Source: Solibacillus silvestris
Lineage (GTDB): Bacteria > Bacillota > Bacilli > Bacillales_A > Planococcaceae
NCBI GenBank assembly: GCA_001586195.1
Contig: CP014609.1
Span: 842,001-906,000 of the forward strand
Direction of reading: 5' to 3'
DNA length: 64,000 nucleotides
Both the position numbers and the translations under genes were made by a program. The notes beneath the pieces were generated by a model that did not search any database, had not been told where the DNA came from, and saw only the letters and a program-made list of their open reading frames with translations. Shown here one piece after another: positions 1-64,000 of this stretch; the stretch's first letter is position 1, and each line of letters starts with the position of its first letter.

Positions 1-2
1 GT

Positions 3-332
3 GCATTAGCAGGTGTTGGTGGTGCTTCATTGGCTATGACATCATCTGGTGATTTCTCTGGCTCTACAGTAGCAGGACAAGGTTTCATCGCCATTGCCGC
101 AATGATCTTCGGTAAATGGCATCCACTTGGTACATTAGGTGCTGCACTTTTCTTCGGATTAGCACAAACATTAAGTATCGGTGGCGGGAACATCCCATAC
201 ATTCAGGATATCCCACCAGTAATCCTGCAAGTCCTGCCGTACGTCCTGACAATCCTGGCATTAGCAGGCTTCGTAGGAAAAGCAGTAGCACCAAAAGCAT
301 CAGGCGTTCCATACATCAAAGGAAAACGCTAA
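3..332 (+). CDS. ABC transporter permease, C-terminal part (BmpA-linked nucleoside/simple-sugar type)
   Basis: The reading frame is open from base 3 and its start lies before the window, so only about 110 C-terminal residues are seen. They show hydrophobic membrane segments with the GALFFGLAQ and LPYVLTILALAGF stretches typical of the second permease of BMP-family ABC importers (B. subtilis YufQ/NupQ type). The tail GVPYIKGKR is basic and would be cytoplasmic. A strong terminator follows at once, so this is the last gene of its operon. Family assignment is from sequence pattern. The substrate (nucleoside or sugar) is inferred from the family. Confidence 0.8.
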   Translation, partial: ALAGVGGASLAMTSSGDFSGSTVAGQGFIAIAAMIFGKWHPLGTLGAALFFGLAQTLSIGGGNIPYIQDIPPVILQVLPYVLTILALAGFVGKAVAPKASGVPYIKGKR

Positions 333-337
333 TTATA

Positions 338-378
338 AAACCGTCTGTACAAAGTGGATTTGTACAGACGGTTTTTTT
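338..378 (+). terminator. Rho-independent terminator of the ABC permease operon
   Basis: AAACCGTCTGTACA and TGTACAGACGGTTT form a 14-bp perfect stem followed by a run of seven T, six bases after the permease stop codon. Confidence 0.92.
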
Positions 379-414
379 GTCTATTAATTGGTGGCGCGGA
401 TTTTATTAGCGGGG

Positions 415-1040
415 TTTGGTGGGGAAGTAGAAAGTATTAAAGGTAAAGTAGAAAGTTCTGCGACTAAAGTAGAAACTATTCTAGGGAAAGTAGAATGGCT
501 CGCTAGAAAAGAAGAAAGCGCGGATTTATTAGCCGAAGTGCGTGGGAAAGTAGAATTTATTGAAATAAAAGTAGAAAGTTTTATGGCGAAAGTGGAAACT
601 ATTTATGGAAAAGTAGAACGGAACGCCTGAAAAGTAGAAAGTGCTAATTTTATTAGCTGAGTTGCGGGAGAAAGTGGAACGTATTGAAGAGAAAGTAGAA
701 AGTTTTGCGGCTAAAGTGGATACTATTCATGGAAATGTAGAACAGAACGCCAGGAAAGTAGAAAGCGTTGATTTATTAGCTGAGTTGCGTGGGTAAGTGG
801 AACGTATTGAAGAGAAAGTAGAAAGTTCTGAGGCTAAAGTGGAAACTATTCATGGGAAAGTAGAACAGATCGCCCGGAAAGTAGAAGTGCAAATTTTATT
901 ATCCAAGTGACTGGAGAAAGTGAAATGTTTTGAAGAGAAAGTAGAAAGTTCAACGTTTAAAGGAGAAACTATTCAAGGAAAAGTAGAACAGGTAGCCCGC
1001 AAAGTAGAAAGCCAAATTTTATTAGTCAAGTTGCGTTAAA
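415..1040 (+). repeat. 21-bp-periodic array, AAAGTAGAA family, five superunits of 123-124 bp
   Basis: The 9-bp core AAAGTAGAA (or AAAGTGGAA) recurs every 21 bases. Five cores plus an 18-19-base linker resembling TTAGCTGAGTTGCGTGGG make a superunit. Superunits begin near 424, 547, 671, 794 and 917. The bases between cores are position-specific and repeat in order from one superunit to the next. In one frame it reads as heptads KVExIEx, KVESxxx, KVETIHG, KVEQxAR, KVESxxL plus a six-residue linker, but stop codons interrupt this frame in several superunits and no ribosome binding site precedes an 80-codon open stretch at 388-630. A second array of the family lies at 49175-49505. Function unknown. 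Confidence 0.9.
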
Positions 1041-1126
1041 GCGTAAACTTTAAAGTTAAAGGCAATAAAATTCAACAAACCTTTACCCAAATTAAATAAG
1101 AACCCCAAACCCCATACCAAACCTTA

Positions 1127-1327
1127 GTTGTGCGGAGTGTAGGGGCCGACTCCTTGGGGATTAAGCGTGCGCGGAAAATCCACTTGATGTATGCCGTCGT
1201 AAAGGCATACATCAAGTTAGTTGGAGCCACGCCCCCAGGAATAATGGAACGAATGCTAAGATCGTCACATCGTGTGACAACGCATTCGTGACCAACCTCA
1301 TGTTGGCCTCCCGGAACGCAGCACAAC
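1127..1327. repeat. GC-rich palindromic intergenic element with 7-bp terminal inverted repeats (copy 1)
   Basis: The element is bounded by GTTGTGC and GCACAAC. It shares blocks with the element at 49721-49864: GGGGCCGACTCCT, GCGTGCGCGGAAAATC, GGAGCCACGCCCCCAGGAA and CGCAGCACAAC. Between the shared blocks are unshared local hairpins, for example ACTTGATGTATGCC/GGCATACATCAAGT and CCAACCTCATGTTGG. Its base composition is far richer in GC than its surroundings. No protein is supported on either strand. Confidence 0.85.
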
Positions 1328-1458
1328 GAACCCAATTAGGAAACGCAGAAAGCGTGAATAAAATTAAAAATCAAAATAACGGATTTTAATTTAAAACCGT
1401 TCAAACTTTTCATTCATAAATGTCACGAATTAGGGAACACTTAGTACGGATAATAACT

Positions 1459-1488
1459 TTGCACAAATCAAGGCAACACATGTATAGT
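1459..1488 (+). promoter_or_regulatory. Candidate sigma-A promoter of ymfF
   Basis: TTGCAC and TATAGT are separated by 18 bases and lie about 50 bases before the ymfF start. The stretch 1328-1539 holds no other feature that I can support. Confidence 0.55.
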
Positions 1489-1539
1489 AGAGAAGAAGCA
1501 TTTATATTTATATTCACGAGGTAGTCAGGAGGAGTTTTT

Positions 1540-2802
1540 TTGTTTTTAACAACCGAAATTGCGAAAGGTGTTTCGCTTCATATACGACAAACCGCCCAAT
1601 TCAAAACGGTGAACTTTTCGATCAAATGGAGAGCACCATTAAATGAAGAAACAGCGGCACAACGTACAGTATTATCGAATGTCCTGCAGCACAGCAACGA
1701 AAAATTTCCAACATCGGCAAGTTACCGCAGCTATTTAGATGACCTTTTTGGCACAGTATTGTATTTTGACACAGCAAAGCGCGGTCAGGAGCATACTGTA
1801 CTATTAAATGTCGAAACAGTAAACGACCAGTATTTATCGCATGGCAATGTATTAAATGAAGTAATCGATCTGATCCATGAAGCGATCTTCAAACCGAACT
1901 TCGAAAACGGTGTATTTAAAGAATCAATTGTCAACCGCGAAAAAGAGATGGTTATCCAACGTATCCAATCCATTTTCGATGACAAATCGCGCTATGCACA
2001 AAAACGTTTAACAGAAATTATCCGTCCAAACAGCGCAGCATCATTTTCTGCAAACGGAAACATCGAAGCCGTAAAAGCAATTACACCACAATCATTAACA
2101 AAAACATATGAAGATATGCTAGCAAATGATGTCATTGATATTTACGTTGTCGGCGATATTAATATCGAAGAAATGACGCATCAGCTAAAAGCAGCATTCC
2201 CGTTTGCTGACCGCGATGCACATCAGACAACAAAAGAAGATACAACTCCTGTAAACATTGAACCGTACACAAAAGAAACGCAGGAAATGAAACAAGGGAA
2301 ACTGCATATCGGGTACTCGACACCTGTACGATTTGGCGATAAAGATTTCCCGATCATGCAAATTTTCAACGGTATCTTTGGCGGATATGCCCATTCAAAA
2401 TTATTTATGAATGTCCGTGAAAAAGAAAGTTTAGCTTATTATGCATCAAGTTCATACGCTTCTCAATACGGATTATTGTTTGTCGTGTCAGGTATTGAGC
2501 CGGCAAATGAAGAAAAGGCACGCCAACTAATTGCTGAACAGTTAAAAGTGATGCAAAACGGAGAAATTACCGATTTAGAATTGGCGCAAACGAAGGCGAT
2601 GCTTATTAACCAGTTAAAAGAAGCATTGGATTCACCTCGTGGCCAAATTGAAATTTTTGACCAATACAAAGCATTAGACGAACCGTTTAATTTGGATACG
2701 TGGACTGCACGCTGGCAATCTGTGTCAAAAGAAGATGTGCAAAAAGTGGCACAGGATATTAAATTAGAAGCAACGTATTTCTTATGCGGTAAGGGGGAGT
2801 AA
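1540..2802 (+). CDS. ymfF: M16-family peptidase-like protein YmfF (EF-P modification-associated)
   Basis: A 420-residue M16 (insulinase/processing-protease) homologue. The zinc motif HxxEH expected near residue 50 is absent, so it is probably the non-catalytic partner of the next gene product, as in two-subunit M16 enzymes. The C-terminal half keeps the M16 fold pattern, including the GYAHSKLFMNVREKESLAYY segment. It starts at TTG 1540 behind CAGGAGGAG. The stop is three bases before ymfH, so the two are co-transcribed. In Bacillus genomes the ymfF-ymfH pair sits with ymfI and is annotated as associated with 5-aminopentanol modification of elongation factor P. Its direct role is not established. 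Confidence 0.92.
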   Translation: MFLTTEIAKGVSLHIRQTAQFKTVNFSIKWRAPLNEETAAQRTVLSNVLQHSNEKFPTSASYRSYLDDLFGTVLYFDTAKRGQEHTVLLNVETVNDQYLSHGNVLNEVIDLIHEAIFKPNFENGVFKESIVNREKEMVIQRIQSIFDDKSRYAQKRLTEIIRPNSAASFSANGNIEAVKAITPQSLTKTYEDMLANDVIDIYVVGDINIEEMTHQLKAAFPFADRDAHQTTKEDTTPVNIEPYTKETQEMKQGKLHIGYSTPVRFGDKDFPIMQIFNGIFGGYAHSKLFMNVREKESLAYYASSSYASQYGLLFVVSGIEPANEEKARQLIAEQLKVMQNGEITDLELAQTKAMLINQLKEALDSPRGQIEIFDQYKALDEPFNLDTWTARWQSVSKEDVQKVAQDIKLEATYFLCGKGE

Positions 2803-2805
2803 TCC

Positions 2806-4110
2806 ATGGAAACAATTGAATTCCAGCAACTAGATGAAACATTATATTACAAGCAGCTAAACAATGGATTAGACGTATACATTTTGCCGAAAAAAGGCTT
2901 TTCAAAAACATTTGTGACATTCACAACAAAATATGGTTCGATTGACCGTACATTCGTACCGATAGGAGAAACAGAACCGGTTACTGTGCCGGACGGGATT
3001 GCCCACTTTTTAGAGCATAAAATGTTCGAAAAAGAAGACGGGGATGTATTCCAAAAGTTCAGTGAAGTCGGTGCGCAGGCGAATGCGTTTACATCATTTA
3101 CCCGCACAGCATATCTGTTCTCTGCAACAGACCATATTTATAAAAGTACGGAAACATTATTGAATTTCGTTCAGGAACCGTACTTCACAGAAGAAACGGT
3201 GAATAAAGAAAAAGGCATTATCGGACAGGAAATTACGATGTACGATGATCAGCCGGATTGGCGTTTGTATTTTGGCGCGATTGAAAATATGTATCATAAC
3301 CACCCGGTGAAAATTGATATTGCCGGCACGATCGAGTCAATTGACGGAATTACGGCCGAGCATTTATATACGTGCTACAACACGTTTTACCACCCATCGA
3401 ACATGCTATTATTCGTAATCGGTGCAGTAGACCCTGTTGAAATGATGGCATTTATTGAAGACAACCAAAACAAAAAGACATTCCAGAAGCCGACAGATTT
3501 AAAACGTTTGTTTGATGAAGAACCAACAAATGTGGCAGAAAAAGAGCGTGTACTTCATATGGATGTCCAAAAGCCAAAAGTATATGTTGGTTTAAAGGCG
3601 AAGCAGGTTGATTTAAGCGGAGAAGAAATGCTGAAGCATGAGCTTGCTGTTCAGATCGGCGTTGAATGTTTATTCGGCCGCGCTTCATCGTTCTATACAG
3701 ATGTATATGAAAACGGCTTAATTGACGAATCATACGGCTATGATTTTTCATTGGAAAATGGCTACGGTTTTGCACTGATCGGCTCTGATTCGGAGCAGCC
3801 GGAGCAGCTTGCCAAATTGATTAAAGAGAAGCTTGCACAATCAGAACAAGAGAACTTATTCACTTCTGAAGATGTAGAACGTATTAAACGCAAAAAAATC
3901 GGTTTCTTCCTGCGCGCACTGAATTCGATTGAATTTATCGCCAACCAGTTTACACGTTATAAATTTAACGACATGAACTTATTTGATGTAGTACCAGTGC
4001 TGGAGACGATTACAGTCGAAGATATCGTCAATGCATTTAAGACGATTCAAGGTGAAGAGCAACAAACGGTGTTTACTATCATGCCGGTTAGCGGGCGCGA
4101 TCAAAAATGA
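2806..4110 (+). CDS. ymfH: M16-family zinc peptidase YmfH (EF-P modification-associated)
   Basis: A 434-residue M16 peptidase with the intact zinc-binding motif HFLEH (in AHFLEHKMFEKEDG, about residue 68) and the downstream glutamate in the KEKGIIGQEI segment that completes the metal site. It is therefore the likely catalytic partner of YmfF. A Shine-Dalgarno site, AAGGGGGAG, overlaps the end of ymfF. The stop codon overlaps the ymfI start (ATGA), which indicates translational coupling in a ymfF-ymfH-ymfI operon. The natural substrate is unknown. Association with EF-P maturation is inferred from conserved neighbourhood. Confidence 0.94.
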   Translation: METIEFQQLDETLYYKQLNNGLDVYILPKKGFSKTFVTFTTKYGSIDRTFVPIGETEPVTVPDGIAHFLEHKMFEKEDGDVFQKFSEVGAQANAFTSFTRTAYLFSATDHIYKSTETLLNFVQEPYFTEETVNKEKGIIGQEITMYDDQPDWRLYFGAIENMYHNHPVKIDIAGTIESIDGITAEHLYTCYNTFYHPSNMLLFVIGAVDPVEMMAFIEDNQNKKTFQKPTDLKRLFDEEPTNVAEKERVLHMDVQKPKVYVGLKAKQVDLSGEEMLKHELAVQIGVECLFGRASSFYTDVYENGLIDESYGYDFSLENGYGFALIGSDSEQPEQLAKLIKEKLAQSEQENLFTSEDVERIKRKKIGFFLRALNSIEFIANQFTRYKFNDMNLFDVVPVLETITVEDIVNAFKTIQGEEQQTVFTIMPVSGRDQK

Positions 4111-4835
4111 AGAAGTTTGCATTAGTTTGCGGTGCATCTGGTGCGATTGGGCAAGCGATTTGCCAGCAGTTAGCACAGGATGGCTGGTCACTCTATCTGC
4201 ATTATCACACAGGGCATACTGTCATTGACAGTATGCTTCAAACGTTTACCGAAAACTTTCCGAATCAGGAGTTTATCCCAGTAAAAGCAGATTTCAGCAG
4301 TGACACCGGGGCGGAGCAAATTGCCGCCCAAATTTATTCTTTACAGGCGATCGTTTATGCGAACGGCCATGCATATTATGATTTGCTGGAAAACACACCA
4401 GCCGCGGAAATGACCAAACTTTGGCACGTCCATGTACAAAATCCGATGCGAACAACCGCACTGCTCGCGGGCAAATTACGAGCGAACAAAGTCAGCTATG
4501 TGCTTGTCATCGGTTCAATCTGGGGTGATGTCGGAGCAGCGGGCGAAGTCGCCTACTCAGCTGTAAAAGGCGCTCAGCACAGTTTCGTAAAAGCATACTC
4601 GCAGGAAGCGGCGTTTAGCGGCATTCGTGTTAATGCAATTGCACCTGGCATTATTAATACGAAGATGAACGCAAAGTTTGATGCGGAGGAGCGCGAAATA
4701 ATCGAAAGTCAAATTCCTTTACAATCTTTTGGCGAAGCGCTCGATATCGCGAATATGGCGGCTTTTTATTTAAGCGGACGTGCGGATTATGTGACAGGGC
4801 AAATAATTCGAGTTAATGGCGGTTGGTACATATAA
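4107..4835 (+). CDS. ymfI: EF-P 5-aminopentanone reductase YmfI (short-chain dehydrogenase)
   Basis: A 242-residue SDR enzyme with the cofactor motif GASGAIG near the N-terminus, the serine segment VIGSIWG and the catalytic YSAVK motif (Y and K four apart). The C-terminus GQIIRVNGGWYI is typical of classical SDRs. In B. subtilis YmfI performs the reduction that gives the 5-aminopentanol group on the EF-P lysine, which helps translation of proline-rich stretches. It overlaps ymfH by four bases. Identification rests on motif content and on position after ymfF-ymfH. Confidence 0.92.
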   Translation: MKKFALVCGASGAIGQAICQQLAQDGWSLYLHYHTGHTVIDSMLQTFTENFPNQEFIPVKADFSSDTGAEQIAAQIYSLQAIVYANGHAYYDLLENTPAAEMTKLWHVHVQNPMRTTALLAGKLRANKVSYVLVIGSIWGDVGAAGEVAYSAVKGAQHSFVKAYSQEAAFSGIRVNAIAPGIINTKMNAKFDAEEREIIESQIPLQSFGEALDIANMAAFYLSGRADYVTGQIIRVNGGWYI

Positions 4836-4882
4836 TTTCCTGATATCCGCACATACTAATTGTGCGAGAGGAGGGAAAGCAA

Positions 4883-5140
4883 ATGGGACTTTTACAAAAC
4901 TGGGAACAATGGACAAGCTTCTTAGGTAAACAAGTATCTGATGCAAAAGAAAGCGGCATGCCTAATAAAATGATTGAGAAGGCCGCAGTTCAGATTGGTG
5001 AATATCTTGCGAAAAACGTTGACCCACAAAACGAGCAAGAGCGTGTGTTATCAGACTTATGGTCTGTTGCCGAAAAGGACGAAAAGCAAGCAATTGCAAG
5101 CTGTATTATGAAGCTCGTTCAAAATAAGCCACAACACTAA
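4883..5140 (+). CDS. ymfJ: DUF3243 family protein YmfJ
   Basis: A small acidic/helical protein of 85 residues, MGLLQNWEQW at the start, matching the YmfJ/DUF3243 family always found after ymfI in Bacillus-type genomes. The frame is open from a GTG at 4862, but the ATG at 4883 is preceded by GAGAGGAGGG at the right spacing and is the better start. It is soluble, with no membrane segment. Function unknown. A terminator follows. Confidence 0.88.
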   Translation: MGLLQNWEQWTSFLGKQVSDAKESGMPNKMIEKAAVQIGEYLAKNVDPQNEQERVLSDLWSVAEKDEKQAIASCIMKLVQNKPQH

Positions 5141-5151
5141 TCGGCTATACG

Positions 5152-5191
5152 AAAAAATGTCACTCACTGCATAAGTGAGCGGCATTTTTTT
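5152..5191 (+). terminator. Terminator after ymfJ
   Basis: AATGTCACTCACT and AAGTGAGCGGCATT form an imperfect hairpin with a TTTTTTT tail. It ends the ymfFHIJ unit. Confidence 0.85.
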
Positions 5192-5328
5192 CGGTTTACA
5201 TATTTGCATGATTTACTAATCGAACCAATCTCCAACTATAAATGCATGATTGTCCAACATTGTTACTTCCAGAACGTGTTTTTTTTAAAATTATTTCAAG
5301 AAAACTAACAAAAACGTGGCTTTCTAAC

Positions 5329-5357
5329 TTTTCAATAGGTAGAAAATCCGCTATGAT
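5329..5357 (+). promoter_or_regulatory. Candidate sigma-A promoter of ymfK
   Basis: TTTTCA and TATGAT are separated by 17 bases, about 50 bases before the ymfK start. The -35 box is weak. Confidence 0.45.
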
Positions 5358-5407
5358 GGAACTTGTAAGAAATAAATACGTTTCTATTATGAGGGGACAG
5401 ATACAAA

Positions 5408-6196
5408 ATGGGCGAATGGTATTTTGAATATGAAATTCAAGTGAATCGACCAGGTTTATTAGGAGATATTGCATCGCTGTTAGGAATGCTTCGCGTTAAT
5501 ATTGTCTCGATTAACGGTGTGGATGAGGAGCATCGCGGAATGCTGTTATCTACAGAAAACGAAGAATCTATCCAGCGTTTTATTTCAATCGTCTCAACAA
5601 TGGAAAATATTAATGTAACAAGATTTCGTGAGCCAAAGCTGCGTGATCGGTTGGCTGTTCGGCATGGACATTATATACCGAAAGATGCGGATGAAAAAAA
5701 TACATTCCGGTTCGTACGTGACGAATTAGGAATTTTAGTTGATTTTATGGCCGAATTATTTAAAAAGGAAGGGCATAAATTAATTGGAATCCGTGGAATG
5801 CCGCGTGTAGGAAAAACAGAGTCAATCGTTGCCGCAAGTGTGTGCGCGAATAAAAAATGGATTTTCATTTCTTCTACTATGATTAAACAAACCGTCCGGA
5901 ATACGTTAATGGGCGATGAGTTTAATGGGAATAATATTTTTATAATGGACGGTGCCGTCACACGTCGCTCGACGGATGAACGCCACCAGCAGTTAGTTCG
6001 GGAAATCATGGGTATGCCGACGATTAAAGTCATTGAGCATCCAGATCTGTTCGTACAGCATTCATCATATAAAATAGAAGATTTTGACTATATTATCGAA
6101 TTGCGCCATGAGCCGGATGAAGAAATAACATATGAAATTATTGAAAAGAATAATATGTTATCAAGTACAGACCATTTTGGCGGATTTGATTTTTAG
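5408..6196 (+). CDS. ymfK: DUF3388 family protein YmfK (ACT-like domain plus P-loop-like motif)
   Basis: A 262-residue protein matching YmfK/DUF3388. The N-terminal 70 residues (EIQVNRPGLLGDIASLLGMLRVNIVSI) have the look of an ACT ligand-binding domain. The later segment GMPRVGKTES (about residue 130) resembles a Walker A loop, followed by a strand-rich region. ATG 5408 is preceded by GAGGGGAC. It stands between ymfJ and rodZ as in Bacillus. Biochemical function is unknown; the ACT and P-loop readings are my inference from pattern. Confidence 0.85.
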   Translation: MGEWYFEYEIQVNRPGLLGDIASLLGMLRVNIVSINGVDEEHRGMLLSTENEESIQRFISIVSTMENINVTRFREPKLRDRLAVRHGHYIPKDADEKNTFRFVRDELGILVDFMAELFKKEGHKLIGIRGMPRVGKTESIVAASVCANKKWIFISSTMIKQTVRNTLMGDEFNGNNIFIMDGAVTRRSTDERHQQLVREIMGMPTIKVIEHPDLFVQHSSYKIEDFDYIIELRHEPDEEITYEIIEKNNMLSSTDHFGGFDF

Positions 6197-6259
6197 TAAA
6201 TATGAGGGTACATAATATGTGCCACCATTATTTGAATATATTAAAAGTAGGTGTTTTTT

Positions 6260-7153
6260 TTGACGGAACTAGGAGCTCGCTTGAAAGAAGCGAGATTAGC
6301 TAGAGGTTATAGTTTAGATGATTTACAAAACATCACAAAAATCCAAAAACGTTATTTAATAGGAATCGAAGAAGGCAACTATACAATTATGCCTGGTTCT
6401 TTCTATGTACGTGCCTTCATTAAGCAATATGCAGAGGCAGTTGGATTAGATGCGGATGAAGTATTGACTGAGTATCGAAAAGATATTCCGGAAATGCAAA
6501 AAGAAGAGGTCGCGCAATCATTCACACAAAGTCCGAGTCGCCGCAATATGAAAGCGACATCGAGCAATAAAATGAATGAAGCAATGCCGAAGTTGATCGT
6601 CGCTTTGTTTGCGATTGTCATTATTGTCGTGATTACAACTCTATACATTCAAAAAACGGGCAGTACCCCGGATGGAGCAGAAGAGGATATTGAACCGATT
6701 GAATACGAACAAAATCCAAATTCAACACCAACAAAACCTGTTGAAGATAGCGAAGAAAACACAGAAGCAGACACTGAAGAAAACACTGAGCCTGAAGAAC
6801 CTGTTACAGAAGAGCCTGCAGCAGTTCAAACGATCAGTGAAGGTGTTGTACAAGGTGAAGATACAACGTTTGAAGTATCGGGAACAGACAGCTTGAAGAT
6901 CCGTGTTGAAGTAGCAGGTGATACATGGGTTGGCATTCGTAATGAAAACCGCCAAGAGCAAGTAAATGCACGTGTCTACAAAGCTGGAGAAGTAGTAGAA
7001 CATGATTCAACATCAAACGGTTATGCACGTATTCGCTTAGGAAACTCAAAAGTGGCAAAAGTTTACGTAAATGATGTAGAATTAGCTTACGCACAAGATA
7101 TGGTTTCTCAAAACGTGATTTTAAAGTTAGTGAATGAAGGACAAGGAGAGTAG
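6260..7153 (+). CDS. rodZ: Cell-shape protein RodZ (YmfM)
   Basis: About 297 residues in the RodZ order: N-terminal helix-turn-helix of Xre type (TELGARLKEARLARGYSLDDLQ, residues 2-70), a basic linker, one membrane helix (about 115-135), an acidic Glu/Thr-rich linker, and a C-terminal DUF4115 beta domain. In rods it links MreB filaments to the elongation machinery. The frame opens with GTG at 6251, but TTG 6260 lies six bases after GTAGGTG and gives the usual MTELG start. Homology to RodZ is clear. The extracellular C-terminal position is inferred from topology. Confidence 0.93.
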   Translation: MTELGARLKEARLARGYSLDDLQNITKIQKRYLIGIEEGNYTIMPGSFYVRAFIKQYAEAVGLDADEVLTEYRKDIPEMQKEEVAQSFTQSPSRRNMKATSSNKMNEAMPKLIVALFAIVIIVVITTLYIQKTGSTPDGAEEDIEPIEYEQNPNSTPTKPVEDSEENTEADTEENTEPEEPVTEEPAAVQTISEGVVQGEDTTFEVSGTDSLKIRVEVAGDTWVGIRNENRQEQVNARVYKAGEVVEHDSTSNGYARIRLGNSKVAKVYVNDVELAYAQDMVSQNVILKLVNEGQGE

Positions 7154-7180
7154 TCATCTTAAAAGATGGCTCTTTTCTTT
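7152..7180 (+). terminator. Weak terminator or attenuator between rodZ and pgsA
   Basis: A short hairpin (CATCTT/AAGATG) and a CTTTTCTTT tail start at the rodZ stop codon. Its weakness would allow read-through into pgsA. Confidence 0.5.
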
Positions 7181-7199
7181 AGACGAAAGGTGTTAGCAA

Positions 7200-7778
7200 A
7201 TGAACATACCAAATAAGATTACAGTCTCGCGCATTTTATTGATCCCACTATTTGTGATTGTAATGATGTTTGATTTCGGTTGGGGGAATATGACGCTGTT
7301 TGGCGCGGAAATGCAAGTGAACTATTTTGTCGGGGCACTTATTTTTATTTTCGCTTCTGCAACGGACTGGGTTGATGGCTACTATGCCCGCAAATATAAT
7401 TTAGTGACTAACTTAGGGAAGTTTTTGGACCCGCTTGCAGATAAGCTGCTCGTTTCCGCTGCCTTTATTTTATTGGTGGAAATCGACCTGGCACCTGCGT
7501 GGATTGTCATTATCATTATTTCGCGTGAGTTCGCGGTAACGGGACTTCGACTGATTTTAGCAGGACAAGGGGAAGTCGTAGCGGCAAACCAGCTTGGTAA
7601 AATTAAGACTTGGGCCCAAATCGTGGCGATTTCTGCATTAATTTTACACAATACGATTTTTACATTAGTTGGCATACCTTTTGATATGATTATGCTTTAT
7701 GTAGCATTGTTCTTTACAGTATGGTCTGGATGGGATTATTTCTATATAAACCGTCGTGCATTATTGGATTCAAAATAA
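7200..7778 (+). CDS. pgsA: CDP-diacylglycerol-glycerol-3-phosphate 3-phosphatidyltransferase PgsA
   Basis: A 192-residue integral membrane enzyme of the CDP-alcohol phosphatidyltransferase family. It carries the complete signature DG-x2-AR-x8-G-x3-D-x3-D within the segment after ATDWV (DGYYAR...GKFLDPLAD). It makes phosphatidylglycerol phosphate, the first committed step to phosphatidylglycerol and cardiolipin. Four or more hydrophobic helices are visible. ATG 7200 follows ACGAAAGG. Position between rodZ and cinA is the conserved Bacillus arrangement. Confidence 0.96.
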   Translation: MNIPNKITVSRILLIPLFVIVMMFDFGWGNMTLFGAEMQVNYFVGALIFIFASATDWVDGYYARKYNLVTNLGKFLDPLADKLLVSAAFILLVEIDLAPAWIVIIIISREFAVTGLRLILAGQGEVVAANQLGKIKTWAQIVAISALILHNTIFTLVGIPFDMIMLYVALFFTVWSGWDYFYINRRALLDSK

Positions 7779-7790
7779 ATAAAATTTCTA

Positions 7791-7899
7791 AAACTAGGTT
7801 AGAATTTCTTTATGGATAGGTAAAGGTAATAAGTATCCGTAAATTAAACAGTAGCTCATGCATTTTGGGCGTTCGCTGTTTTTCTAATCTAGTTTTTTT
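7791..7899 (+). terminator. Long-stem terminator between pgsA and cinA
   Basis: AAACTAGGTTAG (7791-7802) pairs with CTAATCTAGTTT (7884-7895) followed by T7. Inside, AAACAG (7847-7852) and CTGTTT (7876-7881) can form a second stem. The long intervening loop makes the exact termination structure uncertain. Confidence 0.6.
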
Positions 7900-7923
7900 C
7901 TTTACATTTAGGGGGTTTTAGGA

Positions 7924-9183
7924 ATGAATGCAGAAATTATAGCGGTAGGATCGGAATTATTATTAGGACAAATCGCCAACACGAATGCGAAATTTATTTC
8001 GAGCCAGCTTTCGGAACTTGGCATTAATGTTTATTATCATACAGTTGTAGGAGATAACGAGGCGCGGCTACTAGAGGCGATCAAAATTGCGGAACAGCGC
8101 GCGGATGTAATTATTTTCTCAGGTGGTTTAGGTCCGACAAAGGATGATCTGACGAAAGAAGCGATTGCGAAGCATTTGAATCGTACGTTAGTATTTGATG
8201 AAACGGCGCTGTTTGCGATTGAGGAATTTTTCTCGAAGCAAAGACGACCGATGACGGAAAACAACCGGAAACAGGCGCTAGTACTGGATGGCTGCGATGT
8301 CTTGTTGAACCAGCATGGGATGGCACCGGGTATGTTTTTGGAAGAAAATGACCGTATTTATATTTTACTGCCGGGTCCGCCAAAAGAACTTGAGCCAATG
8401 TTCCAATATGAAACGAAGCCAAAACTGGCGGCACTTCTACATGACGGCGGCGTAATTTTATCGCATGTACTACGTTTTTATGGGATCGGTGAAGCAGATC
8501 TGGAAACCCGCATACAGAACATTTTGGATGAACAGACAAATCCAACAGTCGCCCCGCTTGCTTCAGATGGTGAAGTAACATTGCGCATTACGGCAAAAGC
8601 GCAAAACGAACAACAGGCTTTCCGTCTGATCGAGTTAAAGAAACGTGAAATTCTCGATATCGTCGGAGAATACTATTATGGCGTAAATGATGAATCATTA
8701 GGATTTAAACTTGTGCAAATGCTTCTTGAAAATGAACTGACAGTTTCCGCTGCTGAAAGTTTAACGGCCGGTCTGTTCCAGTCGGAGCTGGCAGAAATTC
8801 CGGGTGTCGGATCTGCATTAATCGGCGGTGTTGTGACGTATACGAAAGAAGCTAAAATTAAACACCTCGGTGTTTCCGGTGAACTGCTTGATGAATACGG
8901 GATCGTCAGCAGTGAATGTGCAGCGGCAATGGCGACACGAGTCCGTGAAAAGTTCGGTACAGATATCGGCGTTGGGCTGACGGGAGCAGCAGGACCGGGT
9001 GATCATGACGGACAGCCTGCAGGATCAATCTGGGTTGGCATTAAGATTGGTGACACAGAACCGCTCACGTACCGACTGCAATTAACCGGTTCAAGAAATA
9101 CGAACCGAATCCGCGCAGTGAAGTTTACGTTCAGCTATTTAATGAGAGAATTAGCGAATCAAGGGTACAAAAAGCTGATTTAG
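7924..9183 (+). CDS. cinA: Competence/damage-inducible protein CinA (NMN deamidase type)
   Basis: A 419-residue two-domain protein. The N-terminal MoaB-like molybdopterin-binding domain has the AEIIAVGSELLLGQ start, the FSGGLGPTKDD motif and the PGPPKEL motif. The C-terminal CinA domain (from about residue 255) contains SAAESLTAG and GLTGAAGPGDHDG, the nicotinamide-nucleotide amidase region. It recycles pyridine nucleotides. GGGGGTTTT precedes ATG 7924. The cinA-recA order is conserved in Firmicutes. Confidence 0.95.
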   Translation: MNAEIIAVGSELLLGQIANTNAKFISSQLSELGINVYYHTVVGDNEARLLEAIKIAEQRADVIIFSGGLGPTKDDLTKEAIAKHLNRTLVFDETALFAIEEFFSKQRRPMTENNRKQALVLDGCDVLLNQHGMAPGMFLEENDRIYILLPGPPKELEPMFQYETKPKLAALLHDGGVILSHVLRFYGIGEADLETRIQNILDEQTNPTVAPLASDGEVTLRITAKAQNEQQAFRLIELKKREILDIVGEYYYGVNDESLGFKLVQMLLENELTVSAAESLTAGLFQSELAEIPGVGSALIGGVVTYTKEAKIKHLGVSGELLDEYGIVSSECAAAMATRVREKFGTDIGVGLTGAAGPGDHDGQPAGSIWVGIKIGDTEPLTYRLQLTGSRNTNRIRAVKFTFSYLMRELANQGYKKLI

Positions 9184-9254
9184 TTTCTGTTTTCTTTTGA
9201 AAAAGGCGATTTAATCAGTGATATAAAGGCATTTAGAAACATTCAAAGAAAAAG

Positions 9255-9268
9255 CGAAAATATGTTCG
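9255..9268. promoter_or_regulatory. LexA (SOS) operator of recA, nested in a hairpin
   Basis: CGAAAATATGTTCG differs from the Firmicute LexA consensus CGAAC-N4-GTTCG at one position of the left half. It lies nine bases before the -35 box of the recA promoter. It is the centre of a larger inverted repeat (9241-9282, AAAAAGCGAA/TTCGCTTTTTT) that could also terminate cinA transcripts. Confidence 0.85.
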
Positions 9269-9276
9269 CTTTTTTC

Positions 9277-9305
9277 TTGAATGTTATCTCATTAGCAAGT
9301 ATAAT
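9277..9305 (+). promoter_or_regulatory. Sigma-A promoter of recA
   Basis: TTGAAT and TATAAT with a 17-base spacer, 45 bases before the recA start and directly after the LexA operator. Confidence 0.88.
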
Positions 9306-9349
9306 AGAGACATAAGTTAAATAAAGCTTTTTCTTAAGGAGGAAATAGT

Positions 9350-10426
9350 TTGAGCGATCGTAAAGCAGCATTAGATATGGCGTTAAAACAAATAGAAAAA
9401 CAATTCGGTAAAGGTTCTGTCATGAAGTTAGGTGAAAACTCGAACCGTCATATGGAGACAACTTCATCAGGCTCTATCGCAATTGATGCAGCATTAGGTA
9501 TAGGTGGCTACCCGCGCGGACGTATTGTAGAAGTTTACGGACCAGAATCATCTGGTAAAACAACAGTTACATTACATGCCATCGCAGAAATTCAGGCAAA
9601 CGGCGGTACGGCAGCGTTTATCGATGCTGAGCACGCACTGGACCCGGTATATGCACAAAAACTGGGCGTTAACATTGACGAATTATTATTATCACAGCCG
9701 GATACAGGTGAACAAGCACTTGAAATCGCGGAAGCATTAGTACGTTCTGGTGCGATCGATATTATCGTAATCGACTCTGTAGCGGCATTAGTGCCAAAAG
9801 CCGAGATCGAGGGCGAAATGGGTGACTCGCACATGGGTCTCCAAGCGCGTTTAATGTCACAGGCATTACGTAAATTATCAGGTGTTATTAATAAATCGAA
9901 TACGCTTGCTATTTTCATTAACCAAGTTCGTGAAAAAATCGGTGTTATGTTCGGTAACCCGGAAACAACAACAGGTGGACGTGCCCTTAAATTCTACTCT
10001 TCTATCCGTTTAGAAGTACGACGCGGTGAAGCGATTAAGCAAGGTACAGAAATTATCGGTAACAAAACGAAAATCAAAGTCGTAAAAAATAAAGTAGCAC
10101 CACCATTCCGTACAGCGGAAGTGGATATTATGTACGGCGAAGGAATTTCAAAAGAAGGCGAAATCGTCGACATCGGTGCAGAACTGGATATCATCCAAAA
10201 GAGCGGTTCTTGGTATTCATACAACAGCGAACGAATCGGCCAAGGTCGTGAAAATGTAAAACAATTCTTCAAAGAAAACCCTGCAATCAAAGAAGAAGTG
10301 ACAGAAAAAATCCGTCAACACTTCGGTATCGGCGAACTAGGCTACACAATCGGCGCCAACGATACAACTGAAGAAGAAGAACTGGACGAACTGGAACTAT
10401 TCGAAGACGATAAGGATAAAGAATAA
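9350..10426 (+). CDS. recA: DNA recombinase RecA
   Basis: A 358-residue RecA with the Walker A loop GPESSGKTT, the Walker B region [10 protein letters not shown], loop L1/L2 sequences ([31 protein letters not shown]) and an acidic C-terminal tail. It forms the filament on single-stranded DNA for strand exchange and triggers LexA self-cleavage. It starts with TTG 9350 after AAGGAGGA, with a strong own promoter and a LexA box, so it is an SOS-induced monocistronic unit ending at the terminator at 10435. Confidence 0.98.
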
Positions 10427-10434
10427 TGTTACGG

Positions 10435-10470
10435 ACCCAAGCGAAGAATTTTGCTTGGGTTTTTGTTTTT
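10435..10470 (+). terminator. recA terminator
   Basis: ACCCAAGC/GCTTGGGT stem with a ten-base loop and a T-rich tail, nine bases after the recA stop. Confidence 0.92.
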
Positions 10471-10551
10471 GTGAAGGGGATAGGCGATTTTATAGCTAAG
10501 GTGGGGCGGTCTTTGGTTGAAGTACCTGTTGGGTCAGGGGAGCGTTGGAGT

Positions 10552-10623
10552 TTATTAGAACAAATATGGGTTTTATTAGAAGGTCTTTGCGTGATATTAG
10601 AAGATTGGAAGCAGATATTAGAA
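10552..10623 (+). repeat. 21-bp-periodic array, TTATTAGAA family (downstream of recA, short block)
   Basis: Cores begin at 10552 (TTATTAGAA), 10573 (TTATTAGAA), 10594 (ATATTAGAA) and 10615 (ATATTAGAA), exactly 21 bases apart. A degraded fifth unit follows near 10636. The order of first bases, T, T, A, A, equals the first four units of the longer blocks at 10697 and 41152. In frame it reads LLExxxx-LLExxxx-ILExxxx-ILExxxx. An open frame (10426-10653) runs through it but starts at the recA stop and lacks a ribosome binding site. Confidence 0.88.
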
Positions 10624-10696
10624 AATGGGACCGATTTAGCCGATCTTGATTGAATTTTTCTAGGTAAAACCGGTGAAAAATAAAGTGCGGAAACTT

Positions 10697-10869
10697 TTAT
10701 TTGAACGAATGTTTGCTTTATTAGAAAATTGCCACCTGATATTAGAAGATTCGAAGAGGATATTTGAAAATCGGGACGACTTATTAGAAGAAGTGCAGAA
10801 TATATTAGAAAATCGCAAGTTTATTAGAACAAATAAAAATATATTAGAACATCTAAAGATTTATTAGAA
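10697..10869 (+). repeat. 21-bp-periodic array, TTATTAGAA family (downstream of recA, nine-unit block)
   Basis: Nine cores begin at 10697, 10718, 10739, 10760, 10781, 10802, 10821, 10841 and 10861. The intervals are 21 five times, then 19, 20 and 20. The block at 41152-41324 has the same interval series and nearly the same T/A choice at each core. One frame (10673-10867) is open and reads as leucine/isoleucine heptads ending FIRTNKNILEHLKIY. A GTG at 10673 has no convincing Shine-Dalgarno site. Bases 10870-11016 hold only a weakly palindromic stretch (CCGGATT...AATCCGG) without a gene. Confidence 0.9.
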
Positions 10870-11016
10870 CTTCCCGCCGTCTGGTAGCCCGTAAATCGCG
10901 TCAACCGGATTCATTATAGAAAAGATTGGTAACCCGCTACCCCAATCCGGACTAATTTCTGGAAGTCCCTTAATGGACCATAAAAATATAAAAAACCCCT
11001 TAAACCATGGCTATTC

Positions 11017-11045
11017 TTGACATACCTAATTTTGAACTATACAAT
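11017..11045 (+). promoter_or_regulatory. Sigma-A promoter of rny
   Basis: TTGACA and TACAAT with a 17-base spacer; close to consensus. It leaves a leader of about 110 bases before rny. Confidence 0.85.
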
Positions 11046-11159
11046 TAAAATGTATAATTTCTAAATTTTGAAATGAATAGGCGGTATGTTTGAATAATTC
11101 AGATATATTATGCCGACTAAAAGAACATCAGACATATATAGGCATAGGAGGGAAACGAT

Positions 11160-12713
11160 ATGGAAATGATACTCCCTGCTTTGCTAGGATTCGCTGTCGG
11201 TGTCGCTGTTATCTATTTCTACATGAAAAACGTGAATGATTCAAAAGTGACTGGTGCAAAGCATGTTGCCGAGCAAATCGTGGAAGACGCGAAACGTGAA
11301 GCGGATGCACTGAAAAAAGAAGCACTGCTTGAAGCAAAGGATGAAACTCACAAATTTCGTACTGAAGCGGAAAATGACATTCGTGACCGTCGTGGAGAAC
11401 TTCAGAAACAAGAGAACCGTTTATTGCAAAGAGAAGAAAACCTTGACCGCAAAGATGAAACTCTGAACAAAAGAGAGATAAGCTTAGAGCGTAAGGAAGA
11501 AGCTCTGGCAAGCAGACAACAGCATATTGAACAGATGGAAAGCAAAGTAGAACAACTTGTTGCAAGTCAAAAAACTGAGCTTGAGCGCATTGCAGCTCTG
11601 ACGCGCGAAGAAGCGAAAGAGGTTATCTTGAAGGAAGTTGAAAACGAACTTTCTACAGATATCGCTGTAATGACGAAAGAATCAGAATTGCGTGCAAAAG
11701 AAGAATCAGACAAAAAGGCTCGAGAAATTTTATCACTTGCATTACAACGCTTTGCAGCTGACCATGTTGCAGAAACAACAGTGTCCGTTGTAAATCTGCC
11801 AAATGATGAGATGAAAGGCCGCATTATCGGTCGTGAAGGCCGTAACATCCGTACATTAGAAACGCTTACAGGTATCGATCTGATTATTGATGATACGCCT
11901 GAAGCAGTTATTTTATCCGGCTTTGATCCGATTCGCCGTGAAACAGCTCGTCTTGCATTAGAAAAACTAGTTCAAGATGGTCGTATTCACCCGGCACGTA
12001 TCGAAGAAATGGTTGAAAAGTCTCGCCGTGAAGTGGACGAACAGATCCGCGAAACAGGTGAGCAAACAACATTTGAAGTAGGTATTCATAACCTGCATCC
12101 GGATTTAATGAAGATCTTAGGTCGTATGAAATACCGTACAAGCTATGGTCAAAATGTATTAAAACACTCAATCGAAGTAGCCCACTTAGCAGGATTACTT
12201 GCTGCTGAACTTGGCGAAGATGTAACATTAGCGCGTCGTGCAGGTTTACTGCATGATATCGGTAAAGCGATTGACCATGAAGTAGAAGGAAGCCACGTTG
12301 AAATCGGTGTGGAACTGGCAACGAAGTATAAAGAACATCCAGTTGTGATTAACTCGATTGCATCCCACCATGGTGACACAGAAGCAACTTCAGTTATCGC
12401 TGTACTTGTAGCAGCAGCTGATGCATTATCAGCAGCCCGCCCAGGTGCCCGCAGTGAAACTTTAGAAAACTATATTCGCCGCCTTGAAAAGCTGGAAGAA
12501 ATTTCGGAAAGCTATGACGGCGTTGAAAAATCATTCGCAATTCAAGCAGGTCGTGAAGTACGTATCATCGTACAGCCTGAAAAAATCGATGATCTGGCAT
12601 CACATCGTTTAGCGCGAGATATCCGCAAACGCATTGAAGAAGAACTCGATTATCCAGGTCACATCAAAGTGACGGTTATTCGTGAAACACGCTCTGTGGA
12701 GTATGCGAAATAA
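11160..12713 (+). CDS. rny: Ribonuclease Y
   Basis: A 517-residue RNase Y: N-terminal membrane anchor (residues 3-21), a long charged coiled coil (about 30-200), a KH RNA-binding domain ([15 protein letters not shown], about 218-285) and an HD metal-dependent phosphohydrolase domain ([12 protein letters not shown], about 330-420). It is the main endonuclease for mRNA turnover in Bacillus and sits on the inner membrane. ATG 11160 follows AGGAGGGAAACG. In B. subtilis ymdB follows directly; here 5.3 kb of polysaccharide genes intervene. Confidence 0.97.
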
Positions 12714-12735
12714 TTAAAGTTTTTTTATCTTTTTT

Positions 12736-12781
12736 AAAAATCCCCGTTTCATAGAAACTAATCTATGAAACGGGGATTTTT
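12736..12781 (+). terminator. rny terminator
   Basis: AAAAATCCCCGTTTCATAG pairs perfectly with CTATGAAACGGGGATTTTT around an eight-base loop. Confidence 0.93.
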
Positions 12782-12974
12782 ATTATATAAAATTTTATAT
12801 TTCTCATTCAGCCTTTAAGGAAATTTGAAACTAAAAATAATTATTAGGACATTATAAAAGAGTTTTAGAGTTTTAATAGCATTATTTTGTTCATATATTA
12901 TAATATTGAGATTTGCGTATTTATAAGGCTTCGTAGGAAATCTTTTCGAAATTAATGGAGAGAGGGAAAAGACA

Positions 12975-13739
12975 ATGATTGATATCCATAGCCATATATT
13001 ATTTGGAGTTGATGATGGGCCAAAAGAATTGCAGCATACACTTGAAATGTTGCAAAAAGCTGTGGATGAAGGAATCACAGCAATAATTGCAACTTCACAT
13101 AGTTTCCATCCTCTGTACCATGTATCTCCCGAAACGGTGTATGAACAGATTGCTATTATACAGCAACAGGTAAATAAATATAATATTCCTTTAAAAATAT
13201 ATGCTGGACAAGAAGTACGCTTAGTCGGAGAGCTTTCTACACTATTAGAGGAAAGGAAAGTATTAACCCTTGCAAATTCCAAATATATACTCATTGAATT
13301 ACCGTCCCATACTATCCCATTCTATACAAAGGAAATTATCATTAAGCTTAAATTAAAAGGAATTATCCCAATTATAGCGCATCCAGAGCGTAATAAAGTA
13401 ATTGCAGAACGCCCAAGCAAGCTAGAGGAGTTAGTAAGGGAAGGGGCAATGACACAAATTACTTCTGGAAGTCTTGCGGGGCAATTTGGAAAAAAGGTTC
13501 AAAAACTTTCGTTGGATTTAGTGAAAGCCAACTTAGTCCATACTTATGGTTCTGATGTCCATAACCTTACTACAAGACCATTCCTCTTTAATGAAGGATT
13601 ATCTTTTTTAGAGAAAAAGAAACAACTAGATGCAGTTGAGCTGTTTTTAGAAAACAATGCTCGGATAATTGAAAATAAAGATTTTATATTATATGAACCA
13701 GAGGAAGTACAATTTAAAAAATCCTGGTTAATATTTTAA
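12975..13739 (+). CDS. CpsB/YwqE-type protein-tyrosine phosphatase (PHP domain)
   Basis: A 254-residue PHP-fold metal-dependent phosphatase. It opens with MIDIHSHILFGVDDG (metal ligands H4, H6 and D13) and retains the downstream AHPERN and YGSDVHN metal-binding segments. Family members (CpsB in streptococci, YwqE in B. subtilis) dephosphorylate the bacterial tyrosine kinase that controls polysaccharide chain length. The matching kinase and adaptor lie 22 kb away at 35540-36988, so the phosphatase and kinase bracket the locus. ATG 12975 follows GGAGAGAGGG. Confidence 0.92.
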   Translation: MIDIHSHILFGVDDGPKELQHTLEMLQKAVDEGITAIIATSHSFHPLYHVSPETVYEQIAIIQQQVNKYNIPLKIYAGQEVRLVGELSTLLEERKVLTLANSKYILIELPSHTIPFYTKEIIIKLKLKGIIPIIAHPERNKVIAERPSKLEELVREGAMTQITSGSLAGQFGKKVQKLSLDLVKANLVHTYGSDVHNLTTRPFLFNEGLSFLEKKKQLDAVELFLENNARIIENKDFILYEPEEVQFKKSWLIF

Positions 13740-13805
13740 ATTGAAAAACTTTACAGCTTTTGGTAAAAATAATGAAATGTAAATTATTCAAGAGAAGGTG
13801 AAAAT

Positions 13806-14903
13806 TCGTTTGAAATTCGAAAGCATTCTGAGAAATGGAGAATAGCAAAGTTACCACAATATTTACAGAAAGAGCTTGAAGAAATTATTAAAGACGAACG
13901 ATTAGTAGAAGATCATTTCTAACAGAATGTATAGTTCGGTACGGGTGGCATGCACAGTGTACTAGGTGTTGGCACGAATCGCATGAACATCTATACAGTA
14001 CGGCGTGCAGCTGCAGATCTTGCACAATATGTATGTGAAGGCGGCGAAGAAGCGAAGACAAGAGGTGTTGTCATTGCGTATGATACACGTCATTTTTCGA
14101 AAGAGTTCGCTGTTGAAACGGCTAAAGTTTTAGGGGCTTACGGTAGAGACCGCCTAGGCGTTGCAGTTAGAAACGGTCAATCCTATGAACTTTTAACAGG
14201 TAATCAGTTAAGGGCTTTACTGTTAAACTATATTTTACAGACGAAACAAAGCAACGGAACACTCCCTGAAAATGGAGTTATGATTAAAACAATTGTTACA
14301 TCTGAATTAGGTGCCAAGATTGCTGCTTATTACGGTGTGGAAACAGTTAATACGGTAACAGGATTCAAATACATTGCTGAAAAAATTGCCGAATATGAAC
14401 AGTCAGGTGCGTATAAGTATTTATTTGGTTATGAGGAGAGCTACGGCTATTTAATCGAAACGTTCGTACGCGATAAAGATGCGGTGCAAGTGGCGTTAAA
14501 AGTAGCGGAAATGGCAAGCTTCTATGAGTTGCATGGCAAAACCTTGCTTGATGCCTTAGAAGATGTGTACAAGCAGTTTGGCTATTACAAAGAAGCACTC
14601 ATTTCCAAAGTTTTCGAAGGTAAATCAGGTCAAGAGGAAATGGCCGCAATGTTAGATACCGTTCGCCAAAATCCCCCAACTGAAATTGCAGGCAAAAAAG
14701 TTGTTCTATTCGAAGATTATTTAACAGCGACGGCAACTGCTATTACAGGTGACAAGCTACCGATCGATTTATCGAAAGAAAATGTGCTGAAGTTTATACT
14801 GGAAGACGAGTCTTGGGTTGCCATCCGTCCATCTGGTACGGAACCGAAATGTAAATACTATTTTGGTGTAACTGGTGAAAGTGCTGGTCAAGCTTCAGAG
14901 TGA
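13806..14903 (+). pseudogene. pgcA: Phosphoglucomutase/phosphomannomutase (PgcA type), broken
   Basis: One frame carries PgcA sequence from about 13830, with WRIAKLPQYL, then two in-frame stops (TAA 13920, TAG near 13932) just before FGTGGM. From ATG 13950 the frame is open for 317 codons, including GTNRMNIYTVRRAA, GYEESYGYL and RPSGTEPKCKYYF. A family member is about 575 residues. Here the text jumps from TAKVLGAYGR to DRLGVAV, which removes the TASHNP phosphoserine loop and the DPDAD metal site. A mutase without its phosphoserine cannot work. A close of TGAAAGTGCTGGTCAAGCTTCAGAG also looks unlike the family's C-terminus. The normal role would be glucose-1-phosphate supply for UDP-glucose. 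Confidence 0.88.
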
Positions 14904-14939
14904 TTGGAACAATTAAAATAAAGTTTTATATAGATATAT

Positions 14940-14976
14940 AAAGGTATTTAGAATGACAATATCTAAATACCTTTTT
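14940..14976 (+). terminator. Terminator after the pgcA remnant
   Basis: AAAGGTATTTAGA and TCTAAATACCTTTTT form a 13-bp stem with a T tail. Confidence 0.88.
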
Positions 14977-15252
14977 GCATTTAATAGAAGAAAAACTTGA
15001 ATAGTAGGTATATATTAGATGTTTCGAGACTATACTATTAGAAAGATATTTATAGAATTAATTTTAATTCACCAAAATAGTTGAGAATCAACAACTGTCA
15101 ATTTGCCTATCTTATACTACTTTATCAAACATATTTCACCTTTAAAACACTACCATGGCCACTCTATTATTCACAGCTAAAACTTCACTAATTTACTTAA
15201 TCACAACCAGTTAATAATGTGAAAAAATAATAGAAGGAGCTGTGATTCGTTT
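14977..15252. other. AT-rich gap without a gene
   Basis: No coding stretch or clear hairpin is seen here. It presumably carries the promoter of the gene at 15253, but no confident -35/-10 pair stands out. The sequence AGAAGGAGC near 15232-15240 is the ribosome binding site of that gene. Confidence 0.5.
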
Positions 15253-16164
15253 ATGCAAATCCCTGTACATGCAAAGCGCTATGCATTCACACAAGTCGTA
15301 AAGTTATCCCCAATTGCCGCAAGTAAAATATTATATTGGAACAGATTTAAAACCCGTTTAAACCTGGAAAATCCAAAAACCTTCAATGAAAAACTCATGT
15401 GGCTGAAACTATTTGAAGATGTTGAATTTAAAAGAAGATTTACAGATAAGGTAAAGGCGCGCGAATATATGATTACAGTCGGCTACAACTATTTACTGCC
15501 GCCGCTGATCGGTATTTTTGATGAAATAGAGGATATTATTTTCGAACAGTTGCCGAGAAAATTTGTATTAAAATGTTCGCACGGCGAGGGCATGACAATT
15601 GTTTGTGAAAATAAACGAGAAATGGATTACCGAGAAACAAGGCAGCATTTGGCGGAAATGATGGCAACGGATTATTCGCTAAAATATGCGGAGCCTCACT
15701 ATTCATCAATCATTCCTAGAATTATTATTGAACGTTTAATCGAATCATCGACTGGCGATGATGTACAAGAGTACAACATTCATTGTTTCCATGGAGTACC
15801 GAAGATTATCGAAGCTACTTTCGACCGCTTTACACCGAAAGAGCAAACATTAATGTTAACACCGGATTGGTTCAATACGAATTATTTAAAGAAAAAGCTT
15901 CCGTTTGACGAAGCAAAAGCAAGACCTGCACAGTTGGACGAATTGCTCGCTATTGCGAAAAAGCTGAGCAAGCCGTTTACGTATGTACGGATCGATTTAA
16001 AGGTAGTGGATGAGAAAGTTTACTTTAACAACTTTACGTTTACACCGGACGCTTGTTTAAATAACCAAATACAAGAAGATGATAGTCATAAGCTTGGGCA
16101 ATGGCTTGATTTGGATATTGGGAAGTCGAGACATCCGGTTACTGTAGCCCGTTCAAAATATTAA
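15253..16164 (+). CDS. TupA-like ATP-grasp protein (polysaccharide/teichuronopeptide family)
   Basis: A 303-residue protein with the TupA-type ATP-grasp pattern: N-terminal NPKTFNEKLMWLKL and TDKVKAREY segments, the central PRKFVLKCSHGEGMTIV glycine-rich stretch, then EYNIHCFHGVPKII. Members are found in cell-surface polymer loci and are thought to ligate an amino acid or amine to a sugar acid, by analogy with TupA of alkaliphilic Bacillus. ATG 15253 lies 12 bases after AAGGAGC, slightly far. It is followed by a GT2 gene 28 bases later. The substrate is unknown. Confidence 0.8.
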   Translation: MQIPVHAKRYAFTQVVKLSPIAASKILYWNRFKTRLNLENPKTFNEKLMWLKLFEDVEFKRRFTDKVKAREYMITVGYNYLLPPLIGIFDEIEDIIFEQLPRKFVLKCSHGEGMTIVCENKREMDYRETRQHLAEMMATDYSLKYAEPHYSSIIPRIIIERLIESSTGDDVQEYNIHCFHGVPKIIEATFDRFTPKEQTLMLTPDWFNTNYLKKKLPFDEAKARPAQLDELLAIAKKLSKPFTYVRIDLKVVDEKVYFNNFTFTPDACLNNQIQEDDSHKLGQWLDLDIGKSRHPVTVARSKY

Positions 16165-16191
16165 TCACCTTAACTATTTAGGAGGATTTCC

Positions 16192-17145
16192 ATGATACCA
16201 ATTGTGTCTATTATTGTGGCAACACATAATGTTGAATATTCGATAAGAGAATGTCTGAATAGCCTGCAGCAGCAAACATTGCAAGCAATAGAAATACTGA
16301 TTATGAACAATGGTTCTTCTAAAGGAACGGCTCTTATTTGTGAAGAATTTGTCAGTGAAGATGAGCGTTTCAGTTTATTTAACGCGCAAAACCTTACGTT
16401 AAGTGAAGCACGCAATTACGGAATGCAGGAAGCTGCCGGAAAATATATTGCGTTCGTTGATGGGCATGATTTTGTGGAAAGTACAATGTATGAAAAGCTT
16501 GTACAGCGTGCAAAGCAGAAGCATGCGGATCTCGTACTGTGCGGGTATACGAAATACTGGCCGGAAACGGAGCGCAAAAAACAGGTGAAAGTGAATGAAG
16601 CGTTATTAACAAAACCGAACCCTGTTAATTATTATCTTACAAAGCATAATGAAGCGTATATTATGCCTTGGAATAAACTGTTTTTACGTTCCATCATTAT
16701 GGGGGAACAATTATATTTTGATAATCATCCGTTTTTTGAAGATGTTGGTTTTATCGCGCAGTACTTATCGTTTGCGAAAAAGATTGCCATTGTGAATGAG
16801 CCGCAATATAACTTTGTGCAATATGAGGACATGCTGATGAAAAATTATAGTCCGTCCATTGCTCATTCCCATGCGCAAACGTATGCACAAATGAAGCAGT
16901 TTTTTGATAAAAGACAATACCGGAATGTGATAGAGGGATTAAATTTACGTCTATATATTCATCGTTATCATCATGTACTGTTAACGACGTCAAATACACG
17001 ACAAGTGAAATCGCTGGAACGTCAAATAATTCGGGAAAGCAAGAATTTCTCCCAGCTTCCATGGAATCTTCGCTTTATGAAACCGTTAGTGAAAATGAGG
17101 GTGTATCCGACATTTTTCCGGTTGGTTCATAGGGTAAAGGCTTAG
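16192..17145 (+). CDS. Glycosyltransferase family 2
   Basis: A 317-residue GT-A enzyme. The N-terminus PIVSIIVATHNVEYSIRECLNSLQQQTLQAIEILIMNNGS gives the nucleotide-binding start. The usual DxD-type motif is replaced by VDGHD in AGKYIAFVDGHDFVE, which retains two aspartates. There is no membrane helix, so it would act on lipid-linked intermediates at the inner face of the membrane. AGGAGG precedes ATG 16192. It is grouped with the TupA-like gene and the degraded epimerase. Confidence 0.88.
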   Translation: MIPIVSIIVATHNVEYSIRECLNSLQQQTLQAIEILIMNNGSSKGTALICEEFVSEDERFSLFNAQNLTLSEARNYGMQEAAGKYIAFVDGHDFVESTMYEKLVQRAKQKHADLVLCGYTKYWPETERKKQVKVNEALLTKPNPVNYYLTKHNEAYIMPWNKLFLRSIIMGEQLYFDNHPFFEDVGFIAQYLSFAKKIAIVNEPQYNFVQYEDMLMKNYSPSIAHSHAQTYAQMKQFFDKRQYRNVIEGLNLRLYIHRYHHVLLTTSNTRQVKSLERQIIRESKNFSQLPWNLRFMKPLVKMRVYPTFFRLVHRVKA

Positions 17146-17206
17146 AGAACGTGGGAAAACTCGTTACATTACAAGTAAAATTCGAAGCCGATAAGGGGGA
17201 ATATTT

Positions 17207-17932
17207 GTGATATTAGTCGTTGGTGGAGCAGGCTATGTTGGAAGCCATGTCGTAAATTTATTACTGGAAAAAGGGCCGGTCGTTGTGTATGATAATTTAT
17301 CCACAGGACACCGCGGATCAGTTGATGAGCGGGCTATTTTTATTGAAGGCGATTTATCAGATCAGAAACGTCTAACACAAATCTTCACGTTGTTTCCCGT
17401 TCAATCTGTCATCCATTTCGCAGCATCAGACTCAGTCAGGGAAGCAATGGGGAATCCTGAATATTATTATGAAAATAATGTTGGCGGCACATTGGCGTTA
17501 CTGAAAGTCATGCGGGCGTGCAGAGTGAAAAATATTGTGTTATCTTTAGCTGTTACTGAGGAAAATAAGCTACTAGAGCAAAAGTGCATGATTGAACAGA
17601 TGCTTGAAGTTTATACAAAAGCTTATGATATGAATGGGATTGTTCTTCGTTATTGTAAGAGTAAGAATGTACAAGCAACGGATAGTGAAAGTCCTGAAGA
17701 TGCGATTTCTGATGGGACATGCAACAAGGGTTTTAACAATGTGACCAATGTAGCGAATGCCCATGTTTTGGTGCTTGAAGCATTAGAGCGGGGCGAATTG
17801 GCTTATAAAATGTATGATTTATCTAATGTTAGCTCGGAAAATTTGCAGCAGGAGTTGGAGTGGCAGGCGGAACGGAATGTACATGAAATGATTGAAGATG
17901 CATGGAATTGGCATGAAAACTCAAAATGTTAG
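17207..17932 (+). CDS. GalE-like NAD-dependent epimerase, internally deleted and probably inactive
   Basis: A 241-residue relative of UDP-glucose 4-epimerase, against about 330 for the family. The cofactor motif GGAGYVGSH, the DNLSTGH loop, IHFAA and the YYENNVGGT segment are kept. The part that should hold the catalytic Ser and the YxxxK pair is missing: the chain runs from NIVLSLAVTEENK straight to EQMLEVYTKAYDMNGIVLRYC. The sugar-binding C-terminal half is also eroded. It starts at GTG 17207 after AAGGGGGA. The frame is still open, so it could encode a folded non-catalytic protein, but a decaying gene is more likely. A full-length galE is at 20728. Confidence 0.8.
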   Translation: MILVVGGAGYVGSHVVNLLLEKGPVVVYDNLSTGHRGSVDERAIFIEGDLSDQKRLTQIFTLFPVQSVIHFAASDSVREAMGNPEYYYENNVGGTLALLKVMRACRVKNIVLSLAVTEENKLLEQKCMIEQMLEVYTKAYDMNGIVLRYCKSKNVQATDSESPEDAISDGTCNKGFNNVTNVANAHVLVLEALERGELAYKMYDLSNVSSENLQQELEWQAERNVHEMIEDAWNWHENSKC

Positions 17933-18038
17933 CGTATTACTCTGTTACAATTCAATTTGTAGCAGTTTTTTTGCGTCTAGTATAAAAACAGTGGTAAAAT
18001 AGTTAGATGTTGAAGAACAGAAAGTGTGGTTTTTAAAA

Positions 18039-18836
18039 ATGAAAGTATTATTTATTGGCGATATCGTCGGTTCTATCGGTCGCGATGCGGTAGAGCAGTA
18101 TTTGCCTCGATTGAAGAAAAAATATAATTTAGATGTAGTCATTGCAAACGGTGAAAACGCTGCAGCAGGGCGCGGCATTACACGTGCGATCTACAATGAT
18201 TTACTGCAAATGGGTGTCGATGTTATTACGATGGGGAACCATACGTGGGACAACAAGGACATTTTTGATTTTATCGATGACGCGGATTACTTAGTGCGTC
18301 CGGCAAACTTTTCAAAAGATGCACCAGGCCGCGGTATGACACAAGTGTCGAAAAACGGTGTAACAATTTCAGTCATTAATCTGCACGGTCGCGTATTTTT
18401 ACCGCCACATGAAGATCCGTTTGCGATGGCAGTCGAAATGGTCGAAGAAGCGAAAAAAACATCGCCAATCGTATTTGTTGATTTCCACGCTGAAGCAACA
18501 AGTGAAAAAATCGCATTAAGCTGGCATCTGGACGGCAAAGCATCTGTCGTTGTCGGAACGCATACACATGTCCAAACAGCGGACAACCGCATTTATCCAG
18601 GGGGTACAGCATACATTACAGATGTTGGTATGACAGGTCCATATGATGAAGTGTTAGGTATGGGAAAAGATAACGTCATCTATAAATTCCTGACAAATAT
18701 GCCGGCACGTTACGAAGTACCGAAAAAAGGCCGTGCTGTATTAAGTGCATTCTTCGTAGAAATTGATGACAAAACAGGTAAAGCGATTCGCCAGGAACGT
18801 GTATTGATTAATGAGGATAATCCGTTTCAAGTGTAA
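18039..18836 (+). CDS. ymdB: YmdB metallophosphodiesterase (2',3'-cNMP phosphodiesterase)
   Basis: A 265-residue TIGR00282-type metallophosphoesterase: MKVLFIGDIVGSIGR (metal D), IANGENAAAGRGI (N/E), MGNHTWD (GNH), FHAEATSEK and VVGTHTHVQTAD (metal histidines). In B. subtilis YmdB influences biofilm gene expression and RNA turnover. The frame is open from GTG 18024, but ATG 18039 gives the family N-terminus. In B. subtilis it sits between rny and spoVS. Here it is flanked on both sides by polysaccharide genes. Confidence 0.95.
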   Translation: MKVLFIGDIVGSIGRDAVEQYLPRLKKKYNLDVVIANGENAAAGRGITRAIYNDLLQMGVDVITMGNHTWDNKDIFDFIDDADYLVRPANFSKDAPGRGMTQVSKNGVTISVINLHGRVFLPPHEDPFAMAVEMVEEAKKTSPIVFVDFHAEATSEKIALSWHLDGKASVVVGTHTHVQTADNRIYPGGTAYITDVGMTGPYDEVLGMGKDNVIYKFLTNMPARYEVPKKGRAVLSAFFVEIDDKTGKAIRQERVLINEDNPFQV

Positions 18837-18853
18837 ATAAAAAGTAAACTAAG

Positions 18854-18906
18854 AACACCTATTACTGATGGGGGCAGCGGCCTTTTTTCAGTGATAGGTG
18901 TTTTTT
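18854..18906 (+). terminator. ymdB terminator
   Basis: AACACCTATTACTGA pairs with TCAGTGATAGGTGTT around a 20-base loop, with a T6 tail. Confidence 0.85.
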
Positions 18907-19110
18907 GTTGTAGCTTCTATGCATTAATTTTATGTTAAAAGAATAATTAATATTAAAGATGGAAATTATAATTGTGGAAAATATTAAGTTTGAAAGGGAT
19001 TTAATAACTATGAATCTAGAAAGTAATAGTTATGTTGCTTACTTACAGATTTATATCCAACAGAAAAATGTTTTCAAAAGAAGTTAATATAATCTGAGGG
19101 AGAAATTAGT

Positions 19111-20019
19111 ATGAAGAATGTATGGAAGTGGTTAATTAGTATTGTATTAGTTTTATGTGGTGGGAGTCTTATTTTACTTGTGAAAGTATATGGGGATATC
19201 AAAAGTACGGCAGACGAAATTTATACACCGATTGGTGAGCGGGTACCTGATATTCGTACGGAGCCAGTTGATATTACAGTAAAAAAAGAGCCAATTTCCG
19301 CTCTTATATTAGGTGTAGATGAACGGGACAGTGATGGGGGTCGCTCTGATACGATGATTGTTTTGACGGTTAATCCAAGTTTGGAAACAACAAAAATGAT
19401 TAGTATACCGCGTGATACCTATACAGAGATAATCGGAAAAGGTTTCAAAGATAAGATAAATCATGCCTATTCTTTTGGTGGTATGGAAATGTCGGTTAAA
19501 ACAGTGGAAAACTTATTAAATATTCCTATTGACTATGTAGTGAAAGTTAATATGGAAAGTTTTGTCGATATTATTGATATTATTGGTGGAATTACAGTCT
19601 TAAATACGTTTGCTTTTAATTATGATGGAGAAAATTTCCCCACAGGGAAATTGGAAATGGATGGAGATAAATCATTAAAATATGTTCGAATGCGTTATGA
19701 TGATCCATCCGGTGATTTTGGAAGGCAAAATCGTCAAAAGCAAGTAATTCAAGGTGTTATACAAGAGAGCTTGTCGCTAAATACTATATGGAACTATAAA
19801 TCAATTTTCAAAGCAATTGAAAAAAATATTGAGCTGAATGTTGTATTTGAAGATTTTCTTCGCATACGTAAAAATTACGGGGACAGCTTGAAACAAATCG
19901 AACAGCTTTATATAAGTAACGGGTCATCCATGATGAAAAATCAAATTTATTATTATTTGCCGAATGAAAGTGAACTTCAGGATATTCAGCAAAATTTACA
20001 AGAACATATGGAGATTTAA
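19111..20019 (+). CDS. LytR-CpsA-Psr (LCP) family glycopolymer transferase
   Basis: A 302-residue protein with an N-terminal signal-anchor helix (about 7-27) and an extracytoplasmic LCP domain: LILGVDERDSDGGRSDTMIVLTVNP, ISIPRDTY, INHAYSFGG, and the R/D pairs in RMRYDDPSGDFGRQNRQKQV. LCP enzymes transfer lipid-linked polymers such as teichoic acid or capsule to peptidoglycan. It opens the second polysaccharide block. ATG 19111 follows GAGGGAGAAATT. The actual polymer attached is inferred to be that of this locus. Confidence 0.92.
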   Translation: MKNVWKWLISIVLVLCGGSLILLVKVYGDIKSTADEIYTPIGERVPDIRTEPVDITVKKEPISALILGVDERDSDGGRSDTMIVLTVNPSLETTKMISIPRDTYTEIIGKGFKDKINHAYSFGGMEMSVKTVENLLNIPIDYVVKVNMESFVDIIDIIGGITVLNTFAFNYDGENFPTGKLEMDGDKSLKYVRMRYDDPSGDFGRQNRQKQVIQGVIQESLSLNTIWNYKSIFKAIEKNIELNVVFEDFLRIRKNYGDSLKQIEQLYISNGSSMMKNQIYYYLPNESELQDIQQNLQEHMEI

Positions 20020-20041
20020 CAGACAAGGTGGAAATAAATAA

Positions 20042-20509
20042 ATGCTAAAATCACTTACTTGGATCACAGTTTTTTTATGGATGATCCTTATTTTTTACTT
20101 TTCTCAGCAGCCAGTCCATATTTCGTATGGCTTAAGTACGACTATTACAGAACAACTTATTGAAACAGTACAAACGATTGTCCCGTTAGAAGAAGTACAC
20201 GTCGATACTGTTAATCATATTGTAAGGAAAAATGCACACTTCATTATTTATTTCTTTCTTGGAATTTTTATCTTGGGGGCACTTAGAAAAAACGGAATAA
20301 ATAGAATTCGTAGTATATGGTTAGCTCTCTTTGTTTGTATCATTTATGCAGCTTCCGATGAATTTCATCAGTTGTTTGTCCCAGGAAGGGGAGCACAGGT
20401 GAAGGATGTACTGATCGATTGTGCAGGTGCAGTTTTCGGGATAGGGACTGCAACTATAATAAGTTCAATTAGAAAAAGGAAAAAAGTCCCTTCAAAACCA
20501 CTGGTTTAA
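20042..20509 (+). CDS. VanZ-like membrane protein
   Basis: A 155-residue protein with four predicted membrane helices. It carries the VanZ-family features FYFSQQP after helix 1, HIVRKNAHFIIYFFLG, and DEFHQLFVPGRGAQVKDVLIDCAGA. Members are common in Firmicute surface-polymer loci; their function is poorly known, and VanZ itself modestly raises teicoplanin resistance. It starts 22 bases after the LCP gene, so it is co-transcribed. A terminator follows. Confidence 0.9.
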   Translation: MLKSLTWITVFLWMILIFYFSQQPVHISYGLSTTITEQLIETVQTIVPLEEVHVDTVNHIVRKNAHFIIYFFLGIFILGALRKNGINRIRSIWLALFVCIIYAASDEFHQLFVPGRGAQVKDVLIDCAGAVFGIGTATIISSIRKRKKVPSKPLV

Positions 20510-20551
20510 AAATAGGAATAAATACACAGTAAATGTAAATGTAATTGAAGC

Positions 20552-20598
20552 AGAGAGTAGAAACTTGTCGAATACGAGGTTCTATTCTCTTTTTTTAG
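20552..20598 (+). terminator. Terminator after the LCP-VanZ pair
   Basis: AGAGAGTAGAA and TTCTATTCTCT pair around a loop of about 20 bases, with a T7 tail. Confidence 0.82.
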
Positions 20599-20727
20599 GA
20601 ATAAATGAATAGTTTCTATTTCTCATGAATATGCTAAATAGACTAAATGACTGGATAAGAGAAAAATGTATTTAATGTTTAATTTAATCTTAGTTCGCCC
20701 AGTCAAACTAATTAAGGGAGGAATGTC

Positions 20728-21732
20728 ATGGAAATATTAGTTAGTGGTGGGGCGGGATATATTGGTTCGCATACTTGTATAGCACTAATTGAGGCTGGTT
20801 ACTCAGTAGTTGTCGTGGATAATCTCACCAATAGTAAAAGAGATTCCATCGAAACTATCAAAACAATTACAAGTCATGATATCCCTTTTTACGAGATTGA
20901 CGTAACAAATAAACAGGCAGTTGAGCATATTTTCAAAAATCACAAAATCCAAGGGGTGATCCATTGTGCTGGATTAAAAGCGGTAGGTGAATCTGTTGAG
21001 AAACCACTAACCTATTACGAGAATAATATAGTTAGCACACTTGTCTTAGCAAATTGTTGTTTAAAATTTGGCGTTAATCAGTTTGTATTTAGTTCATCGG
21101 CTACGGTGTACGGAGAAAATGAAGTGCCTTTTGTTGAGACAATGGATGTATTGCCTACTACGAACCCTTATGGAGAAACAAAGGCAATTTGTGAAAGAAT
21201 CCTAAATGATATTGTTAGAGCAAATTCATTGTTTTCGGTTTCTATATTGCGTTATTTCAATCCGGTAGGTGCTCATGAAAGTGGATTGATCGGTGAAGCT
21301 CCGAATGGAACACCAAATAATTTAATGCCATATATCACACAAGTGGCAAAAAGAAGACATCAATTTTTAAGTATATTCGGGAATGATTATCCGACATTGG
21401 ATGGTACAGGTGTCCGTGACTATATTCATGTGATGGATTTGGCTGAAGGGCACGTTGCTGCATTAAGCCGTATAAGAAAAGGCATTCAAATTTATAATTT
21501 AGGTACAGGTCAAGGAACAAGTGTTTTGGAGCTCGTAAAAGCATTTGAAGTAGCGAATGGAGTTTGCATACCTTTTAAAATTGTAGATCGAAGACCGGGG
21601 GATATTGCTGCTTGTTATGCGGATGTACAAAAAGCAAATAGGGAACTCGAATGGATCGCAAGAAGAGATGTGAAAAAGATGTGTGAAGATGCCTGGAAAT
21701 TTGAACAAAATTATAATCACCAAGTAGTTTAA
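20728..21732 (+). CDS. galE: UDP-glucose 4-epimerase GalE
   Basis: A 334-residue complete GalE: GGAGYIGSH cofactor motif, VIHCAGLKAVGESVEKPLTYYENN, the catalytic FSSSATVYG serine region, NPYGETK (YxxxK), SILRYFNPVGAHESGLIGE, and GTGVRDYIHVMDLAEGH. It interconverts UDP-glucose and UDP-galactose (or the GlcNAc forms), supplying precursors to the polymer. ATG 20728 follows AAGGGAGGAATGTC. It begins the long operon-like run up to 36988. Confidence 0.95.
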   Translation: MEILVSGGAGYIGSHTCIALIEAGYSVVVVDNLTNSKRDSIETIKTITSHDIPFYEIDVTNKQAVEHIFKNHKIQGVIHCAGLKAVGESVEKPLTYYENNIVSTLVLANCCLKFGVNQFVFSSSATVYGENEVPFVETMDVLPTTNPYGETKAICERILNDIVRANSLFSVSILRYFNPVGAHESGLIGEAPNGTPNNLMPYITQVAKRRHQFLSIFGNDYPTLDGTGVRDYIHVMDLAEGHVAALSRIRKGIQIYNLGTGQGTSVLELVKAFEVANGVCIPFKIVDRRPGDIAACYADVQKANRELEWIARRDVKKMCEDAWKFEQNYNHQVV

Positions 21733-21799
21733 AAATTTGTCTAGCACCATATTTCATTCACAACTTTATATGGTTAGTCGGGGGAGGACTGGATTAGTA

Positions 21800-23632
21800 G
21801 TGAATTATACTGCTAGATACACAATTTTTTCTATTCTAGATTCATTAATTGTAGTATCAGCCATTTTTATTAGTTATTTTTTATTGCATCCAACATTGAA
21901 TATTTATTCGGATGCAGTAATCGTTTTTAGTTCTATAACTTTGCTAATTAGCCATCATATAATGGCCTACTTTTTTCAACTTTATAATCGTATGTGGAGT
22001 TTAGCATCCGTAAGGGAATTATTAACAATTGGCTATGCAGTTACGACATCTGTTTGTACAGCAAGTGCCATGCAACTATTAATAAAGCAAGATATCTATT
22101 TTCGAGTAATGGTTGTTACATGGCTATTACTTATTCTTTTAATTGGCGGTTCGCGTTTTTTACTAAGAATTGCCCATGACTGGACTTCATTTAAACCAAA
22201 TGAAGATGTAAAGCGAGTATTAATTATCGGTGCAGGCGAAGCAGGTACAATGCTTCTGCGTAGCCTTAAAAGAAATCCATCACAATATCTAGTTGTTGCA
22301 TTTGTAGACGATGATCGAAATAAGCAACATTTAAAAATTGTAGATGTAAATGTATGCGGCACTACAAAGGATATTCCACAAATTGTAGAAGATAAAGGAA
22401 TTGAAGAAATCATTTTAGCTATTCCCTCTTTAAGTAAAAAAGAGATGCAAAAAATTTATACACGCTGCGGAGAAACGAAAGCAACAATAAAAATCATGCC
22501 AAAAATTGAAGATGTGATGACGGGCAAAGTTTCAGTGAAAAATATGCAGGAAATCAAAATAGAAGACCTACTTGGACGTGAAGAAGTAAAACTAGATATG
22601 TTAGCTCTCTCAAAAACTTTAACGAATAAAACAATCCTCATAACAGGTGCTGGCGGATCGATTGGTTCCGAAATCTGCCGACAAACAGCACAATTCTACC
22701 CTAAACAAATTATTTTACTCGGTCATGGAGAAAACTCCATCTATAAAATCCATATGGAATTATCAGAGAAAAATGAATACACAAATATTGAATTTGTTCC
22801 TATTATTGCTGATGTGCAGGATAGAGAACGAATTTTTGAAGTAGTTCAACACTTTCAACCTGATGTTATTTATCACGCTGCTGCGCATAAACATGTTCCA
22901 ATGATGGAAAGTAATCCTCGTGAAGCAGTGAAAAATAATATCTTCGGGACAAAAAATATAGCAGATGCGGCACATGCATCTGGTGTTTCCAACTTTGTCA
23001 TGATTTCAACTGATAAAGCGGTTAATCCGCCTAATGTTATGGGGGCAACTAAGAGAATCGCTGAAATTATTATCCAAAATCTAGCCGCCTATAGTGATAC
23101 AAACTTTGCAGCCGTGCGTTTTGGGAATGTTCTTGGCTCGCGCGGAAGTGTTATTCCCCGGTTTAAATCACAAATTGCTGCAGGCGGACCTGTCACGGTC
23201 ACGCATCCTGAAATGACTCGTTATTTTATGACAATTCCGGAAGCATCAAAACTCGTACTGCAAGCCGGTGCACTTGCTCAAGGAGGAGAAATATTTGTCC
23301 TTGACATGGGAGAGCCAATAAAAATTGTCGATCTCGCAAAAAATTTGATTCGCTTATCTGGATTTTTAGAAGATGAAATTGATATTGAATTCACTGGAAT
23401 TCGACCCGGTGAAAAAATGTACGAAGAGTTATTAAATGATGAGGAAATCCAGGAGGAGAATATCTATCCGAAAATTCATGTGGGTAAAGCGATTTGCATA
23501 GAAGAGCAGTTATTAATGACTATTCTAATTGAACTAGAAGAATGCAATTTATTAGAACTAAAACATAAGCTGCTAGATGTCGCTAATGGGAAATGGGTTA
23601 TTAGCAAGTTTTCACCTAAAACAATTGCTTGA
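21800..23632 (+). CDS. CapD/EpsC-type nucleoside-diphosphate-sugar 4,6-dehydratase (membrane)
   Basis: About 610 residues: four N-terminal membrane helices, a first Rossmann domain (VLIIGAGEAGTMLLRSL), and a second catalytic SDR domain (ILITGAGGSIGSEICRQ) with IYHAAAHKHVPMME, FVMISTDKAVNPPNVMGATKR and RPGEKMYEELL. These are the marks of UDP-GlcNAc 4,6-dehydratases such as PglF and B. subtilis EpsC, with Met/Lys replacing the Tyr of the classic YxxxK. The frame opens at TTG 21737, but GTG 21800, eleven bases after GGGGAGGA, fits better. It makes the 4-keto sugar used by the next gene. Confidence 0.92.
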   Translation: MNYTARYTIFSILDSLIVVSAIFISYFLLHPTLNIYSDAVIVFSSITLLISHHIMAYFFQLYNRMWSLASVRELLTIGYAVTTSVCTASAMQLLIKQDIYFRVMVVTWLLLILLIGGSRFLLRIAHDWTSFKPNEDVKRVLIIGAGEAGTMLLRSLKRNPSQYLVVAFVDDDRNKQHLKIVDVNVCGTTKDIPQIVEDKGIEEIILAIPSLSKKEMQKIYTRCGETKATIKIMPKIEDVMTGKVSVKNMQEIKIEDLLGREEVKLDMLALSKTLTNKTILITGAGGSIGSEICRQTAQFYPKQIILLGHGENSIYKIHMELSEKNEYTNIEFVPIIADVQDRERIFEVVQHFQPDVIYHAAAHKHVPMMESNPREAVKNNIFGTKNIADAAHASGVSNFVMISTDKAVNPPNVMGATKRIAEIIIQNLAAYSDTNFAAVRFGNVLGSRGSVIPRFKSQIAAGGPVTVTHPEMTRYFMTIPEASKLVLQAGALAQGGEIFVLDMGEPIKIVDLAKNLIRLSGFLEDEIDIEFTGIRPGEKMYEELLNDEEIQEENIYPKIHVGKAICIEEQLLMTILIELEECNLLELKHKLLDVANGKWVISKFSPKTIA

Positions 23633-23655
23633 ATATTGAATGGGAGTTAGATGCA

Positions 23656-24768
23656 ATGACTAGAAAAATATTTCTTTCATCGCCACATATGAGTGTTGAA
23701 GGATATGAAATGCAGTATGTAAAAGAAGCTTTTGATACGAATTGGATATCGCCGCTCGGAGAAAATATAAATTGCTTTGAAAAAGAGCTGGCAAAAAAAG
23801 TGGGGAGTAAATCTGCCGTTGCACTTTCTTCTGGAACAGCAGCTATTCATATGGCATTAAAAGCCGCTAAAGTCGAAGCTGGAGATATCGTTTTTTGTTC
23901 CACTCTTACGTTTGCAGCTACAGCGAATCCTATTATTTATCAAAATGCCGTGCCTGTTTTTATTGATAGTGACTATGAATCATGGAATATGTGTCCAACA
24001 GCATTAGAGAAAGCTTTTGTTAAATACCCACATGTAAAAGCTGTTATTGTCGTTCACCTTTATGGATTATCGGCAAAAATGGATGAAATTGTTCAATTAT
24101 GTAGCACATATAATGTAGCACTGATTGAAGATGCTGCAGAGTCCCTGGGAACTTATTATAAGGGTCAGCATTGCGGAACTATTGGGGATTATGGCGTTTA
24201 TTCTTTTAATGGTAACAAAATCATTACGACTTCGGGTGGTGGAATGCTTGTTTCGAATAATGAAAATGATATCGAAAAGGTACGATTCTGGGCTACTCAG
24301 TCACGTGATCCCGTAAGACACTATCAACATAGTGAATTAGGCTTCAACTATCGAATGAGTAATGTTGTCGCTGGTATAGGAAGAGGGCAATTAAAAATTT
24401 TGCATGAACGGGTGGAAAAGAAGCGAGAGATTTTCAGCTATTATAAGCGAGAGCTAGAAGGACTTAATGGCATTGAGTTCATGCCAAGTAATGAATGGAA
24501 TGAACCCAACTATTGGTTAAGTGCAATTACGTTGAATGAGAAATTAAGACCGTTAGAAGTAATGGAAGCATTGGATAGAGAAAATATTGAATCAAGGCCA
24601 GTATGGAAACCAATGCACTTGCAGCCTTTTTTTAAACACTTTGATTATATAGGTACTGATGTGTCGGAAAAATTGTTTGAAAATGGTGTATGTTTACCAT
24701 CCGATACGAAAATGACAGTTGAAGATATGGAGAGAGTTATAAATGTAATAAAGGAAGTGTGGAGATAG
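23656..24768 (+). CDS. DegT/DnrJ/EryC1/StrS-family PLP aminotransferase (EpsN/PglE-like)
   Basis: A 370-residue sugar aminotransferase: ALSSGTAAIHMALKA phosphate-binding loop, VVHLYG, IEDAAESLG, and the PLP lysine in YSFNGNKIITTSGGG. It aminates the 4-keto sugar made by the preceding dehydratase to a UDP-4-amino-sugar. The frame is open from TTG 23629, but ATG 23656 follows GGGAGTTAG and gives the family start KIFLSSPHMS. It begins 24 bases after the dehydratase stop. Confidence 0.94.
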   Translation: MTRKIFLSSPHMSVEGYEMQYVKEAFDTNWISPLGENINCFEKELAKKVGSKSAVALSSGTAAIHMALKAAKVEAGDIVFCSTLTFAATANPIIYQNAVPVFIDSDYESWNMCPTALEKAFVKYPHVKAVIVVHLYGLSAKMDEIVQLCSTYNVALIEDAAESLGTYYKGQHCGTIGDYGVYSFNGNKIITTSGGGMLVSNNENDIEKVRFWATQSRDPVRHYQHSELGFNYRMSNVVAGIGRGQLKILHERVEKKREIFSYYKRELEGLNGIEFMPSNEWNEPNYWLSAITLNEKLRPLEVMEALDRENIESRPVWKPMHLQPFFKHFDYIGTDVSEKLFENGVCLPSDTKMTVEDMERVINVIKEVWR

Positions 24769-24771
24769 AGG

Positions 24772-25392
24772 TTGAGAAAATTTAATTTATTTTTGAAAAG
24801 AATAATCGATATATTGGGAAGTATTTTTGGTTTGATTTTAACTTCACCCTTGCTTCTAATTATCGCCCTTTCAATAAAATTCACTTCAGAAGGACCGATT
24901 TTCTTTCATCAAGAAAGGTTGGGAAAAGATGGGAAGGTATTTATAATCCTAAAATATAGAACGATGGTAGTAAATGCTGAAAAGATGGGTACAGGATTAT
25001 TTATTGAACCTGAAAATGATAGCCGTATTACTAAAGTAGGCCATTTTCTTCGTTCAACTAGTCTTGATGAACTTCCACAACTTTGGAATGTTCTAATTGG
25101 AAAGATGAGTTTAGTTGGTCCAAGACCACCTGTGCCCTATTATCCTTATAAATATGAAGAATATAGTGATTTACAAAGAATGCGTTTTGATGTGAAACCT
25201 GGGATAACTGGATTATCACAAGTGACAGTAAGAAATTCTGTTTCATGGGATGAAGGCATAGTATATGACATAGAATATGTGAGAAATTTAAATGTTTGGA
25301 TTGATATAAAAATCATGTTTAAAACGTTACGCACACTTATCTATCGTGAAAATATTTATGGCAAATCTAGGTTTGACAATTGGAGGAACTGA
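24772..25392 (+). CDS. Initiating sugar-1-phosphate transferase (EpsL/PglC type)
   Basis: A 206-residue monotopic phosphoglycosyl transferase: one N-terminal re-entrant helix (residues 10-32), [40 protein letters not shown] (catalytic DE) and [15 protein letters not shown]. It places the first amino-sugar phosphate on undecaprenyl phosphate. The start is TTG 24772, after GGAGATAGAGG and three bases after the aminotransferase stop. The size matches the short PglC type, without the extra N-terminal helices of WbaP. Confidence 0.94.
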
Positions 25393-25394
25393 TA

Positions 25395-26387
25395 ATGAAT
25401 GATGAGATAAATATATTAATTTTAAGCTGCGGAACAAGAAATAAAATTGTGCAATACTTTAAAAAAGAATTGGCAGATAAAGGTTATGTTATAGCAACGG
25501 ATTGTAGTGATTTAGCACCTGCATTCTATGATGCAGATAAATATTTCGTTGTTCCTAGAATCGAGGATGATAATTATATCGATACTATTATTTCTATTTG
25601 CAAAAAACATAATATTAAAGCAGTATTTTCATTAATTGATCCAGAAATCCACATACTGGCTAAATATAAAAAAGATTTTTTAGAGATCGGAACACTTCCA
25701 ATAATACCTAATTTAAGTATTGTTGATATGTGCTTTGACAAATATAAAATGTATCAATTCCTGATTAAAAATAATATTAAAACAATAAGAAGTTATATTG
25801 ATAAAGGAAAATTTTATCGTGATGTCGATTTGGGTTTAATAAACTATCCGGTGTTTATTAAGCCTATAAAAGGAAGTTCTAGTAACAATATAAATAAGGT
25901 TGTATCTAAAGATGAAGTAGAATTATTATTTAATCGTTTTGACAACTTAATGATTCAAGAGTATCTCGTTGGAGTTGAATATGGAATTGATGTTTATATT
26001 GATATTTTTTCCAATGAACCTGTCGCTATCTTTGCTAAAGAAAAGATTAAAATGAGAGCTGGTGAAACAGATAAAGCTATATCGGTAAAAGATTCAGAAC
26101 TATTCGAATTAATAAAGAAATTTGTGAAAATTGTTGGATTTAAAGGGGTTATTGATATTGATCTTTTTAAAGTTAACGATGAGTTTTATATTTCTGAAGT
26201 GAATCCTCGATTTGGAGGAGGGTATCCGCATGCATATGAATGTGGAGTAAATATCCCAAATATGATAATAAATAATTTAAAAGGCAATACTAATGTAGAT
26301 ATGATAGGAAAATATGATGAAAATATTTACATGATGAAGTATAACGAAATAAAAATATTAAAAAATAGTAATATGACCGTTATATAA
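25395..26387 (+). CDS. ATP-grasp protein of carbamoyl-phosphate-synthase type
   Basis: A 330-residue protein. The N-terminus INILILSCGTRNKIVQYFKKEL is a Rossmann-like pre-ATP-grasp domain. The central part has YPVFIKPIKGSSSNNI and MIQEYLVGVEYGIDVYID (ATP binding). The C-terminal part has DIDLFKVNDEFYISEVNPRFGGGYPHA, with the metal-binding E and N. Such enzymes join a carboxylate to an amine. In this locus it may add an amino acid to the amino-sugar or polymer. ATG 25395 follows GGAGGAACTG. The substrate cannot be read from sequence. Confidence 0.85.
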   Translation: MNDEINILILSCGTRNKIVQYFKKELADKGYVIATDCSDLAPAFYDADKYFVVPRIEDDNYIDTIISICKKHNIKAVFSLIDPEIHILAKYKKDFLEIGTLPIIPNLSIVDMCFDKYKMYQFLIKNNIKTIRSYIDKGKFYRDVDLGLINYPVFIKPIKGSSSNNINKVVSKDEVELLFNRFDNLMIQEYLVGVEYGIDVYIDIFSNEPVAIFAKEKIKMRAGETDKAISVKDSELFELIKKFVKIVGFKGVIDIDLFKVNDEFYISEVNPRFGGGYPHAYECGVNIPNMIINNLKGNTNVDMIGKYDENIYMMKYNEIKILKNSNMTVI

Positions 26388-26564
26388 TCAATATTTTTAA
26401 GTGAGGAAAGTAAATAGGAATAAAATAAATAATTACTTTTTATCCTATTAAAGGGGAAAATTAGTTAATAGATACTGCAGTAGTGATTAAATAAATATTT
26501 ATTAATCTTGTTAATCAATATTGCTACTCTTTTTGGGTCCAATAGATAAAAAGGTGATGGTTAA

Positions 26565-28043
26565 GTGGAAAATGAAATAACAAGGACTAAAATAATTTCT
26601 TCTATATTTTGGAGGTTTTTGGAGTTTAGTGGGGAGCAGGGCATTCAACTTTTAGTGTTAGTTATATTAACACGTCTGCTCTTACCAGAAGATTTTGGTT
26701 TAATTGTTTTAGTAACTATTTTTATTTCCGTTGCAACAGTAATAACTCAGAGTGGATTTAATACTGCACTTATTCAAAAAAAAACTATGGATGAAGCAGA
26801 TCTTTCCTCTGTTTTTTATGTAAATTTACTTATTTCAACTATTTTATATTTCATACTTTTTATGATAGCTCCTTTTCTCGCTTCATTCTTTGAACACCCT
26901 CAATTAACACTGATTATAAGGCTTCTTTCCTTATCTTTAATATTGCGTGCATTGCATTCTATACAAAATGTTATTATTATTCGAAACATGCAATTCAAAA
27001 AATTATTTACTTGTAGTATAGGGGGCGTTATTCTTTCAGGTATTATCGGAATACTAATGGCATATACAGGTTTTGGAGTCTGGTCTTTAGTAGTCCAGCA
27101 ATTGGTAAACAACTTAGTTTATACAATAACGATAGTCTTTATTGTAGCATGGAGACCACGATTAATATTTTCAATAGGCAAGCTAAGAGGTTTATTCTCT
27201 TATGGTTGGAAGATATTAGTCTCCTCTTTAATAGATTCTATTTATTTGAATATTAGTAATTTAATTATTGGTAAAATGTTTAGTCCGGCTATATTAGGCT
27301 TTTATAATAGAGGTGAACAAATTCCTGGTCTCCTTGTTAGTAATATCAACGGCTCGATACAATCAGTGTTATTTCCGGCACTTTCCACTCAGCAAGAAAA
27401 TAAGAAACGAGTAAAAGAAATGGTGAGAAGGGCGATGGTTACTAGCGCATTTATTATCTTTCCAATGATGATTGGTCTAGCTGTTATTGCTGAGACCTTA
27501 GTAAAGATAGTTTTAACTGAAAAATGGATGCCCGTTGTTCCTTTTTTACAGATTTTTTGTTTCATATACATTTTATGGCCTATTCGTACAGCTAATTTAC
27601 AAGCAATAAATGCATTAGGAAGAAGCGATATCTATTTAAAGTTAGAAATAGCCAAAAAAATGCTGGGAATAGTTATTTTAACGATAGCTCTGCAGCATGG
27701 AATTTACGCAATAGTAATGGGTATGTTTATTACTAATTTCTTATCATTATTTATTGATGCTTATCCTAATTCAATATTGCTAGATTATAGGTTAATAGAA
27801 CAATTTTTTGATGTTTTCCCTTCTCTGTTTATATCTCTAATTATGGGAGTAACGGTACTTAGTATTAAGTTACTTGGTTTTACTAATATAACAACTTTAA
27901 TAATGCAAATTTTTGTAGGTTTTATTTTTTATATCATTTTAGCAAAGGTTTTCAAATTAGAGCCATATACTTACTTGATTGAGATAATAAAAGGAATATT
28001 GATAAATAATAAAAAAGCACGTAATAAACAGATTTACGAATAA
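26565..28043 (+). CDS. Wzx-type polysaccharide flippase (MOP/PST family)
   Basis: A 492-residue membrane protein with 12-14 predicted helices and the family start IISSIFWRFLEFSGEQGIQLLVLVILTRLLLPEDFGLIVL. It also has ALIQKKTMDEADLSSVF and FYNRGEQIPGLLVSNINGSIQSVLFPALS, typical of the colanic-acid WzxC/TuaB-like branch. It moves undecaprenyl-linked repeat units across the membrane. It starts at GTG 26565 after AAGGTGATGG. The 177-base gap before it contains no gene and may hold a weak promoter. Confidence 0.93.
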   Translation: MENEITRTKIISSIFWRFLEFSGEQGIQLLVLVILTRLLLPEDFGLIVLVTIFISVATVITQSGFNTALIQKKTMDEADLSSVFYVNLLISTILYFILFMIAPFLASFFEHPQLTLIIRLLSLSLILRALHSIQNVIIIRNMQFKKLFTCSIGGVILSGIIGILMAYTGFGVWSLVVQQLVNNLVYTITIVFIVAWRPRLIFSIGKLRGLFSYGWKILVSSLIDSIYLNISNLIIGKMFSPAILGFYNRGEQIPGLLVSNINGSIQSVLFPALSTQQENKKRVKEMVRRAMVTSAFIIFPMMIGLAVIAETLVKIVLTEKWMPVVPFLQIFCFIYILWPIRTANLQAINALGRSDIYLKLEIAKKMLGIVILTIALQHGIYAIVMGMFITNFLSLFIDAYPNSILLDYRLIEQFFDVFPSLFISLIMGVTVLSIKLLGFTNITTLIMQIFVGFIFYIILAKVFKLEPYTYLIEIIKGILINNKKARNKQIYE

Positions 28044-28123
28044 AAAATGACTATATTTTAAACGTTCAAGAGTGTTAACAATAACAATCACTTAATTTAT
28101 AGGACAAAAGGGAGATTTTCCGA

Positions 28124-29014
28124 TTGAAGATTGCAATTCTTGATACTAGGAAAGCTTATTTACCGGAGATTAGTGCATATATAAGCTATTTAGAGAAAAA
28201 TGGAATAACAGCAGTAAGAATATACAAAGATATTTTGGATAACATAAATAAATATGACATTATTTGGAAATTTACTGGTGTTGATTTTATTGGCAATAAT
28301 AATGGATCTGTAGTTCATGAGTATAACTCATTAACGGTAGGGAAATTAAAGTGGATTAAAGATACAATAAAAAAACAAACAAATATTAAACCGGAAGGAA
28401 GAGTTTTTCTTAATAACGAAGTGAAAGCTGCTATGAATTTTAAGGATAATGTACCGTCTATTATAAGAGATATGGGGATTGCAAAAGAATTTTTTGTGCA
28501 AAACCCTAATAAAGAATATGATTTTGTTTACATCGGAGCTATGGAGAAAAGTAGGCAGTTGGATCAGATATTGCATAGCTTTAAGCAAAAAGATATTCAG
28601 AAAAATATACTGATGATAGGTAGACCGAATGATGAATTATATGCTCAGTTTAAAGACAATAAAAATATAATTTTCACAGGTATAGTAAATTATAAAGAAG
28701 TTCCGAAATTAGCTTCAAAAGGAATATACGGTCTAAACTATGTGCCCGATGTGTATCCATTTAATAAACAAACTTCCACAAAATTATTGGAATACTGTGC
28801 GCTAGGCTTAAACATAGTAACTACTGATTATTATTGGGTTAGAAATTTTGAAGAAAAGGAAAATTCTTCTTTTTATAAAATTACTAACAAAACTCACTTA
28901 GATTTTGAAAGTATAGATAAGTTTAACTATAAAACAGCAGATGTTATGAAATACGAATGGAATACTGTATTGAATCAATCAGGGTTAATAGAGTTTATTA
29001 ACCAAATAAGGTAG
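28124..29014 (+). CDS. Glycosyltransferase, GT4-like
   Basis: A 296-residue protein with a GT-B type C-terminal half: DFVYIGAMEKSRQLDQILHSF, ILMIGRPNDELYAQF, NIIFTGIVNYKEVPKLASKGIYGLNYVPD and STKLLEYCALGLNIVTTDYYWVRNF. The N-terminal acceptor domain is short, which is small for GT4 (about 360-380). It starts at TTG 28124 after AAAAGGGAG. It probably adds one sugar of the repeat unit. Donor and acceptor are unknown. Confidence 0.8.
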   Translation: MKIAILDTRKAYLPEISAYISYLEKNGITAVRIYKDILDNINKYDIIWKFTGVDFIGNNNGSVVHEYNSLTVGKLKWIKDTIKKQTNIKPEGRVFLNNEVKAAMNFKDNVPSIIRDMGIAKEFFVQNPNKEYDFVYIGAMEKSRQLDQILHSFKQKDIQKNILMIGRPNDELYAQFKDNKNIIFTGIVNYKEVPKLASKGIYGLNYVPDVYPFNKQTSTKLLEYCALGLNIVTTDYYWVRNFEEKENSSFYKITNKTHLDFESIDKFNYKTADVMKYEWNTVLNQSGLIEFINQIR

Positions 29015-29026
29015 TGAAGAAATAAA

Positions 29027-30193
29027 ATGTCAAGAAAAATAAATCTAGAAAGATTATGGATGTTTTCATTGTTTCTAACAGTATTAATGAGTCTTCTTTC
29101 TTATGAAATTAATCTATATTACAGATATTATAATTACGCTACATTTATGGTTATATTCAGTGGGATTGCTATTTTTTATTGCTTTACTCTTCTAGCTCCT
29201 CGAGATATGTTTAATGATTTTAAAAGGGAAATATATGGAAATAAATTAGTTCAATTTTGGATATTTGCTCAATATCTTGTGATTTTTCTAGGTTCTTTTT
29301 TAGGAAAAGATGTAACCCTTTCTAACTTAATACGATTAATAGCAATCATACCAGTAATTTGGGTATTTTACATATTCATACCCAAAAATTTAAATGAAAA
29401 AATGATATATAAATTGGGAACATTTATTATTTTTTGTATAACTAGTTTTTCTTTTATAGGCACAATTATTAAAGTAAATGGACAATTCATGGGATACACA
29501 ATGTTTTATGGAAGATTAAGATCATTATTTTTTGATCCTAATTATTTTGCGGCTCTTGTAGGTGTGGCCTTTTTATTATCTTATAATAGAAAAGGGTTTT
29601 ATAAGTTTATAGCAGCATTTAATTTAATAATTATAATATGGACAGGCTCTAGGACCGCGATTATCGCATTAATAGTTACAACAATTCTTATGTACTTTTA
29701 TAAGAAGAAAATTAAAATTAAGGATTTATTAAAGATTCCTTTTATTTTAACATTTTTATATTTTATTTTATATTATTTATTTCAATCAGGATTCTTTAGG
29801 ACTTCTCAAGGGTTAGGTTCGAGAGATAGATTGGCGGAAATTACCTTTATCATGTTGAAAGAAGAACCTTTTTTGGGATATGGAATGAATGCCGTAACAC
29901 CATTACTTAATTCTTATAGAACACTAAGTAGTAGTACACATAATACTTATTTAGATTATGCTCTAACTTATGGCATCCCGTTGACTATTATTTATTTATT
30001 GGTAATTTTCTTTGCTATGTATAGAGGCTTTAAAGCAAAAATTGAAGGGAATATCTTATGTGTTCTAATATTTTTATTTATATTTTCTAATTCTATTGCA
30101 ATTAGTTTAGGTGGAGTTGGTGCAATATCGTTAATTTTCACTTTGTATTTAGGTTATTGTAACACTAAAAATAGTCTTATAACCAAAATATAA
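29027..30193 (+). CDS. O-antigen polymerase/ligase family (Wzy-like) membrane protein
   Basis: A 388-residue protein with about ten membrane helices. It has the Wzy_C/O-antigen ligase pattern: RLRSLFFDPNYFAALVGVAFLLSY, TGSRTAIIALIV, and the extracytoplasmic loop GLGSRDRLAEITFIMLKEEPFLGYGMNAVTP with SSSTHNTYLDYALTYGI, where Arg and His residues are usually functional. It would polymerise flipped repeat units outside the membrane. ATG 29027 follows 12 bases after the GT gene. Confidence 0.88.
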   Translation: MSRKINLERLWMFSLFLTVLMSLLSYEINLYYRYYNYATFMVIFSGIAIFYCFTLLAPRDMFNDFKREIYGNKLVQFWIFAQYLVIFLGSFLGKDVTLSNLIRLIAIIPVIWVFYIFIPKNLNEKMIYKLGTFIIFCITSFSFIGTIIKVNGQFMGYTMFYGRLRSLFFDPNYFAALVGVAFLLSYNRKGFYKFIAAFNLIIIIWTGSRTAIIALIVTTILMYFYKKKIKIKDLLKIPFILTFLYFILYYLFQSGFFRTSQGLGSRDRLAEITFIMLKEEPFLGYGMNAVTPLLNSYRTLSSSTHNTYLDYALTYGIPLTIIYLLVIFFAMYRGFKAKIEGNILCVLIFLFIFSNSIAISLGGVGAISLIFTLYLGYCNTKNSLITKI

Positions 30194-30260
30194 TGTATGT
30201 CACTTCTGAAAGAAAGATAGATTCCAAAATCTTAAGCAATTTAATATGGAGGAAAATTAA

Positions 30261-31373
30261 ATGAAAATATTTTTCGTAGCTTCAATCTACAGTCACTTTA
30301 CTGCTTTTCATATTCCATATATGAAATACCTTCAATCAATAGGTTATGAAGTCTGGGCAGCAGCTGGATTAGGGCGAGAAGATCGTGAAATATTAGAACT
30401 TATAAATGTAAAATGTGTAAATGTACCTTTTTCAAGAAATCCTTTTGATTTTAAAAATATCAAAGCCTTTTATGCCTTAAAAAAGATATTTAAGTCAGAA
30501 CAATTCGAATTGGTGCACGTACATACACCTGTTGCATCATTAATTACAAGAGCTGCTTTTAGAAATAGTAAAATAGGTAAAATGCTGTATACTGTGCATG
30601 GTTTTCACTTTTTTAAAGGGGCACCGAAACTTAACTGGATAATATATTATACAGCTGAAAAACTTGCTGCAAAGTGGACCGATTATTTAATTACTATTAA
30701 TGAGGAAGATTATAGAAATGCATATAATTTGTTACCAGTAGAGAAGGTATCACTAGTGCATGGGGTTGGGGTGGAAATATTATCACAACGAATAGAAGAT
30801 ATAGAAAAAAAGAATTTAAAGGAAAAATTAGGTTTAAATAGTCAATCGGTTGTTATTTCATATATAGCGGAATTGAATGAGAATAAAAATCATAAATTTT
30901 TACTTAGAAATTGGTCAGCTATCAAACAAAAAAACCCAAACTATGAACTATTAATTATTGGAACAGGTAAAAAAGAAATGGAACTAAAGGCATTTGTAGA
31001 AAAAGAACAGTTACAAGGTGTACATTTTTTGGGTTACAGAAGAGATGTTCCGGTATTACTTCAAATATCAGATATTATAACGTTGTTATCTTATCGTGAA
31101 GGCTTACCAAAAAGTATTATGGAAGCTATGGTAGCAGGGATTCCCTGCGTTGTAAGTAATACGCGTGGTTTAAGAGATTTAGTAAAACCTAAGGGAAATG
31201 GCTTTGTAGTTAATCATGATGAACATCAAGATCTAGTTGAAGCATTTACAGCATTAAATCAAAAGCAATTAAGAATTGAAATGGGATATAAATCCAAAAT
31301 CTTCATTGAGCCCTTTTTAATAGGAAAAGTATTAGAAGAATATAAAGTGATTTATAAGAGATTGTTAAATTAA
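30261..31373 (+). CDS. Glycosyltransferase family 4 (EpsD-like)
   Basis: A 370-residue GT-B enzyme: N-terminal FVASIYSHFTAFHIPYMKYLQSIGYEVWAAAG, acceptor-domain FELVHVHTPVASLITRAAFR, YTVHGFHFFKG, and C-terminal donor site VHFLGYRRDVPVLLQISDIITLLSYREGLPKSIMEAMVAGIPCVVSNTRG, with the EGLP-x4-E nucleotide-sugar motif. It resembles EpsD of B. subtilis. GGAGGAAAA precedes ATG 30261. Unlike the upstream genes it is not overlapped, being 67 bases after the polymerase. Confidence 0.92.
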   Translation: MKIFFVASIYSHFTAFHIPYMKYLQSIGYEVWAAAGLGREDREILELINVKCVNVPFSRNPFDFKNIKAFYALKKIFKSEQFELVHVHTPVASLITRAAFRNSKIGKMLYTVHGFHFFKGAPKLNWIIYYTAEKLAAKWTDYLITINEEDYRNAYNLLPVEKVSLVHGVGVEILSQRIEDIEKKNLKEKLGLNSQSVVISYIAELNENKNHKFLLRNWSAIKQKNPNYELLIIGTGKKEMELKAFVEKEQLQGVHFLGYRRDVPVLLQISDIITLLSYREGLPKSIMEAMVAGIPCVVSNTRGLRDLVKPKGNGFVVNHDEHQDLVEAFTALNQKQLRIEMGYKSKIFIEPFLIGKVLEEYKVIYKRLLN

Positions 31374-31858
31374 ATTTCAAATCTCAACTGAAAATCAAAA
31401 TTTTATAAATAAGGTATTACAAAATCATAACAACATCTATAAATACGCCTCCTCCACACTACAATACTTACTAATTAAAGGTAATATTCACTTAACTCTC
31501 CCTATAAAACATGAAGCAAGGTAATCAGGTCAAATCACGTCTCTTTATATAATCAAAAAAATCTATGCATCCTAAATATTCTATTACTTTTTTATCAGAA
31601 TGAATATCAAATACAGTTTCTTGATTTAGCATAACAATTGTTCGAAATTACTAACAGAAGTCTTCGTTCCTGACTCGGGTAAGAATAAGGCATAAAGTGT
31701 ATTAAGAATTTTAAAGGGAAGTCGTTATGGAAAATTATATAGGAAAGCATCAGTTTATGAAGTATTAGCTAAGAAGAATTTTATCGTGAGGTTGGATATG
31801 GAAACATTGTTTATATTGATAACTTTAAAGGCTTATAAAGAGAAGGGGGTAGGAAGTT
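31374..31858. other. Decayed stretch between the GT4 and decarboxylase genes
   Basis: No intact gene. A short frame around 31730-31874 (RKASVYEVLAKKNF...KEKGVGSYSNNN) has no start and looks like a gene remnant. A 35-codon frame on the minus strand around 31525-31632 is likewise unsupported. AGAAGGGGG at 31841-31849 is the probable ribosome binding site of the next gene. Confidence 0.5.
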
Positions 31859-33076
31859 ATAGTAACAACAATTAATGCTAAATTACAAACACCATATTTT
31901 TTAATAGATGAGAAAGAGTTAAAAAAGAATGTATTAAATCTTAAAAATGCTTTAAATAAATATTGGCAGAACTCTATTATAGGTTATTCGTTTAAAACGA
32001 ATTCGATACCGTGGTTATTAGAATACTTTATGGAAAATGATATATACGCGGAAGTTGTATCGGATGATGAATACGAGTTGGCGCAGAGAATTGGTTATGA
32101 AAAAAATAAGTTAATTTATAACGGTGTTATAAAATCAAAAACAACTTTTTTAGAAGCGATTAAAAATGGTTGTATTGTCAATATTGATACACAAAGAGAA
32201 TTGAATTGGCTTATGGAACTTGACAACTTGAGTAATAAACAATATGAAGTTGGAATAAGAGTTAATTTTGATTTAGAAAGCTACTGTCCAAATGAATCGA
32301 TAATGACAGATGAAGGCGGTAGATTTGGCTTTTGTTATGAAAATGGGGAGCTAAAAAAGGCCATTGATTATATTAATAAGTTAAATCATGTAAATTTGAT
32401 AGGATTGCATTTACATTGCAGCACAAAGACAAGAAGTTTAGATGTATACAAAGCTATTTCAAAAATAACATGTGAAATTAAAAGAGCTTATTCACTCGAA
32501 TTAAAATATGTTGATGTTGGAGGTGGGTTTTACGGAGGTCTCGAGAATAGACCGCAATTTGATGATTATATAAAAGTGATTTCAGATGAATTAATTAAGG
32601 AGTTTAGCAAAGATAATCTAATTTTAATTATCGAACCAGGCACATCATTAGTTTCATCACCAATTAGTTTTATAACTAGTGTTATAGATGTTAAAGAGAC
32701 TACTCGTAATTATTTTGCTATCACGGATGGAAGTAGGATTAATATTGATCCGTTACAAAAAAAGACTAGTTACTTTTATGAGATTGAATATAAAAAAATG
32801 CTAAATAAGAATAATTTAAAAAAACAAACTATTTCGGGTTTTACTTGTATGGAAGAGGATAGGTTATTCGTATTAGAGGGATATCCCCAATTAACAGTTG
32901 GAGATAAAGTGATATATAAAAAAGTTGGTGCTTATACCTTATGTTTGTCACCTTTATTTATTAAATATTTTCCAACAGTTTATTTGGAAAAAGATGGGGT
33001 TATTAGTGAGATTAGAAAAAAATGGGCAAGTGAAGACTATATAAAAAGTTCACATATGCAGATTAAATATAATTAG
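31859..33076 (+). CDS. Fold-III PLP decarboxylase (LysA/ornithine decarboxylase-like), non-standard or lost start
   Basis: The frame is open from 31853 and carries the family N-terminus QTPYFLIDEKELKKNV and the PLP lysine in GYSFKTN. It continues with GLHLHCST, YVDVGGGFYGG, IIEPGTSL, the substrate cysteine region GFTCMEEDRL, and VGAYTLCL. The first ATG (32030) lies after the PLP lysine, so it cannot be the true start. The only codon well placed after AGAAGGGGG is ATA 31859 (ATA GTA ACA). Either this rare start is used, or an ATG has mutated and the gene is silent. Family members decarboxylate diaminopimelate, ornithine or similar; the target here is unknown. Confidence 0.75.
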   Translation: MVTTINAKLQTPYFLIDEKELKKNVLNLKNALNKYWQNSIIGYSFKTNSIPWLLEYFMENDIYAEVVSDDEYELAQRIGYEKNKLIYNGVIKSKTTFLEAIKNGCIVNIDTQRELNWLMELDNLSNKQYEVGIRVNFDLESYCPNESIMTDEGGRFGFCYENGELKKAIDYINKLNHVNLIGLHLHCSTKTRSLDVYKAISKITCEIKRAYSLELKYVDVGGGFYGGLENRPQFDDYIKVISDELIKEFSKDNLILIIEPGTSLVSSPISFITSVIDVKETTRNYFAITDGSRINIDPLQKKTSYFYEIEYKKMLNKNNLKKQTISGFTCMEEDRLFVLEGYPQLTVGDKVIYKKVGAYTLCLSPLFIKYFPTVYLEKDGVISEIRKKWASEDYIKSSHMQIKYN

Positions 33077-33376
33077 CTAGGATTTACTTGATTCATTTTT
33101 AAATGAAATAGGCCGGCTGTAGTTTGTCGTGAAATATAAATTGAAGTCTGAATAGTTAGATGAATATAAGTAGCGAAATTTATAAATAGTTTTAGCGAAA
33201 TCAATTTGGGAAATCAAATAAAAAATAATTTAGATATAATTCAAAACTATTTTTCATAAGCTAATAGTAATAGGGACAGTTCAGGAGTAATGCTAGGAAT
33301 TGGATTGTTTTCAAATGAGATTGTTTCACATTATAAAAGATTATGACGAGACTTTACATGAGGGAGAGGTCTGACA
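33077..33376. other. AT-rich gap before the fabH-like gene
   Basis: No gene is supported. A 18-codon frame (near 33287) lacks a partner. GAGGGAGAGG at 33359-33368 is the ribosome binding site of the next gene. Confidence 0.5.
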
Positions 33377-34363
33377 TTGACTAAAATTAAAAAAATTGAA
33401 TATTATTTCCCTGAAAATCGTGTTTTTAATGATTCGGAAAATAGAACAACAAAAAAAATAGGAATTTCTTCGAAGTATATTGCAGCCGAGAATGAAACAG
33501 CTTTAGATTTGGCTATAAAAGCTGCAGAGAAAATTTTTAAAAACGGCGTTATTAGAAAAGAGGAAATAGATTTTTTACTATTTTGTACGCAGTCGCCAGA
33601 TTATATTTTGCCGACTTCTGCGTGCATTATTCAAGAAAAATTGGGACTATCAACTAGTTGCGGTGCATTAGATTTCAACTTAGGCTGTTCAGGATTTATT
33701 TATGGACTTTCTTTAGCGAAGGGTCTAATAAAAAGTAATCAAGCGACGAATGTTCTTTTATTAACGGCGGATACCTATAGTAAATATATTAATGAAAATG
33801 ATTTAAGTACATCCTTACTTTTTGGGGATGGTGCAGCAGCAACATTAATTACTAAAAGTGAAGATGATTGTATTGGTGAATTTGTCTTTGGAACGGATGG
33901 TAGTGGTGCACATAACTTAATAATTTATTCTGGAGCCGCAAGGGAACCTGTTGCTTCAAATGGGGCTACGAAATTTGTGGATGGAAGAGGTCACATTAGA
34001 AATAAAAGTGATCTCTATATGAATGGTCCAGAAGTGTTTAACTTTGCTATGAGGGAAGTACCAGAGTCTATTTATTCTTTATTAGAAAAAGAACATAAAA
34101 CAATCAATGACTATGATTATTTTGTTTTTCATCAAGCTAATCAATACATGTTAAATGCATTAAGAAAACGATTAGAAATTGATATTAATAAATTTTCTAT
34201 ACAAATGAGTGATTGTGGGAATACAGTATCTGCGACGATTCCTATTGCGTTAAAGAGAGAAATTGAAGCTGGTAAAATTAAAGATGGCCATACAATTCTA
34301 CTTGCGGGATTTGGCGTAGGATTATCTTGGGCATCATGTTCTTTAAAAATTAATTTAAATTGA
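33377..34363 (+). CDS. 3-oxoacyl-ACP synthase III (FabH-like)
   Basis: A 328-residue thiolase-fold enzyme with the full KAS III triad: C104 in NLGCSGF, H252 in FHQANQ and N282 in CGNTVSATIP. It condenses an acyl-CoA with malonyl-ACP. It starts at TTG 33377 after GAGGGAGAGG. It is followed by an acyl carrier protein (12 bases) and an acyltransferase (1 base), so the trio forms a dedicated acyl-ACP module inside the polysaccharide locus. Housekeeping FabH lies elsewhere in such genomes. The acyl product is not known. Confidence 0.92.
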   Translation: MTKIKKIEYYFPENRVFNDSENRTTKKIGISSKYIAAENETALDLAIKAAEKIFKNGVIRKEEIDFLLFCTQSPDYILPTSACIIQEKLGLSTSCGALDFNLGCSGFIYGLSLAKGLIKSNQATNVLLLTADTYSKYINENDLSTSLLFGDGAAATLITKSEDDCIGEFVFGTDGSGAHNLIIYSGAAREPVASNGATKFVDGRGHIRNKSDLYMNGPEVFNFAMREVPESIYSLLEKEHKTINDYDYFVFHQANQYMLNALRKRLEIDINKFSIQMSDCGNTVSATIPIALKREIEAGKIKDGHTILLAGFGVGLSWASCSLKINLN

Positions 34364-34375
34364 GGAGAATGGGAA

Positions 34376-34621
34376 ATGGACTTAAAAGAATTTACATTGT
34401 TATGTGAAGAAGTTTTAGATATTGAGGAAGGAACATTACAATTATCCACTAATTTAGATGAAATTGAAGAATGGGATTCATTAGCAAAGATGGATTTAGT
34501 TTCAATGTGCGAGGAGAAATTCAATCTAAAATTATCATTAGATATTTTCAATGATGCGGATACATTACAAAATTTAATCGATCAGATCAACGGCTATTTA
34601 ACAGAGTCAGTGGGCGAATAA
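34376..34621 (+). CDS. Acyl carrier protein
   Basis: An 81-residue acidic helical protein with the phosphopantetheine attachment serine in EEWDSLAKMDLV (S39 region) and the usual four-helix pattern. It does not follow the near-invariant fatty-acid ACP motif GADSLD, which suggests a specialised carrier. ATG 34376 is preceded by GAGGAGAATGGG. It sits between the FabH-like and acyltransferase genes and probably carries the acyl chain passed to the sugar. Confidence 0.9.
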   Translation: MDLKEFTLLCEEVLDIEEGTLQLSTNLDEIEEWDSLAKMDLVSMCEEKFNLKLSLDIFNDADTLQNLIDQINGYLTESVGE

Positions 34622-34622
34622 A

Positions 34623-35375
34623 ATGGATAAGCCTAAAAAGAATGGTGAGAAATTGATTATTGTCGGGGCAGGGGAATCTGCAGAAATAGCATATGAGTAT
34701 TTTACATATGATTCCCCATATGAAATAAAAGCTTTTGCCGTTGAAAAAGAGCATTTAAAAGAATCTAAACTTTATGGTTTACCAGTTGTTCCCTTTGAAG
34801 AAGTGCAATTGCTTTATCCAGTGGAGAAGTATAAGGCCTTTGTAGCCATTGCACAAACTAAACTTAATAGGTTGAGAACAAGATTATATTATGAAACTAA
34901 AAATAAAGGATATCAATTCGTATCTTATATTAGCTCAAAAGCTTTTATTTGGAGAAATGTCACTATTGGTGAAAACTGTTTTATATTTGAACATAATGTG
35001 TTACAGCATCAGGTTAATATCGGGAATAATGTTGTTTTATGGAGCGGGAATCATGTAGGGCATCGATCGATTATTAAGGATAATTGTTTTATTTCCTCCC
35101 ATGTAGTAATTGCAGGAGGAAGTGAAATAGGCGAATCTTGTTTTATTGGTATAAATAGTACGATAAATGGAGCAGTAAAGATTTCGAAAGACTGCTTTAT
35201 ATCTTCAGGTGCATTAGTTAATAAAAACACAAAAAAAGGAAAAATGTACATTGGAAACCCCGCGAAAGCATCTAAAATTGATAGTTATAGGTATTTTAAT
35301 ATAGAAGATGATACTGAAAAGTCGAAAAATGAAATATATACGGATAATAATATAGAAATCCCTATTGAAATATAG
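34623..35375 (+). CDS. NeuD/EpsM-like sugar O/N-acyltransferase (left-handed beta helix)
   Basis: A 250-residue protein: N-terminal Rossmann domain (KLIIVGAGESAEIAYEYF) followed by hexapeptide repeats (ENCFIFEHNVLQHQVNIGNNVVLWSG...) with the probable catalytic histidine in NHVGHRSI. PglD and EpsM acetylate the amino-sugar made by the PglF/PglE pair. Here the adjacent ACP and FabH point to an acyl-ACP donor. It starts one base after the ACP stop. About 30 residues beyond the usual end form a charged tail. Confidence 0.88.
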   Translation: MDKPKKNGEKLIIVGAGESAEIAYEYFTYDSPYEIKAFAVEKEHLKESKLYGLPVVPFEEVQLLYPVEKYKAFVAIAQTKLNRLRTRLYYETKNKGYQFVSYISSKAFIWRNVTIGENCFIFEHNVLQHQVNIGNNVVLWSGNHVGHRSIIKDNCFISSHVVIAGGSEIGESCFIGINSTINGAVKISKDCFISSGALVNKNTKKGKMYIGNPAKASKIDSYRYFNIEDDTEKSKNEIYTDNNIEIPIEI

Positions 35376-35539
35376 GATGACCATATTATAAATAGCGATA
35401 ATACGAAATATCGTTATATCCAATAAAAAAGAATGATTTAACTTTTGGTACACATCCTAATAGTTATTGTGTTTATTAGAAATTGCAATCAATATTACTT
35501 GAAAAAACCAAATAGATATGTATCAAGGGGGAAATAAAG

Positions 35540-36265
35540 TTGGAAGAATCACTCAGTCTACAGGAGATTACGAACATACTGAAGAAACGTTTATGGCTAA
35601 TTATTATTTTAACCATTACAAGTATTGGAATTACTACAGGTATCAGCTTTTATGCCTTAACCCCAACCTATCAGGCACAAACTCAAATTTTAGTTAACCA
35701 AAACAATAGTTCTGAAGGAGTCTACTCTTGGCAAACAACTGAAACAGATTTACGTTTAATTAATACGTATAATGTCATTATTACAAGCCCAGTCATTCTA
35801 ACTCCAGTAATTGAGGCACTCAATCTAAACTTAACTCCATCACAATTAACACATCAAATCTCCATCTCTAACGAAAATGACTCGAAAGTTGTTACGATTA
35901 ATGTAGAAAATCCAAACCCATCAAAAGCAGTTGAAATCTCAAATACAGTAGCGGAAGTATTTAAAGAACAAATACCACAGCTAATGAGTGTCGATAATAT
36001 TTCCATCCTATCCGCAGCTAAAATGAGCGAAAATCCTATCCCGGTTAAACCGAATAAAAAGCTAAATATTGCCATAGGTGGCTTAATAGGTCTGATACTT
36101 GGTATCGGTTTGGCCTTTTTGCTTGAGTTTTTAGATATGTCAATAAAGGGTGAGCAAGATGTGGAAGATTATTTAGGTTTGCCGGTCATTGGAATAGTTG
36201 ACTTAATTAAGGAAGAAAAGCAAAACAGATTTTCATTTAATCCCCGAAAAGCGAGGAGAAGTTAA
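35540..36265 (+). CDS. Wzz/CpsC-type chain-length regulator and kinase adaptor
   Basis: A 241-residue protein with two membrane helices (about 20-40 and 175-198) flanking an extracytoplasmic Wzz domain (PTYQAQTQILV, NPNPSKAVEISNTVAEVFKEQIPQ). The proline/glycine motif before helix 2, NPIPVKPNKKLN, is characteristic. It activates the adjacent kinase, as YwqC/EpsA do. It starts at TTG 35540 after AAGGGGGAAAT. The gap 35376-35539 contains no gene. Confidence 0.93.
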   Translation: MEESLSLQEITNILKKRLWLIIILTITSIGITTGISFYALTPTYQAQTQILVNQNNSSEGVYSWQTTETDLRLINTYNVIITSPVILTPVIEALNLNLTPSQLTHQISISNENDSKVVTINVENPNPSKAVEISNTVAEVFKEQIPQLMSVDNISILSAAKMSENPIPVKPNKKLNIAIGGLIGLILGIGLAFLLEFLDMSIKGEQDVEDYLGLPVIGIVDLIKEEKQNRFSFNPRKARRS

Positions 36266-36988
36266 ATGATGAAGTGGCGTCTGAAAAAAAAGAAAAGTGT
36301 TTTGCAAAATTCACAAATTGGACGGAAGCTTGTGACGATTTCCGAGACGAAATCTCATATTATCGAACAGTTTCGCACTTTGCGCACAAATATTAAGTTT
36401 TCTATGCCAGATGAGCCGTTAAAGACCATTTTAGTTACCTCTTCTACACCAGGGGAAGGAAAATCAACGAACGCGGCGAATCTAGGTGTTGTGTTTGCAC
36501 AGGAAGACAAAAGAGTGCTGATAATTGATGCGGATATGCGGAAGCCGACGTTGCATCACACATTTAAAACGTTCAATAAGGTAGGGCTATCGAATATTCT
36601 TGCAAGGAGATGGGCGCTACATGAGGCTGTGCAGGAGACATTTATCGTTGGACTCGATGTCATTACCAGTGGTCCGATTCCGCCAAACCCTGCTGAATTA
36701 CTTTCGTCCCAAGGGTTGGATGCATTACTTCAACATGTGAAGAACGACTATGACATCATCATCATTGATTCGCCACCATTATTATCGGTGACTGACGCGC
36801 AAATACTGGCGAATAAATGTGACGGGACCATTTTAATTTTAAGTACTGGAGTTGTCGATAAACGGGCCGTTAAAAAGGCGAAAGCATTATTAACAGCTTC
36901 ACACACAAAGATTTTAGGTGTTGTGTTGAATAATTATAAAACACCTAGCCATTTCAATTATTACGAGGAATATAGTTTCGTTGAGTAA
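36266..36988 (+). CDS. CpsD/CapB-family bacterial tyrosine kinase
   Basis: A 240-residue BY-kinase: Walker A TSSTPGEGKSTNAANLG, Walker A' LIIDADMRKP, Walker B IIIIDSPP. A C-terminal tyrosine-containing tail (YKTPSHFNYYEEYSF) supplies autophosphorylation sites. With the preceding adaptor it controls polymer length, and the PHP phosphatase at 12975 is the likely counterpart. ATG 36266 abuts the adaptor stop, and ATG 36269 is also possible. It ends the polysaccharide block. No clear terminator is seen, only the hairpin GGCAATAAAAATTGCC near 37052 with an A-rich downstream flank. Confidence 0.94.
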   Translation: MMKWRLKKKKSVLQNSQIGRKLVTISETKSHIIEQFRTLRTNIKFSMPDEPLKTILVTSSTPGEGKSTNAANLGVVFAQEDKRVLIIDADMRKPTLHHTFKTFNKVGLSNILARRWALHEAVQETFIVGLDVITSGPIPPNPAELLSSQGLDALLQHVKNDYDIIIIDSPPLLSVTDAQILANKCDGTILILSTGVVDKRAVKKAKALLTASHTKILGVVLNNYKTPSHFNYYEEYSFVE

Positions 36989-37111
36989 ATTCTTTAGAAA
37001 ATTACGATTATTCGAATTCTAATTAATCATTGAAGCGCATACAATGACGTACAGGCAATAAAAATTGCCTAAAAAAAAGATAAAGCAGTACTAGATGAGG
37101 AGGAAATAGCT

Positions 37112-37378
37112 GTGGATTCATTAAAAGTATCATCTCGTTCTAATCCTAATTCTGTTGCAGGAGCACTCGTTGCGGTTATACGAGAGCAAGGGTTTGCTGA
37201 AATGCAGGCGGTAGGTGCAGGTGCGTTAAACCAGGCAATTAAAGCAGTAGCAATCGCTCGAGGGTTTGTAGCCCCAAGCGGCACAGATTTAATTTGTGCT
37301 CCGGCTTTCGCGGACATCATCATTGCAGGAGAAGATCGTACGGCATTAAAACTACTCGTTGAAAAAAGAAGTCGTTAA
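37112..37378 (+). CDS. spoVS: Stage V sporulation protein S
   Basis: An 88-residue Alba-like protein matching SpoVS closely (LKVSSRSNPNSVAGALV, VGAGALNQAIKAVAIARGF, LICAPAFADI). It is needed for spore coat assembly and cortex completion in B. subtilis. It starts at GTG 37112 after GAGGAGGAAATA. The usual genomic partner upstream is ymdB, now 18 kb away. A strong terminator follows. Its presence supports a spore-forming host. Confidence 0.97.
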   Translation: MDSLKVSSRSNPNSVAGALVAVIREQGFAEMQAVGAGALNQAIKAVAIARGFVAPSGTDLICAPAFADIIIAGEDRTALKLLVEKRSR

Positions 37379-37393
37379 TTCATGAAGAGCCAT

Positions 37394-37433
37394 ACACCCG
37401 CTTAGCATCCAATTTGCTAAGCGGGTGTTTTTT
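37394..37433 (+). terminator. spoVS terminator
   Basis: ACACCCGCTTAGCA/TGCTAAGCGGGTGT is a 14-bp perfect stem with a seven-base loop and a T6 tail. Confidence 0.94.
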
Positions 37434-37480
37434 GGTTTGCGGGATATATTTAAATAGAAGGGATTTAAATTGGCGGGAGT

Positions 37481-37693
37481 TTTAATCGTCAATTTAGGCT
37501 ATTTATTCGTCACTTTTGACGTTTTATCGTCAACAGGAATTTTTCAATTCGCCCCTTTATAAGGATGGGAATTTTAATCGTCACTATTATCACGATAATC
37601 GTCAAAACCAATTATTTAATCGTCAGTTTCTGTTGCTTATTCGTCACTTTGCAGTAGATAATCGTCAATCATGAACGGATATTCGTCACTTCC
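37481..37693 (+). repeat. 21-bp-periodic array, TCGTCA family
   Basis: The core TAATCGTCA or TATTCGTCA recurs with TCGTCA beginning at 37486, 37507, 37527 (shifted by one), then 37578, 37599, 37620, 37641, 37662 and 37683, the last six exactly 21 bases apart. TTCGCC at 37549 is a degraded unit in phase with 37507. In one frame it reads LIVxxxx/LFVxxxx heptads interrupted by stops. It lies directly after the spoVS terminator, in the same orientation as the other arrays. Function unknown. Confidence 0.88.
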
Positions 37694-37949
37694 ACTATTG
37701 GGGGAAATGAAACGCTCACTTCATAAATTATTATCCGCATCTAATTTACTTTTAGAACGCAACCCTTTTACATAACCAATCGTCCTCCAATTAAAGATTT
37801 CCCATTTAAAATTTAGGGAATAGAAATCTAAATTTACATCAAAACAATTTGTGTACAGAACTTTCCGTCAAAGGTCTGATTTTTTGACTCGATATGACAT
37901 TTGCAATAGTAGAGACTAACACTTCATGTTAAACTAATGTAGGAAAAAT
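37694..37949. other. Non-coding region upstream of the korA leader
   Basis: No gene. TTGACT at about 37884 is a candidate -35 box, but the matching -10 (TAGTAG at 17 bases) is poor, so the korA promoter is only suggested here. Confidence 0.35.
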
Positions 37950-38142
37950 AACTTCTTTCAGTAGAAGTCTTCTTATATTTACAAGAGGCAGGATAAAAGC
38001 AAGTGTTTACTTTTTAAGTGAAATGCTAATTCACTGAAAGAAGTTAAGCACCGGCGGATATCACGAATTCGGAAAGGAGTTTTTTGTGCTAGCGCGCTAG
38101 CACAAAACCGAATTCGGATGCAATTACGCATTAGCGTAATTG
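37950..38142 (+). repeat. Structured leader element before korA (copy 1 of 2)
   Basis: Paired segments in order: AACTTCTTTCAGT (37950-37962) with ACTGAAAGAAGTT (38033-38045); CGAATTCGG with CCGAATTCG enclosing GTGCTAGC/GCTAGCAC; and CAATTACGC with GCGTAATTG. Unpaired conserved blocks are TAAGC, GGCGGATATCAC and GGAAAGGA. The element before dnaK (47007-47180) keeps the same order of stems and these blocks although most stem sequences differ. It may be an RNA leader or a mobile palindromic repeat. Confidence 0.8.
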
Positions 38143-38232
38143 ATTTCTACAAGGCTGTGCAATCGGCAGCTGCTCGATAAAGCATCTTATACGCTTTATT
38201 TATAAATACAGAAACTTTAAGGAGATGTTGAT

Positions 38233-39966
38233 ATGTTACATCAGCTTTCATGGAAAGTCGGTGGGCAGCAAGGTGAAGGGATTGAGAGTACAGGTGAAAT
38301 CTTCTCAATGGCAATGAATCGTCTAGGGTATTTCCTATACGGTTACCGTCATTTCTCTTCTCGTATTAAAGGTGGCCATACGAATAATAAAATTACGGTT
38401 CGTCCGACAGAAGTACGCGCAATTGCGGACGACTTAGATATACTAGTGGCGTTTGACCAGGAAACGATCGACGTGAACTATAAAGAATTAACACCATCAA
38501 GTATCATTTTAGCGGATGCGAAATTTGATCCGAAAAATCCGGAAGACTGTGTTGCGCCATTATATGCGGTGCCATTTACGGAAATTGCGGCTGAGCTTGG
38601 TACGTCTCTTATGAAAAACATGGTTGCGATTGGTGCAACGGCGGCACTTTTAAACTTGGATGAATCTGTTTTCCAAAGTGTTGTTAATGAAATTTTCGGA
38701 CGTAAAGGTGAAGAAGTCGTTGCGAAAAACATTGAAGCGATTGAACGCGGACGTCAGGCGATTTCAGAGCAAATCGGTGACAGTACAGGTGCATGGGAAA
38801 TTGCGCCTGCTGACGGAAAACGACGTATGTTCATGATTGGTAACGATGCAGCGGCATTAGGTGCATTAGCAGCCGGCTCTCGTTTCATGGCAGCATACCC
38901 GATTACACCGGCATCTGAAATTATGGAATACATGATTAAAAAGCTTCCATTAGTAGGTGGAGCGGTTATTCAAACAGAAGATGAGATTGCTGCAGCAACA
39001 ATGGCAATCGGTGCGAACTATGGTGGTGTGCGTGCATTCACGGCATCAGCTGGTCCTGGTCTTTCATTGATGATGGAAGCAATTGGTCTTTCAGGTATGA
39101 CGGAACAGCCGCTTGTAATTTTTGATACACAGCGTGGTGGTCCATCAACAGGTTTACCGACAAAACAGGAGCAATCGGATTTAATGGCGATGCTTTACGG
39201 TACACATGGTGAAATCCCGAAAGTAGTCATTGCGCCTTCCACAATGGAAGAAGCGTTTTACGATACAATTCAGGCATTTAACATTGCCGAAGAATTGCAA
39301 ATACCGGTAATCGTGATGACAGACTTGCAGTTAGCATTAGGTAAGCAGTCGGTTGATCCATTTGACTACAGCAAAATTGAAATTCGCCGCGGTAAAATTG
39401 TCGAAGCGGTGGAAGACGAAGAAACGAAAGATTACTTCAAGCGTTATGAAAATACAGAAGACGGCGTTTCTCCACGTGTCCTGCCAGGTACAAAAGGCGG
39501 TATTCACCATGTAACAGGTGTAGAGCATGATGAAACAGGTAAGCCATCTGAAGCTACGGGCAACCGTCGCACGCAAATGGATAAGCGTATGCGTAAATTA
39601 CAGCATGTCCGCTTTGAAAATCCGGTATATGTGAATGCGCCTCATGAAGATGCGGACGTATTACTTGTAGGTTTCAACTCAACGCGCGGTGCATTGGAAG
39701 AAGTACAGGAAAAGCTGAACTCTGAAGGTGTGAAAGTAAACCACGCACATATTAAGCTGATCCATCCATTCCCTGCAGAAGAGATGATTGCACAGATGGA
39801 TAAAGCGAAAAAAGTGATTGTCGTGGAAAACAATGCGACAGGGCAGCTTGCAAATGTGATGAAAATGAATATCGGTGGTCACGCGAAGACAAAATCGATT
39901 TTAAAATACGATGGTACACCATTCTTACCACGTGAATTAACAAACTTAGTGAAGGAGGAAATTTAA
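38233..39966 (+). CDS. korA: 2-oxoacid:ferredoxin oxidoreductase, alpha subunit (gamma-alpha fusion)
   Basis: A 577-residue protein. The N-terminal third is the gamma domain (GGQQGEGIESTGEIF, YRHFSSRIKGGHT). It is fused to the alpha domain, which has AYPITPASEIMEYM, IQTEDEIAAATMAIGANYGGVRAFTASAGPGLSLM, and FDTQRGGPSTGLPTKQEQSDL. It forms a two-subunit TPP enzyme with the next gene, taking 2-oxoglutarate or pyruvate to the acyl-CoA with reduction of ferredoxin. AAGGAGATGTTGAT precedes ATG 38233. The exact oxoacid cannot be told from sequence. Confidence 0.93.
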   Translation: MLHQLSWKVGGQQGEGIESTGEIFSMAMNRLGYFLYGYRHFSSRIKGGHTNNKITVRPTEVRAIADDLDILVAFDQETIDVNYKELTPSSIILADAKFDPKNPEDCVAPLYAVPFTEIAAELGTSLMKNMVAIGATAALLNLDESVFQSVVNEIFGRKGEEVVAKNIEAIERGRQAISEQIGDSTGAWEIAPADGKRRMFMIGNDAAALGALAAGSRFMAAYPITPASEIMEYMIKKLPLVGGAVIQTEDEIAAATMAIGANYGGVRAFTASAGPGLSLMMEAIGLSGMTEQPLVIFDTQRGGPSTGLPTKQEQSDLMAMLYGTHGEIPKVVIAPSTMEEAFYDTIQAFNIAEELQIPVIVMTDLQLALGKQSVDPFDYSKIEIRRGKIVEAVEDEETKDYFKRYENTEDGVSPRVLPGTKGGIHHVTGVEHDETGKPSEATGNRRTQMDKRMRKLQHVRFENPVYVNAPHEDADVLLVGFNSTRGALEEVQEKLNSEGVKVNHAHIKLIHPFPAEEMIAQMDKAKKVIVVENNATGQLANVMKMNIGGHAKTKSILKYDGTPFLPRELTNLVKEEI

Positions 39967-39968
39967 TC

Positions 39969-40835
39969 ATGGCAACATTTAAAGATTTCCGAAATTCCGT
40001 AAAACCTAACTGGTGTCCAGGCTGTGGTGACTTCTCCGTACAAGCGGCGATTCAGCGTGCAGCGGCAAATGTAGGCTATGAACCAAGTGAATTAGCAGTG
40101 ATTTCAGGGATCGGCTGTTCTGGTCGTATTTCAGGCTATATTAACTCATACGGTTTCCACGGCATTCACGGTCGTGCATTGCCGATCGCGCAAGGCCTTA
40201 AAATGGCAAACAAAGACCTGAAAGTTATCGCTTCTGGCGGTGACGGTGACGGCTTTGCGATCGGTATGGGTCACACAATCCATGCGATCCGCCGTAACAT
40301 CGACATTACGTATGTAGTAATGGATAACCAAATTTACGGATTAACAAAAGGGCAAACATCTCCACGTTCTGCTGCTGGTTTCATTACGAAATCAACACCA
40401 GGCGGAGCAATCGAGCCATCATTAAAACCATTGGAAGTTGCTTTAACAGCAGGTGCGACATTTGTGGCACAAGGCTTCTCAACGGATATTAAAGAACTGA
40501 CAGCAATGATCGAAGCCGGTCTGAACCATAAAGGTTTTTCATTTATTAACGTATTCTCTCCATGTGTAACGTACAATAAAGTAAACACATACGACTGGTT
40601 CAAAGAGAATTTAACAAAGCTTGCTGACATCGAAGGCTATGATTCATCTAACCGCGAAATGGCCATGCAAACAGTAATGCGCCATGAAGGTCTTGTAACA
40701 GGCATTATTTATCAGGATACTGAAACAACTTCGTATCAGGAAAAAATCAAAGGCTACTCAGAGCTGCCGTTAACAGATATCGATATTAGCTTATCAGAAG
40801 AACAATTTGATCAGTTGACTAAGGAATTTATGTAA
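39969..40835 (+). CDS. korB: 2-oxoacid:ferredoxin oxidoreductase, beta subunit
   Basis: A 288-residue TPP-binding subunit: WCPGCGDFSVQ (Fe-S cysteines), ISGIGCSGRISGYI, HGRALPIAQGLK, and the TPP motif GDGDGFAIGMGH...MDNQIYGLTKGQTSPRS. It begins two bases after the korA stop, with AGGAGG at the end of korA. A terminator follows. The N-terminal Cys-x2-Cys and the later cysteine at about residue 196 (SPCVTYN) are consistent with one [4Fe-4S] cluster. Confidence 0.94.
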   Translation: MATFKDFRNSVKPNWCPGCGDFSVQAAIQRAAANVGYEPSELAVISGIGCSGRISGYINSYGFHGIHGRALPIAQGLKMANKDLKVIASGGDGDGFAIGMGHTIHAIRRNIDITYVVMDNQIYGLTKGQTSPRSAAGFITKSTPGGAIEPSLKPLEVALTAGATFVAQGFSTDIKELTAMIEAGLNHKGFSFINVFSPCVTYNKVNTYDWFKENLTKLADIEGYDSSNREMAMQTVMRHEGLVTGIIYQDTETTSYQEKIKGYSELPLTDIDISLSEEQFDQLTKEFM

Positions 40836-40848
40836 ATAGTTTTTAGGG

Positions 40849-40887
40849 CTATACAGGCTGGAGTTTCCGGCTTGTATAGTTTTTTTG
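40849..40887 (+). terminator. korB terminator
   Basis: CTATACAGGCTGGA and CCGGCTTGTATAG pair with a GTTT-centred loop; T7 tail. Confidence 0.9.
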
Positions 40888-40915
40888 TTTAGGGGGAATT
40901 ATAGATTTGGGCATT

Positions 40916-41089
40916 TTATTGGAACAATGGAGCGGTATATTAAAAAAGAGTACAGATTGACGGTAGATGCACCAGTGAAGTAGCGGGCTTTGGCTTTTAT
41001 TAGAACAATGGAGTGGTTTATTAGACAATAATAATAGTTTATTAGAAAAAGTTGGTGTCTTATTAGAAAATCGAACAACAAAATTTGAA
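40916..41089 (+). repeat. 21-bp-periodic array, TTATTAGAA family (downstream of korB, two partial blocks)
   Basis: First block: TTATTGGAA at 40916 and ATATTAAAA at 40937, then degraded. Second block: cores at 40997, 41018, 41039 and 41060, each 21 bases apart, and AAATTTGAA at 41081 as a fifth unit. Both blocks begin with the same text, reading LLLEQWSG in one frame, so they are tandem partial copies of one element. No start codon or ribosome binding site supports translation. Confidence 0.86.
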
Positions 41090-41151
41090 TAAAGCATCTT
41101 TAGAGCTATTTTCGAATTCAGATGCGATAGGGAATGAGTTGGCTTCGGTTT

Positions 41152-41324
41152 TTATTAGAACATTGTAGTGGTTTATTAGAAAAAATCACCGTGATATTAG
41201 CAAATCAGGAGATGATATTCGAACATTCCGAACACTTATTAGAACAACAGGGGGCTATATTAGAAAATCCGCATTTTATTAGAACTATTAAAAATATATT
41301 GGAAGATTTCTTAATATATTAGAA
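41152..41324 (+). repeat. 21-bp-periodic array, TTATTAGAA family (downstream of korB, nine-unit block)
   Basis: Cores begin at 41152, 41173, 41194, 41215, 41236, 41257, 41276, 41296 and 41316. The interval series 21 x5, 19, 20, 20 is identical to the block after recA. The in-frame reading (41134-41322) ends FIRTIKNILEDFLIY, aligned residue for residue with FIRTNKNILEHLKIY of the recA block, and both stop at the TAG of the last core. Bases 41325-41531 hold no gene. Confidence 0.9.
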
Positions 41325-41544
41325 CATCTCATCGTTGACTTGATGGCAGATACATATTATCCGACGCTAATAACCATTATTCCAATGAATTTCATTAAGT
41401 CTTCTAAGGTAACAGAAATGTTGACCGCTATTTTACCTTCCCCCATTAACACACTTTTACAACAATTTTACATATTTACACATATCCATTTACATAGTCC
41501 CTTTATACTGAATCAAAATACATAGATAAATGAGGTAGTGTAAC

Positions 41545-43059
41545 GTGCGCTTTCGGAATGCGATTAAATTTAAAGACCGGCTTGCCGTATTAATGATCAT
41601 TTGTATTTGCTCGAATATCATTTTAACCGTATTTAGTATGGATTACTTGCGGAAAATGGAAAGGGAAGCACAGGCTTTATATGAAGAAAAGCTCATGACC
41701 TTACATATGATGCAGGACATCGAACAACAGTATGACCAAACGAATGAAATCCCGGCGCAATACACAGCAGCCGCTTTTGATTCCAAAATGGAATTTTATA
41801 TGAAGCAGCTGGCAAGCGATCCATCTGCGGCACTATTCGAAGAAATAGACGCATACATAATCGAGCGGGCATCCGCACAATTAACCAATCATGAAAACGA
41901 TATAAAATTCGGCTACAGTCTCCTATTATCGATTTCCATCATATTAATGGTGCTTATCCTGTTTTTCGGCATACAGGCGATTCGCTCGATCAATAAGCCG
42001 ACACGGGAGCTAAAGCAGCTATTCAAACTTGTGCAGCACGGGGATTTAACGAAATACGCGACCTACTCGGCCCGTGATGAGCTTGGGGAAACAACAAAAT
42101 ATTATAACTTAATGATCGCGGACATGAAGGAACTCCTAAAAACAGTGCGGAAAAATACAGAATCGGCGACAGAAGCGAATAACGAACTTCAAACAAATGC
42201 AGAGCAAATTACGACAGGGGCAGTCCGGATTGCGGCAAGCTCGGATGACATGAGAGGTTCACTGCAATATGCCACAGCCCGATTATCGGATAATGCGGCA
42301 TCTGTACAGCAAGTGGCAGCCGGAATTGATGAAATAACCGAGCGTATGCACCATGTGGATCACTATATAAAAGAAACAATTGCACAGGCAGTGGACGGGG
42401 AAGCAATCGTCGGGCAAAATATAGTACAAATGCAGGATGTGGAACAGGCGATGCAAACAGCGAGTAATACGATTATCGAGCTGAATGAGCAGACACAGTA
42501 TGTTTCAAGGGCGGTCACGATGATCCACTCAATTGCCGATCAGACGAATTTGCTTGCACTGAATGCCTCGATCGAAGCAGCAAGAGCAGGGGAACATGGT
42601 CGAGGTTTCGCTGTAGTAGCTCAGGAAGTACGTAAATTGGCGGAACAATCGCAGGAGTTTACAAAATCCATTGCAACTATTGTCACTAAAATTCAGCAAG
42701 GAACATTGGAAGCGACGACCAATATGGAAAATGCGATGCGCAGTGTTGATACGGGCGTCACTACAACGCAACTTAGCGCGGCCAAGTTCAGAGAAATTAC
42801 AATGCAAGTACAACAAATCAGTCCGCAAATGGAGCACGTTTCTACTATTATGAATGAAATTTCCGACCATACCCATGATGTGGTGCATAGTTCCATTGAA
42901 TTAAGCAACCGCTCCGAGGAAAATCTTGTGTCAATGCACCTCATTCAGGAACAGATTGACATGCAGAAAAAATCAACGACCGAAATTTATGAAGAGATCC
43001 AAAGCATCGCAAAAAATATGCGGTCCTTAACACATGCAGTAAAACGATTTCAAATTTAA
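41545..43059 (+). CDS. Methyl-accepting chemotaxis protein
   Basis: A 504-residue receptor: membrane helix 1 (about 13-31), a short extracytoplasmic region (about 32-122), helix 2 (about 124-147), a HAMP linker ([20 protein letters not shown]), then the signalling domain with the conserved hairpin tip [41 protein letters not shown]. It passes attractant signals to CheA. The sensing region is too small for a Cache domain. It starts at GTG 41545 after GAGGTAGTG. It is monocistronic with its own terminator. Confidence 0.95.
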
Positions 43060-43061
43060 AC

Positions 43062-43103
43062 AAAATGCTTTTGACGAGTTTTGTCGAAAGCATTTTAATT
43101 TTT
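43062..43103 (+). terminator. Terminator of the chemoreceptor gene
   Basis: AAAATGCTTT and AAAGCATTTT form the stem with an inner GAC/GTC pairing; a T-rich tail follows. Confidence 0.85.
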
Positions 43104-43573
43104 GTTATATTACTGTAATATTTATAAGTAATTTACAGAAAAAGATAAAAATACGATAAAATTTGTAATTATTTTCTGAAAACTGATGAAATTTATCATG
43201 AAAACTGGTATCTTTAATCAAGAAGTCATATTAATGAATGATATGTAAATTTATTCCATAATACAATACACCTATAGTCATTAATTCAATATTAAGAATA
43301 TTTTTAAGAATGTAGCTTTTAATAAATTATTGACTGTAGTAGAATAGTGGTATAAAAATATGTGTTTTATTTATTAATACGAAATTATATAGAGAGAATA
43401 GTTAGTAGAAAATACTTGTTTGGCAGCATTTCATTTCATAGCAGACTTCATTTTTCTGAATGTTTGTAAAAAAAGGCAGTGTTTATGTTCAACATGACAA
43501 AAAAACTAATAATTGCTGTGATCAATTAGATTTGTCATTAGATAAATATATTAATTAAGGGGATGTATTTTTT
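43104..43573. other. Very AT-rich non-coding region
   Basis: No gene or strong hairpin. TTGACT (43330-43335) followed 15 bases later by TATAAA is a possible but poorly spaced promoter. AAGGGG at 43557-43562 serves the gene at 43574. Confidence 0.5.
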
Positions 43574-43900
43574 ATGAACAGTCAAATTCAACTAATTGCA
43601 CCAAAGTGGTTTGTCCAGGATGAGCTACATATTATCGAAACGATCGTAAGCAAAACGTCAGCGGATACAGGTATTGTCATTGCAGGTGAAAACTTCGATG
43701 CAACAAAGCGATGCCATCCAACAGTTCGACTTTATATGATCCAACTATTTAATGACCAATATGAAATAACAAAAGAATTGGATGCCTTCCAATTTGACAC
43801 TGCTGAAGAAGCACAGCAATTTTGCGCAAAGCTGCCTGAAATGACGGCTATTGATTTGGTTATGCTAATGAATAAGGAAGAGCCTGTATTTTCTATTTAA
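43574..43900 (+). CDS. Hypothetical protein, 108 residues
   Basis: I do not recognise this family. It is a soluble, mixed alpha/beta protein with no signal peptide or membrane helix. Visible features are MNSQIQLIAPKWFVQDELHIIETIV at the start, a central RCHPTVRLYMIQLF strand and a FDTAEEAQQFCAKLP helix. ATG 43574 follows TTAAGGGGATG at good spacing, and codon use resembles the neighbours. It has its own terminator. A long AT-rich upstream region suggests separate regulation. Confidence 0.75.
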   Translation: MNSQIQLIAPKWFVQDELHIIETIVSKTSADTGIVIAGENFDATKRCHPTVRLYMIQLFNDQYEITKELDAFQFDTAEEAQQFCAKLPEMTAIDLVMLMNKEEPVFSI

Positions 43901-43911
43901 TAGATTAATCC

Positions 43912-43951
43912 AGCTTTGTTGAATGAATCTTCATTTAACAAAGCTTTTTTT
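43912..43951 (+). terminator. Terminator of the hypothetical gene
   Basis: AGCTTTGTTGAATGA and TCATTTAACAAAGCT pair around a short loop; T7 tail. Confidence 0.9.
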
Positions 43952-43977
43952 GTTGTTCTTTTTCCGAGGGTCCGTAT

Positions 43978-44005
43978 TTGTATTTTAGTGGAGAAAGGCT
44001 ACAAT
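43978..44005 (+). promoter_or_regulatory. Candidate sigma-A promoter of hemW
   Basis: TTGTAT and TACAAT separated by 16 bases, 35 bases before the hemW start. Confidence 0.65.
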
Positions 44006-44039
44006 AAAGGAGAACAACTAGAATAAGGAAGTGATTTAA

Positions 44040-45185
44040 ATGGCTAGAGGTGTATATATTCACATTCCTTTTTGTCATCAAATTTGTAACTACTGCGATT
44101 TTAATAAAGTATTTTTTAAAAATCAGCCAGTTGATGAATATATTGAAGCGCTTGGACGGGAAATGGAAATGACGGTAGCGCAAATGCCGGAAGCGTTCAC
44201 GAATATCGAAACGATTTTCCTTGGCGGCGGTACCCCGACGGCATTATCCGCAGAGCAAATTGAAAAATTATTGGGACTTATTACGAAACATATTCCGATG
44301 TCATCCGTAAAAGAATTTAGTAGTGAAGCCAATCCGGATGAGCTGACAATCGATAAATTGCAGGCACTATATAATGGAGGCGTCAACCGATTAAGTATGG
44401 GTGTACAATCATTCGACCAGTCACTGCTTGAGAAAATCGGACGTACCCATTCAAATGAACATGTATATGAAACAATCCAAAACGCAAAAAATGTTGGATT
44501 TGAAAATATAAGCATTGATTTAATGTATGGTCTGCCTGGCCAGACGATGGAACAATGGCAGGAAACGCTTGAAAGGGCATTGGCACTGAAGCTTCCGCAT
44601 TATTCGGCGTACTCGCTTATTGTAGAGCCTAAAACGATCTTTTATATCCAGTATGCTAAAGGAAAGCTGCACTTGCCGACAGAGGATCTGGAAACGGACA
44701 TGTATAGTGTTTTGATGGATACGATGGAAGCGCACGGATTGAAGCAATATGAAATCAGTAATTTTGCGAATGAAGGCTATGCATCCACACATAATAAAAT
44801 CTATTGGGATAATGACGAATACGCAGGATTTGGCGCTGGTGCTCACGGTTATTTGGAAGGAATACGTTATTCGAATGTCGCACCGATTAAAAAATATATT
44901 GAAACGGTGATGGCAGGGGAGCGTCCTTTATTGCATGAGCATGAAGTGACAGCTGATGAGAAGCTGGAAGAGCAGATGTTTTTAGGATTAAGAAAATCTG
45001 CTGGTGTGACGCATGAAGAATTTGAAACGAAATTCGGTCAGCCGATGCTTTCTATATATAAGGAGATAATCGACCAGTTACAGGAAGAGCAGCTGATTGA
45101 ACTGGACTCTGAAGGGATCCGTTTAACTAGAAAAGGCCGTTTTATCGGCAATGAAGTATTTCAGCGGTTTTTAGTAGGGGAATAA
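44040..45185 (+). CDS. hemW: Radical SAM heme chaperone HemW
   Basis: A 381-residue radical SAM protein with the cluster motif C-x3-C-x2-C in HIPFCHQICNYCDF and the FLGGGTPTAL and SMGVQSFDQSLLEKIGR segments of the HemN/HemW family. The FNKVFF after the cluster fits HemW, not coproporphyrinogen dehydrogenase HemN. It binds heme and delivers it to membrane enzymes. AAGGAAGTGATTTAA precedes ATG 44040. In B. subtilis lepA precedes it; here it has its own promoter. Confidence 0.94.
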   Translation: MARGVYIHIPFCHQICNYCDFNKVFFKNQPVDEYIEALGREMEMTVAQMPEAFTNIETIFLGGGTPTALSAEQIEKLLGLITKHIPMSSVKEFSSEANPDELTIDKLQALYNGGVNRLSMGVQSFDQSLLEKIGRTHSNEHVYETIQNAKNVGFENISIDLMYGLPGQTMEQWQETLERALALKLPHYSAYSLIVEPKTIFYIQYAKGKLHLPTEDLETDMYSVLMDTMEAHGLKQYEISNFANEGYASTHNKIYWDNDEYAGFGAGAHGYLEGIRYSNVAPIKKYIETVMAGERPLLHEHEVTADEKLEEQMFLGLRKSAGVTHEEFETKFGQPMLSIYKEIIDQLQEEQLIELDSEGIRLTRKGRFIGNEVFQRFLVGE

Positions 45186-45235
45186 TCTTTTTACAGCCGA
45201 TACTTGAAAAATGTTAAAAAAAACGGACGAATTCA

Positions 45236-45264
45236 TTGACATCAATTTAGAGATTTGCTAATTT
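45236..45264 (+). promoter_or_regulatory. Sigma-A promoter of the hrcA operon
   Basis: TTGACA and an extended -10, TGCTAATTT (hexamer TAATTT), with a 17-base spacer, ten bases before the CIRCE operator. Confidence 0.8.
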
Positions 45265-45273
45265 ATAAATATA

Positions 45274-45300
45274 TTAGCACTCCTCTTAATCGAGTGCTAA
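45274..45300. promoter_or_regulatory. CIRCE operator (HrcA binding site)
   Basis: A perfect TTAGCACTC-N9-GAGTGCTAA inverted repeat between the promoter and the hrcA start. HrcA binding here represses the chaperone operon until heat stress. Confidence 0.97.
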
Positions 45301-45314
45301 CAGAGGTGAGAAAG

Positions 45315-46340
45315 ATGTTAACAAATCGGCAGTTACAACTATTGCAAGTAATCATAGACGAATTTGTGATGTCAGCACAGCCTGTTGGTTCGCGTCAACT
45401 ATCCAAAAAAGAAGGAATTACGTATAGTGCTGCTACAATACGTAATGAAATGGCTGATTTGGAGGAGTTAGGGTTTTTAGAAAAAACGCATACTTCTTCA
45501 GGCAGGGTACCTTCTGAAAAAGGGTATCGCTTTTATGTCGACCATTTACTTCAGCCTCAAATTATTTCGAGTGGCGAAGTAGCGCAAATCCAGTCGCTCT
45601 TTAAAAAGCAGATTGTTGAAGCAGAACAAATTATAAAAGAATCCGCAAATATATTATCGGAGTTAACGACATACACGACGATTTTACTCGGTCCGGATGT
45701 TCAAAAACATCGTGTCAAGAAATTCCAGATTGTACCGTTAACAGAACAGACAGCGGTGGCTATTATCATCACAGATAACGGTCATGTAGAAAATCGCACA
45801 TTAACGTTACCACCGGGTTTTAACCCGCATGATATTGAAAAGATGGTTAATATTTTGAATGACCGCCTAGTCGGTGTACCGTTATATGAGCTGCCGGTAA
45901 AGCTTCAGACTGAGGCAATATCGGTATTGAAGTCTCATATTCATGCATCCGATTCGATTGTCCGGTCCTTGTTATCCATTACTTCAAACCATCACGAAAA
46001 TAAAGTTTATTACGGTGGTAAGTCCAACATGTTGAATCAGCCGGAGTTCCATGATTTAGAGAAAATGCGAATGCTGATGGATCTGATCGACAAGGAAAGC
46101 CAAGTTCAAACTTTATTCAATGAACAGAAACATGGTATTCAAATCCGAATAGGTTCAGAAAACAATCATTTAGCAATGGAGAACTGCAGTGTCATCACCG
46201 CTTCCTTCCTTGTCGGGGAAGAACAGCAGGGGGCGATCGCAATTATCGGTCCGACGCGCATGGATTACCGACGTGTTGTTACATTATTGGATGTTATGAC
46301 AAACAGTCTATCCAGAGCGTTTTTCGATAAAAAGCAGTAA
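45315..46340 (+). CDS. hrcA: Heat-inducible transcription repressor HrcA
   Basis: A 341-residue HrcA: N-terminal winged helix (LTNRQLQLLQVIIDEFVMSAQPVGSRQL, SAATIRNEMADLEELGFLEKTHTSSGRVPSEKGYRFYVDHL) and the C-terminal GAF-like/dimerisation region ending VTLLDVMTNSLSRAF. The frame extends upstream to 45255, but that would cover the CIRCE site. ATG 45315 follows GAGGTGAGAAAG and is the real start. It autoregulates through CIRCE. Confidence 0.97.
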   Translation: MLTNRQLQLLQVIIDEFVMSAQPVGSRQLSKKEGITYSAATIRNEMADLEELGFLEKTHTSSGRVPSEKGYRFYVDHLLQPQIISSGEVAQIQSLFKKQIVEAEQIIKESANILSELTTYTTILLGPDVQKHRVKKFQIVPLTEQTAVAIIITDNGHVENRTLTLPPGFNPHDIEKMVNILNDRLVGVPLYELPVKLQTEAISVLKSHIHASDSIVRSLLSITSNHHENKVYYGGKSNMLNQPEFHDLEKMRMLMDLIDKESQVQTLFNEQKHGIQIRIGSENNHLAMENCSVITASFLVGEEQQGAIAIIGPTRMDYRRVVTLLDVMTNSLSRAFFDKKQ

Positions 46341-46417
46341 TGCCGTTGATTCAGCGGTCGTAGCGTAATACATTACCGAAGAATTTATAAATGATTGATA
46401 CTCGAGGAGGAAAAGAA

Positions 46418-46975
46418 GTGTCAGAAACAAAAAACAATGAAGAATTGCAGCAAGAAGAAACTACGGAAGAAGTAGTGGAAACAGCTGAAACTACTGAAAC
46501 AGAAGAAATCGTAGTAGATGAAAAAGATCAGAAAATCGCTGAACTGGAAGCAAAACTTGCTGAAGAGGATGCACGTTATCTGCGTTTGCGTGCAGACTAC
46601 GATAACTTGGCGCGTCGCACGCGTTTAGATCGTGAAGCAGCGGAGAAATACCGTGCACAAAGCCTGCTGACAGAACTTTTACCAGTGCTGGACAATTTAG
46701 ACCGTGCACTGCAAATAGAAGTGACGACAGAAGAAGCGGCATCATTGTACAAAGGTGTACAAATGGTATATGACCAGTTACTTGCTGCAACCGAAAAAGA
46801 AGGTCTTTCGATCATTCCGGCAGAGGGCGAAAGCTTTGATCCGAACTTCCACCAAGCTGTAATGCAAGAGCAGGACAGTGAAAAGGAAACAGGCATCATT
46901 TTACGCGAACTGCAAAAAGGGTATCAGTTAAAGGACCGTGTACTGCGTCCGTCAATGGTATCAGTAAACGAGTAA
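46418..46975 (+). CDS. grpE: Nucleotide exchange factor GrpE
   Basis: A 185-residue GrpE: acidic Glu/Thr-rich N-terminus, long coiled coil (EKDQKIAELEAKLAEEDARYLRLRADYDNLARRTRLDRE) and a C-terminal beta domain (GVQMVYDQLL, GESFDPNFHQAVM, LQKGYQLKDRVLRPSMVSV). It releases ADP from DnaK. The frame opens at ATG 46391, but that ATG lies before the Shine-Dalgarno GAGGAGG; GTG 46418 after it is the start. Confidence 0.96.
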   Translation: MSETKNNEELQQEETTEEVVETAETTETEEIVVDEKDQKIAELEAKLAEEDARYLRLRADYDNLARRTRLDREAAEKYRAQSLLTELLPVLDNLDRALQIEVTTEEAASLYKGVQMVYDQLLAATEKEGLSIIPAEGESFDPNFHQAVMQEQDSEKETGIILRELQKGYQLKDRVLRPSMVSVNE

Positions 46976-47006
46976 TTTAGTGCTTTTCGGTGCTATTTAT
47001 ATATAA

Positions 47007-47180
47007 CTTCATGCAGCAGGCGTTTCAAACGCCTGCTGCATGAAGATAAGCCTCTGGCAGATGTCACAGATTTTTTTAAGGAAAGGATGTCAGCCTAAAA
47101 ACGTCGCGTCGTGCGACAAAGGCTGACTGACCCACGTCCTGTGGGCCTAAAATCTGGACGCAATTACGCCGAGGCGTAAT
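47007..47180 (+). repeat. Structured leader element before dnaK (copy 2 of 2)
   Basis: CTTCATGCAGCAGGCGTTT and its exact complement (47007-47045, one-base centre) form a 19-bp hairpin. CAGATTTT pairs with AAAATCTG enclosing GTCAGCCT/AGGCTGAC and CCCACGTCCTGTGGG, and AATTACGC pairs with GCGTAATT. The blocks TAAGC, GGCAGATGTCAC, GGAAAGGA and GCAATTACGC match the element before korA. Because it lies between grpE and dnaK, it could modulate or partly terminate the hrcA-grpE-dnaK transcript. Confidence 0.82.
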
Positions 47181-47240
47181 TAATCTATTTTGATGTTTAT
47201 ATCAAACACATTTTGTTTTTTACTATTAGGAGGAAATTAA

Positions 47241-49100
<1,860 letters not shown>

Positions 49101-49119
49101 TTCTTTCTGATTTTCACAT

Positions 49120-49152
49120 AAAAGCCAAAGACCGCTTGCGGCTTTGGCTTTT
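49120..49152 (+). terminator. dnaK terminator
   Basis: AAAAGCCAAAG/CTTTGGCTTTT stem with an inner ACCGC/GCGG pairing. Confidence 0.88.
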
Positions 49153-49174
49153 AAGTTTGTAATGGTATGGGCTT

Positions 49175-49505
49175 ATTAGCGGATTCTCGTGGGAAAGTAG
49201 AACTTATTGAAACGAAAGTAGAAAGTTCAGCGGCTAATGTGGAAGCTATTCAGGGAAAAGTGGAATAGATCGCCCGGAAAGTAGAAAGTGCAAATTATAT
49301 TAGTGGGTTCCCGTGAGAAAGTAGAACATATTGAATCGAAAGTAGAAAGTTTAGTATCTAATGTGGAAGCTATTAATGGAAAAGTAGAATAGATAGCCCG
49401 GAAAGTAGAAAGTGCAAATCTTTTTAGCGGATTTCCGTGAGAAAGTAGAACTTATTGAATCGAAAGTAGAAAGTTCAGCGACGAAAGTGGAAGCTATTCA
49501 TGGAT
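49175..49505 (+). repeat. 21-bp-periodic array, AAAGTAGAA family (downstream of dnaK)
   Basis: Superunits of exactly 124 bp begin at 49194, 49318 and 49442; the third is incomplete. Each has five 21-base units plus a 19-base linker starting TTAGCGG or TTAGTGG. Unit order and spacer text match the array at 415-1040, for example the unit ending ATCGCCCGG. The heptad reading frame is broken by TAG and TGA codons. It follows the dnaK terminator and precedes two GC-rich palindromic elements. Confidence 0.9.
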
Positions 49506-49543
49506 AAACATAATTAGAATACGAAATTTAATACTAAACGAGA

Positions 49544-49649
49544 AGTGCTTGGAATGGAGGGGACGACTCCAGCGGGAATAGCGTGACGCCTGAGACTACA
49601 GGCTCAGGCCACGCCCGCGGAAAGCGTCCGACCCGGAATGGAAAGCACT
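49544..49649. repeat. GC-rich palindromic intergenic element, second type
   Basis: Bounded by AGTGCTT and AAGCACT. It contains GGAGGGGACGACTCCAGCGG, AGCGTGACGCCTGAG, CTCAGGCCACGCCCGCGG and AAAGCGTCC. It is related to the elements at 1127 and 49721 by the GACTCC, AGCGTG and GCCACGCCC blocks. Similar elements are, to my recollection, dispersed in many Bacillaceae genomes; this was not checked. Confidence 0.82.
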
Positions 49650-49720
49650 GGACCTTATGAAGAGAAGAAATTATATATTGCGAAAACTGATGTAGTAAAG
49701 GTTATTAAAATTAACCGGTA

Positions 49721-49864
49721 GTTGTGCGAAGTGGAGGGGCCGACTCCTAGGGGGATTAGCGTGCGCGGAAAATCAGGTTGCTCCTGCGGTTACTCGTCGC
49801 AAAGCTTTATTCAAAGCTTTGGAGCCACGCCCCCAGGAAAGCGTGCCCCGCAACGCAGCACAAC
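49721..49864. repeat. GC-rich palindromic intergenic element with 7-bp terminal inverted repeats (copy 2)
   Basis: Bounded by GTTGTGC and GCACAAC, 144 bases long, against 201 for the copy at 1127. The flanking blocks are conserved and the middle differs (CAAAGCTTTATTCAAAGCTTTG hairpin region). No gene is supported in 49505-49979; the last 110 bases are AT-rich and must hold any dnaJ promoter. Confidence 0.86.
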
Positions 49865-49979
49865 GGGCTATGTAATTACAACGGAATATTAATTGCATTC
49901 ATTATGCAAAGCAAAAGCTATACATCATTTTTTCAACATGTTAAAATAGACGTTATGTAAAAAGAGCGGAGAGTGAACA

Positions 49980-51101
49980 ATGAGTAAGCGCGATTACTAT
50001 GAAGTACTTGGCCTGAGCAAAGGTGCAAGCAAAGATGAAATAAAAAAAGCGTATCGTAAATTATCAAAACAGTATCACCCGGATTTAAACAAAGAAGAGG
50101 GTGCAGACGAAAAGTTCAAAGAAGTCGCAGAAGCATATGAAGTGCTGTCAGACGACCAAAAACGCGCACGCTATGACCAGTTCGGCCATGAAGATCCAAA
50201 TGCAGGCTTTGGTGGCGGCGGCTTCGGAGGCGGCGCTGGCTTCGGCGGATTCGAAGACATTTTCAGTTCGTTCTTCGGAGGCGGCCGACGCCAAGATCCG
50301 AACGCCCCACGTAAAGGCGACGATCTTCAGTTCCGTATGAACATCTCTTTCGAAGAAGCAGTATTCGGAAAAGAAACAGAAATCGAAATACCAAAAGAAG
50401 AAACATGTGATACATGTCACGGCTCCGGTGCAAAACCAGGTACGCAGCCACAAACATGTACACAATGTAATGGTGCGGGTCAAATTAACCAAGCGGTCGA
50501 CACACCGTTTGGCCGTATGGTAAACAAACGTTCTTGTCCATCATGTCGTGGTCAAGGTAAAATTATCGTGGAAAAATGTACACCATGTCGCGGTACTGGT
50601 ACGATTACGAAAAAGAAAAAAATCAAAATCACAATCCCTGCAGGTGTTGATGATGGTCAACAATTACGCGTAGCAGGTCAAGGTGAAGCAGGATTCAACA
50701 ATGGTCCGGCCGGCGATTTATACATTATTTTCAATGTTCGCAAGCATGAGTATTTCGAACGTGACGGCGATGATATTTTATATGAATTAAAACTAACAAT
50801 CCCGCAAGCTGCATTAGGTGATGAAATCGAAGTACCGACAATTCACGGTAAAGTGAAGCTGAAAATCCCTGCAGGTACACAATCCGGTGCACAATTCCGC
50901 CTGAAAGATAAAGGCGTAAAAAATGTACACGGCTATGGAATGGGGAACCAGTATGTTATCGTAAACGTTGTAACACCGACGAAATTAACGGAAAAACAAA
51001 AACAATTGTTACGTGAATTCGCAGAAATTAGTGGAGACATTCCGGAAGAACACGGAAGCTCCCTGTTCGACAAAATCAAGAAAAAAATTAAAGGCGACTA
51101 A
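49980..51101 (+). CDS. dnaJ: Chaperone DnaJ (Hsp40)
   Basis: A 373-residue type I J-protein: J domain with YHPDLNK (HPD), a Gly/Phe-rich region ([15 protein letters not shown]), a zinc finger with four repeats ([32 protein letters not shown]), and the C-terminal substrate-binding domains. It stimulates DnaK ATPase. ATG 49980 follows AGCGGAGAGTGAAC. It is separated from dnaK by 880 bases of repeats, so it may be transcribed independently. Confidence 0.97.
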
Positions 51102-51115
51102 GGAGTGTATTGCAA

Positions 51116-52054
51116 GTGAAATGGACAGAACTTTCGATTTTAACAACGCATGAAGCTGTTGATGCAGTGACGAACATTTTACACGAAGCTGGTGCAAGCG
51201 GTGTAGTAATTGAAGATTCAAAGGAATTAGACAAAGAGAGAATCGATAAATTTGGTGAAATTTACGCACTGAACCCAGAAGATTTTCCAAAAACAGGTGT
51301 CATTGTAAAAGCATACTTATCGGCTTCAAGTTTTTTAGCGGAAACAATCGAAGAAATTAAGCTTGCAATCGCAAACCTTGTAAACTTTGATATTAATATT
51401 GGTGAAAATGTATTAACTTTATGTGAAGTTGATGAAGAAGATTGGTCAACGGCGTGGAAACAATACTACCATCCGGTAAAAATTTCGGAACGCTTTACAA
51501 TTGTGCCGACTTGGGAAGACTACAAACCGGTATCAACGGATGAGCTGATCATTGAGCTGGATCCGGGAATGGCGTTCGGAACAGGAACACACCCTACAAC
51601 GGTCATGTGTTTACAGGCACTTGAAAAAGTTGTACAGCATGACCACACAGTAGTCGATGTTGGTACGGGATCTGGCGTATTGTCAATTGGTGCTGCCATG
51701 CTTGGAGCGAAAAGCGTTCATGCACTGGACTTAGATGAAGTGGCAGTAAATGCAGCGCGTGAAAACGTTGAATTGAATAAAATGAGTGATATAGTAGAAG
51801 TATTCCACGGTAATTTATTGGACACAGTAAAAGAACCGGCTGATATTGTCGTAGCGAATATTTTAGCAGAAATCATTATGTCATTTACGGATGATGCATT
51901 TTCAATTGTAAAACCAGGTGGCATCTACGTGACATCGGGCATTATCGGAGCGAAGAAAGATGATGTAAAAGCAGCTCTTGAAAAAGCCGGATTTGTCATA
52001 GAAGAAGTATTAATGATGGAAGATTGGGTAGCGATTATTTCACGTCGTCCTTAA
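51116..52054 (+). CDS. prmA: Ribosomal protein L11 methyltransferase PrmA
   Basis: A 312-residue class I SAM methyltransferase with [35 protein letters not shown] (motif I) and [12 protein letters not shown] (NxxA). The N-terminal alpha/beta domain binds L11. The frame opens at TTG 51110, which is too close to AAGGAGTG; GTG 51116 has correct spacing. It begins 14 bases after dnaJ, so it is co-transcribed. Confidence 0.96.
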
Positions 52055-52070
52055 TTAAATCGTTTAATCG

Positions 52071-52111
52071 AAAATCGAACATTTTGCTAATGTGCAAAAT
52101 GTTCGATTTTT
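52071..52111 (+). terminator. Terminator-like hairpin between prmA and rsmE
   Basis: AAAATCGAACATTTTGC and GCAAAATGTTCGATTTT form a 17-bp perfect stem with a six-base loop; T tail. Confidence 0.9.
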
Positions 52112-52136
52112 ACGTTATCAATTAGGAGTGAAGACA

Positions 52137-52880
52137 ATGCAAAGGTATTTTGTAGATACTGTGGAAAATGATATGGACCACTTTATGATTTCCGGGGAAA
52201 ACGCGCGCCATATTTCAAAAGTAATGCGTATGACGGCAGGAGAAGAAATCATTGTTGTACATGACAATGTAGCGTATGTTTGTGAAATTATCGAGCTGGA
52301 CCAGGATGTACGTGTGAAAAAAACAGGTACGACAATCCCTTCGCCGGAAATGCCGGTACAAGTCGATATTGCTTGCGGCTTGCCAAAAGGCGATAAACTG
52401 GAACTGATTGCGCAAAAAGCGACAGAACTTGGTATGCACGCGTTAATTCCGTTTGCTGCGGAACGTTCGATTGTAAAATGGGATGATAAAAAAGCAAAGA
52501 AAAACCAGGAACGTCTTCAAAAAATCTCTCAGGAAGCAGCGGAGCAATCGCATCGTACATATGTCCCGGATGTTGTACAGCCAATCAGTTTTAAGCAGCT
52601 TGTACAAACATTCTCAAACTATGATGCTGTCTATATTGCTGATGAAGAGGATGCGAAGTTGGCAAACCGTACGACATTCAAACAAAAACTGCAATCGTTA
52701 AATAAGGAAAAAACGCTGCGCATTTTATGTATTTTCGGTCCTGAAGGTGGCATTTCCCGTAATGAATCGGCAGTATTCCTTGAAGCCGGTGCACAGACAA
52801 TGTCACTGGGGCCTCGTATTTTACGGGCAGAGACGGCACCGTTGTATGCGTTATCTGCAATTTCGTATGAATTTGAATAG
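52137..52880 (+). CDS. rsmE: 16S rRNA (uracil1498-N3)-methyltransferase RsmE
   Basis: A 247-residue SPOUT enzyme: N-terminal PUA-like domain (MQRYFVDT, HISKVMRM), GLPKGDKLELIAQKATELGMHALIPF, ERLQKISQEAAEQSHRTYVPDV, and the knot motif IFGPEGGISRNE...SLGPRILRAETAPLYALS. ATG 52137 follows TAGGAGTGAAGAC; the frame before it overlaps the terminator. In B. subtilis mtaB follows directly; here 10 kb of other genes come between. Confidence 0.96.
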   Translation: MQRYFVDTVENDMDHFMISGENARHISKVMRMTAGEEIIVVHDNVAYVCEIIELDQDVRVKKTGTTIPSPEMPVQVDIACGLPKGDKLELIAQKATELGMHALIPFAAERSIVKWDDKKAKKNQERLQKISQEAAEQSHRTYVPDVVQPISFKQLVQTFSNYDAVYIADEEDAKLANRTTFKQKLQSLNKEKTLRILCIFGPEGGISRNESAVFLEAGAQTMSLGPRILRAETAPLYALSAISYEFE

Positions 52881-52913
52881 TGAATGATTTAAAATAACAG
52901 ACCTAAACAAAGC

Positions 52914-52956
52914 AAAAAGCCTTAATTTCTCATACAAAGAGAAATTAAGGCTTTTT
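52914..52956 (+). terminator. rsmE terminator
   Basis: AAAAAGCCTTAATTTCTC pairs perfectly with its complement around ATACAAA; T5 tail. Confidence 0.93.
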
Positions 52957-53015
52957 GTTTTGTACACCGGAAATCCGTTATTTACAAACTATCTCAAATT
53001 AAATGTATTTCTCCC

Positions 53016-53055
53016 TTGTATAACAAAAAACAAATATGTATAATGTTTGTATAAC
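53016..53055 (+). promoter_or_regulatory. Sigma-A promoter with flanking direct repeats before the desaturase gene
   Basis: TTGTAT (53016-53021) and TATAAT (53039-53044) with a 17-base spacer. The 9-mer TTGTATAAC occurs at 53016-53024, over the -35 box, and again at 53047-53055, just after the -10 box, 31 bases (three helical turns) apart. This placement suggests an operator pair. Confidence 0.7.
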
Positions 53056-53220
53056 ATGTAACAGTGTCTCTAGACAAATTTTTATTGTAAACAGCTACAA
53101 TATGGAATTTTATTAATATTAATCGTGAAATGAATAAAGAATATTACTGAACATTATACAAATTATTCTGTACGAGGAAATCGTTGTACAATATCGAATC
53201 GAAACAGGGAGGAACTATAG

Positions 53221-54795
53221 ATGAAAAAAATTGCAGTGGTAGGGGCAGGACCTGGTGGATTAGCGGTTGCCATGTTATTGGCGCATAAAGGTTATGAAGT
53301 GACGGTGTATGAAAAACAGGCGTATGTAGGTGGGCGAACAAGCGAGATTAAGCTTGGTGATTATAAATTTGATATGGGACCAACATTTTTAAATATGTTG
53401 TACATTGCAGAGGAAATTTTTGAGTTAACAGGTCGCGATATTCACGACTATGTGGATTTGATCGATTTAAATCCGATGTATCAATTAATCTACCATAATA
53501 AAAAGATTAATATGACGCGTGATGCAGATGAGATGATTCGTCAAATCGATGAGCTGTTCCCTGGAAATAAAGGAAGTTATGAGCGTTATATGGAACAGAC
53601 GCAAAAGAAACTTGAAGTGCTTGCTCCTGTATTGCAGGCACCGATGAACAAGCTGACAGACCTGTTCAATCCGAAAGTGATGAAAGCTTTCAAAGAATTG
53701 GAAGTAGGGAATTCTCTTGTTGATACGCTTTCAAAGTTTTATAACGAAGAGGAATTACAGCTCGCTTTTACATTCCAGGCAAAATATCTGGGGATGTCTC
53801 CATGGGAAAGTCCCGGCGCATTTTCAATTCTTTCATATATTGAACACGCTTACGGCGTTTACCACATTAAAGGTGGTATCAATAAGCTGACAGAAGCGAT
53901 GGCGAAAGTTGTCCTGGAATCAGGCGGGAAAATTTTATTAAATAACGGTGTGAAGAAGTTAAGAACAACAGGCAAAAAAGTAACGGGTCTACTGCTGGAA
54001 GATGGTCAGGAAATTGAGGCAGATGAAGTAATCATTAACGGAGATTTCGCACATGCGATGACGAATCTTGTGGAACCCGGGCTATTGAAAAAATATACTC
54101 CGGAAAAGCTCGAGAAAAAACAATACTCCTGTTCAACGTTCATGCTGTATTTAGGTGTCAATAAACGATTTGATTTACCGCACCATACAATTTGGTTTGC
54201 AAAAGATTACCGGAAAAATGTAGAGGAAATTACAAAAACGAAATTGATGTCCGATGATCCTTCGATTTACATTCAAAATGCCGTCGTTACGGATGAAACG
54301 GTTGCACCAAAAGGGAAGTCGACATTATACATTTTAGTTCCGGTGCCGAATAATATGAGCGGTATCGACTGGTCGGAAAAGGCAGGTCCTTTCCGGGATA
54401 TGATTTTAAATATGGTAGCGGATAAACTGGGTGTTAAGGATATGTGGGAATATATCGAAGAGGAGCGCATGATTACACCAGCCGACTGGGAACGCGATAT
54501 TCATGTATATAAAGGGGCAACGTTCAATTTAGGGCACCAATTATCGCAAATGCTTGTATTCCGCCCGCGCAATAAATTTGAAGAGCTCGATCATTGCTGG
54601 TTAGTCGGTGGTGGTACACATCCGGGCAGTGGCTTGCCGATTATTCTGGAATCGTCCCGAATTACAGCGAACGGCATTTTACAGCAGGATAAACAGACTT
54701 TACTCCCGGTTAAACCACTGCCGAAAGTGGAACTGTATAGAAAGAAACAATCCCAATTAAAGCATCAGCCTGCAGCCATTCAAACAAATGTCTGA
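53221..54795 (+). CDS. CrtI/CrtN-family phytoene desaturase-like oxidoreductase
   Basis: A 524-residue flavoprotein. It has the N-terminal FAD site IAVVGAGPGGLAVAMLLAHKGYEVTVYE, GGRTSEI and FDMGPTF, and the C-terminal WLVGGGTHPGSGLPIILESSRI that closes the carotenoid desaturase family. It would desaturate or oxidise a C30/C40 carotenoid at the membrane. GGGAGGAACTATAG precedes ATG 53221. No squalene/phytoene synthase or other crt gene is nearby in the window, so the pathway must be completed elsewhere or the enzyme has another substrate. Confidence 0.88.
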   Translation: MKKIAVVGAGPGGLAVAMLLAHKGYEVTVYEKQAYVGGRTSEIKLGDYKFDMGPTFLNMLYIAEEIFELTGRDIHDYVDLIDLNPMYQLIYHNKKINMTRDADEMIRQIDELFPGNKGSYERYMEQTQKKLEVLAPVLQAPMNKLTDLFNPKVMKAFKELEVGNSLVDTLSKFYNEEELQLAFTFQAKYLGMSPWESPGAFSILSYIEHAYGVYHIKGGINKLTEAMAKVVLESGGKILLNNGVKKLRTTGKKVTGLLLEDGQEIEADEVIINGDFAHAMTNLVEPGLLKKYTPEKLEKKQYSCSTFMLYLGVNKRFDLPHHTIWFAKDYRKNVEEITKTKLMSDDPSIYIQNAVVTDETVAPKGKSTLYILVPVPNNMSGIDWSEKAGPFRDMILNMVADKLGVKDMWEYIEEERMITPADWERDIHVYKGATFNLGHQLSQMLVFRPRNKFEELDHCWLVGGGTHPGSGLPIILESSRITANGILQQDKQTLLPVKPLPKVELYRKKQSQLKHQPAAIQTNV

Positions 54796-54871
54796 CTAGG
54801 GATTGTAATGTAATGAAACTTTTAATTGAATGGAAACGTATAATAACTATTCAATTAAAGGGGGCAATACA

Positions 54872-55486
54872 ATGTTCAAAAAATTAGCATCAGATGCATT
54901 AGGGTTATCAGATATCGGGGTAGTGATTTCAAGACAGGACTTTGACAAAACAGATGCAGATGATTTTATTTTTAATGAAGTGGATGAACAAATCTATTTT
55001 CTGATCAAAACAAAAGCGGATGAGTATTGCTTCACCAACTATGCATTAATCCATGTGGACGGGGCAAATGCGATCAGTAAAAAACGTATGCTGCGCCGCT
55101 ATGACTACGAACATTTTGCGATTGAAGAAGTGCTGCTGGAAACGGCCGGAACAATTGATTTGGATGTGGAAATTAAATTTGTGATCGGAAATATGCCGTT
55201 AAGTATTGATATTCATAAAAAACACTTAACGGAAATTAAAGATCTATACAAAGCGCTTCATGCGATTTCCCTTGAACAGAAGGCGAATACATTCGGCATG
55301 GATGCGGCAAAACAAAGCTTGAATTTAGCTGCCTCTGCAATCGGCCGCGCGGGTAATGAAGGTGTTTCACCAGCTGATGCATTTAAGGAAATCACAGCAT
55401 TTTCACATAGCTGGCTGCTGGAGCAAAAGAAAGCGTTTGTTAAAAAAGATTTCGGCGATGTTTTTGAGAAATATATTAATAACTAA
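54872..55486 (+). CDS. YvbH-like bacterial PH-domain protein
   Basis: A 204-residue soluble protein. The N-terminal 125 residues resemble a bacterial PH domain (FKKLASDALGLSDIGVVI, EYCFTNYALIHVDG, RRYDYEHFAIEEVLLETAGTIDLDVEIKFVIG). The C-terminal helical part (AKQSLNLAASAIGRAG, SHSWLLEQKKAFVKKDFGDVFEKYI) matches the YvbH-type oligomerisation region. B. subtilis YvbH has about the same length. ATG 54872 follows AAAGGGGGC; an in-frame ATG at 54830 lacks a site. Function unknown. Confidence 0.82.
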   Translation: MFKKLASDALGLSDIGVVISRQDFDKTDADDFIFNEVDEQIYFLIKTKADEYCFTNYALIHVDGANAISKKRMLRRYDYEHFAIEEVLLETAGTIDLDVEIKFVIGNMPLSIDIHKKHLTEIKDLYKALHAISLEQKANTFGMDAAKQSLNLAASAIGRAGNEGVSPADAFKEITAFSHSWLLEQKKAFVKKDFGDVFEKYINN

Positions 55487-55500
55487 TAGATTGAAGATGA

Positions 55501-55535
55501 CACTCATATCTGAAATAGGTTATGAGTGTTTTTCT
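55501..55535 (+). terminator. Terminator of the PH-domain gene
   Basis: ACACTCATA/TATGAGTGT stem with a 12-base loop; T5 tail. Confidence 0.85.
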
Positions 55536-55633
55536 TTTCAATTATTTTCCGTTTTTGGACCGTGTTTAAGGGGAAGAGAAACAATAAAGTAATTCTTTCC
55601 CTTTTTAATTATAAATGATGATAGGTGGCGCTG

Positions 55634-57826
55634 ATGAAAAAAATATTACTCGTACTAGGATTGCTGCTGATGATTACAGTTCCGTTAGGGATTTATTTCA
55701 TCAATGATAAATCCGTTTCGGAAAGTGATGATGCAGATGAGGATTCTTCAACATCGAAGCAAATAGTTACAACATCCGTTGAACCGGTCTATGAGCAGAA
55801 TATTGCCTATAATGCCCGGGTGCTAAGCGATCGATATGAAGTGATGCAAAACGGTAAATGGCAGGAAATGACCATAAAAGGGGTAAATATCGGTATGGCT
55901 AAGCCCGGTCTTTTCCCGGGTGAAGCAGGAATTACAAAAAAAGATTATACAAGATGGCTCAAATCAATTGGTGATATGCACGCGAATGCAATCCGTGTTT
56001 ATACAATCCACCCGCCGGCATTTTATGAAGCGTTGCTGGAGTACAATGAGTCGCATGAACAGCCGATTTACTTGTTCCATGGGGTTTGGCTGGAAGAAGA
56101 GCCGGTAATTGAGCAGTTGGATGTATATGGTGAACCGACAGAAAAGTTTCAAAAGGAGATAAAAGATATTATCGATATTCTACACGGCAATGCAGAAATC
56201 GAACATCAGCCGGGCCATGCTTTTGGAAATTATACTGCCAATGTCGCGCCATATGTAATTGGCTGGATGATCGGCATCGAGTGGTATCCGGATGCAGTTA
56301 ATTCAGTTAATGAGAAATATAAAGGCAAGGCGCAATATGATGGCAAGTACTTTTCGACAAAAGATGCTGCTCCATTTGAAATCTGGCTAGCAGAGCAGAT
56401 GGAATATGCCGCCCAGTACGAAATGGACGAATACAAATGGATGCGGCCGTTCAGCTTTACGAACTGGGTAACGACCGATTTATTGGATCACCCGTACGAA
56501 CCGAGTGAAGAGGAAGATATGGCAACCGTAAATCCGAATGTCATTTATGAGAAAAACGAGTTGCAGCATGTTGGTCAATTTGCAAACTACCATGTCTATC
56601 CGTATTATCCGGATTTTTTGAACTTTACGCCCGAGTATTTACAATATAAGGACCATCGCGGTGAACCGAATAGCTATGCGGCATATTTGAATGATTTGAA
56701 AAAAGCGCACCGTCTGCCGATATTAATCTCCGAATTCGGAATACCGGCTTCCCGAGGATTGACTCATAAAAATCCGTTTGGTTGGAATCAGGGCTTTGTG
56801 ACCGAGCGCCAGCAAGGGGAATATTTAGTCAGTCTCTATGAAGATATTCTGCAAGAAGGCATGCTTGGCGGTTTAGTGTTCTCCTGGCAGGATGAATGGT
56901 TTAAGCGGACTTGGAATACGATGGATCTCGATAATCCGGATCAACGGCCATTTTGGTCAAATGCACAAACAAATGAACAGCAGTTCGGACTGCTCAGCTT
57001 TGATACATTGAAAATAAAAGTGGATGGGGATATATCGGACTGGTCAGGGAAAAAGCCGATGTATAAAACGAAACAGATGGCCATGTATATGGATTCCGAC
57101 GAACGCTATTTGTATATACGGTTGGATGTGGAAAATACGGAATTCTCAAATGCCAATTTTCCGTTAATATATTTCAATACAGTGAAAGGGCAGGGGAATT
57201 CAACATATAAGGACTACCCGTTATTGAACAAAGCTGATTTTGTACTGACGATTAAAGATGTGGAAAATAGCAGAATTGAAGTCGATGCCTACTATGATGT
57301 TTTCCAGAAACTGTACGGCGACCGATTGAAGCTCGTCCCGTTTGAAGGGATGACCGAAAAAAACAGCGGGCAATTTAACCCTATTGAGTATGCAATAAAT
57401 AAACAGCTCACGATTCCGATTCTCGATAAAACCTATCCATTCGAAAAATACGAGACAGGGAAGCTGCGAAAAGGAAACGGTAACCCGGAAAGCCCCGATT
57501 ATGATTCACTAGCCGATTATGAAATCAACAAAGCAGATGGGATTGTCGAAATTCGTATTCCTTGGCTATTGCTGAATTTTACGGATCCTAGCCGTCTGGA
57601 AGTTTGGTCGGATTTATATGAAAATGAAGAAATGACAAAGGAAATAATAGAAGGAATTGAAGTCGGTGCATTGCTCATCGAAAATAATACCGTGAAAAAC
57701 CGTATACCGGACAAAAAATCCGACCTGAAAACCTATACATGGGAAAGCTGGACAATACCTGAGTATAAGGAACGTTTAAAGCAATCGTATTATATTTTGC
57801 AGGAAAAATTTTCAGAGATCCGTTAA
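55634..57826 (+). CDS. Membrane-anchored glycoside hydrolase-like protein with C-terminal carbohydrate-binding domain
   Basis: About 730 residues. N-terminal membrane anchor (residues 4-23) and an acidic Ser/Asp linker lead to a TIM-barrel-like region with KGVNIGMAKPGLFPG, NAIRVYTIHPPAFYEAL, E216 in GWMIGIEWYP and E367 in ILISEFGIPASRG. The two glutamates are placed as acid/base and nucleophile in clan GH-A. From about residue 455, KVDGDISDWSGKKPMY...DERYLYIRLDVEN resembles a CBM9/DOMON-type sandwich. It should face outside the membrane and cut or remodel a polysaccharide. ATG 55634 follows AGGTGG; the GTG at 55625 overlaps that site. It heads a run of genes ending with a processive GT. Confidence 0.78.
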   Translation: MKKILLVLGLLLMITVPLGIYFINDKSVSESDDADEDSSTSKQIVTTSVEPVYEQNIAYNARVLSDRYEVMQNGKWQEMTIKGVNIGMAKPGLFPGEAGITKKDYTRWLKSIGDMHANAIRVYTIHPPAFYEALLEYNESHEQPIYLFHGVWLEEEPVIEQLDVYGEPTEKFQKEIKDIIDILHGNAEIEHQPGHAFGNYTANVAPYVIGWMIGIEWYPDAVNSVNEKYKGKAQYDGKYFSTKDAAPFEIWLAEQMEYAAQYEMDEYKWMRPFSFTNWVTTDLLDHPYEPSEEEDMATVNPNVIYEKNELQHVGQFANYHVYPYYPDFLNFTPEYLQYKDHRGEPNSYAAYLNDLKKAHRLPILISEFGIPASRGLTHKNPFGWNQGFVTERQQGEYLVSLYEDILQEGMLGGLVFSWQDEWFKRTWNTMDLDNPDQRPFWSNAQTNEQQFGLLSFDTLKIKVDGDISDWSGKKPMYKTKQMAMYMDSDERYLYIRLDVENTEFSNANFPLIYFNTVKGQGNSTYKDYPLLNKADFVLTIKDVENSRIEVDAYYDVFQKLYGDRLKLVPFEGMTEKNSGQFNPIEYAINKQLTIPILDKTYPFEKYETGKLRKGNGNPESPDYDSLADYEINKADGIVEIRIPWLLLNFTDPSRLEVWSDLYENEEMTKEIIEGIEVGALLIENNTVKNRIPDKKSDLKTYTWESWTIPEYKERLKQSYYILQEKFSEIR

Positions 57827-57912
57827 GCTAAAGCAAAGATCCACTGTTTTCTGAGTGATTGAAATCGATTACAGTGGGTTGAGGCATATGTATAAACAGG
57901 GGTGAAATAAAA

Positions 57913-58767
57913 ATGAAAGAAACGGAGAATCAGTTTAGTAATAGCGTAGAGAATCTTCAAAATTTGAAGCATCTTTATGATTTGCAGTTAACTTATATCC
58001 GAAAAAAGGGGATTCATTTTACGTTTGTTTTCGTGAAATATTCAGATGAAATGTCTGTAAGCTATGAAGAATTCTATCAGTTGGTAAAAGAAAATTTACG
58101 TAAGTCGGATTTTGCTTTTTCGCATCAGTCAAAACAATACATCATTCTTGTTCTGTCGATCAGTAAATCAATGGAATCCAAATCATTTCTAGGTCGGCTT
58201 CAAACTGCTATGTCACCTTTCAAAATGCCGCTTGTCGCTGTTATTGCAGAAATTGCGAATTCTTTGCATCCGCTTGAAGAAATACTGGAAGTTGGTGAGG
58301 AAGAGGTGATGAGCCTTGATTTTTCAGATACACAAATAGTGGTGATTCCGCAGTTTATGGAAAAAGAGCGAATCAAGATGAAAGTCAGCATCATCGAAAA
58401 TGATCATATTACACAATCTATTTTTTCGAATCTGTTTCACAATCTGGAAACAGCTGAACAAGATTTGGAGGTCCGGGTGTTTAATGACGGACTTGAATTT
58501 ATAGAATCCGACTGGTACCGAAGTGAGCATCATCATATTATCGTGCTGAATGATATTTTACCTAGAAAAAATGGCTTTGAGGTTTTGCATTATTTGCGCG
58601 GTTTGCCTAATGAACAAAAATATTTAATTTTATTTATTTCATCACGTAATTCCGAGGAAGCACAGCTTTATAGTTTTGAAAATGGAGCTGATGCTTACTT
58701 TGTCCGTCCCTTTAATTTGAAAATTTTTGAAATACGTATTAAAAATCATTTGAGAAGGTCGCGATAA
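57913..58767 (+). CDS. Degenerate GGDEF-like plus pseudo-receiver protein
   Basis: A 284-residue cytoplasmic protein. Residues 17-140 have the pattern of a GGDEF domain (LYDLQLTYIRKKGIHFTFVFVK, NLRKSDFAFSH) but lack the GGDEF signature. Residues 157-281 form a receiver (VSIIENDH..., GFEVLHYLRGL, NGADAYFVRPF). The phosphoacceptor position aligns with N213 (in VLNDILPRKNG, with D214 beside it), the acidic pair is E-N, and the conserved Lys is R265. It is probably a ligand- or protein-binding regulator and not a phosphorylated switch. ATG 57913 follows AGGGGTGAA. It runs one base short of the HEAT gene. Confidence 0.78.
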   Translation: MKETENQFSNSVENLQNLKHLYDLQLTYIRKKGIHFTFVFVKYSDEMSVSYEEFYQLVKENLRKSDFAFSHQSKQYIILVLSISKSMESKSFLGRLQTAMSPFKMPLVAVIAEIANSLHPLEEILEVGEEEVMSLDFSDTQIVVIPQFMEKERIKMKVSIIENDHITQSIFSNLFHNLETAEQDLEVRVFNDGLEFIESDWYRSEHHHIIVLNDILPRKNGFEVLHYLRGLPNEQKYLILFISSRNSEEAQLYSFENGADAYFVRPFNLKIFEIRIKNHLRRSR

Positions 58768-58768
58768 T

Positions 58769-59812
58769 ATGATAGATCGTCAATTTTTAGTCGGGGCGGT
58801 TATTGCCGGCACTATCATGCTGATCGTTATTTTATGTATATTTATATATTTAGTCTATAAAGGGACGAAAAGAAATCGAATCAATGAAAAGATGAATGCG
58901 TATTTCGAACAATATAAAACGCAATGGTATAACTATCTTGTTTATAACAAACCGCTGGATCACCGGCCGGAAAATCAAATTACAATGAAGGCGGTTGATC
59001 ATCTATTTGTTTCCTATTTGACAACGCTTAATAATGTTTCTATTCACACCAAAGTTTCCGAATACGCTGCATCGAATATGCAGAATTATTATATCGAGCA
59101 AATAAAAAGCCGTGATCGATCGGTCCGTTTGAATGTATTGCAGCGTACATTACTGCTGGAGCTGGAATTTTTAGTGCCCCTTATTGAGCGGCGTTTAAAA
59201 AGAAAACGAGATTATGAGATGGAAGAGTATTTATTAATGCTGCGGGTAGTCGCGAAATATAATCGGAATTTATTTTATGCCCATGTTTATAAGCCGAGAT
59301 TACCATTGGATGACTATGAATATAAACTTTTATTATCGACAATTGATGAAGGCTATATCGACTATTTCACAAGCCATTTTGATTCCTTGCCAATCGGATT
59401 GAAACTTGCCCTCCTTGATTTTCTGAGTTTAAGCACAAATGTAAGTAATGATTTTCTTTCTTTCTATGAGCGTTTGTTAACATCGGAAGATCAGGAGTTA
59501 AGAATTCGGGTTCTAAAAGCGATTGCATCATTCGGGATGGTTTCTGATTTCCAACTGTATGAGCGCTTTGTCGATTCCGCCAGCTGGGAAGAGAGATTGA
59601 TGATGGCGAAAATTTTGCGGTTTGTAAAAGAAGAGGTATCTTATCAAAATCTTCAGCGGTTAATGGCTGATTCAAATTGGCAAGTACGAAAACAGGCGGC
59701 CTTATCTTTACTGAATATGCCAAACGGACGAGTAATTTTACAACAAATAATCGACAGTGAAAACGATTTGTATGCAGCAGATATGGCAAGGGAAGTCATG
59801 AAGTTAGGATGA
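58769..59812 (+). CDS. Membrane-anchored HEAT-repeat protein (copy 1)
   Basis: A 347-residue protein with one N-terminal membrane helix (about 8-32) and a helical HEAT-like repeat domain (SRDRSVRLNVLQRTLLLELEFLVPLIERRL; LKLALLDFLSLS; DQELRIRVLKAIASFG; DSNWQVRKQAALSLLNMPNG). The solenoid would be cytoplasmic and could scaffold the neighbouring synthase. It is about half identical to the protein at 61517. The ribosome binding site lies in the last codons of the upstream regulator gene. Function is inferred only from context. Confidence 0.82.
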   Translation: MIDRQFLVGAVIAGTIMLIVILCIFIYLVYKGTKRNRINEKMNAYFEQYKTQWYNYLVYNKPLDHRPENQITMKAVDHLFVSYLTTLNNVSIHTKVSEYAASNMQNYYIEQIKSRDRSVRLNVLQRTLLLELEFLVPLIERRLKRKRDYEMEEYLLMLRVVAKYNRNLFYAHVYKPRLPLDDYEYKLLLSTIDEGYIDYFTSHFDSLPIGLKLALLDFLSLSTNVSNDFLSFYERLLTSEDQELRIRVLKAIASFGMVSDFQLYERFVDSASWEERLMMAKILRFVKEEVSYQNLQRLMADSNWQVRKQAALSLLNMPNGRVILQQIIDSENDLYAADMAREVMKLG

Positions 59813-59818
59813 TGATAA

Positions 59819-61252
59819 ATGAATCTAGATAACATACTTTATTGGTTTAACGAAGTGTTCAGTTCATTAATTTTTATATACATGTTATTTGTTATATTGG
59901 TTTATTCATTAATGCTGGTCTTTGCTTTCTTACAGTTGAGAAAAGACAGGAATCTGGATAAGAATTTGGAAGGGAAAGTAAATTTAAATGCGGTTTATTC
60001 GAAGCCTGTTTCAATCATTGTCCCGGCTTATAATGAGGAAATCGGTATTATCAGTACGGTTCAATCATTATTGACACTTGAATACCCGCAATATGAAATC
60101 GTGATTGTAAACGATGGTTCAAAAGATTCGACATTGCAGACAGTGATTGATGTCTTTCAGATGGAGCCTGTTTTCCGGACTGTACAGAATCAGCTGCCGT
60201 CAGCGGAAATCAGGGGCATTTACCAGTCGAAGCTCCATTACAATATTGTTTTAGTAGACAAGGAAAATGGAGGAAAGGCCGATGCGTTAAACGCAGGCAT
60301 AAATGTATCAAGATTTCCTTATTTTTGCTCGATTGACGGTGATTCAATTTTATCCACTAAATCATTGCTGCAGGTGATGAAGCCGATTGTCTCTTCCAAC
60401 GGGAAAGTCATTGCTGCAGGTGGAAGTGTGCGTATAGCAAACGGTTCGGAAATCGAGTACGGCAGTGTTTTGAAATCGGTTGTCCCGAATAATCCGATTG
60501 TCGTCATGCAGATTATTGAATATTTACGTGCTTTTTATATGGGAAGAATTGGGCTGAGCCGTTTTAATTTATTATTAATTATTTCCGGTGCGTTTAGTGT
60601 CTTTTCGAAAGAATATACAATAAAAGTCGGTGGCTACAATAAGAATACGATCGGCGAAGATATGGAACTGGTCGTCCGGCTGCACAACTATTTACTGAAG
60701 AATAAAATAAAAAAATCGATTGAATTTATTCCAGATCCGGTATGCTGGACAGAGGCCCCGGATAATCTAAAGGATTTAAAAACACAGCGGAGACGATGGC
60801 ATCAGGGGCTGTTAAGCAGTCTTATGCTGAACCGTGGGATGCTGCTCAATCCGAAATACAAACAAATCGGTCTCATATCTGTTCCGTATTTTGTATTTAT
60901 TGAATTAATCGGCCCGATTGTTGAACTATTGGGATATATATATGTCATTTTATCATTTGTAATCGGGAACATATATTTGGAGTCGGCTCTTACTTTATTT
61001 GTCCTGTTTTTAATTTACAGTACCGTCATTTCGATGTTTTCTATTTTGCTGGAAGCATGGAGTATGGGCACTTATCCACGTATCCGGGATTCGGTGAAGC
61101 TATTATTGTATTCCTTGTCGGAAGTGTTCTGGTTCCGTCCGCTAATGGTTGTTTTCCGCCTTCAAGGATTCTGGTACTTTATTCGGGGCAAAAACGATTG
61201 GGGAAGCTTAACGCGTTCTGGATTGCAAAAGAAAACAAATGATACTTTATAA
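59819..61252 (+). CDS. Processive-type glycosyltransferase family 2 (membrane; PgaC/cellulose-synthase-like)
   Basis: A 477-residue enzyme: N-terminal helix (about 14-40), GT-A domain with SIIVPAYNEEIGI, IVNDGSKDST, NGGKADALNAGI, FCSIDGDS (DxD), GEDMEL (catalytic ED) and QRRRWHQG (QxxRW), and four or more C-terminal helices. The D, DxD, ED and QxxRW set is that of synthases which extend and secrete beta-linked polysaccharides. ATG 59819 is seven bases after the HEAT gene. The co-located anchored hydrolase and regulator resemble the parts of a synthase-dependent secretion system. Confidence 0.9.
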   Translation: MNLDNILYWFNEVFSSLIFIYMLFVILVYSLMLVFAFLQLRKDRNLDKNLEGKVNLNAVYSKPVSIIVPAYNEEIGIISTVQSLLTLEYPQYEIVIVNDGSKDSTLQTVIDVFQMEPVFRTVQNQLPSAEIRGIYQSKLHYNIVLVDKENGGKADALNAGINVSRFPYFCSIDGDSILSTKSLLQVMKPIVSSNGKVIAAGGSVRIANGSEIEYGSVLKSVVPNNPIVVMQIIEYLRAFYMGRIGLSRFNLLLIISGAFSVFSKEYTIKVGGYNKNTIGEDMELVVRLHNYLLKNKIKKSIEFIPDPVCWTEAPDNLKDLKTQRRRWHQGLLSSLMLNRGMLLNPKYKQIGLISVPYFVFIELIGPIVELLGYIYVILSFVIGNIYLESALTLFVLFLIYSTVISMFSILLEAWSMGTYPRIRDSVKLLLYSLSEVFWFRPLMVVFRLQGFWYFIRGKNDWGSLTRSGLQKKTNDTL

Positions 61253-61265
61253 TATAGACTAAGTC

Positions 61266-61292
61266 GATAGGCGGAACTACTCCGTCTATTTT
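61266..61292 (+). terminator. Candidate terminator after the GT2 gene
   Basis: GATAGGCGGA/TCCGTCTATT with a five-base loop and a short T run. It separates the second HEAT gene from the operon. Confidence 0.6.
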
Positions 61293-61516
61293 GTCTGTCT
61301 TCTTCTTTATTTTCAAAAGAACCGGAATTTGTCCGTACATAAATTTTTCAAAACAAATTCATAAAGACTCTCCATGAATCAACAAAAAATGGGGCAAATT
61401 CCATAGATAAATGAAGTATTGGAGACAGGAGAAAAAATTGGTTGTATAAAGATAACGGAAAAAGGTGATATATTAGTAAATAACATGGAAAACAGATTGA
61501 GAGGGTCGCGATAATA

Positions 61517-62551
61517 ATGGAGATTGAAGAAATTTTAAAAGGGATCTTAATTATCTGTAGTGTAATGCTTTTTATTTTATTATGTATTTATTTTTATGCA
61601 ATTTATCGTAAGAACAGAAAGAAACATTCTTTTAATAAAATTAATAACTATATCCAGCAAAATGAAAGGGACTGGTATAATTATTTAGTTTTAAACAAGC
61701 CTCTTCGGAATCATTCAACTACAAAGAATGAGCTGGCGGCAATTGATGCTATTTTTGTTTCGTATGTTACAACGATGAATAAAGAAGAAATCCTGGAGAG
61801 AGCTTCAACATATGCTTCGTTAAATATGAAAAACTATTATGTGGAGCAATTGAATAGCCGTGATGAAACTGTCCGTCTACATGTTTTACAGCGCACCTTG
61901 ATTTTGGAGCTGGATTTTTTAGTGCCGTTAATCGAACGCCGGCTAAAAGATAATCGTATCGGCTCGATCGAAGAATATTTATTAATGTTACAAGTTGCAG
62001 CGAAATATAATAGAAATTTATTTTTGGCGCATATGTATAAGCCTAGATTGACTTTTTATGATAGTGAGTACCATCTGTTGCTATCGAATATTGAGAATAG
62101 TTATTGTGACTACTTTAAAGATCATTTTGAAGAATTGCCGATTCAGCTGAAATTAGCGTTTCTGGAGTTTTCGTGCCTGAACATGAACATGAATCCTTCA
62201 TACCTTTCATTATTTGAACAGTTATTGACGTCCGAGTGTCCGGGAATCCGTCTTCGAGCATTAAGAGCCATTTCATCGTATGGCAAAATTTCGCATGTGA
62301 AGCATTACGAAGTGTTTGTTCATTCAGCCCTTTGGGAGGAGCGTCTATTGCTTGCCGAAATTTTACGTTTTGTCAAAGAGGATGATTCATACACTTATCT
62401 GAAAGTGTTATTGCTTGATCCAAATAGCCATGTTCGAAAACAGGCAGCTTTATCACTGATGGATTTACCGGATGGACAGGTAATACTGCAGCAGGTTTCC
62501 GACAGTGAAGAACATATCTCTCCGGCTACATCTGTGGAAGAAAGCCGGTAG
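61517..62551 (+). CDS. Membrane-anchored HEAT-repeat protein (copy 2)
   Basis: A 344-residue paralogue of the protein at 58769, collinear over its whole length: NERDWYNYLVLNKPL, SRDETVRLHVLQRTLILELDFLVPLIERRL, LLMLQVAAKYNRNLF and SHVRKQAALSLMDLPDGQVILQQ. It has one N-terminal helix. The last residues (SVEESR) differ from copy 1. The leader TTGAGAGGGTCGCGATAAT matches the end of the regulator gene before copy 1, so the duplication carried that segment along. The start at 61517 uses GAGAGGG. No GT follows it. Confidence 0.82.
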   Translation: MEIEEILKGILIICSVMLFILLCIYFYAIYRKNRKKHSFNKINNYIQQNERDWYNYLVLNKPLRNHSTTKNELAAIDAIFVSYVTTMNKEEILERASTYASLNMKNYYVEQLNSRDETVRLHVLQRTLILELDFLVPLIERRLKDNRIGSIEEYLLMLQVAAKYNRNLFLAHMYKPRLTFYDSEYHLLLSNIENSYCDYFKDHFEELPIQLKLAFLEFSCLNMNMNPSYLSLFEQLLTSECPGIRLRALRAISSYGKISHVKHYEVFVHSALWEERLLLAEILRFVKEDDSYTYLKVLLLDPNSHVRKQAALSLMDLPDGQVILQQVSDSEEHISPATSVEESR

Positions 62552-62722
62552 TTTAACAAGTAGTTAAAAAAATAGGCTTTGTATAGCGTTTTATGCTATT
62601 ATAAAACACGTTGATATTTTTCTTCATTTAGAGAATGAAGAGCATGCTACCGGTCGACTAAAAAGAGGCGATTCGCCGGAGTAAAATAGATAAGTGCTAA
62701 CCTTGAAAGGATGATATAAATT

Positions 62723-64000
62723 ATGAGTTACGAACGTACGAAAACCGTATCTCTACATACATTAGGGTGTAAAGTAAACCACTATGAAACAGAAGCAATC
62801 TGGCAGCTATTTAAAGAGCAGGGATATGAGCGTACAGAGTTCGATCATCAGGCGGACGTTTATGTTATTAATACATGTACAGTAACAAACACTGGCGATA
62901 AAAAATCACGCCAAGTGATTCGCCGTGCTATCCGTCAAAATCCGGATGCGGTTATTTGCGTTACTGGCTGTTATGCACAAACTTCACCTGCTGAAATTAT
63001 GGCAATTCCAGGGGTCGATATCGTTGTAGGTACTCAGGACCGCGAGAAAATGCTTGGATATATTGATCAATACCGTAACGAGCGCCAGCCGATCAATGCG
63101 GTACGTAATATTATGAAAAACCGTGTGTATGAGGAATTGGATGTACCGGCATTTACTGACCGTACTCGTGCCTCACTGAAAATCCAGGAAGGCTGCAATA
63201 ACTTCTGTACGTTCTGTATCATTCCTTGGGCGCGCGGCTTAATGCGTTCACGTGATCCGGAAGAAGTTATTCGCCAGGCTCAGCAGCTTGTGGATGCAGG
63301 TTATTTGGAAATTGTCCTAACAGGTATTCACACAGGCGGATACGGACAAGACTTCAAAGACTATAACTTAGCACAGCTGTTACGTGATTTGGAAGCGCAA
63401 GTAAAAGGCTTGAAACGTTTACGTATTTCTTCAATTGAAGCATCTCAATTAACAGATGAAGTAATTGATGTATTACAAAACTCTGAAATTGTTGTAAACC
63501 ACTTACACATTCCGATTCAATCGGGTTCAGATACAGTTTTAAAACGTATGCGTCGTAAATATACGATGGAGTTTTTCGCAGAGCGTCTGGAAAAGCTGAA
63601 AATTGCTTTACCTGACTTAGCGGTTACTTCTGACGTAATCGTAGGTTTCCCGGGTGAAACAGAAGAAGAGTTCATGGAAACATACAACTTTATCCGCGAT
63701 CATAAATTCTCTGAGTTACATGTGTTCCCGTACTCTCAACGTACAGGTACACCTGCAGCAAGAATGGAAGACCAAGTTGATGAAGAAATCAAAAACGAAC
63801 GCGTTCACCGCTTGATTGCACTGAATGACCAACTTGCAAAAGAATATGCTTCTCGTTTTGAAGGGGAAGTGCTGGAAGTCATTCCGGAAGAGCGCTTTAA
63901 AGATAGCGACAATGAAAACCTATATGTCGGCTATACAACGAACTACTTAAAAGTAATTTTTGAAGGCACAGAAGAAATGGTCGGCCAGCTTGTAAAAGTT
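62723..64000 (+). CDS. mtaB: tRNA (t6A37)-C2-methylthiotransferase MtaB, 3' end beyond the window
   Basis: 426 codons are in the window, with no stop before its end. The N-terminal UPF0004 domain has TLGCKVNHYETE, VINTCTVTN and CVTGCYAQ (three cluster cysteines). The radical SAM motif is C-x3-C-x2-C in GCNNFCTFCIIPWARG, followed by LTGIHTGGYG, HLHIPIQSGSD and SDVIVGFPGETEEEF. It makes ms2t6A37 in tRNA. The LGCKVN start marks MtaB and not MiaB. ATG 62723 follows GAAAGGATGATATAA. The TRAM domain has begun at the window end. Confidence 0.96.
   Translation, partial: MSYERTKTVSLHTLGCKVNHYETEAIWQLFKEQGYERTEFDHQADVYVINTCTVTNTGDKKSRQVIRRAIRQNPDAVICVTGCYAQTSPAEIMAIPGVDIVVGTQDREKMLGYIDQYRNERQPINAVRNIMKNRVYEELDVPAFTDRTRASLKIQEGCNNFCTFCIIPWARGLMRSRDPEEVIRQAQQLVDAGYLEIVLTGIHTGGYGQDFKDYNLAQLLRDLEAQVKGLKRLRISSIEASQLTDEVIDVLQNSEIVVNHLHIPIQSGSDTVLKRMRRKYTMEFFAERLEKLKIALPDLAVTSDVIVGFPGETEEEFMETYNFIRDHKFSELHVFPYSQRTGTPAARMEDQVDEEIKNERVHRLIALNDQLAKEYASRFEGEVLEVIPEERFKDSDNENLYVGYTTNYLKVIFEGTEEMVGQLVKV

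Follow-up and report, generated by a model that had tools for sequence, protein, structure and literature searches.

Helically phased arrays of short oriented cores behind gene ends in Solibacillus silvestris and related genomes

Dispersed repeats in bacterial genomes are usually explained by palindromes and transposases. In Firmicutes, the bcr repeats of the Bacillus cereus group are dispersed through intergenic regions. Iterons, found at plasmid origins, are direct repeats about 20-22 bp apart that are bound on one face of the DNA. REP and BIME elements are described in enterobacteria and Pseudomonas; REPs are palindromic, BIMEs consist of REPs in alternating orientation, and binding of architectural or topological proteins to these elements has been reported (PMC2817692). 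BIME-2 has been linked with gyrase (PMC6379681). Phased A-tract clusters, which consist of short A or T runs in bacterial chromosomes, are reported to be linked with curvature (PMC3940949, PMC3431218).

The arrays described here come from Solibacillus silvestris, a member of the Planococcaceae with a genome of 3,991,226 bases in one contig, and were recognised in a stretch of 64,000 nt (assembly GCA_001586195.1, contig CP014609.1, positions 842001-906000, forward strand), which we refer to as the window. Array 1 (10697-10869, plus strand) lies between recA and rny, annotated by Pfam as RNase Y, and consists of nine family A cores, TATTAGAA. The cores start at 10698 + 0, 21, 42, 63, 84, 105, 124, 144 and 164, and the array ends at 10869, giving five intervals of 21 bp followed by intervals of 19, 20 and 20 bp. 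Array 2 (41152-41324, plus strand; first core at 41153, end at 41324) has the identical series and is located downstream of a gene (39969-40835) for the beta subunit of a 2-oxoacid:ferredoxin oxidoreductase (Pfam TPP_enzyme_C and PFO_beta_C), with a chemotaxis-receptor gene coming after it. Each array forms the 3' part of a longer element, in which a block of four cores in 21-bp steps stands upstream. Behind recA, this block occupies 10552-10623 (plus strand; cores at 10553, 10574, 10595 and 10616) and is followed by a core-free stretch (10624-10696, plus strand) that measures 82 bp from core start to core start, a length kept within 1 bp among orthologs. At the second locus, the four-core block lies at 40997-41068 (plus strand), and the corresponding gap, counted in the same way, is 92 bp, exceeding the first by about one helical turn. 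A terminator-like hairpin with a T-run can be read directly behind both upstream genes, at 10437-10469 behind recA, 5' of the element, and at 40849-40888 behind the oxidoreductase gene (both plus strand).

The earlier note on this DNA had described two nine-core arrays with one interval series, a near-identical choice of the base preceding each core, and largely different spacers. All three observations hold: both arrays are at the positions given there and the series is exact, the first eight preceding bases agree (TTAATATAT in array 1, TTAATATAA in array 2), and spacer identity is 0.55 compared with a core identity of 0.944. Variant cores are the first and fourth of array 1 (TATTTGAA) and the third, fourth and eighth of array 2 (TATTAGCA, TATTCGAA and TATTGGAA, respectively). 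A recent segmental duplication as the origin of the two arrays was rejected on the low spacer identity.

When the entire window is scanned for periods of 13-33, peaks with z of at least 5.5 arise only at 20 (one peak) and 21 (five peaks). Three exact cores separated by gaps of 11-13 bp occur at 106 places in the 3.99-Mb genome (71 forward and 35 reverse), compared with 0 matches for the reversed pattern in the same genome, a control which, together with the window scan, excludes chance. Modules were sought in the stretches around 100 of the 106 places (29 stretches and the window) by free chaining, with at most one mismatch per core and no spacing model. This gave 42 chains, three of them four-core blocks, and hence at least 39 nine-core modules; the earlier note had named an absence of further copies as an argument against a functional element, and the genome holds many. 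If an absent core is allowed to show up as an interval of double length or as the lack of an end, the series (20/21), 21, 21, 21, 21, 19, (20/21), (20/21) is kept in 36 of the 39 modules, among the matches listed; the three that deviate are L017, L020 and L036. Exact neighbouring cores no more than 120 bp apart lie only at distances of 19-21, 39-42, 60, 63, 71, 80-84, 90-93, 101 and 103 bp. A model-based search produced 50 raw candidates, and the 36 with a score of at least 64 were retained for the profile, coding, hairpin, fold, spacer and gap analyses. Most of the 14 discarded candidates are four-core blocks that the search mistook for modules, the others being L017, L036 and one family B array; L020 does not fit this search. 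Its model fixed intervals 2-5 at 21 and interval 6 at 19, so that uniformity there is by construction and the unbiased interval count is that of the free-chaining list.

Conservation within the modules is concentrated in the cores. The extended core consensus is WTATTAGAAnAW (core TATTAGAA), and across the 36 modules core columns mostly carry 1-2 bits of information and most spacer columns 0.1-0.5 bit; more information sits in some spacer columns that adjoin cores and in the spacer between cores 6 and 7. In six of the nine slots, the core G never varies. Among paralogs (630 pairs of the 36 modules), core identity averages 0.934, and spacer identity is 0.426 compared with 0.428 after column permutation. 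Because the spacers stand at this column-permuted level, the copies appear to be mostly old, yet few of their intervals have changed. A few module pairs are closer, the closest having a spacer identity of 0.80 and lying about 9 kb apart. High spacer identity between the two window arrays, which the earlier note had seen as the mark of a recent copy, was not observed.

Orthologous arrays were compared using one copy per species. Behind recA, in six species, core differences amount to 59 of 1080 (0.055) and spacer differences to 361 of 1480 (0.244); at the second locus, in four species, the corresponding values are 14 of 432 (0.032) and 87 of 600 (0.145), giving a spacer-to-core divergence ratio of 4.5 at both loci. 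These sums omit a misassigned row that inflated divergence (L056.1) and the interrupted recA module of genome G003. The break in the latter nine-core module (L059) measures about 64 bp, or nearly three lattice steps, and leaves the cores beyond it almost in phase. In the six recA orthologs, the distance from the stop codon to the first core is 129, 107, 91, 151, 125 and 83, while the inside intervals vary by at most 1 bp (the degenerate cores of G006 chain as longer intervals). Selection on the spacing, as the earlier note had argued, is therefore supported from two sides: paralogs keep the series with their spacers randomised, and orthologs keep it while their flank lengths vary.

The distances between exact cores (up to 400 bp; periods scanned from 9 to 25 bp) are best described by a period of 10.3 bp, close to the helical repeat of DNA. 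The mean resultant length is 0.773 at 10.3 bp, compared with 0.742 at 20.6 and 0.492 at 10.5. For distances above 60 bp it is 0.766 at 10.3 and 0.662 at 20.6, so phase is retained even at distances where the sites no longer keep the two-turn register. A 10.3-bp lattice holds all 13 cores of each window element within 1.4 bp. Predicted curvature is not above that of shuffled sequences (z +0.13, computed with dinucleotide wedge angles). The earlier note had suggested same-face protein binding; its phasing component fits the 10.3-bp lattice, and the binding protein is one that we infer. Sites spaced two helical turns apart would all face one side of the DNA, and the odd steps may be phase corrections, in that five steps of 21 bp would drift off 20.6 and the following 19, 20 and 20 bp would restore a mean of about 2 x 10.3 bp. 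In G243, a genome of another genus, a family A core recurs in steps of 21, 21, 21 and 40, or 103 bp for five steps, which may likewise be read as a correction holding the mean near 2 x 10.3 bp. Of the other core families described below, B and C fit a period of about 20.6 or 10.4, and D has its best period at 19.85, nearer 20.0 than 20.6.

The gap between the four-core and nine-core blocks was measured in the 20 modules of this genome that have two upstream cores in step. It is 81-83 in 14 of them and 69, 71, 71, 72, 91 and 92 in the others. Modules with a lone upstream core were excluded; their gaps are 82 bp (L022), 60 bp (L034) and 129 bp (L030), the last being off the whole-turn pattern. 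In the orthologous enolase slot, the gap is 91 in G000, 70 in G005 and 81 in G009, G010 and G014, with G006 degenerate. Measured from 82, six of the seven deviating gaps are a whole turn away, give or take 1.75 bp (p = 0.008, in a post hoc test on copies that are not independent).

Helical phasing could also be expected if the arrays were loading sites for gyrase or another topoisomerase, as BIME-2 is for the gyrase of E. coli. Their location at gene ends, their phasing and the length of the nine-core block (about 170 bp) agree with this idea, and gyrase prefers phased GC variation; however, the published motif has its cleavage region at the centre, within 130 bp, and a period of 10.75 bp (PMC6379681). 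The arrays have a period of 10.3, their column profile (36 modules) reveals no symmetric centre, and the invariance of the core G is more specific than a bending preference. Given the published motif period, gyrase fits less well, and we consider topoisomerase loading improbable.

Gene context was determined with a simple ORF caller for 37 modules, namely the 36 retained modules and L036; L017 and L020 are absent from these counts, and one duplicate locus was dropped from 38 rows. Relative to the module direction, both flanking genes are forward in 16 cases, convergent in 13, both backward in six and divergent in two. Convergent and divergent pairs differ in number with p = 0.007 and the co-directional pairs, 16 versus 6, with p = 0.05, so that the bias in upstream orientation is slight. 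The orientation relative to upstream genes, a count suggested by the earlier note, is the same as that of the array in 29 of 37 modules, and the arrays are extragenic, behind gene ends. A hairpin with a T-run lies between the stop codon and the first core in 24 of the 29 co-oriented cases, and opposite-strand downstream genes have one on their own side in 11 of 18; both counts come from our own detector and carry no background rate. The upstream genes (22 of the 29 co-oriented ones scanned with Pfam) include those for Rho, enolase, thiolase and chemotaxis receptors, among others, with one lacking a match, and no common function emerges among those scanned.

An RNA-level element, either a small RNA or a 3' UTR in which an RNA-binding protein would recognise repeated UAUUAGAA sites, would agree with the co-oriented upstream genes and with the excess of forward over backward co-directional pairs. 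Yet a terminator-like hairpin precedes most of these arrays (the 24 of 29 above), and spacing by helical turns would serve no obvious purpose in single-stranded RNA. Whichever strand is taken, the predicted RNA fold is weaker than that of dinucleotide-shuffled sequences (mean z +0.84 and +0.31), and Rfam has no match at the arrays, its two window matches lying elsewhere. We therefore regard an RNA element as very unlikely.

The earlier note had also offered a protein made of heptads; as a small coiled coil, it would have seven residues encoded by each 21 nt. The 21-nt steps suit such a protein, as does a TTA GAA frame that is stop-free inside the core. Across cores 2-6, however, this frame contains a stop in 13 of 36 modules, compared with 13.5 expected from column permutation, and an apparent depletion against within-spacer shuffles (22.9 expected) is gone once column composition is kept. 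Codon differences are mostly nonsynonymous, with 154 nonsynonymous and 26 synonymous among the recA orthologs and 40 and 6 at the second locus, and the 19- and 20-bp steps shift the frame. Stop frequency and nonsynonymous excess refute coding heptads, whose probability we take as negligible.

The strongest rival is a selfish dispersed repeat, spread without gain to the host by some transposase, recombinase or gene-conversion process that has the phased cores as its recognition sites. Its copies would be many, as they are here, and their distribution patchy: the A pattern is present in 11 of 16 genomes of the genus and absent from the other five, present in two of 25 of one other genus, and found in 13 of 261 across the family overall. 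A strict four-core pattern, searched in a collection of named genomes, has matches only in Solibacillus merdavium (2 stretches). Behind recA, the whole element stands in tandem in three species, in two copies in G009 (L055) and G010 (L058) and in three in G014 (L057); these copies are similar and are joined by 38-, 49- and 59-bp links, which suggests local amplification or homogenisation. The avoidance of divergent gene pairs is expected of any tolerated insertion. Counts of the A pattern also correlate with those of Y1 transposases over the 16 genus genomes (Spearman 0.55, p = 0.026); Y1 matches are present in nine of these, and the four A-richest genomes hold 2-5. In contrast, Y1_Tnp has 0 matches in S. 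silvestris itself, with its 106 array-pattern matches, and in G006, with 50. The copies look old, their spacers being randomised between paralogs and shared between orthologs, and phasing should decay in copies that have no function. The two window elements share no terminal inverted repeats, such inverted repeats as they contain being weak and unshared, and the column profile of the 36 modules has no conserved ends. A blastn search with the recA-side element (window 10540-10880) at E 1e-5 found no match in plasmid or phage records, among which those close to this genome may be missing. Viral contigs contain 13 stretches with three spaced cores; in the eight stretches examined, the run comprises three cores in seven cases and six in the other (L052, in 20-bp steps). 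On balance, a selfish repeat appears rather unlikely, and same-face binding sites remain our preferred reading.

Arrays with the same step and other cores occur both in the window and in relatives. In all, the 64-kb window has at least five phased arrays, which fall into three core types. Family B arrays (AAAGTRGAA cores, 21-bp steps) lie at 419-1025 and, between dnaK and dnaJ, at 49174-49504 (both plus strand); each has a superperiod of about 123 bp with TTATTAGC-like units, and the interval housing the latter spans some 880 bp. A family C array (TGRCGAWTA cores, 21-bp steps) occupies 37479-37688 on the minus strand, with exact three-core matches at 37575-37688 and a tandem repeat at 37479-37533. 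The S. silvestris genome contains 28 three-core matches of family B and six of family C. Other features of the window include Bacillaceae-1 RNA matches (RF01690) at 1240-1306 and 47079-47145, one of them shortly behind a family B array. A GC-rich, apparently dispersed intergenic element (for example GGGGCCGACTCC, GGAAAGCGTCC) can be discerned by eye at about 1130-1330, 49545-49660 and 49725-49860, and also in L081, behind the oxidoreductase gene of G012. The GC content of the region from about 26000 to 36000 is 27-31 percent, compared with roughly 35-44 in most of the window, and its genes may have been acquired.

Among relatives, the core word at a given place can differ. The second locus carries C units in G003, G004 and G009 and A units in G000, G005, G010 and G014; G006 appears C-like by eye, and G006 and G009 are non-significant in the whole-intergenic scan described below. 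Behind recA, family C is found in G004 and family D (CGCAAATA) in G013 and G001, the G013 genome holding 64 family D matches. A core-agnostic scan, with periods of 13-33 and a threshold of p < 0.02 from 200 shuffles, took in the 400 nt downstream of each of three genes, namely recA, the gene at the second locus and the enolase gene. Within the genus, 26 of 47 slots are significant, 24 at period 21 and two at 20. Behind enolase in other genera, six of 24 are significant (five at 21, one at 20), all among the 21 slots of the same family and none among the three of other families; the remaining 18 slots have no array. All 32 significant slots of the three genes thus fall at period 20 or 21. The control sets are small. 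Among coding stretches of the same genes, two of 47 are significant, each with a period of 30. None of 30 gene ends of E. coli K-12 is significant, these being hand-picked ends many of which run into the next gene, and whole E. coli intergenic regions of at least 120 nt give 0 of 12. The 400-nt scan sets leave out 1, 4 and 1 slots; in the 30-genome query, G042 went unmatched, and the match in G153, which was split, was set aside.

When whole intergenic regions of the genus are scanned, 24 of 40 slots are significant, at periods of 20 (three), 21 (20) and 22 (one), with eight of 48 slots left out (seven short, one unresolved). Two of these 24 are weak, one behind recA in G012 (a low-complexity AT stretch) and the other behind enolase in G014 (partly G-rich). 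Behind the 45 plus-strand ORFs of the window, three slots are significant at 21 (recA, the second locus and dnaK) and one at 30. The units in some of the significant arrays read TAATAGACAA (G074), TAATAG-CA (G033) and TATTAG-C-A (G233); the unit of G243, AATCGCCA, is family C in reverse complement, and that of G216, TGACGAATAA, belongs to family C. Behind enolase in G016 (L159), near-identical 20-bp repeats have a GC-richer unit unlike the other cores.

Judged by their letters, most array units could be variants of a single motif, although the step from A to C alone is unconvincing. Specifically, a motif that drifts may underlie TATTAGAA, TAATAGACA, TAATAGYCA, TATTAGCCA and TAATCGCCA, where TAATCGCCA is family C in reverse complement. 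We tentatively suggest an element class of the Planococcaceae that is conserved in geometry and not in sequence, in which the core word would drift and be replaced between species, possibly in step with a DNA-binding protein that evolves fast. Such a class would give a chromatin-like system at gene ends.

Taken with the constraint on its lattice, its non-coding character, its position, its many copies and the presence of same-step arrays with other cores behind the same genes in relatives, the array is best explained as a noncoding DNA lattice of oriented sites every two helical turns, forming one dispersed class behind gene ends. We put the probability that these are same-face binding sites for a protein at the ends of transcription units at about 0.48, slightly below an even chance. 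A sequence-specific protein would bind the sites side by side on one face, giving a filament or wrapped complex that could be continuous over up to some 310 bp behind gene ends. The existence of several different cores counts against a single binding protein, for which it is awkward. More speculatively, the complex may mark or insulate the end of the transcription unit, blocking read-through or fixing the DNA topologically, and a role as transcription-unit boundary or nucleoid anchor would fit the position best.

Comparison with described systems reveals partial likenesses. Iterons are likewise direct repeats at similar spacing, but the arrays are chromosomal, with dozens of copies behind unrelated genes, and a Pfam scan of 22 of the 29 co-oriented upstream genes found no replication initiator. 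The arrays resemble bcr repeats in being dispersed intergenic repeats of Firmicutes; by description, bcr repeats are not known to be phased short-core arrays. We found no description of such arrays in the open-access literature, and with most subscription papers outside this scope their novelty is unproven. Like REP and BIME elements, the arrays have many extragenic copies behind genes. Unlike them, the array repeats are direct, non-palindromic and helically phased, with all cores of a module pointing one way, and the S. silvestris genome has no Y1 match. Strong gyrase sites also show helical phasing over more than 100 bp, but their motif is a degenerate GC pattern of period 10.75 (PMC6379681), compared with 10.3 and well-conserved cores in the arrays. 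The helical periodicity of an AT-rich word is shared with A-tract clusters, from which the arrays differ in having a specific 8-mer, a fixed series and no excess predicted curvature. If a protein lines the sites, they would constitute a novel type of nucleoid or gene-boundary structure in Firmicutes, whose binding geometry is directly testable through the length changes, found in nature, that preserve phase. In place of a palindrome or a transposase, the selected property here is apparently helical phase over some 300 bp, with spacers free and the core word differing among species.
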